Source: a virus
Length of the DNA: 22,526 nt
Direction: 5' to 3' (one strand)
IMG/VR virus record: IMGVR_UViG_3300031213_000018
Coordinates: 1-22,526 of that record
The notes below the pieces were generated by a model. It saw nothing but the letters and a program-made list of their open reading frames with translations. It had not been told where the DNA came from and ran no database searches. A program made the translations under genes and the position numbers. Positions 1-22,526 of this stretch are shown piece by piece. The stretch's first letter is position 1. Each line of letters starts with the position of its first letter.

Positions 1-1830
1 TGCTCCCGTTCCCTGGATGCGGTCGGCTCGCTCGTCCAGTGTGCGGAAAACGCTGCGATCATCTCGCATGATCCGCATGGCCCGCTCCAGCACCTTCGCA
101 CGCTCCAAGTAAAGGCTTTCCACGATCGCCTGTTCCCCGAACAGGTCGGCCGTAACCTCGCGCGACACCGGAGCCTGGAGGGCTTGGGAAAGGATGCTTT
201 CGGCCTGGGCCGTGGTGTCGGGCCCGGTGCGCTTGAGGAGCTGCATCATTGCGCCGTGCATTTCGGGATCATCCACCATCCTGCCCACAAGCTCGGCAAA
301 GCGCTCGGGCACCACCTGGTTGATGAACATATCGAAGGCTTCATCTGACAGCCGCGCCAGAGATTGTGCCCGAGCAATGCCAGGACCGGCAGGCAGTTGC
401 GTGATCGCCTCGGGTCGCACGCGCAGCACCCGAGCCGCGTCTCGCGCCATCGCCGTGGACATGCCGTCGCTGGCCTCCGCGATGTTCTTGAGCGCCGCCA
501 GGACGCGGATATCTTCCGGCGAGAACCCATCGACCTCGCGGAACACGCGCGCCGCCATCGTGATCTCTTGGCCGGTTTGTTCCATGATCCGCCGCGCGAG
601 GCCGGTGCGCTGGTGGCCGTCAGCGATTGCCCGCGATCCGTCGGCGTATTCGTAGACGATCACGATCCCCGCGCGCTCGGGATACCACTCGGTCACATCG
701 AGAAGGCGCTGGGTCTGCCCGCCCTCGGCCACCACGTTGGAGCGGAACTGGAAAACGTCCGGCTGCACCAGAAGCTCGCGCGGGTCCACCTCCTCGATCT
801 CGCCGTTGAGGATCGAGGCGCGCGGCTGGGCGAAGGTCGGGCGATCCGGCATGTCCGGCGTGCCGCCCTCGTGCGCTGCCAGAGCGGCCGTCTGGGCGCG
901 ATCCAAGTGTTCCCGCACCTCTGGGGCCTCGCCGCCGGAAGTTGCCGCCTCCTCGTCCTCCAGGTCGCGCCGGAGCTGCTGCGCGATCAAGTCCGCCTCT
1001 GCATCACCTGTCGCCTCTGCTGCGTCGATCAGCGAGCGGCGCTCGCCGCGCAGAAGGTGGCCAAGCCTGGTCGCCTGGTTTACGCCGCCACGAAACGCCC
1101 CAGGGCCATACATCGTGCCCGCGCGGATCGTGCCCCCGAACGTGGCACCGACGGCAAAACCGAACGCGGCGTTCTGAAAGATGCTTAACTCGGGAAGTCC
1201 GAGCTGGCGCAGGAAGGCATTGCGCGTCGGCGTGGTTCCGGCCTCCAGCGCAGCGACGATCCCGCCCTCGATCAGCGCCGTGGCCAAGATGCCAGCGCGA
1301 GAAGCCGCACCGAAGGGAAGCGTTGCAATCGTCTCGATGTTGTCGAAACCGGACACGAAACCGCCAGCCAGTTGCCCGCCAAGACCGCTCACGCCCCGCC
1401 CCCGAGACATGATCTCGTCGGATCGCTCGACACGCTCCAGGAGCGCCCCGGTGATTTCGTCGCGCCGCGCTGCCAGCGTCTCCGGCGTCACGTCCTCGGG
1501 AAGCTCGATGCCGCGCTGTTCCAGCTCCGCGAAAAGATCGGTCAGCGTGGCGTCGTCTGGGGCGAAGCGCTGCGAAGTGAGCCGCCCCGCCATTTCCAGG
1601 GAAAGCGCCTGCCCTTGGACGCGAACGCGCGCTGGGCCTGGGCCGAAGCTGTCGATCTCCATCTGGTCGAGAAGCGGCTGGAATATCTCGCGCTCTGTTC
1701 TGGGTCGGCTGGTTAGCTCGCCCACCTCTTGCTCGCGGCGAAACGCTGCACCGGCCACCTCGCCAAAGGTTGCGCGTGGCCCGCGCGTGGCGACGGGATC
1801 AACCGGCTGGAGCTGCACAAGTCTGGCCAT
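1..1830 (-). CDS. Large virion/ejection-type protein with ParB-like motif (partial, C-terminus off the window)
   Basis: The reading frame is open from an ATG at 1830 to base 1, 610 codons without a stop, so the C-terminal part lies outside the window. The ATG shares one base with the TGA of the upstream 1048-residue gene (TGATG), which suggests translational coupling. Residues about 160-250 are Ala/Gly-rich and hydrophobic. Residues about 347-440 contain IADGHQRTGLARR around residue 402, the (D/N)GHHR-like signature of ParB/sulfiredoxin-fold domains, as in the ddrB-like ParB domains of large polyvalent phage proteins. The position after the nozzle and the transglycosylase protein suggests a virion protein injected with the DNA. 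The ParB-like call rests on the motif and its surroundings; nuclease or NTPase activity is not shown. The rest of the protein is not recognised. Confidence 0.75.
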   Translation of the reverse strand, partial: MARLVQLQPVDPVATRGPRATFGEVAGAAFRREQEVGELTSRPRTEREIFQPLLDQMEIDSFGPGPARVRVQGQALSLEMAGRLTSQRFAPDDATLTDLFAELEQRGIELPEDVTPETLAARRDEITGALLERVERSDEIMSRGRGVSGLGGQLAGGFVSGFDNIETIATLPFGAASRAGILATALIEGGIVAALEAGTTPTRNAFLRQLGLPELSIFQNAAFGFAVGATFGGTIRAGTMYGPGAFRGGVNQATRLGHLLRGERRSLIDAAEATGDAEADLIAQQLRRDLEDEEAATSGGEAPEVREHLDRAQTAALAAHEGGTPDMPDRPTFAQPRASILNGEIEEVDPRELLVQPDVFQFRSNVVAEGGQTQRLLDVTEWYPERAGIVIVYEYADGSRAIADGHQRTGLARRIMEQTGQEITMAARVFREVDGFSPEDIRVLAALKNIAEASDGMSTAMARDAARVLRVRPEAITQLPAGPGIARAQSLARLSDEAFDMFINQVVPERFAELVGRMVDDPEMHGAMMQLLKRTGPDTTAQAESILSQALQAPVSREVTADLFGEQAIVESLYLERAKVLERAMRIMRDDRSVFRTLDERADRIQGTGA

Positions 1831-4800
1831 CAGTCGAACTCCCGCAGATCAAAGGTCAGGATGCCGCGCTGGTCGCCGTTATCGGTCAGGAACACGGCAC
1901 CCTCGGCGTCCACCGGCACCAGGATATTAGGATCATCAGGCGACGGCCGCAGGCCCTCAATTGAGCGCTCCAGCTCGTCGGCAGACATTGGCCGGCCGAA
2001 CCGATCCACGACAAGCCCGCGCGCAATTTCGGTCAGGCGCTCGTCGGTCAGACCCCCGCCCAGCATAGTGCCGCCGATCATGCGGTTCACGCGCCCAGCG
2101 TCCCAGCCTGGTGGCAGGAGCGTGGCCCCGTAGCGGGTTTCTGCCATGCCGCCGGTGCCGTCGGCTTGCTCGCCCAGCGCCATGCGGTAGCCCGTTTCAA
2201 GGTCGCCCGTCTCGATTGCCCGGCCACCCTCGGCCATTGCCAGGCCGCGCGCATAGGCCAGCGCCGTGGTGTCGAGATCGCGGATGCCCTCGGACGCGAT
2301 CATGTCGGCCTCCAGGAGCGGCGCAAGGATCGTCTCGCGCGCCGCCGCCAGGTCTGTAGCGCTGCCCCCTTCCAGGCGCGTATCGACCGCACCGCGAAGG
2401 ATCACGCCTGCCGCCTGTTGGTTGCCCATCGAGTAGACCGCACCGGCCGCGTAGATCACCGGCTCCGATTGCCCAATCCGCGAGAAGATCGCCATTGCCT
2501 GGTCCTCGCCCATCTCGGCCACCGAGCCCAGGAACGCGGCGCGCTGGGCGCGCGAGCCGTTCTGGAACACCTCCGAGATGCCGTCCAGCTCGGCCTGTGT
2601 CAGCGGAACCGGATGATCGACCCCTTCCGGCCGCGTGTGTGGTGCTAGGAGATCGACGCGCTGCGAGATAATGCTGCCCACCTGTTCCATGTCCTCCGCT
2701 TCCGCAAGGCTCGGCAGCTCGACACCGACGGAGCGAGCGAAGCGCACCGGATCATCGGTGGCCATGCCCCGGCGATGCTCGGACCACTCGCCAAGGCGCT
2801 CAATCACGCGCTGCGTGGTCAGTGCCTCGGCCCCGTAGCTCTGACCCTGTGCGGCCAGGACAGACAACGCGCCGCGTGCATCCTCCAGGACCGCATCCCG
2901 CTCGGCCGCGCTCATGCCTCGCAGCGTCTCCACGTCGCGGTGGAACGCCTCGACCTCGTTGATCGCCGCCAGCACGTCTTGATTGCCCGCCGCCTGGGCG
3001 CGCAGCCCGTCGTAGTCCACGTCCTCGGCCCGCGCGCCGTTCATGGCCAGTTGTTCAATCAGGGGCAGGCCGACCGTTTCAGCCGAAACCGCATCCTGCA
3101 CTTGCTTGATCCGGTCTTGCAGGCTTTCGATGATTGCCGCCCCGCCCAGATCGAGATCGCCCCGGTCGGCCGCGTCAGACATGTCTCCCCTGACGCGCTC
3201 GACGTAGCGCATCAGCTCGTCGCCTGTCATGCCGTGCGTTGCCACCTGTGCATCAGCTACCTGAAACTCAAGCTGCGCCTCGCGCTGGAGATCAGGGTAG
3301 GGAGAGAGCGCCGACATGATGCGCGCACGCTCCTCTTGTGGGATCGCCACCGGCACGCCAGCCTCACCCATCGACACATAGGCGTTGATCGTGTCCGTCA
3401 TGCCTTGTTCAAGCCGCCGCCGCTCTGCCTCGGCCGCAGTCCGGCGCGCGCTTTCGGTCGAGCGTGCCCGGCTTTCCATCGAGCGCAGCATCTCCAGGCT
3501 TTCACCCGCAGGAAGCGGAGAGTTGCCCGAGAACACCTGTTGCCGGAACTCGTCCACATACTGACCAGGCGCGGCCGAGCGCATGAAGTCGGCCTCAATC
3601 ATCAGGCGGCGCGCGCCCATCGTGATCTCGGCCATGTTGGTGGCGATAGCGTCCGGCGTCATGGTCCCGGCGCGCGTCGGATCGGCCGGATAGGTGCGCC
3701 CGGCGATCTCGAACCCCTCGCGCGGCCCGAACTGCGCCAGCGTGTCGGTGGCCTGGGCCATGTGATCGGCCAGCTCTGCCGCCGTCGCCCCGGTCAGCGC
3801 CAGGCGTTCGGCCTCGGATCGCGTTGTGGTGACGATCTGGCCAAGGGCCTCCTCTTGCCGTGCCATCACGCGCCGCTGGGAAAGCTCTACTGCCTGCCGC
3901 TCTGCTGCGATCCGGCCCCGGTCGAACTGCGATTGCATCTCGGTTGCCAGGCCAGGCATTTCCTGGGGAAGCTCGGACATGACTTGCGCCCGCACGCTTT
4001 CCAGCTCCTCGCGGAGCTGCCCGAGATCGCCGTCGGCCCGCTGCATGGCCGCACGCATCCCCTCCTCCATCGCGGCCGTGGCGCGCGCGGTAATCACGCG
4101 ATCCGCTGCACGGTTGAAGGCAGCATCGCGCACCGTGAAAGGAAGGCGCGGCTCAAACGTCGAGCTGTTCAGCGTCTCCAGCTCATACTCCGGCGTGCCG
4201 GGCACGCTTACCGTGATCCCTTCACGCCCCGCGCGCTCCTCGGCCTTCCTGATCCAGAGGTTTGCAAAGTCCTGCGCCGACATGGTGTCAGGATCGCCGC
4301 CGTTGAGCCGCACGGCTTCGCGCCCGACAACGGACGAGGCCAGGCGCGGCCCGGCGGTCAGTAGATTGATCGCGCCCTGCGCGCCCTGCTGGTGCGCCAG
4401 GTAAATCTCGCCCACGGTCGGCTGTCGGCCGAGCGCCGTGGCAAGCGTGCTCATGTTGTCTCGGGTAAAGCGCGCGCCTGCATCTGCCGCCTGATCCACG
4501 TCGAAACGGTTTGCGACGCCATACTGCGCGGCCGTGCCGTCGATGAACTGGAACAGGCCACCGGCCGAGCTGTTGGGGTTCTGCGCGTTGGGATCGAAGC
4601 TGCTTTCCAGGCTGGCAATGACGGACAGCACACCAGGATCGACGCCGTGCGCCTCGCCCGCCCGCGTGATCGCCGCACGAACGCGCGTTGGTCCAGGCTG
4701 TAACCCGTCACCCTGTGCGCCCATCGTCACCGAGGTATCCTGGCCACGAAGCTGCCGGAGCCCCCATTGAGGCCCCCGCTCATCAACCGCGGCTAAAGCC

Positions 4801-4976
4801 TCTTGCTCGCCCCGTGCGGTCTGCACCTGTTCCACCGCCGGGCGGATGAACTGGTTGGCCGATCCGAGGATATCCTGGAAGGCAGCGAAGGTCTGTTCGC
4901 GCCCGCGACCAAGCTCCGCGCGAGGGGAAACCTGGGGCGTGACAAGGGCAGGGCCATAGCGGCGAATTGAAGGCAT
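1830..4976 (-). CDS. Internal virion protein with N-terminal lytic transglycosylase (SLT) domain
   Basis: This 1048-residue protein has a soluble lytic transglycosylase domain at about residues 103-206. The catalytic Glu is predicted at E124 in the ASLESSFDPN stretch, followed by SAGGLFQF (about 137-144) and a Tyr-containing AHQQG segment near 194-198, the usual order of SLT motifs. The remaining ~840 residues are Ala/Glu/Arg-rich, look mostly helical and have no recognised domain. T7 gp16 has the same layout: an ejected internal virion protein with an N-terminal transglycosylase that locally opens peptidoglycan during DNA entry. The gene lies between the Ala/Gly-rich internal protein (3-bp gap) and the ParB-motif protein (1-bp overlap), which supports an ejection-protein operon. 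Domain call is strong; the ejection role is inferred from family and context. Confidence 0.88.
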   Translation of the reverse strand: MPSIRRYGPALVTPQVSPRAELGRGREQTFAAFQDILGSANQFIRPAVEQVQTARGEQEALAAVDERGPQWGLRQLRGQDTSVTMGAQGDGLQPGPTRVRAAITRAGEAHGVDPGVLSVIASLESSFDPNAQNPNSSAGGLFQFIDGTAAQYGVANRFDVDQAADAGARFTRDNMSTLATALGRQPTVGEIYLAHQQGAQGAINLLTAGPRLASSVVGREAVRLNGGDPDTMSAQDFANLWIRKAEERAGREGITVSVPGTPEYELETLNSSTFEPRLPFTVRDAAFNRAADRVITARATAAMEEGMRAAMQRADGDLGQLREELESVRAQVMSELPQEMPGLATEMQSQFDRGRIAAERQAVELSQRRVMARQEEALGQIVTTTRSEAERLALTGATAAELADHMAQATDTLAQFGPREGFEIAGRTYPADPTRAGTMTPDAIATNMAEITMGARRLMIEADFMRSAAPGQYVDEFRQQVFSGNSPLPAGESLEMLRSMESRARSTESARRTAAEAERRRLEQGMTDTINAYVSMGEAGVPVAIPQEERARIMSALSPYPDLQREAQLEFQVADAQVATHGMTGDELMRYVERVRGDMSDAADRGDLDLGGAAIIESLQDRIKQVQDAVSAETVGLPLIEQLAMNGARAEDVDYDGLRAQAAGNQDVLAAINEVEAFHRDVETLRGMSAAERDAVLEDARGALSVLAAQGQSYGAEALTTQRVIERLGEWSEHRRGMATDDPVRFARSVGVELPSLAEAEDMEQVGSIISQRVDLLAPHTRPEGVDHPVPLTQAELDGISEVFQNGSRAQRAAFLGSVAEMGEDQAMAIFSRIGQSEPVIYAAGAVYSMGNQQAAGVILRGAVDTRLEGGSATDLAAARETILAPLLEADMIASEGIRDLDTTALAYARGLAMAEGGRAIETGDLETGYRMALGEQADGTGGMAETRYGATLLPPGWDAGRVNRMIGGTMLGGGLTDERLTEIARGLVVDRFGRPMSADELERSIEGLRPSPDDPNILVPVDAEGAVFLTDNGDQRGILTFDLREFD

Positions 4977-4979
4977 GGT

Positions 4980-5573
4980 TTACCCCGTCAGTTGATACGC
5001 ATCGACGCCGATCTGTGCGGCGCGGCCGAAGCCGCCCAGCATCGAGGATCGCGCCTCGGACATGAGGCCCCGCGCACGAAGGCGGGACATTGCGGCGCGG
5101 TTGTCCGCGTTCTGCCTGGTCACGTCCAGGTTCCGCTCGGCCAGGCGCTTGGTGCTTTCGGCCACGTTCACCGGCGTGCCCACGCCAATGTCGAGCCCGT
5201 TGGCAAGCTGGATCACCTTTTGCTCGCCCGCCAGCTCGGCATATTCCCGCGCCAGGTCACGCGCCTGGCCCGCACCTGCCGCCTGTTCCTGGAGCGCCTG
5301 CGTCCTGGCGAACGCGGCCTGGTCCTTTGCTGCCCGGCTCGCGGCCACACCCTGCCCGATTGCCGCCAGGGCCGAGCCTGCGCTTAGAACCTGGGACAAC
5401 GTGACGACACCAGAGCCCGCCGCAGCGGCCCCAGCTCCTGCCGCCGCCCCTGCGCCAGCTCCCGCCGCAGCGGCCCCAGCTCCTGCCGCCGCCCCTGCGC
5501 CCGCAAACATTGTGCCGACGGAGGCGGCGGCGCTGGATATCGCCGTCCCGATTGCCATGAAAACTGTTGCCAT
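4980..5573 (-). CDS. Ala/Gly-rich internal virion protein (small core/ejection protein)
   Basis: This 197-residue protein has a hydrophobic N-terminus. Residues 1-23 are apolar and residues about 24-53 are almost only Ala and Gly in repeated GAGAAAGA blocks. A helical, Gln/Arg/Glu-rich second half follows (about 75-175), containing AERNLDVTRQNADNRAAMSR. The start ATG at 5573 has a strong GGAGG five bases upstream. The gene sits 9 bp after the nozzle gene and 3 bp before the transglycosylase gene, the place where T7-like phages encode their smaller internal virion proteins. The apolar N-terminus could insert in a membrane or line an ejection channel; this is inference. The Ala/Gly segment contains a perfect 45-bp-period DNA duplication. 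Confidence 0.75.
   Translation of the reverse strand: MATVFMAIGTAISSAAASVGTMFAGAGAAAGAGAAAAGAGAGAAAGAGAAAAGSGVVTLSQVLSAGSALAAIGQGVAASRAAKDQAAFARTQALQEQAAGAGQARDLAREYAELAGEQKVIQLANGLDIGVGTPVNVAESTKRLAERNLDVTRQNADNRAAMSRLRARGLMSEARSSMLGGFGRAAQIGVDAYQLTG
5416..5501. repeat. 45-bp-period tandem duplication in Ala/Gly segment
   Basis: Bases 5416-5456 and 5461-5501 are identical over 41 bases, with a period of 45 bp (15 codons). They encode the repeated Ala/Gly block at about residues 25-53 of the internal virion protein, so a change in copy number keeps the frame. Confidence 0.9.
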
Positions 5574-5582
5574 GCCCGCCTC

Positions 5583-8500
5583 CTAAAATCTCACGTCGTA
5601 GGTTATCGACCGCAGGAGGAACGGCATAGGCTCGATCTGCGTGATCTCCACCGTCGGCTCCTTCTGCCAGCGGCCGAGCCCGCCGATCCGCTTTGGCCCC
5701 GTGAATAGAACCTCCTCCAGCGTCGGGTCCATCAACCCGCTGTCGTAATTCTGGAGCGACACCTGCCGCGCCCGCCCGCCGTCGTGCCCCGTGATCGCCA
5801 CCGCTCCGGTGCGTTGGAGCTGGAGAAGCGCGCGGAAGATGCGCATGTTCTGCATTGTCGGGGAAAGCTCGCTCCGGCCCTTGTAGGGGTGTAGCACGAT
5901 CCTCGGCACCTGCTTGAGCCCGACCTCGGCCGAGGTGGCAAAGGACGCCGTGCCAAGGTCGATTGAGCCCGAGGACACCGTGAACGCGCCAAGCGGCAGG
6001 CCGTCACCATGCACCTCGACCACCTGCCCCTCAAGCCAAGGATAAGCCGACACGTCGATGGTCGAGCCAGCGCCCGAGATCGGGATGCTACAATCCGACA
6101 TGAACGCATCATCGAACTGCTCAAGGAAGTGCCACGTCGCGCCGGTCAGATCGCGCTCGACCATTGCGAAGGCGTCACCGGCCTGCGTCGAGGAAAACCC
6201 CAGAGGCGTGCCTTGCGTCTTGACGCGGAAAAAGCCCGTCACCTGCTGCACGCGGTCAATCACAACCATGGCGGCTGGCACCTGGTTGCCGTTCCGGTCG
6301 GCTCCGGTGTTGGCAACCAAAAGGATAGTCGGCTCGTCCACGTCGCGCGCCCGGCGCAGCACCAAGGATCGCGGCGACGACATGAGGTGCCCAGCCAAGA
6401 GCGATACCGGCTCTGCCGAATAGCTCTGCTCGGTGTCGGTGAACAGATACTCGCGCAGAGCTCGACCGTTGCGATCCACGAACAGCGTGCCACCCTGCAC
6501 GTCCACCGGATTTACGTTGGCACTGGAGCCATGGCGGCTCGTGACCTTGAGTGCGATATTGTCGATGGTGATTGGCTCGTCGGGCACATAAAGCTCGGCC
6601 GAGCTGGTGAAGATTTGCAGGTGCCGTCCAGGGTAAATATTCTGGATTGTCACCTGCTCGTCAATGTTCGGTGCGACCACAATCGGAGACGCTGCCACCG
6701 GGTCTGCATCCTCCTTGAAGTCGAACAGCGCGCCCGCCCGGCTGGCCACAATCACATCAGGTCGAGCCTTGAAGCCGCCCATCCAATGCCGTCCCTGATA
6801 GAACGTGCCGCAGCTCGGATAGCCGCGCGTGGCGCTCCAGAGCGCGTCAAAGTCTTTCTTGCCGAACTGCTTGCGGGACAGCACCACCGTGCCGTCGCCG
6901 GTCAAAATGTCGATCACCAGGATCGGCCAGGATTTCTTGCCATCCTTGCCGGTAAATTCGACCTCAAGCTCTGCGTTCGCGCTCGATTTCTCATTGATCC
7001 GCACGGTCACGGAGGTGATATCTGGCAGGCTTTCGATTGCCGTCTTTAGTTTCACCACGTTGTACCATGCGAGGCTGCTCCAGCTTATCTCGTCGCTGGC
7101 CGCGCCATTGTATTCGACCAAGAGCTTGTGACCACTACTCATGTCATCGAACCGCAAGAACTGGATTTCGTTCTCGCCGCCGCCGGTATCCTCGTCGTCA
7201 AAGGAGAACTCGGTTATGGTGTCGAACTCCAGAGGGCTTGACCGCCAGTCCTGGTCGCTACCCAGCCGCTGCACGATGTAAGGCGGCTGGTCCTGGTGGT
7301 AGAGGATCAGCGTGTCCAGGTTCGGCGCGGCCTTGATCGAGGCCACCTGCGCGGCCGTGTGCGGGATCGGTGTTGCCGCCATCCATGCGCCGCTCAATCC
7401 GTCGAACACGTCGCAGCACCCCCCGGTCATTACCAGGATATACTCGTCCTCTATGCTTGTCGTCAGGCGGTGCATGGAGAACGCCTCGACCGTGCCGCCA
7501 GAGCTGTAGCCTGCCTCGATCTGCATTTCCACGCCGGACAGCTCGACTGTGGCACCTTTGAGATCGAGCGCCGAGGCATTGTCTACGATCACACGCCAAT
7601 AGCGCGCCGTTCCCAAGAGCGTGTCAGGAGCTGCGCCGAAACGTCGATGATAAGCGATATTGCCAACGGAGATGGATGCCACATCTGACCAGGTAGAGCC
7701 GTCCGAGCTGGTCTGGAGCGTGAGATTTGCCGTTGAGATACCGGCCGGCAAGCCGATCCGAAGATCGCGCGCATCAAACAAAGACACCGCCTGCGCGCTG
7801 CCCAAGTCCAGCCGAGCGATCTCGTATTCCGTCGCTGTGCCCACGCCTTTGGTGGCCGTCCCGCCGGAGCTGTAGGCTCCAAGCGCCGAGCTGTCGAAAC
7901 CGTCAAGCTCGAAGGTGTTGTAGGTCAGAACCGTGATTGCGCCTTGGTGCCCATTGATCGAGCTGGCGAGGATTTCCTCGGCCGAGCCGCCGGTTGAATA
8001 TGCGGTGAACCCGCTACTATCGGTCCCATTGAGAGAAAAGCTGTCCACGCTGATTACTGTGATCGTGTAGGTGTCGTTGTTCAACTCCGTCATGCCGGAG
8101 ACGCCGGTGATCTCGATCTTGTCTCCAGTCGAAAACCCATGCGCCGCAGCGGTGATAAGGCACGGATTTGCCTGCGTGGCATTAGAGATCGACGCGGTTG
8201 ATCCGCTGGGCGCGCCCATGCCCTCGATCCCCTCGATCCGCACGCGGTCGCCGGTGGTGTAGCCGTGGCCCGTTGCCGTCACCACCGCCGGGTTGGCATT
8301 GCTCACGCCCGAGATCGTCGCATCCGATCCAGTCTCCAGGAGCGTGTTGCGGTCGCCGTCGGTCAGGTTCGCGGCCGTGCCGCCGTTTGCGGCCGTGACG
8401 GTTGCGCCGCCCAGGCTGATCGAGGAGATCGGGCCACGCTGGAGCGCGCGGAAGCGCCAGCCCTCGCGCCGCTTGGCCCCGCCTTGGGGCAGAGGCACCG

Positions 8501-8615
8501 CGTTCTCGATGATGCGCGCCGAGTTGTAGAAGAACGACACGTCCTCGCGGCTCCAGAGGAGCGGATCGAACTCGCCTGCGGAAAGGCTGGTCTGGACATG
8601 GCGGCTGGTGGGCAT
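5583..8615 (-). CDS. Tail tubular protein B / tail nozzle (stabilisation) protein with inserted domains
   Basis: This 1010-residue protein matches the T7 gp12-like nozzle family. It starts MPTSRHVQTSLSAGEFDPLL and has the family signature FYQGRHWMGGFKARPD (605-620), then GSSANVNPVDVQGGTLFVD with DRNGRALREYLF near 696-725. The ATG at 8615 overlaps the TGA of the preceding tail tubular A gene by one base (TGATG); an upstream in-frame ATG at 8879 would read through that gene and was not used. Family members form the distal tail tube that seals the filled head. Unusual are two insertions: residues about 98-257 carry two copies of the phage FCCH-type motif (HGFSTGDKIEITGVSGM, then DSSGFTAYSTGG), and they split a discoidin-like (galactose-binding-fold) domain whose halves are at about 62-97 and 259-367. 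Confidence 0.87.
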   Translation of the reverse strand: MPTSRHVQTSLSAGEFDPLLWSREDVSFFYNSARIIENAVPLPQGGAKRREGWRFRALQRGPISSISLGGATVTAANGGTAANLTDGDRNTLLETGSDATISGVSNANPAVVTATGHGYTTGDRVRIEGIEGMGAPSGSTASISNATQANPCLITAAAHGFSTGDKIEITGVSGMTELNNDTYTITVISVDSFSLNGTDSSGFTAYSTGGSAEEILASSINGHQGAITVLTYNTFELDGFDSSALGAYSSGGTATKGVGTATEYEIARLDLGSAQAVSLFDARDLRIGLPAGISTANLTLQTSSDGSTWSDVASISVGNIAYHRRFGAAPDTLLGTARYWRVIVDNASALDLKGATVELSGVEMQIEAGYSSGGTVEAFSMHRLTTSIEDEYILVMTGGCCDVFDGLSGAWMAATPIPHTAAQVASIKAAPNLDTLILYHQDQPPYIVQRLGSDQDWRSSPLEFDTITEFSFDDEDTGGGENEIQFLRFDDMSSGHKLLVEYNGAASDEISWSSLAWYNVVKLKTAIESLPDITSVTVRINEKSSANAELEVEFTGKDGKKSWPILVIDILTGDGTVVLSRKQFGKKDFDALWSATRGYPSCGTFYQGRHWMGGFKARPDVIVASRAGALFDFKEDADPVAASPIVVAPNIDEQVTIQNIYPGRHLQIFTSSAELYVPDEPITIDNIALKVTSRHGSSANVNPVDVQGGTLFVDRNGRALREYLFTDTEQSYSAEPVSLLAGHLMSSPRSLVLRRARDVDEPTILLVANTGADRNGNQVPAAMVVIDRVQQVTGFFRVKTQGTPLGFSSTQAGDAFAMVERDLTGATWHFLEQFDDAFMSDCSIPISGAGSTIDVSAYPWLEGQVVEVHGDGLPLGAFTVSSGSIDLGTASFATSAEVGLKQVPRIVLHPYKGRSELSPTMQNMRIFRALLQLQRTGAVAITGHDGGRARQVSLQNYDSGLMDPTLEEVLFTGPKRIGGLGRWQKEPTVEITQIEPMPFLLRSITYDVRF

Positions 8616-9253
8616 CAGTAGACCCCTCCAAAGCGCGCGTTCCAGATCGGATCGTGATCGTCCAGGAGGGATCGCGTCGGATCGCCGGTCGCGTCCGCCT
8701 CGGTCGCCGTGCGGAACAGCCCGCCCCGGCCGAACTCGCTCGGGTTGCCATAGGCGATCTGGCGGTGGAGCTGTTCCTTGCTCGCGTTCTCCGTCACCGG
8801 CAGCGCTAGGGTCGCGGCGACGGCCTCGATTGCGAGCGTGTGAAAATAGCCCGGCCATTGGCTTTCTGGCACGCGCCAAATGTATTCAATCACCACCTGG
8901 TCAAAGTCGGTGAACAGCCAGCGCTCCTGGATTTCGTAGAGGAACACTTGGGGCGCGCGCTGCCGCGTCGTGTTGAACACGGACAGAGGCTTTCCCACGC
9001 GATCCGTGCGCAGGGTCGGCATGAGAAAGGCGCGCTTCCATTCGTTGATCGGCGTGCCCGCTGCATCCTCCTCCAGCACCTTGCGGCGCGTGGCGAAGCT
9101 CCAGTCGTGCGATCCAAGGAGCTGGAGGATCGTGGGCTCGTAGAGCTGGTTCACCTTCTCGGCTGTATCGCTGTCCTCCTCAAAAGAGGAAATCGCCGGT
9201 TCGCCCAGGCGAGCCAGCGCTTGCGATGCAACGTCCACTCTGCTGTCGGTCAT
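8615..9253 (-). CDS. Tail tubular protein A (gatekeeper/adaptor)
   Basis: This 212-residue protein has the typical opening of tail tubular protein A, the T7 gp11-like family: VASQALARLGEPAISSF, then a helix containing AEKVNQLYEP and the LLGSHDWSFATRRKVL segment. Members form the dodecameric adaptor between portal and nozzle. The ATG at 9253 follows a purine-rich AGGGGG six bases upstream. The gene ends in a one-base overlap with the nozzle gene, the same order as gp11-gp12 in T7. The C-terminal ~35 residues (after YGNPSEFGRGG) are polar and probably flexible. Length and order agree with the family, so I am fairly sure. Confidence 0.88.
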   Translation of the reverse strand: MTDSRVDVASQALARLGEPAISSFEEDSDTAEKVNQLYEPTILQLLGSHDWSFATRRKVLEEDAAGTPINEWKRAFLMPTLRTDRVGKPLSVFNTTRQRAPQVFLYEIQERWLFTDFDQVVIEYIWRVPESQWPGYFHTLAIEAVAATLALPVTENASKEQLHRQIAYGNPSEFGRGGLFRTATEADATGDPTRSLLDDHDPIWNARFGGVY

Positions 9254-9267
9254 GTCAGCCCCCTAAG

Positions 9268-9299
9268 AAAATGGGCCGAGGCCATGACAGCCCCGGCCC
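9268..9299 (-). terminator. Candidate Rho-independent terminator between head and tail genes
   Basis: On the minus strand a 10-bp G+C-rich stem (9299-9290 pairing with 9282-9273, one G-U pair, 7-base loop) is followed by TTTTCTT. It lies between the small virion protein gene and tail tubular A. The U-tract is short and interrupted, so partial read-through is likely. Confidence 0.55.
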
Positions 9300-9325
9300 G
9301 TCCCTCGCATCCACACCCCAGCGGA

Positions 9326-9577
9326 TTAGGCGAAGGCGTCGATTGCCGCGATGGTCACGACACCGGCACCGCTGATGGCCGAGACGTGTGCATCGAAGTC
9401 GGCGTCCGAGGCGTGGATCACGATGCGGTCGCCCACGGTCAAAAGCGCCGCTGCGCTGTTGAAATAGCCCGTGCCCTTGACGGCCGCTTTCGCGTCGGCC
9501 CCGGCGTTGTAGCTGAAAATCTTGATGCCACCGCCGGAGCCACTGTGGTTCTCCAGTCCTTGCAGGTTGAAAGCCAT
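9326..9577 (-). CDS. Small virion-associated protein downstream of the capsid gene
   Basis: This 83-residue protein begins MAFNLQGLENHS and contains GTGYFNSAAALLTVGDRIVI, a pattern I associate with small proteins encoded next to podovirus capsid genes (a GYFN segment followed by a Leu-rich stretch and GDxI). The composition suggests a compact beta-rich domain, with the last ~25 residues (VSAISGAGVVTIAAIDAFA) alternating hydrophobic. The ATG at 9577 has GGAG eight bases upstream. Its place, 61 bp after the major capsid gene and before a terminator candidate, suggests a head decoration or other capsid-associated role, but no function is established from sequence. There is no signal peptide or membrane segment. 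Confidence 0.75.
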   Translation of the reverse strand: MAFNLQGLENHSGSGGGIKIFSYNAGADAKAAVKGTGYFNSAAALLTVGDRIVIHASDADFDAHVSAISGAGVVTIAAIDAFA

Positions 9578-9638
9578 GTTGCTTCTCCAGGTTCAGTTTC
9601 AGGAGAGGGCGAGCGTCAAGCCCGCCCCCTAGTGGCGC

Positions 9639-10487
9639 TTATGCGCCGTCCTCGTCGCAGGTGATCTCGACCACGCCACCGGCGTCAATCTCAATCGAAC
9701 CGGCCGAGAACAGCATGTTGGCGAGCCAGCTCGTCTTGGTCGGGATGTAGTTGACCTCCATCCGCTGATCCATTCCGATGGCGTGCCCGATGGCCGACTT
9801 CGCATAGGCGAAGGTGGTCCGGTCGCCGCCGGTCAGGTCGAGCCCGCCCTCGGCACGGGTTGCGATCCACTTGAACGACATGCCCAGGAAGCTGGAGATA
9901 TCGCCGTTCACCAAGGCGCGCACCGTGTTGAAGTCCGCGCTCGTCGCCTCGGTTTCCCCGAGGAGCCCTTCGCGGCCGACGTAGGAGCCCACATAGGTGA
10001 TATCCTCGTCCTCACCCACGCCGCCGTCGCCCAAGAGGCGAGACGCGCGACGGAGCTTGTCCACGTTCAGGTTGGTGTTCGCCCCGCCGATGGAGCTGGC
10101 CACGGTCAGGGTCGTTGCGGTCGCTTCGAGCGCGTCGATGATAAGCTGGTCCTCGCGGCGGCTGATCGCCTTGGCGATGGAACTGGCCAGCTCCTCGCGC
10201 TCGGAGATGTTGGTTTTCGCATCATCGAACACGTCGGTGTATTCGGCAGCGTTCCAATCTTCGAGCGTGGCCGTCGCGTTGGTGTGCGCCAGGTTCATCG
10301 GCACAACGTCGGTCTGCTTGACGCGACGGGTTGCCAGGCCAGCGGCCAGTTTCGGGAAGCGGTGGGTCGAACCCACAACGCCAGTTTTCACGCGCGTGGT
10401 GTCGCGCAGCTTGCCCATATCCTGATAGGCGTGCTTCACATCAGCGTCGAAGCTGGCGATTGCTGCGGTGGAGAGAGAGGTGGACAT
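9639..10487 (-). CDS. Major capsid protein (HK97-fold type)
   Basis: This 282-residue protein looks like the major capsid proteins of T7-like and related podoviruses. An N-terminal segment with FDADVKHAYQDMGKLRDTTR is followed by GSTHRFPKLAAG and VVPMNLAHTNATATLEDWNA. A spine-helix-like AKAISRREDQLIIDAL and a C-terminal VNYIPTKTSWLANMLFSAG complete it. Size and order (after scaffold, before tail genes) fit a major capsid protein. The ATG at 10487 is preceded by AAGGAG nine bases upstream. The gene has its own transcription signals: a terminator and a promoter candidate lie directly upstream, which would allow higher expression than the genes before it. The fold assignment is family knowledge, not derived here. 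Confidence 0.87.
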   Translation of the reverse strand: MSTSLSTAAIASFDADVKHAYQDMGKLRDTTRVKTGVVGSTHRFPKLAAGLATRRVKQTDVVPMNLAHTNATATLEDWNAAEYTDVFDDAKTNISEREELASSIAKAISRREDQLIIDALEATATTLTVASSIGGANTNLNVDKLRRASRLLGDGGVGEDEDITYVGSYVGREGLLGETEATSADFNTVRALVNGDISSFLGMSFKWIATRAEGGLDLTGGDRTTFAYAKSAIGHAIGMDQRMEVNYIPTKTSWLANMLFSAGSIEIDAGGVVEITCDEDGA

Positions 10488-10595
10488 TGCGTCACTCCTT
10501 CAAGGTTTCAATCGGGGGAGATCGAGGGCCTTGAGGGTCACGGGCCTGTCGCAAAAGCCGGGTGCCGTTCCTCGCGGGTCTGCATCTTGTGGTGC

Positions 10596-10624
10596 AATAT
10601 GCCACCAGAGAGACGATCTGGCAA
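10596..10624 (-). promoter_or_regulatory. Candidate sigma70-type promoter for the capsid gene
   Basis: On the minus strand TTGCCA (10624-10619) and CATATT (10601-10596) are separated by 17 bases, 109 bp before the capsid ATG and just after the terminator. The spacer holds a short inverted repeat, CCAGA-N7-TCTGG. Five of six bases match the -35 consensus and four of six the -10. Confidence 0.5.
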
Positions 10625-10632
10625 GCGCGCAT

Positions 10633-10671
10633 AAAAAAACGCCCCGGCGGGAGGAGGTTGCCGGGGCGTTT
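10633..10671 (-). terminator. Strong Rho-independent terminator after the scaffold gene
   Basis: On the minus strand a perfect stem of about 11-12 bp (AACGCCCCGGC pairing across an 11-base loop, 10670-10660 with 10648-10638) is followed directly by seven T. It lies 41 bp after the scaffold stop and upstream of the capsid promoter candidate. Confidence 0.9.
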
Positions 10672-10711
10672 AGGTGAGGGAGGTTTCATACAGAGCTTGC
10701 GCCCTGTGATC

Positions 10712-11725
10712 CTATAGCACACCAGACTTGATCGAGCCAGTGGCTTGCGGCGAGTTGCCAAACGCCTTCTGCATCAGGTGTTGAGCTTCTGCCATTGCTC
10801 CGTCCTTTTCAGAACCGGCTGGCATCCGGCTTGCGGCCGCGTGTTTGGCGTATGCCTCTTGCGGCGTCACCGATCCATCCGCACCGTCGGCCATCGGGAT
10901 CGGCTTCTCGCCCATCTCGCCGGTCAGGATGCGGTGAAAGATGCGCGCTGCGCGGCCGGTGCCGACCATTTGGGCGAACTCGGCCATGTCCTGATCGTCT
11001 TTCAGCACGCCGCGCTGGGCCAGCTTCTCGGCATAGGTGCCGATGGTGTTGACGATGGTGCTGGCTTCCTTCTGGCCGACCTCCTTGACCAGCGACTGCA
11101 TCTCTTGCTCGCCGCTGATCTTCTGCGCCTCCTCGTTCGACACGCCGATGGGCATCCCGCCTTCCGCGATCCCGCTCAAGCCCTCGCGCATGAGTTGGGT
11201 AAACGCCTTGTCGGGGATACCGAGCTTGTGCGCCGCCTTGCGGAAGGCATCGACATAGGGCTTCGAGGCTTCGCTGTTCAGCTCGTCCGCGATCTTGTCG
11301 TCGTCGCCCTCGGGATCGAACTTGTAGCCGTCGGGATCGTCGGGCACCGCGCCCTCCAGCTTGCCCTCGCCCTTGCCCTTCTGGGACAGCTCGCGCCGCG
11401 CGCCCTGGTAAGCCTTGGTCAGCTTCGCCAGCGTCTCGTCAGCCGACAAACCCACCAGATGATCCGGCAGCTCCATGCCCTCGGGCAGCTTCCAGGCTTC
11501 GCCCTCGCCTTCACCTTCCTTGCCGCCGGTCTTTTGCTTGGTGGCGAAGTCCAGGATCGAGGAGCCGCCCTGTTCCGATCCATCTCCTTCGCCATCTCCA
11601 CCTTCGCCGCCAGATCCTTCGCCCTGGTCGCCGCTGTCACCGTCTCCGTCGCCTTCGCCCGAACCACTCTTGCCTTCATCGGCTGGGCTCCAAACGGGGG
11701 CGTGATACTGCCAGAATTTCCACAT
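10712..11725 (-). CDS. Scaffold-like head assembly protein
   Basis: This 337-residue protein has a very acidic, Gly-rich N-terminal region (about residues 18-53, Gly with Glu, Asp and Ser), then helical segments such as LSADETLAKLTKAYQGARREL and a Gln/Met-rich middle, and a polar C-terminus. An acidic, helical, low-complexity protein immediately upstream of the major capsid gene is the usual profile and position of a podovirus scaffold (T7 gp9-like). Scaffolds diverge strongly, so position and composition carry the call. The ATG at 11725 has AAGGAG nine bases upstream. The gene ends 41 bp before a strong terminator, so it closes the portal-to-scaffold transcription block. No cysteine and no catalytic motif is seen. 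Confidence 0.72.
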   Translation of the reverse strand: MWKFWQYHAPVWSPADEGKSGSGEGDGDGDSGDQGEGSGGEGGDGEGDGSEQGGSSILDFATKQKTGGKEGEGEGEAWKLPEGMELPDHLVGLSADETLAKLTKAYQGARRELSQKGKGEGKLEGAVPDDPDGYKFDPEGDDDKIADELNSEASKPYVDAFRKAAHKLGIPDKAFTQLMREGLSGIAEGGMPIGVSNEEAQKISGEQEMQSLVKEVGQKEASTIVNTIGTYAEKLAQRGVLKDDQDMAEFAQMVGTGRAARIFHRILTGEMGEKPIPMADGADGSVTPQEAYAKHAAASRMPAGSEKDGAMAEAQHLMQKAFGNSPQATGSIKSGVL

Positions 11726-11765
11726 GCACGTCGTCTCCTTGTTCGCTGGGGTGTGGGTTTTCGTG

Positions 11766-12119
11766 TCAGCCCGCGAGGAGCTGGTTCACCTGGTCGCCTA
11801 CTTCGATTTTGGCTTCTCGCAGTCGGGTGACGGCGGGCCATTCTCCGGTGCGGTTGCCGTCCTCGTCAGCGACGAACGCCTGCATGTCCAGCTCTTTGAT
11901 CGCGGCGTCGATCTCCTCGTTGAGCTTGGTGATCGCCCGTTCGATCCGGCGGCGCGAGCCACGGTTCACCTTGGAGCGCTTCACCTCGCCCTCGATCAGT
12001 GCGGGCTGGCTGGCTTTCGCTTCCGCGATCTTTGCCTCCAGGTCTGCCACGGTTTCGTTGCTGTCCAGCTCGATCCCAAGGCCCTTGGCCTCCTCGATCA
12101 GATCATCCTTCTTGGCCAT
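11766..12119 (-). CDS. Small protein with HeH/LEM-like N-terminal motif
   Basis: This 117-residue protein starts MAKKDDLIEEAKGLGIEL and continues with DSNETVADLEAKIAEA, a short helix-extended-helix (HeH/LEM or Rho-N-like) pattern. A basic stretch VNRGSRRRIERAI (about 51-63) and an acidic helical C-terminal part follow. I chose the ATG at 12119 because AAGGAG lies six bases upstream; an ATG two codons earlier (12125) abuts the same site and is too close. The start overlaps the end of the Bbp19-like gene by 17 bp. Small HeH proteins are common next to phage portal and head genes, but their role is unknown. Nucleic-acid binding is possible from fold and charge only. Confidence 0.75.
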   Translation of the reverse strand: MAKKDDLIEEAKGLGIELDSNETVADLEAKIAEAKASQPALIEGEVKRSKVNRGSRRRIERAITKLNEEIDAAIKELDMQAFVADEDGNRTGEWPAVTRLREAKIEVGDQVNQLLAG

Positions 12120-12426
12120 TGCCATCTCCTTCTTGCGCCAGGGTGATGTTGTGAACGATATCGAACACGACTTGCGCCATGCCCTCACGGTAGAACGCTG
12201 CCTCGGCCCCCTGGCCCGGCACGCAGCGCGTCAAGTTGACGTAGCGGTTATACATATCAGCCAGAACCTCGCGCCCGGCAGGCGTCGAGAACACCACCGC
12301 GTAAAGCTCGGGATCGAGTCCCTGCTTGACGGGTGCCTGTGCCTCTGTGCGACGCATGAGATCGCGCCAAGCGTCACTGTCCGCGTTCTGGAACAGGGCA
12401 TCGAGCCCGGTGCTATCGTCTGCCAT
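12103..12426 (-). CDS. Bbp19-like small phage protein
   Basis: This 107-residue protein contains VVFSTPAGREVLADMYNRYV (about 44-63) and EAAFYREGMAQVVFDIVHNI (about 75-94). This is the pattern of the Bbp19-type family, small proteins encoded between portal and scaffold in many podoviruses. The ATG at 12426 has AGGAGG nine bases upstream. The gene overlaps the portal end by 14 bp and the HeH protein start by 17 bp, so all three are probably co-translated. The family has no established function. The position suggests a head-assembly accessory role, which is inference. No membrane segment is present. Confidence 0.8.
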   Translation of the reverse strand: MADDSTGLDALFQNADSDAWRDLMRRTEAQAPVKQGLDPELYAVVFSTPAGREVLADMYNRYVNLTRCVPGQGAEAAFYREGMAQVVFDIVHNITLAQEGDGNGQEG

Positions 12427-14035
12427 TCTGCTGTGCCTCCTGGGCTTCGACGGCCGCTGCCGCCACGTTGGGATCGGCCCCTTGCTGCGCCGCGCCTTGC
12501 ACCGCTGCTGCCTTCTTGAGCTGCGCCTTCTGTTCCTCGGTCGTGCGCAGGTCCATCGGCACGTTCATCAGATCGCCCAGGCGCGGCGTGACTTTCTCCA
12601 GGTCCATCTCGAACGCCATGAGCTGATCGCCGCCGATGGCTTTCAGCATTTCCATGAAGCGCACAATGTTCTCGACTTCCTGCATGGCCTCGCCCCGCGC
12701 GAGCGGGCTTGTCATGCGCACCTCGATCAGAAACTGGTCGATCTGGAGCCCCTGCGTCGGCAGGATTTGCTTGCTTTCCAGGATATCCACGACGCGCTGC
12801 ACGGCTGGGATCACGAACTCCGCATAGAGACGGCCCAGACCACCAGCTTGATCTGCCACCAGCTCGCGGGCACGCTGCACGAACTCGGTCGCGGTGCGGA
12901 TCGGGCCTGCCTCGGGCGGCAGGCTGTTGTCACCGATCACCTTGCGAATGTTCATGTGGAGCGTGTCCAGCACCAGCTCGCCAAAGTCGATCCGCTGGGG
13001 ATTGTCGAGGCGCTGGAGGCTGGGACCGTCCGGCCCGCCGTTGCGGCGCACCTTGATGATCGAATAGGGTTTGATCGAGATCGGCCCGTTCAGCCCGTTC
13101 TCGGTCGCGGTGTAGACGCCAGCCACGGCCACGGCCACGGCACGCAAGGTCAGCTCCACGATCTTGTTAGCGGTGCGGATATCGGGCAACGCGAACAGCA
13201 CCGGACCCCGCCCACGGTTTTCGCCCGGCAGCTTGGAGTATCGCGGCGTCACGAAAGGCGATGTGCGGCTCTGGCGTTCGACCAGGCGAGCCTTGTCAGC
13301 GCCCTTCTGCCAGAACACCTCGTAGCGGAACGGCCGCTCCTTCTCGTCATAGTCGCGGTAGACCACCGAGGCGAGCTTGACCATGCCGGGCGTCGGCTTC
13401 TCGGCCTCCTCTTCCAGCTTCTCGGGCAATGTTGCGTCTGGCCACTCGGCCATGATCGCATCAGCGCGGATTTCGTGCCAGAAGAACCAGCGATCCAGCC
13501 GCCCGTTCGGCCCCTCGTAGGCGTAGAAGTGCGAGAGAGGCATGGCTTGGAAGATCACCGGCTCGCCCAGGAAGTCCTCGTTCGGCATCACCTTCATGCC
13601 GCCCTGGCCATAGTGCCAGTCGATGTATGTCTCATTGGAGGCGGTCGGAAAGCCTGGCCCGTTAAACACGGCCTGCACGATGTTGGTGACGGCCTCCAGC
13701 TCTGCCTTGGCCTCGTCTTTCGCCTTGCCCACGGCCTCCTTGAAAGCCTCGTCCGGCATCTGTTTTGCAGCCGGTCCCAGGCCAATCTCAAACCAGTCCT
13801 GAAATTGTGGGGTGAAGTCCGAGGAGAGACGGTTGGCGGCTCGGATCACCGACACCTGGGGCGTGCTGTCCCAGTTGTAAGCGGCCTTGTTCTGGCCCTC
13901 TTTGCGCTTGGTGAAATTCTCGCGGTCAGGGAACGTCAGCTCCATCGCTTCGCGGTAAATCTCGTCCGAGGCTTCCTTGTCGCGCTTTGCGGCAAGGATC
14001 GCCTTCCACGCCTTGTCGATGGGCCACTGCGCCAC
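12413..14035 (-). CDS. Portal protein (head-to-tail connector, T7-like)
   Basis: This 540-residue protein is the head-to-tail connector, which forms the dodecameric ring through which DNA is packaged and ejected. N-terminal DEIYREAMELTFPDRENF (about 24-41), then LSSDFTPQFQDWFEIGLG (about 70-87), and near the middle IKVRRNGGPDGPSLQRL and IGDNSLPPEAGPIRTATEF are characteristic of the T7-type family. Its length agrees with T7 gp8 (536). The start codon is GTG at 14035, with GGAGG six bases upstream overlapping the end of the preceding 71-residue gene. The C-terminal ~30 residues are Ala/Gln-rich and probably disordered. The gene stands at the head of the portal-Bbp19-HeH-scaffold block. Confidence 0.95.
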   Translation of the reverse strand: MAQWPIDKAWKAILAAKRDKEASDEIYREAMELTFPDRENFTKRKEGQNKAAYNWDSTPQVSVIRAANRLSSDFTPQFQDWFEIGLGPAAKQMPDEAFKEAVGKAKDEAKAELEAVTNIVQAVFNGPGFPTASNETYIDWHYGQGGMKVMPNEDFLGEPVIFQAMPLSHFYAYEGPNGRLDRWFFWHEIRADAIMAEWPDATLPEKLEEEAEKPTPGMVKLASVVYRDYDEKERPFRYEVFWQKGADKARLVERQSRTSPFVTPRYSKLPGENRGRGPVLFALPDIRTANKIVELTLRAVAVAVAGVYTATENGLNGPISIKPYSIIKVRRNGGPDGPSLQRLDNPQRIDFGELVLDTLHMNIRKVIGDNSLPPEAGPIRTATEFVQRARELVADQAGGLGRLYAEFVIPAVQRVVDILESKQILPTQGLQIDQFLIEVRMTSPLARGEAMQEVENIVRFMEMLKAIGGDQLMAFEMDLEKVTPRLGDLMNVPMDLRTTEEQKAQLKKAAAVQGAAQQGADPNVAAAAVEAQEAQQNGRR

Positions 14036-14037
14036 GA

Positions 14038-14253
14038 TCAGCCTCCGAGCGTTTTTTTAAGGTGGTCTGACAGGTTGCCGATCAGCATGTCCCGACCCCG
14101 AGTGCTCGCGCCGCCACCGCCGCCACGTTCGGCACGCTGCTGCGAGCGGTTGGCCTCCTCGTTCGAGGTTTGCCGCTCGCGCCGTGCCTGCGCTGCCTGC
14201 TTCTTCGCTTCCTCTTGTGCGCCGTTGTCGCCGCCCCCGAAAATTCCGCCCAT
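14038..14253 (-). CDS. Small basic protein before the portal gene
   Basis: This 71-residue protein starts MGGIFGGGDNG and is strongly helical and charged (many Arg, Gln, Glu). It ends in GRDMLIGNLSDHLKKTLGG. Short MGGIFGG-type proteins just upstream of the portal are frequent in podoviruses, and some are virion or tail-assembly components, but I cannot assign a function. I chose the ATG at 14253 because GGAGG lies five bases upstream; it overlaps the TGA of the GNAT-like gene (ATGATG). In-frame ATGs at 14256 and 14265 are alternatives with poorer spacing. Its TGA is two bases before the portal GTG, so the two genes are probably coupled. Confidence 0.7.
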   Translation of the reverse strand: MGGIFGGGDNGAQEEAKKQAAQARRERQTSNEEANRSQQRAERGGGGGASTRGRDMLIGNLSDHLKKTLGG

Positions 14254-14705
14254 CATCGCCTCCATAGGTATAAGCTCAAGTCGCGCCCCGTCGGGGAAAA
14301 CCCTGTCGCTGGTCCGCAATCTAACCGAAAACCGAACCATTCGGCAAATCTAATCGCTCTTTCGTCGTCAGAGGCCACCCAGGCGCGCAACTCGTCATAG
14401 ACTGCGCCGCTGTCGCGGAAGATCGTGACCAGCCGGAACAGCGGCCGAAGCTCGGCCGAGGATCGGATTGCGGCACCGGGATATGAGACGAACCAGCCGC
14501 GCCGGTTTACGTCGGGCATGATCGCCATGCTGGCCACAAACTCGCCGTGATCGTCCTCCAGCGTCCAGGCCCACTTAGCCGTCGTCGCCACCATCTCGGG
14601 CAAAAACGGTTGAGCCAACGCTTCCGCTTGTTCCTCGGGCCTTAGCCTCTGCAACATCTCTGGCAACGTCCTGTTGCCCGTGATCCCCACCAGGAGCTGT
14701 GCCAT
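14253..14705 (-). CDS. GNAT-like protein of the structural region
   Basis: This 150-residue protein contains WAWTLEDDHGEFVASMAIMP, DVNRRGWFVSYPGAAI and a C-terminal ERAIRFAEWFGFRLDC. That succession of a strand, a helix-capping segment and a late AxxxYxxxGF-like helix is suggestive of an acyltransferase (GNAT) fold. Small GNAT-like proteins are known beside portal genes of podoviruses, with unclear role. The ATG at 14705 has AAGGGG about nine bases upstream. A GTG at 14753 in the same frame is a real alternative, because third-position G+C is high from about 14760 onward. The 5' part overlaps the 163-residue gene by 131 bp in another frame. Acetyl-CoA binding residues are not clearly seen. 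Confidence 0.7.
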   Translation of the reverse strand: MAQLLVGITGNRTLPEMLQRLRPEEQAEALAQPFLPEMVATTAKWAWTLEDDHGEFVASMAIMPDVNRRGWFVSYPGAAIRSSAELRPLFRLVTIFRDSGAVYDELRAWVASDDERAIRFAEWFGFRLDCGPATGFSPTGRDLSLYLWRR

Positions 14706-15066
14706 ATCCCTGATCCCCTTCCACTCGTCCGGCCCAATCGGCCTTTGCCACGGCACGCGCCGCCGCTCGTTTGTTCCCGCCCTCCTGGGCGCTCGATCCC
14801 TGGAGGTGGTGCGGCTTGAGATCGAGGTGGAACTCCTGAACGTCGATGCGGTGCCAGATACCAGCGAGGATCGGCAGCTTGCCGGACACTGTTCGGATGA
14901 AGGTCGAGCGGCGCATGTGGATGCGGCCCTTGCTGTCGGTCCTGACCACGCCAGAACGCGGCCACACGTCGTCGTCATGCACCATGAAGCTGGGCAACAT
15001 CGCCACGTTGCCTTTGCATGCGCGCATTAGCGACGGGATGGACAGGTCAAGATCGGGTTCGGTCAT
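14575..15066 (-). CDS. Unknown protein overlapping the GNAT-like gene
   Basis: I do not recognise this 163-residue protein. Its first ~100 residues look like a genuine conserved-type domain: SLMRACKGNVAMLPSFMVHD, a GVVRTDSKGRIHMRRSTFIR segment and LAGIWHRIDVQEFHLDLKPH. The last ~60 residues are Gly/Asp/Ala-rich and read like an out-of-frame sequence. Third-position G+C is 17 of 20 codons at 14761-14820, falling to 11 of 20 and then 8 of 20 in the next two 60-base blocks, while the GNAT-like frame rises. The ATG at 15066 overlaps the VRR-NUC stop (ATGA). The gene may have a degenerate tail, or a frameshift may join it to the GNAT-like gene. Confidence 0.6.
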   Translation of the reverse strand: MTEPDLDLSIPSLMRACKGNVAMLPSFMVHDDDVWPRSGVVRTDSKGRIHMRRSTFIRTVSGKLPILAGIWHRIDVQEFHLDLKPHHLQGSSAQEGGNKRAAARAVAKADWAGRVEGDQGYGTAPGGDHGQQDVARDVAEAKARGTSGSVGSTVFARDGGDDG

Positions 15067-15482
15067 GTCAGCCCCCATTGTTTCAAAATGGCCTCGGCCT
15101 CGGTCACGGATCTTACCACGGCATAGGGCGCACCAGCTCGCGCCAGATCACGCTGGATATCCTTTTGCGCATCGCTCTGTGGGCTCTTGGCCTTAATCTC
15201 CAGCCCGTAGAACCGGCCCTGCCAGATGATCTCGATATCTGTCCAGCCCGCCTTGGTGCCGAGCTTGCGCGCCTTGGCGATCTGGCGAGCCGCCTCGGGT
15301 CCGGCCATGTCCAGCTCGTTCGGGCTGTGGTGATAAATCGCGTCGGCCGGTAGCGCGAGATCGAGGAGCTGGAGGATCGCCTTGTGGATCGCCCCCTCGC
15401 GGTCCTGGCGCGGCGCGCTGTGGTCGCCGTCGGCCTTGTAGAACGCCTGGAGCTGGGCGGCTGTCATGCGGTTGCCGGTCAT
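15063..15482 (-). CDS. VRR-NUC domain nuclease
   Basis: This 139-residue protein is a single VRR-NUC (PD-(D/E)XK superfamily) nuclease domain. Visible motifs are an N-terminal helix with REGAIHKAILQLL (Glu29), GTKAGWTDIEII (Asp82), FYGLEIKAKS (Glu95-x-Lys97) and a following helix DAQKDIQRDLARAGAPYAVV with Gln106. Members cleave branched DNA such as Holliday junctions or flaps. In a phage this could resolve replication intermediates before packaging, comparable to T7 gp3, but that role is inference. The ATG at 15482 has GAGGA seven bases upstream and overlaps the preceding stop (ATGA); a second ATG at 15467 lacks a ribosome binding site. The gene lies in a chain of coupled small genes leading to the portal. 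Confidence 0.88.
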   Translation of the reverse strand: MTGNRMTAAQLQAFYKADGDHSAPRQDREGAIHKAILQLLDLALPADAIYHHSPNELDMAGPEAARQIAKARKLGTKAGWTDIEIIWQGRFYGLEIKAKSPQSDAQKDIQRDLARAGAPYAVVRSVTEAEAILKQWGLT

Positions 15483-15676
15483 AGCTTGTTCCTCGCCCAC
15501 TTGAGCGCATTGGCCAGACGGTCGCGTATGTCCTGGGTTGCGCTCGACTTCGGCCCCTTGCACGGGCATGGAGCAAGCGCGACCAGGAGCCCGTGGATTT
15601 CATCGGCCGGAACGTAGATCACGGCCATGCCGTTCTCGATCTTGACGTGGCCCCGCTTCTCGTCGCGCAGGCTCAT
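15479..15676 (-). CDS. Small conserved-type phage protein (CPCK motif)
   Basis: This 65-residue protein has an N-terminal beta-like part (HVKIENGMAVIYVPADEI) and ends with PCPCKGPKSSATQDIRDRL followed by a helix NALKWARNKL. The C-x-C/KSxAT-x-DIRxRLA pattern recurs in small, uncharacterised phage proteins. The two Cys could bind metal, but two are few. The ATG at 15676 overlaps the TGA of the 50-residue gene (ATGA), and its own stop overlaps the VRR-NUC start in the same way, so it belongs to the coupled chain. Function unknown. Confidence 0.72.
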   Translation of the reverse strand: MSLRDEKRGHVKIENGMAVIYVPADEIHGLLVALAPCPCKGPKSSATQDIRDRLANALKWARNKL

Positions 15677-15825
15677 GCCGACACCGCCGCGAAACATTGC
15701 ACCGCCACCCCGAGGAGCCCGGCGAAGTAATCCGCTGCCTCGGCACACTCCAGCGGCGTGGGATACGCTCCCAGCTCGGGCAGGCCCGGCATCATCGCAA
15801 TGGCCCTCCAGATTGCCTCGCTCAT
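15673..15825 (-). CDS. Short hypothetical protein (50 aa)
   Basis: This 50-residue protein starts MSEAIWRAIAMMPGLPELGAY and continues ECAEAADYFAGLLGVAVQC. It is mildly hydrophobic at the C-terminus but not clearly transmembrane. The start is fixed by ATGA overlaps with the genes on both sides and by GGGGAAAG directly upstream. No homology is recognised. It is accepted because it fills a tightly coupled operon without gaps. Confidence 0.6.
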   Translation of the reverse strand: MSEAIWRAIAMMPGLPELGAYPTPLECAEAADYFAGLLGVAVQCFAAVSA

Positions 15826-16022
15826 TCTTTCCCCTCCGCTCTGCGCATCCGGCGAATTGCCCGGTGCATGATCTTGGTCCGCTCGCGCTGATCCCATTCG
15901 AGGCTCGCTTTTCTTCGCTCGATCCGCGTGTCCAGAACGATAAGCCTTTGTGCTTCCTCGGCTTTCGTGAAACGCCGCCAGGGCGCATCAACCGTTCCCC
16001 GCTGCACATCTTCCTCGGCCAT
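15822..16022 (-). CDS. Small highly charged helical protein (66 aa)
   Basis: This 66-residue protein is dominated by Arg, Lys and Glu, for example RIERRKASLEWDQRERTKIM and RRMRRAEGKE at the end. It is probably one or two long helices, and its basic charge allows nucleic-acid binding as a guess only. The ATG at 16022 follows AAGGGA about ten bases upstream. This is the first minus-strand gene after the divergent promoter region, so it likely begins the coupled chain 66 aa - 50 aa - 65 aa - VRR-NUC. Function unknown. Confidence 0.6.
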   Translation of the reverse strand: MAEEDVQRGTVDAPWRRFTKAEEAQRLIVLDTRIERRKASLEWDQRERTKIMHRAIRRMRRAEGKE

Positions 16023-16051
16023 CGGCGCAATTCCCTTGCTTTACTCGGAAC

Positions 16052-16091
16052 TGCATACACCTTGACAAGCTGCACGGTCAACCTGTAACGT
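16052..16091. promoter_or_regulatory. Back-to-back divergent promoter candidate with shared inverted repeat
   Basis: On the plus strand TTGACA (16062-16067) is followed after 18 bases by TAACGT (16086-16091). On the minus strand TTGACC (16081-16076) is followed after 18 bases by TATGCA (16057-16052). The two -35 hexamers form an inverted repeat, TTGAC-N10-GTCAA, so each promoter's -35 lies inside the other's spacer. The -10 boxes are weak matches. One protein bound to the dyad could control both directions. Confidence 0.5.
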
Positions 16092-16136
16092 ATGCCTTGC
16101 GCAATGTGCGCCACACCCCATCGAAAGGAAATCACT

Positions 16137-16421
16137 ATGATAGGCAAAAAGTGTATCATCCGCTGCTATGCAAGCGGCGTCCATTACGGAACCGTTACCG
16201 CACAAGATGGTCGTCAAGTCACACTGGCAGACAGCCGCCGCCTATGGCGTTGGCACACCGGCGGGAGGGAAAAAGGCGTGAGCCTTAGCACAGTTGCGTT
16301 GACTGGCATCGACGCAGCTCGCAGCAAGGTTGAACCGGCTCTGCCTGAAATTATGCTGCTTGATGTGCTGGAAATCATCCCGGCGAGTAATGTGGCATCT
16401 GAAAGCATTGAGGGTGCATGA
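16137..16421 (+). CDS. DUF6948-like small phage protein
   Basis: This 94-residue protein starts MIGKKCIIRCYASGVHYGTV and has TLADSRRLWRW, SLSTVALTGIDAARSKV and a late LPEIMLLDVLEIIPASN. I recognise the pattern G(V/N)xYGTVxxxxGxxVxLxxxRRLWxW with a final EIIP from widespread phage proteins annotated as DUF6948; the exact DUF number should be confirmed. Function is unknown. The ATG at 16137 has AAGGA seven bases upstream; an earlier in-frame ATG at 16092 lies on the promoter and was not used. Unlike every other gene except its partner, it is on the plus strand. G+C is about 52% in 16141-16200, much lower than in the structural genes. It overlaps the next gene by ATGA. Confidence 0.82.
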   Translation: MIGKKCIIRCYASGVHYGTVTAQDGRQVTLADSRRLWRWHTGGREKGVSLSTVALTGIDAARSKVEPALPEIMLLDVLEIIPASNVASESIEGA

Positions 16422-16675
16422 TGATGCAGTCATTCGAGTACTATGAAAACGACGGCTACGGCTCCGGCTACGGCTACGGCTACGGCTCCGGCTCCGGCTA
16501 CGGCTCCGGCGACGGCGAAGGCTACGGCTCCGGCTACGGCGAAGGCTCCGGCTCCGGCTCCGGCTACGGCTCCGGCTGCGGCTCCGGCTACGGCTCCGGC
16601 TCCGGCTCCGGCTACGGCTACGGCGACGGCGAAGGCTACGGCGAAGGCTACGGCGACGGCTCCGGCGACGGCTGA
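16418..16675 (+). CDS. Low-complexity X-Gly dipeptide repeat protein
   Basis: This 85-residue protein has an 11-residue leader (MMMQSFEYYEN) followed by 37 uninterrupted X-Gly dipeptides to the end. X is Ser 14 times, Tyr 13, Asp 5, Glu 4 and Cys once; no other residue occurs. Gly is always encoded by GGC. The start overlaps the stop of the DUF6948-like gene (ATGA), with AGGG a few bases upstream; two further ATGs follow in frame. Similar Tyr/Ser/Gly repeat proteins occur beside DUF6948-type genes in other phages, as far as I recall. It has no domain, signal peptide or membrane segment and is expected to be disordered and acidic. Its composition resembles the [G/S]Y[G/S] segments of condensate-forming proteins; function is unknown. 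Confidence 0.75.
   Translation: MMMQSFEYYENDGYGSGYGYGYGSGSGYGSGDGEGYGSGYGEGSGSGSGYGSGCGSGYGSGSGSGYGYGDGEGYGEGYGDGSGDG
16451..16672 (+). repeat. 37-copy hexanucleotide-type repeat (NNN-GGC)
   Basis: Every six bases the pattern is a variable codon (TAC, TCC, GAC, GAA or once TGC) followed by GGC, 222 bp in total. The period keeps the reading frame whatever the copy number, so slippage would change length but not frame. Confidence 0.97.
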
Positions 16676-16698
16676 AAATTCCATCGCACAAAAAATAT

Positions 16699-16724
16699 TA
16701 AGCCCGGTTTGCGCCGGGCTTTTT
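16699..16724. terminator. Bidirectional Rho-independent terminator between convergent genes
   Basis: AGCCCGG (16701-16707) pairs with CCGGGCT (16714-16720) across a 6-base loop. On the plus strand TTTT follows after the repeat gene. On the minus strand, just after the terL stop at 16725, the hairpin is followed by TAATATTTTTT, so it can serve both convergent transcripts. Confidence 0.85.
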
Positions 16725-18365
16725 CTATGCAAACACGTCAAAATCGCCATCCGCTTGGAACGATCCGCCGCCTTTTCCGTCAGTCCTGCGCCCGCCGAGC
16801 CGGTCAAATTCACCCACGCCGAGGAAGCCATAGCCCGCCCCGTCGCAAATGTGGCTTTCGTCGTTCTTGGAGGGTTTGTCGGCGTAGCGATCCTCGCCCG
16901 TGACCGCCAGACGCTTGAAGTGCCACGCCCCCATCAGCCCCTTGTGCAGCATCGGGCAGTGTCGCTTGTTCAGCAAGAGCCCAGGCTTGCCGTCGATCAT
17001 CCGCTCGCATGGCCCGGCCAGAGCCGCGATCCTCATCTTCGGGTCTTGGGTTGGCGCGGGCTCCAGGTTGATCCCGTGTTGCGTGCGCAGCCAGTCGAAG
17101 CTGGCCGTCTCGAATATCTCGTCACGCTTTCCGCCTGCTGGATCGCCCCACCCTGTTCCGGTCAGCCCTCTGGCCACATGATCCGGGAAATGCTTGACCA
17201 ACGCCTCACCGACTAGCTCGCCAAATCGCTTGATCCCCATATCGAAACAAACCACCTCTCGGTGTGCCAGGAGCGGGCCGCGCGGATGCTTCTGAAACAG
17301 GAGCGCCGAGGGCTGTAGCGTGCCGCCGCCAATGTCTGCCCCGATAAACACCGGCTCGTCAGGCAGGATCGGCAGGTGATCGACGCCATGCACCTGGCCG
17401 TTGTATTGCGGGACCACGCGCCGCCCGTCCGTCACGAACGTGTAGACGCCCTGGAGATAGCTTTGGATTTCCTCCAGCGTCTTACCTGCCAACGCGCGGC
17501 CGTAGTAGCTCCGCACCCCAAGCGGGTTCGATCCAGCATCGACGCGGGATAGCGCCACAAGGTTCTCCTGCCAAGGGTTCACGATCCAGAGCCGATCAGC
17601 AGCACGGATCACCTCAATCGGACACTCGACCCGGCGCGTCTTGCCTCGATAGTAGATCAGCACCTCGGCCGATGTGAGGCGCACGCCTTGGTAGTCTGGG
17701 AAATTCTCGTCGATGATCTCGGCACCGTTGCCACGCGGCCGCACCTCCAGGACGCCGGGCGGTTGCTGGTGGAAGTGATAACCTTCTGGCGTCTCGCGGT
17801 GGTGCCAGCCATAGAGCCAATGATCTGCGTCCGGCGGGTTGGTGTCGCCCCAGATGCCGCTCCAGGTGGTTGGCCGCTCGTTCACCCCGAACCGGCCCAC
17901 GCGCTCGGTCAGCCTGGTGATAACTGATCTGGGCACCTCGCGCATCTCGTTGATGAAGGCCCCGGTTAGCTCCAGCGATAGGAGCTTCTTCACGTCCTTT
18001 GGCTTGTCGAGCGCGATCAGGTTGACCTCGATCTCCAGGCCGGAGTTGCGCGGCTGGATCATGTGCGTAGCCGGTGACCTCCAGATGATATCCCCAAACG
18101 CATCCGAGGGATAAATCTGCTGATAGGTCACGGCCGTCGTTGATCGCAGCTCGGGCATGGTGTTTCGGATCACCGCGAACCTGGAGCGGCGCTTGCCGTC
18201 CTCGCTGGGCGCTTGCTCTTGGCCTAGATCAAGGATGCGTTGAAGGCTGGGCACCGACTTGCCGGAGCCGACCGGCCCGATGATGAAGCTCCCAAAGCTG
18301 CGATCCTGTTTGTACTTCCAGGCGACAGGCGACGTGGTGTAATCCCAGGTTGAGCTTGTCACCAT
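16725..18365 (-). CDS. terL: Terminase large subunit (packaging ATPase/nuclease)
   Basis: This 546-residue protein is the DNA-packaging motor and headful or end-generating nuclease. The ATPase half shows Walker A GPVGSGKS (30-37) and a Walker B with catalytic Glu, LELTGAFINE (131-140, Glu140). The nuclease half shows VFIGADIGGG (Asp344), GTGWGDPAGGKRDE (Asp408) and SHICDGAGYG (His505, Asp508), the RNase H-like acidic triad region. The ATG at 18365 was chosen because the 33 residues before it, from an ATG at 18464, are not family-like and overlap the fibre gene; no good ribosome binding site is seen at either start. The small subunit is not adjacent but six genes upstream, which is unusual. 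Confidence 0.94.
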   Translation of the reverse strand: MVTSSTWDYTTSPVAWKYKQDRSFGSFIIGPVGSGKSVPSLQRILDLGQEQAPSEDGKRRSRFAVIRNTMPELRSTTAVTYQQIYPSDAFGDIIWRSPATHMIQPRNSGLEIEVNLIALDKPKDVKKLLSLELTGAFINEMREVPRSVITRLTERVGRFGVNERPTTWSGIWGDTNPPDADHWLYGWHHRETPEGYHFHQQPPGVLEVRPRGNGAEIIDENFPDYQGVRLTSAEVLIYYRGKTRRVECPIEVIRAADRLWIVNPWQENLVALSRVDAGSNPLGVRSYYGRALAGKTLEEIQSYLQGVYTFVTDGRRVVPQYNGQVHGVDHLPILPDEPVFIGADIGGGTLQPSALLFQKHPRGPLLAHREVVCFDMGIKRFGELVGEALVKHFPDHVARGLTGTGWGDPAGGKRDEIFETASFDWLRTQHGINLEPAPTQDPKMRIAALAGPCERMIDGKPGLLLNKRHCPMLHKGLMGAWHFKRLAVTGEDRYADKPSKNDESHICDGAGYGFLGVGEFDRLGGRRTDGKGGGSFQADGDFDVFA

Positions 18366-18417
18366 TGCAGGTCGTTTGGAACTCGCGTCAGCCCCATCGC
18401 GGTGATCGCTGCCACGC

Positions 18418-19197
18418 TCACAGCACAACGCCTCTTTTTTCTGCGTAGTATTGCCGGGCATCACTACGCTGTTGTGCCGTCAGTAGCTTGTCGATGAATG
18501 TGCAGCCGTAGAACTCGGCATTGCCCCAAACACTGTTGGCGATCCGTCCGATGTAGAGCGGGCCGATACCAGTGTTCACGATATTTGACCCCGAGGCGTT
18601 CTCGTCCGTTGTGCCGTTGGACAGGACATGGTCGCCCAATGTGCCCCCATCCGGAAGGCGGATACCGACCACGCCGTCTGATGAAAGCCCGGAGACATAC
18701 GCGCTGCCTGCGATCTCGACACGCAGATTGCCGTTATCGTCCCGCACGGTCCACCGCTCGCCGATATCGCCCCCGATGTTGAGCGTGAACACAGCACCCC
18801 CCGGACCGAAGGCGCCGATATATTCCCGCGTGCTGTTGCCGCTTACATTGATGTTGGACTGCGTGACCAGTTCATCATTTTCGGCACCGGCGAACTCAAG
18901 GTAATAGTTACCGTTTCCATCTTGTCGCAGCACAGGGGATGCAGACAAGGAAGGGCTTTGTGCGTCGTTTCCGTTCCCTGACTTGTCCGCGATGAACCGG
19001 ACCACATCCCCGACTGCGGGCACACTGCCGGACTGGTCCGGCTCCGTGTTCATGCTGGACAGATCGGATACATCGTAGAAGACCCCTGACTCGCTTCCCG
19101 TGAACAGATCAGCGGGGTCAAACGCGCGGAGCTGACCAAACGCGCGGAGCTGACCAAACGGCGAAACAATGCCAAAGGGAGACGGAACCCGCAGCAT
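18418..19197 (-). CDS. Fibre-like protein with LamG-like domain
   Basis: This 259-residue protein begins with SPFG motifs (residues 6-9 and 12-15). LFTGSESGVFYDVSDLSSM (about 31-49) follows, and VGDVVRFIADKSGNGNDA (about 62-79). The VGD-x-x-x-x-x-DKSGNGN pattern, with NYYLEFAG and a C-terminal GPLYIGRIAN and FYGCTFIDKLLTAQQRS, is that of concanavalin/LamG-like domains found in phage fibre or appendage proteins. It is likely a receptor- or glycan-binding virion protein; the target is unknown. The ATG at 19197 shares a base with the preceding TAA (TAATG). G+C is lower than in the core genes, and an 18-bp duplication lies in the N-terminal linker, so recombinational exchange is plausible. Confidence 0.78.
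   Translation of the reverse strand: MLRVPSPFGIVSPFGQLRAFGQLRAFDPADLFTGSESGVFYDVSDLSSMNTEPDQSGSVPAVGDVVRFIADKSGNGNDAQSPSLSASPVLRQDGNGNYYLEFAGAENDELVTQSNINVSGNSTREYIGAFGPGGAVFTLNIGGDIGERWTVRDDNGNLRVEIAGSAYVSGLSSDGVVGIRLPDGGTLGDHVLSNGTTDENASGSNIVNTGIGPLYIGRIANSVWGNAEFYGCTFIDKLLTAQQRSDARQYYAEKRGVVL
19123..19158. repeat. 18-bp tandem duplication in fibre N-terminus
   Basis: The 18-base unit CGCGCGGAGCTGACCAAA at 19123-19140 is repeated exactly at 19141-19158. It duplicates six codons and yields FGQLRA twice in the linker before the LamG-like domain. Confidence 0.93.
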
Positions 19198-19490
19198 TAG
19201 GAAACTGCAGCGCGCGAAACAAACACAGAGCCAGTTTCGCCACGGCTAATCATGTAAATGCGATCTGCCGTTCCTGACCCTGGGAAGCGAGAAAGCATGG
19301 CGACCGAGGCGTCCTCACCCGCTCCATTGGCGTAAGGAATACCCCTGTCTGCTTCAACTGGAGCAGCGCCATCCATACCCAGAACCTCGACGATCCCAGA
19401 GACCACAACAAACGTGCAATCTATCTCGGAAATAAGCGTCCATGTGTCTTCCGGTAAAGTGACCCAGGTGTTAAGTGCTGGTTGCGTCAT
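19197..19490 (-). CDS. Small protein upstream of the fibre gene
   Basis: This 97-residue protein starts MTQPALNTWVTLPEDTWTLI. Its short alternating hydrophobic segments (CTFVVVSGIVEVLGM and a final DRIYMISRGETGSVFVS) suggest a small beta-sandwich. It resembles in layout the short accessory proteins coded before phage fibre genes, but I do not recognise a specific family. The ATG at 19490 has GGAGG five bases upstream. The end overlaps the fibre start by one base, so the two are likely co-translated. Local G+C is near 50% (19201-19260), lower than the structural genes. Confidence 0.68.
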   Translation of the reverse strand: MTQPALNTWVTLPEDTWTLISEIDCTFVVVSGIVEVLGMDGAAPVEADRGIPYANGAGEDASVAMLSRFPGSGTADRIYMISRGETGSVFVSRAAVS

Positions 19491-19519
19491 GTCGGCCTCC
19501 CCTTCTAACTGCGCGCAGC

Positions 19520-19624
19520 CTACATCAATCCCGCCAATTCGAAAAGCGTTCTTAAAAGCATAAACGCACCGGCAGCGCATGACGCCGCCAGCACGATCCG
19601 CCCTATGATCCGATATCCCGTCAT
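19520..19624 (-). CDS. 34-residue single-span membrane peptide
   Basis: An ATG at 19624 overlaps the stop of the methyltransferase-like gene (ATGA), and the frame runs 34 codons to TAG at 19520. The peptide MTGYRIIGRIVLAASCAAGA plus FMLLRTLFELAGLM has one hydrophobic stretch (about residues 9-24) flanked by Arg, with a second apolar end. It could be a tiny membrane protein, a spanin or holin accessory, or neither. The exact overlap supports translation, but its size makes it less certain. Confidence 0.55.
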   Translation of the reverse strand: MTGYRIIGRIVLAASCAAGAFMLLRTLFELAGLM

Positions 19625-20271
19625 TGACCACCCCATTGATCTGCCATTGCGGCCGCGATGCCGGGATATGTCACTGAACGATCTCTCGCGCGATCCTCAC
19701 CCGGCGAAAGGCGGTTCTGCCCGTTGTCGGTCTGGTTGCCCCATCGCGGCTTACCATTTACCATGCGGGGCTCCGCCCATGCGTAACGGGGCAGAGGCAT
19801 GAGTGGCCTAAGCCCCCTCACCCAAAAGCATGTTTTCTTGCTTGCGTCGTCTCCGAACTCGTAGGGCTGATAAGTCGGTGGACGACCGAGAACGCGAGAC
19901 AGAACCCCAACGGGGTTCTCGATCACCACGCGATCCATTCCGCAATTCCAAAGCCTTTCGACAAAGGTGACAGCATCCCTTCGCGCTTCGCGCCGCGCCG
20001 CGCCGGTCAGGGTTCCGGGCTTCACCTTCTGATGATATGGGCCATCCCCGTAAGCCCACTCTGCGCTGCACGTCAGATAGGTGCAGGTCGGGAAAGCAAT
20101 CAGGCCGCGCCACTGGCGGCTCGCCAGCGCATCGAAGATATCGCATTGCAAGTGTTCGCCACGGCCAGAACGGCTGTGCAGCAGATCGCAGGACACCGCC
20201 GGAATGCCCCGTGCAAGAAACGCATCGCGCACCGTGCCGCTTTCCTCGCACCCGATAAGCCAAGGTTTCAT
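19621..20271 (-). CDS. Divergent DNA cytosine methyltransferase-like protein
   Basis: This 216-residue protein has the layout of phage C5-cytosine methyltransferase-like proteins. It shows WLIGCEESGTVRDAFLARGI (motif I-like, about 4-23), AFPTCTYLTCSAEW (about 59-72, with a candidate catalytic Cys63 in place of the usual PPC context), DRVVIENPVG (about 113-122, ENP) and a C-terminal RSVTYPGIAAAMADQW. These proteins usually carry PPCTYL; here Pro-Thr-Cys replaces Pro-Pro-Cys, so activity is uncertain. It may modify phage or host DNA against restriction, or have lost catalysis. The ATG at 20271 overlaps the preceding TGA (ATGA). Confidence 0.78.
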   Translation of the reverse strand: MKPWLIGCEESGTVRDAFLARGIPAVSCDLLHSRSGRGEHLQCDIFDALASRQWRGLIAFPTCTYLTCSAEWAYGDGPYHQKVKPGTLTGAARREARRDAVTFVERLWNCGMDRVVIENPVGVLSRVLGRPPTYQPYEFGDDASKKTCFWVRGLRPLMPLPRYAWAEPRMVNGKPRWGNQTDNGQNRLSPGEDRARDRSVTYPGIAAAMADQWGGQ

Positions 20272-20543
20272 TGCTTCGCCCTCTTGATCGCCAGATAGTC
20301 CACGATCCGCTCGCCTTCGTTGCTTCGATCCGCAGTGATCCGCTGCGTCAGGAGGCAGAGCCCGCGTTCGTGCAATCTCATAGCAGCTTCTTTGACCGAC
20401 CTCGACGCGGAACCAGCCTCGCCCCGATGATACACCACCAGGTCGCCGGGCTCCACGCGGTCGAGTGCCTGGGCGATCACCGCATCCTCGCTGCCCGATG
20501 CAATCTTCTCGATGCGCAGCTCCTGCTTTACACGATCAGCCAT
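20268..20543 (-). CDS. Small conserved-type phage protein (YHRG motif)
   Basis: This 91-residue protein contains EPGDLVVYHRGEAG (about 47-60), then an Ala-rich helix and RGLCLLTQRI with a final VDYLAIKR. The pattern GDxxxYHxG followed later by GLxxLxQRR and YxAxxR recurs in short uncharacterised phage proteins. Function is unknown. The ATG at 20543 has a GGGGG stretch seven bases upstream and overlaps the upstream gene by 16 bp; an ATG at 20594 would extend far into that gene. Its stop overlaps the methyltransferase-like start. Confidence 0.72.
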   Translation of the reverse strand: MADRVKQELRIEKIASGSEDAVIAQALDRVEPGDLVVYHRGEAGSASRSVKEAAMRLHERGLCLLTQRITADRSNEGERIVDYLAIKRAKQ

Positions 20544-20851
20544 GCAATCGCCCCCCATATGCAGACGCCAGCAGCGATCCAAACCAAGTGCCACGCCGCA
20601 GGGCCGCGCCCGTAGTCCGAGAACTCACCCCGAGCGGGGCAATCCCTTCCTTGATGATTGCAGTCCGGAGTGCAATGCAAGTCACTTGCGCTCTCTGTGC
20701 TGGCCCGTGAGTGCCCTTGTGCCTTTTCGGCACCCACCATGCCCGAAACACCCTTCTCGGCATCCTGCGGCCGCTCCTCGCGCGGCTGTCGCTGCAAATG
20801 CTCCACGTCGAAGTCACCATTCGCGCGGTGGTGGATTTGAAAGTCATTCAT
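20528..20851 (-). CDS. Small Cys-containing protein with C-terminal membrane anchor
   Basis: This 107-residue protein has an N-terminal MNDFQIHHRANGDFDVEHL segment. A Cys-containing CTPDCNHQGRDCPAR stretch (Cys60, Cys64, Cys71) is followed by a single hydrophobic span at about 87-106 (HLVWIAAGVCIWGAIAWLIV). The C-x-x-x-C-x-QGR-x-C pattern next to a tail-end transmembrane segment recurs in small phage proteins of unknown function. The N-terminal ~60 residues are probably cytoplasmic and disordered. The gene starts 8 bp inside the end of the small terminase gene and overlaps the next gene by 16 bp. A metal or redox role for the three Cys is a guess. Confidence 0.72.
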   Translation of the reverse strand: MNDFQIHHRANGDFDVEHLQRQPREERPQDAEKGVSGMVGAEKAQGHSRASTESASDLHCTPDCNHQGRDCPARGEFSDYGRGPAAWHLVWIAAGVCIWGAIAWLIV

Positions 20852-21317
20852 CGTCGTCTCCTTCCGGTTGCCATTTCGGGATCGCTTTCGAAGCCTCCAC
20901 TGCTGCTGGCGGGATCACTTTCACCTCGAAGCCGTCGCCAGTGCCGCCTTCTCGATCCTCTCGGCCGTAGCCGTGGTTCACCTCCAGGGCGAACTTTGCC
21001 CCGTTCGATGCCTCCCTGACATACAGCGCTTCCTCTGCAAATTCTGCGATCCGCATCTTGGCGCGTGCGATGATCGGGACAAATGCCGGATCGCGTGGCT
21101 CGTCTCCCCTGCCATATGCCAAGAGGGTTTGCCTGGTGGTGTCCAGTGCGAGTGCCAGCCCTGCCATGGTTGGGGGAACTTGGTAATCTTCCTCGTATGG
21201 CTCGCCATCGCGGGGATAGATTTTGCGCTTGCGCGTCCTGCTTTGAAAATAGTCCTCAATTCGTTGCTCCAGCTCCTCGGGATCGGTGAAGGCGAGCTGC
21301 CCGCGCTTTGCCATCAT
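20844..21317 (-). CDS. terS: Terminase small subunit (gp3-type DNA packaging protein)
   Basis: This 157-residue protein has a helix-turn-helix-like PTMAGLALALDTTRQTLLAY (about 49-68) and the segment YVREASNGAKFALEVNHGYG (about 98-117), typical of the gp3-type small terminase subunit. It recognises phage DNA and hands it to the large subunit. The protein begins MMAKRGQLAF; either of the two adjacent ATGs (21317 or 21314) is possible, with GAGGAGG just upstream and the preceding TGA overlapping both. The large subunit is not next to it but 2.5 kb further on, behind six accessory genes. The N-terminal basic part (RTRKRKIYPR) may contact DNA. Confidence 0.88.
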   Translation of the reverse strand: MMAKRGQLAFTDPEELEQRIEDYFQSRTRKRKIYPRDGEPYEEDYQVPPTMAGLALALDTTRQTLLAYGRGDEPRDPAFVPIIARAKMRIAEFAEEALYVREASNGAKFALEVNHGYGREDREGGTGDGFEVKVIPPAAVEASKAIPKWQPEGDDDE

Positions 21318-22180
21318 GCCCCTCCTCGTTCTGCCAGGCGCTGCCGCAGGTGTGCGAGCGCTTCATCCCCGATGTTCTTCATGCCGCCCGACCGACCGCT
21401 ATCAGCGGGCGGGGAGGGAGGGCGGCTTTGCGGACCCTCTCCCCCCTGCACCCCCCTCTCCGTGGTCTTGGTCTTATCCGTGGTCTTGGTCTTATCCTTC
21501 TCCGTTGTCTTTTCCGTTGTCTTTTCCGTTTCCGTTGTATCGCTAGGGCTATGGATAGGGGTATGCGATAGGGGTATAAGTAGGGCTTCCCCGAGACGGT
21601 CGAGCGTGCGTGCGTCGAGCCCGATTTCCTGCGACGTGAGCATGGGTTCGAGCTTCATTTCCTTGACGATATCCGCCGCCGTGCTGTCGAAGCCGCCCAT
21701 CGCTTCCAGGATTTTCCCGGCCTCGGTGTGATCGCTGCGGTGTTCGCTGCGCTTGAGCCGGCTCGCTTTCTCGTTCCACTCCTCGCGGCGCTCGAACATT
21801 GCCAGGATCAGATCGCACGCGGCGCAATCCCTGACCGGAGAATGTGGCAGCGCCTGGATGATGCGAACCGGCCCGGCCAGGTGCTTGCGGCTGGAGATCG
21901 CGTTGAAGCGGAAGAAGTTGACGATCTGGATCAGCTCCTCCTCGGGATCGTATCGGATCAGGCGAGCCTCGGCCAATTCGATGAACGCGGCGCGCACCTC
22001 GTCGGCCGGAACTTTCAGCTCAAGCGCGGCCATTTCTGGCGGCAGGACGAACGCCCCGGCGCTGTTGCCGTGCGTGGTGGTGTGCAGGTAGAGGTAGGTC
22101 AGCCGGGCCAGGTCCGAGCCGAGCTGTCGAAACCGCTTGCTGCGCCAGATTGAACTGGAGATGATGCCGAACTGTCTCAC
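21314..22180 (-). CDS. Replication-initiator-like protein with Lys/Thr/Glu-rich linker
   Basis: This 288-residue protein starts at GTG 22180 with MRQFGIISSSIWRSKRFRQL, and its first ~150 residues (DLARLTYLYLHTTTHGNSAG, then EVRAAFIELAEARLIRYD) form a winged-helix-like pattern like phage O-type or replisome-organiser proteins. A Cys-containing RDCAACDLILAM is in the middle. The C-terminal third is low complexity, rich in Thr, Lys and Glu, with DNA repeats. The GTG was chosen over an ATG at 22285 because the earlier residues look unlike a protein and overlap the preceding gene; AGGGCGG lies about seven bases upstream. It is tightly followed by terS. The initiator role is likely but not proven. 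Confidence 0.72.
   Translation of the reverse strand: MRQFGIISSSIWRSKRFRQLGSDLARLTYLYLHTTTHGNSAGAFVLPPEMAALELKVPADEVRAAFIELAEARLIRYDPEEELIQIVNFFRFNAISSRKHLAGPVRIIQALPHSPVRDCAACDLILAMFERREEWNEKASRLKRSEHRSDHTEAGKILEAMGGFDSTAADIVKEMKLEPMLTSQEIGLDARTLDRLGEALLIPLSHTPIHSPSDTTETEKTTEKTTEKDKTKTTDKTKTTERGVQGGEGPQSRPPSPPADSGRSGGMKNIGDEALAHLRQRLAERGGA
21460..21525. repeat. Tandem repeats in the linker of the replication-like gene
   Basis: The 18-base unit CCGTGGTCTTGGTCTTAT occurs twice (21460-21477, 21478-21495). The 12-base CCGTTGTCTTTT occurs twice (21502-21513, 21514-21525). They encode the Lys/Thr/Glu-rich linker. Confidence 0.9.
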
Positions 22181-22184
22181 GGGA

Positions 22185-22403
22185 TCACCGCCCTGACGGT
22201 TCCGGCACCGCCTCCAGGCTATCCACCAGGGCGCGGATCGCATCGCCCTTCGACTTCCAGAGGTGATAGCTCGCGCCGCTGGCACGCTTCATCTCTGTTT
22301 CGGATAGCCCGGAGCCACCGGCCAAGATGATCTTGACCGCAGCTCCCAGCACGTTGAGATCGGCGGCCATGACTGGCCCCGCGTTGTGAATGTGCATGCT
22401 CAT
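22185..22403 (-). CDS. Small hypothetical protein (72 aa)
   Basis: This 72-residue protein begins MSMHIHNAGPVMAADLN and carries LGAAVKIILAGGSGLSETEM with KRASGASYHLWKSKGDAIRA, which looks like two or three helices, possibly a small DNA-binding domain. The ATG at 22403 overlaps the stop of the upstream gene (ATGA). An ATG two codons later (22397) has a better-spaced GAAGG and is a possible alternative. Its stop is five bases before the replication-like GTG, so the two are likely coupled. No family recognised. Confidence 0.62.
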   Translation of the reverse strand: MSMHIHNAGPVMAADLNVLGAAVKIILAGGSGLSETEMKRASGASYHLWKSKGDAIRALVDSLEAVPEPSGR

Positions 22404-22526
22404 GCCTTCGGTGCCTTCTGCTGGAACTGTTCCCGGCGCAGCGTGACCGCGCCGCCTTCGCCAATGTCCGGCGCTTCCTCTGCAAAGCGCATCGCCGTGA
22501 CGCGGGACCGGCTCAATATGATCGTG
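22400..22526 (-). CDS. C-terminal end of an unknown gene (truncated by the window)
   Basis: The open frame from the right edge to TGA at 22400 encodes at least 41 residues, including SRVTAMRFAEEAPDIGEGG and VTLRREQFQQKAPKA at the end. The start lies outside the window, although an internal ATG at 22492 could begin a 30-residue peptide. The TGA overlaps the next ATG. Too short to identify. Confidence 0.55.
   Translation of the reverse strand, partial: TIILSRSRVTAMRFAEEAPDIGEGGAVTLRREQFQQKAPKA

Follow-up and report, generated by a model that had tools for sequence, protein, structure and literature searches.

A hypervariable X-Gly repeat gene is paired with DUF6948, a predicted Sm-fold gene, in diverse phages

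What does a phage do with a small gene that encodes almost nothing but dipeptides ending in glycine, and with which partner, if any, does its product act? These questions are raised by a 22,526-nucleotide stretch of viral DNA (the complete IMG/VR record IMGVR_UViG_3300031213_000018; hereafter "the window", the whole stretch that was analysed, listed as L009 among our loci). A preliminary description made from the letters alone had picked out 37 unbroken X-Gly units at 16451–16672 on the plus strand, covering 74 of 85 residues, in which X is Ser 14, Tyr 13, Asp 5, Glu 4 and Cys 1 times and every Gly is encoded by GGC. The sequence, the list of open reading frames (ORFs) and a unit-by-unit codon count bear this out in full, and TRF detects 37 copies with a period of 6 at the same place. 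The gene itself (16418–16675, plus strand) starts with a non-repeat N-terminus, MMMQSFEYYEN (16418–16450), to which related loci have similar F-E-x-Y-E motifs (MFEGYE, RFEDYE or FEDFE), and it ends with a TGA stop codon at 16673–16675. Searches of the repeat protein against Pfam, PHROGs, NCBIfam and PADLOC returned low-complexity noise only (TrAA12, CFAP143 and KRTAP), in agreement with the earlier statement that no function is established for such phage proteins, since none is described in the libraries searched.

The start codon of the repeat gene overlaps the stop codon (ATGA) of the gene directly upstream, which encodes a 94-residue member of DUF6948 (PF22253; E = 1.5e-24, 86.4 bits against a cut-off of 27) at 16137–16421 on the plus strand and is preceded by a Shine-Dalgarno-like AAAGGA at 16124–16129. 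Both neighbors of this pair, a nuclease-like gene (15063–15569) and a large-terminase-like gene (16725–18464), lie on the minus strand, so that the pair is opposite to them in direction. Between the convergent repeat and terminase genes sits a terminator-like hairpin with a T tail (16700–16721, plus strand), one of two instances found by a pattern match that is expected to give 1.7 in shuffled sequence. The phage is a tailed virus with a podovirus-type head-tail connector (PF12236), and megablast of the whole window against phages found no match. A close relative, L018, lacks a 280-base stretch matching window positions 15516–15795, so that the genes immediately upstream of the pair vary. The window holds two other repeats, both in minus-strand ORFs: a short Lys/Thr-rich tandem repeat (TEKTTEKDKTKTTDKTKTTE) at 21459–21530 in the ORF 21314–22285, and nearly two exact copies of a 45-base unit, coding for an Ala/Gly-rich stretch, at 5416–5501 in the ORF 4980–5573.

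The array of the window is more than a product of chance, because X-Gly arrays recur at the same gene position in 124 further non-redundant phage ORFs. We surveyed this association in both directions. Forward, 80 IMG/VR loci with DUF6948 were inspected, of which four lie on contigs that end within 23 bases after this gene. Among the 76 that continue, 72 have an array gene downstream, i.e., an uninterrupted same-strand X-Gly array in 70 and a Gly-rich array with some Gly-Gly in two (L019 and L020), while four have none; an antisense match in L025 was left out of this count. The array gene starts within −25 to +40 nucleotides of the DUF6948 end in 124 of 125 non-redundant pairs, most commonly at offsets of −17, −13, −4 and −1. 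In the reverse direction, a degenerate repeat pattern gave 72 array loci whose upstream sequence is long enough, and DUF6948 is directly upstream in 49 of them. Of the remaining 23, 16 have a short divergent DUF6948-like gene, for which hhalign support ranges from strong (96.5%) to weak (23%) depending on the group, and one is a natural fusion (L113), in which a DUF6948 core is followed by 44 X-Gly units in a single ORF. No recognisable upstream partner was seen at the array genes of L134, L145, L153, L185, L204 and possibly L192. Taken together, the pairing, the overlap and the fusion imply a joint function, and DUF6948 and the array gene appear from their arrangement to form a widespread, translationally coupled two-gene phage module.

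The pair occurs in phages and prophages of alpha-, beta- and gammaproteobacteria, Chlorobi, Bacteroidetes and others. The same gene order is found in the Pectobacterium phages Taid and Setonix, Vibrio phage IKEMa6-1, Chlorobiaceae phage CV-1-33 and Iodobacter phage PhiPLPE as well as in genomes of Nitrosomonas, Neisseria sicca, N. gonorrhoeae, Sphingomonas, Bacteroidetes and others. The pair is not confined to a single type of phage: of 19 related viral records, several of them fragments, just one has the connector family of the window. Pfam assigns DUF6948 no function, we found no paper naming this family, and literature searches on DUF6948, on the repeat strings and on Gly-rich dipeptide repeats of phages gave no description of the pair. 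The coupled pair, the Sm-like fold of DUF6948 discussed below and the linked repeat gene are thus not described in the literature or the family libraries that we searched. Array genes also occur in other arrangements. L134 has, at positions 1660–2971, a tandem run of five overlapping array genes without any DUF6948 gene; they share their ends (MGLKAFLKFG ... EPNLTSAGATVVEE), but their arrays differ from copy to copy. In L006, L007, L102, L139, L140, L165, L183, L186, L237 and L243, carried by gut-type phages and Bacteroidetes, the X-Gly array is followed by a conserved domain of ca. 155 residues with an LTGSC..GR motif, for which AlphaFold2 (AF2) gave a pLDDT of 86 and for which no match was found in Pfam or the PDB.

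Across the family, homologues keep both the frame and the residue restriction, whose free loss would have counted as a refutation of the preliminary description. X is Ser, Tyr or Asp in 91% of 3,993 units (39%, 28% and 24%, respectively), followed by Asn, Phe and His, so that the restriction proposed in the preliminary description is conserved for Ser, Tyr and Asp, while Glu and Cys are minor (19 and 18 of 3,993 units). Among the 98 arrays of 20 or more units, 97 have all three main residues; Tyr, regularly spaced by Gly and Ser, is found in 97 of these 98 and makes up a mean 28% of X. The array protein is acidic (median pI 4.05, net charge −8), and the share of Asp and Glu rises from 21% in the first to 33% in the last fifth of the arrays (p = 1e-6). 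A weak cyclic preference for the unit order S-Y-D-S was also seen among the 125 DUF6948-linked arrays (1204 SY, YD and DS steps versus 972 reversed, p = 7e-7; 58 arrays versus 33), which are not fully independent of each other.

At the level of DNA, X is diverse within a locus while synonymous third bases show hardly any variation: the first and second positions of the hexamer have mean diversities of 0.44 and 0.49, versus 0.075 for the third and sixth. In L035, for example, all 70 glycines are GGC, combined with TCC, TAC, GAC and one AAC. Which third base is uniform varies by locus, resulting in six codon dialects, e.g., TCC/GGC, TCT/GGC, TCC/GGG or AGC/GGA (L055), and Ser is mostly encoded by AGY in six loci, an indication that selection acts on the protein. 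The X-Gly frame was chosen as the one richest in Ser, Tyr and Asp, and the informative part is hence that the shares of these residues are similar across the main dialects in this frame, whereas the other five frames change their residues. An antisense reading of the array as an RS-rich ORF of 149 residues was rejected, because across the codon dialects only the X-Gly frame keeps its residues.

The order of units is far less constant than their composition. The preliminary description had argued that a six-base period allows in-frame length change, and near-identical phages indeed differ by whole six-base units. In the Pectobacterium phages Ymer and Amona, the repeat gene is flanked by 5,761 bases without a difference (4,057 on one side of it, 1,704 on the opposite side), but their arrays of 30 and 27 units are 12 unit edits apart, compared to a mean of 16.5 for shuffled arrays. 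The window and L011 share 99% identity over the upstream 400 bases with an array edit distance of 21 versus 21.7 when shuffled, L042 and L043 have 99.75% flank identity with a distance of 16 versus 16.4, and the arrays of L071 and L073 are likewise about as different as shuffled ones, while those of L068 and L082 are a simple block deletion apart. Genomes of the Ymer type were assembled from short reads (PMC11445585), and some of the array variation may thus be assembly error where arrays approach or exceed the length of a read. Arrays are identical between Ymer and Abuela and between the window and L010, which indicates that assembly can reproduce them. Many metagenome contigs (L014, L018, L025, L029, L046, L050, L052, L053, L054 and L072) break off inside the array or shortly upstream of it, which would be expected if arrays vary within the population or disrupt assembly.

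We simulated turnover by in-phase duplication, deletion and exchange of units together with point mutation. With the arbitrary parameters used, the mixture of Ser, Tyr and Asp disappeared from all 32 runs that lacked selection on the mixture and persisted in all 32 that included it, and third positions became more homogeneous than X. Selection therefore apparently maintains the mixture of Ser, Tyr and Asp while the order of units is free, as judged from the arrays and these simulations.

The partner gene offers a structural clue. An AlphaFold2 model of DUF6948 based on 61 homologues is of high confidence (pLDDT 94.9, pTM 0.87), and the best 50 Foldseek matches in the PDB are all Sm/Lsm proteins, e.g., archaeal Sm 1i8f with a TM score of 0.75 (by target) and an rmsd of 1.9 Å, at modest E-values (2e-3). 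DUF6948 proteins and Sm-like proteins of cyanophages are among the viral fold matches. A DUF6948 profile search of PDB sequences found no Sm protein, and the Asp-x-x-Met-Asn (DxxMN) RNA contact of the Sm1 motif was not seen in the DUF6948 alignment. The model thus supports DUF6948 as a predicted Sm/Lsm/Hfq-fold protein, with membership by fold and not by Sm1/Sm2 motifs or profile, and RNA binding would follow by analogy to this fold. The core is near neutral, with a median pI of 7.9 and a net charge of only about +1.

How could such a pair work? The nearest worked-out analogue is Hfq of Acinetobacter baumannii, in which an Sm core continues into a disordered C-terminal domain that is built of GGFGGQ repeats and has an acidic tip; its RNA affinity, its autoregulation and fitness all respond to the number of repeats (PMC11617691). 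The phage pair would have in common with it an Sm-fold core and a Gly-repeat low-complexity chain with an acid-enriched end. However, the Hfq tail acts in cis and is conserved between strains (PMC11617691), whereas the phage tail is encoded by a separate coupled gene, consists of X-Gly dipeptides and is hypervariable in order, and the phage core lacks sequence-level Sm homology. Core and Gly repeats form one polypeptide only in L113 and are encoded by separate overlapping genes in the window. Based on this analogy, we favor, with a probability of roughly 40%, that the array protein is an acidic, Tyr-bearing, Gly-rich detachable tail that acts in trans on an Sm-like core. The DUF6948 gene would make the small core protein, and the translationally coupled second gene would make a disordered, Gly-spaced polypeptide of interspersed Tyr, Ser and Asp with extra acid near its end, which may compete for or cluster complexes of the core with RNA or another partner. 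We thus infer that the two proteins interact physically and that RNA binding and condensation could be involved. If the function of the tail were set by composition and length rather than order, the array would be free to gain, lose and exchange units in frame, while selection would keep the Ser/Tyr/Asp mixture as the six-base units are reshuffled.

The main rival reading is that the array protein is a stand-alone former of condensates or hydrogels that concentrates phage or host factors, with DUF6948 as a client recruiting it. This is possible but in our view rather improbable. A composition of Tyr as stickers, Gly and Ser as spacers and Asp for solubility would fit the observed shares, as would Gly at every second residue, Phe as a minor substitute (62 of 3,993 units) and an order that is free while composition is kept. 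Like the eukaryotic [G/S]Y[G/S] domains of the FUS type, the arrays space Tyr by Gly or Ser and tolerate changes in order; unlike them, they are strictly alternating, have Asp at about one quarter of X and form a separate small phage protein. However, they are short (commonly 20–45 units) and contain no Arg or Lys partners.

Less likely still, hypervariability itself could be the function, as in a fast-changing decoy or bait that evades recognition by host defenses or titrates a host factor. This would suit arrays that differ as much as shuffled ones between near-identical phages (the window and L011, L042 and L043) or by 12 edits despite identical flanks (Ymer and Amona). However, only three residue types in similar proportions everywhere provide little diversity for recognition, this reading does not explain why the array gene is so tightly coupled to one with an Sm fold, and PADLOC gave no match.

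A silk-like (GX)n beta-structure serving as matrix or adhesive is very unlikely. In the heavy chain of Bombyx fibroin, Gly strictly alternates with an X that is mainly Ala next to Ser and Tyr. The phage arrays share this alternation with Ser and Tyr but nearly exclude Ala (21 of 3,993 units), though it is one base away from Ser and Asp codons, which disfavors the matrix or adhesive role suggested earlier. In addition, Asp is high, and the array gene has no linkage to virion genes, being found in many phage types and near recombination genes in Ymer. For a substrate of Tyr modification, also suggested earlier, no specific support was found. We give just as little credit to a neutral microsatellite expanded by slippage: the six-base unit, fast length change and homogenised third positions would agree with it, but simulated neutral turnover loses the residue mixture, unrelated phages with different codon dialects, some with AGY serines, preserve both frame and residue set, and the starts are coupled in all but one pair. 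Finally, targeted hypermutation of hexamer positions 1–2 could explain third positions that are nearly fixed within loci, but it is not needed because unit shuffling with selection on the mixture simulates a similar pattern.

The preliminary description was thus right about an array of variable length but missed that it is half of a pair with the Sm-fold DUF6948, that its order is hypervariable and that its composition appears to be selected. The pair unites two orphan phage families and gives DUF6948 a predicted fold. It also provides a natural experiment on low-complexity proteins, with more than 100 distinct arrays of free order and conserved composition next to a compact Sm-like partner. 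Since the pair is present in many phages and prophages, including those of Neisseria gonorrhoeae, its function is testable in laboratory phage-host systems. Tentatively, these arrays may represent a class of phage proteins in which selection sees composition but not order, and a detachable tail on an Sm-like core would make the pair a two-part RNA regulator or ribonucleoprotein condensate system.
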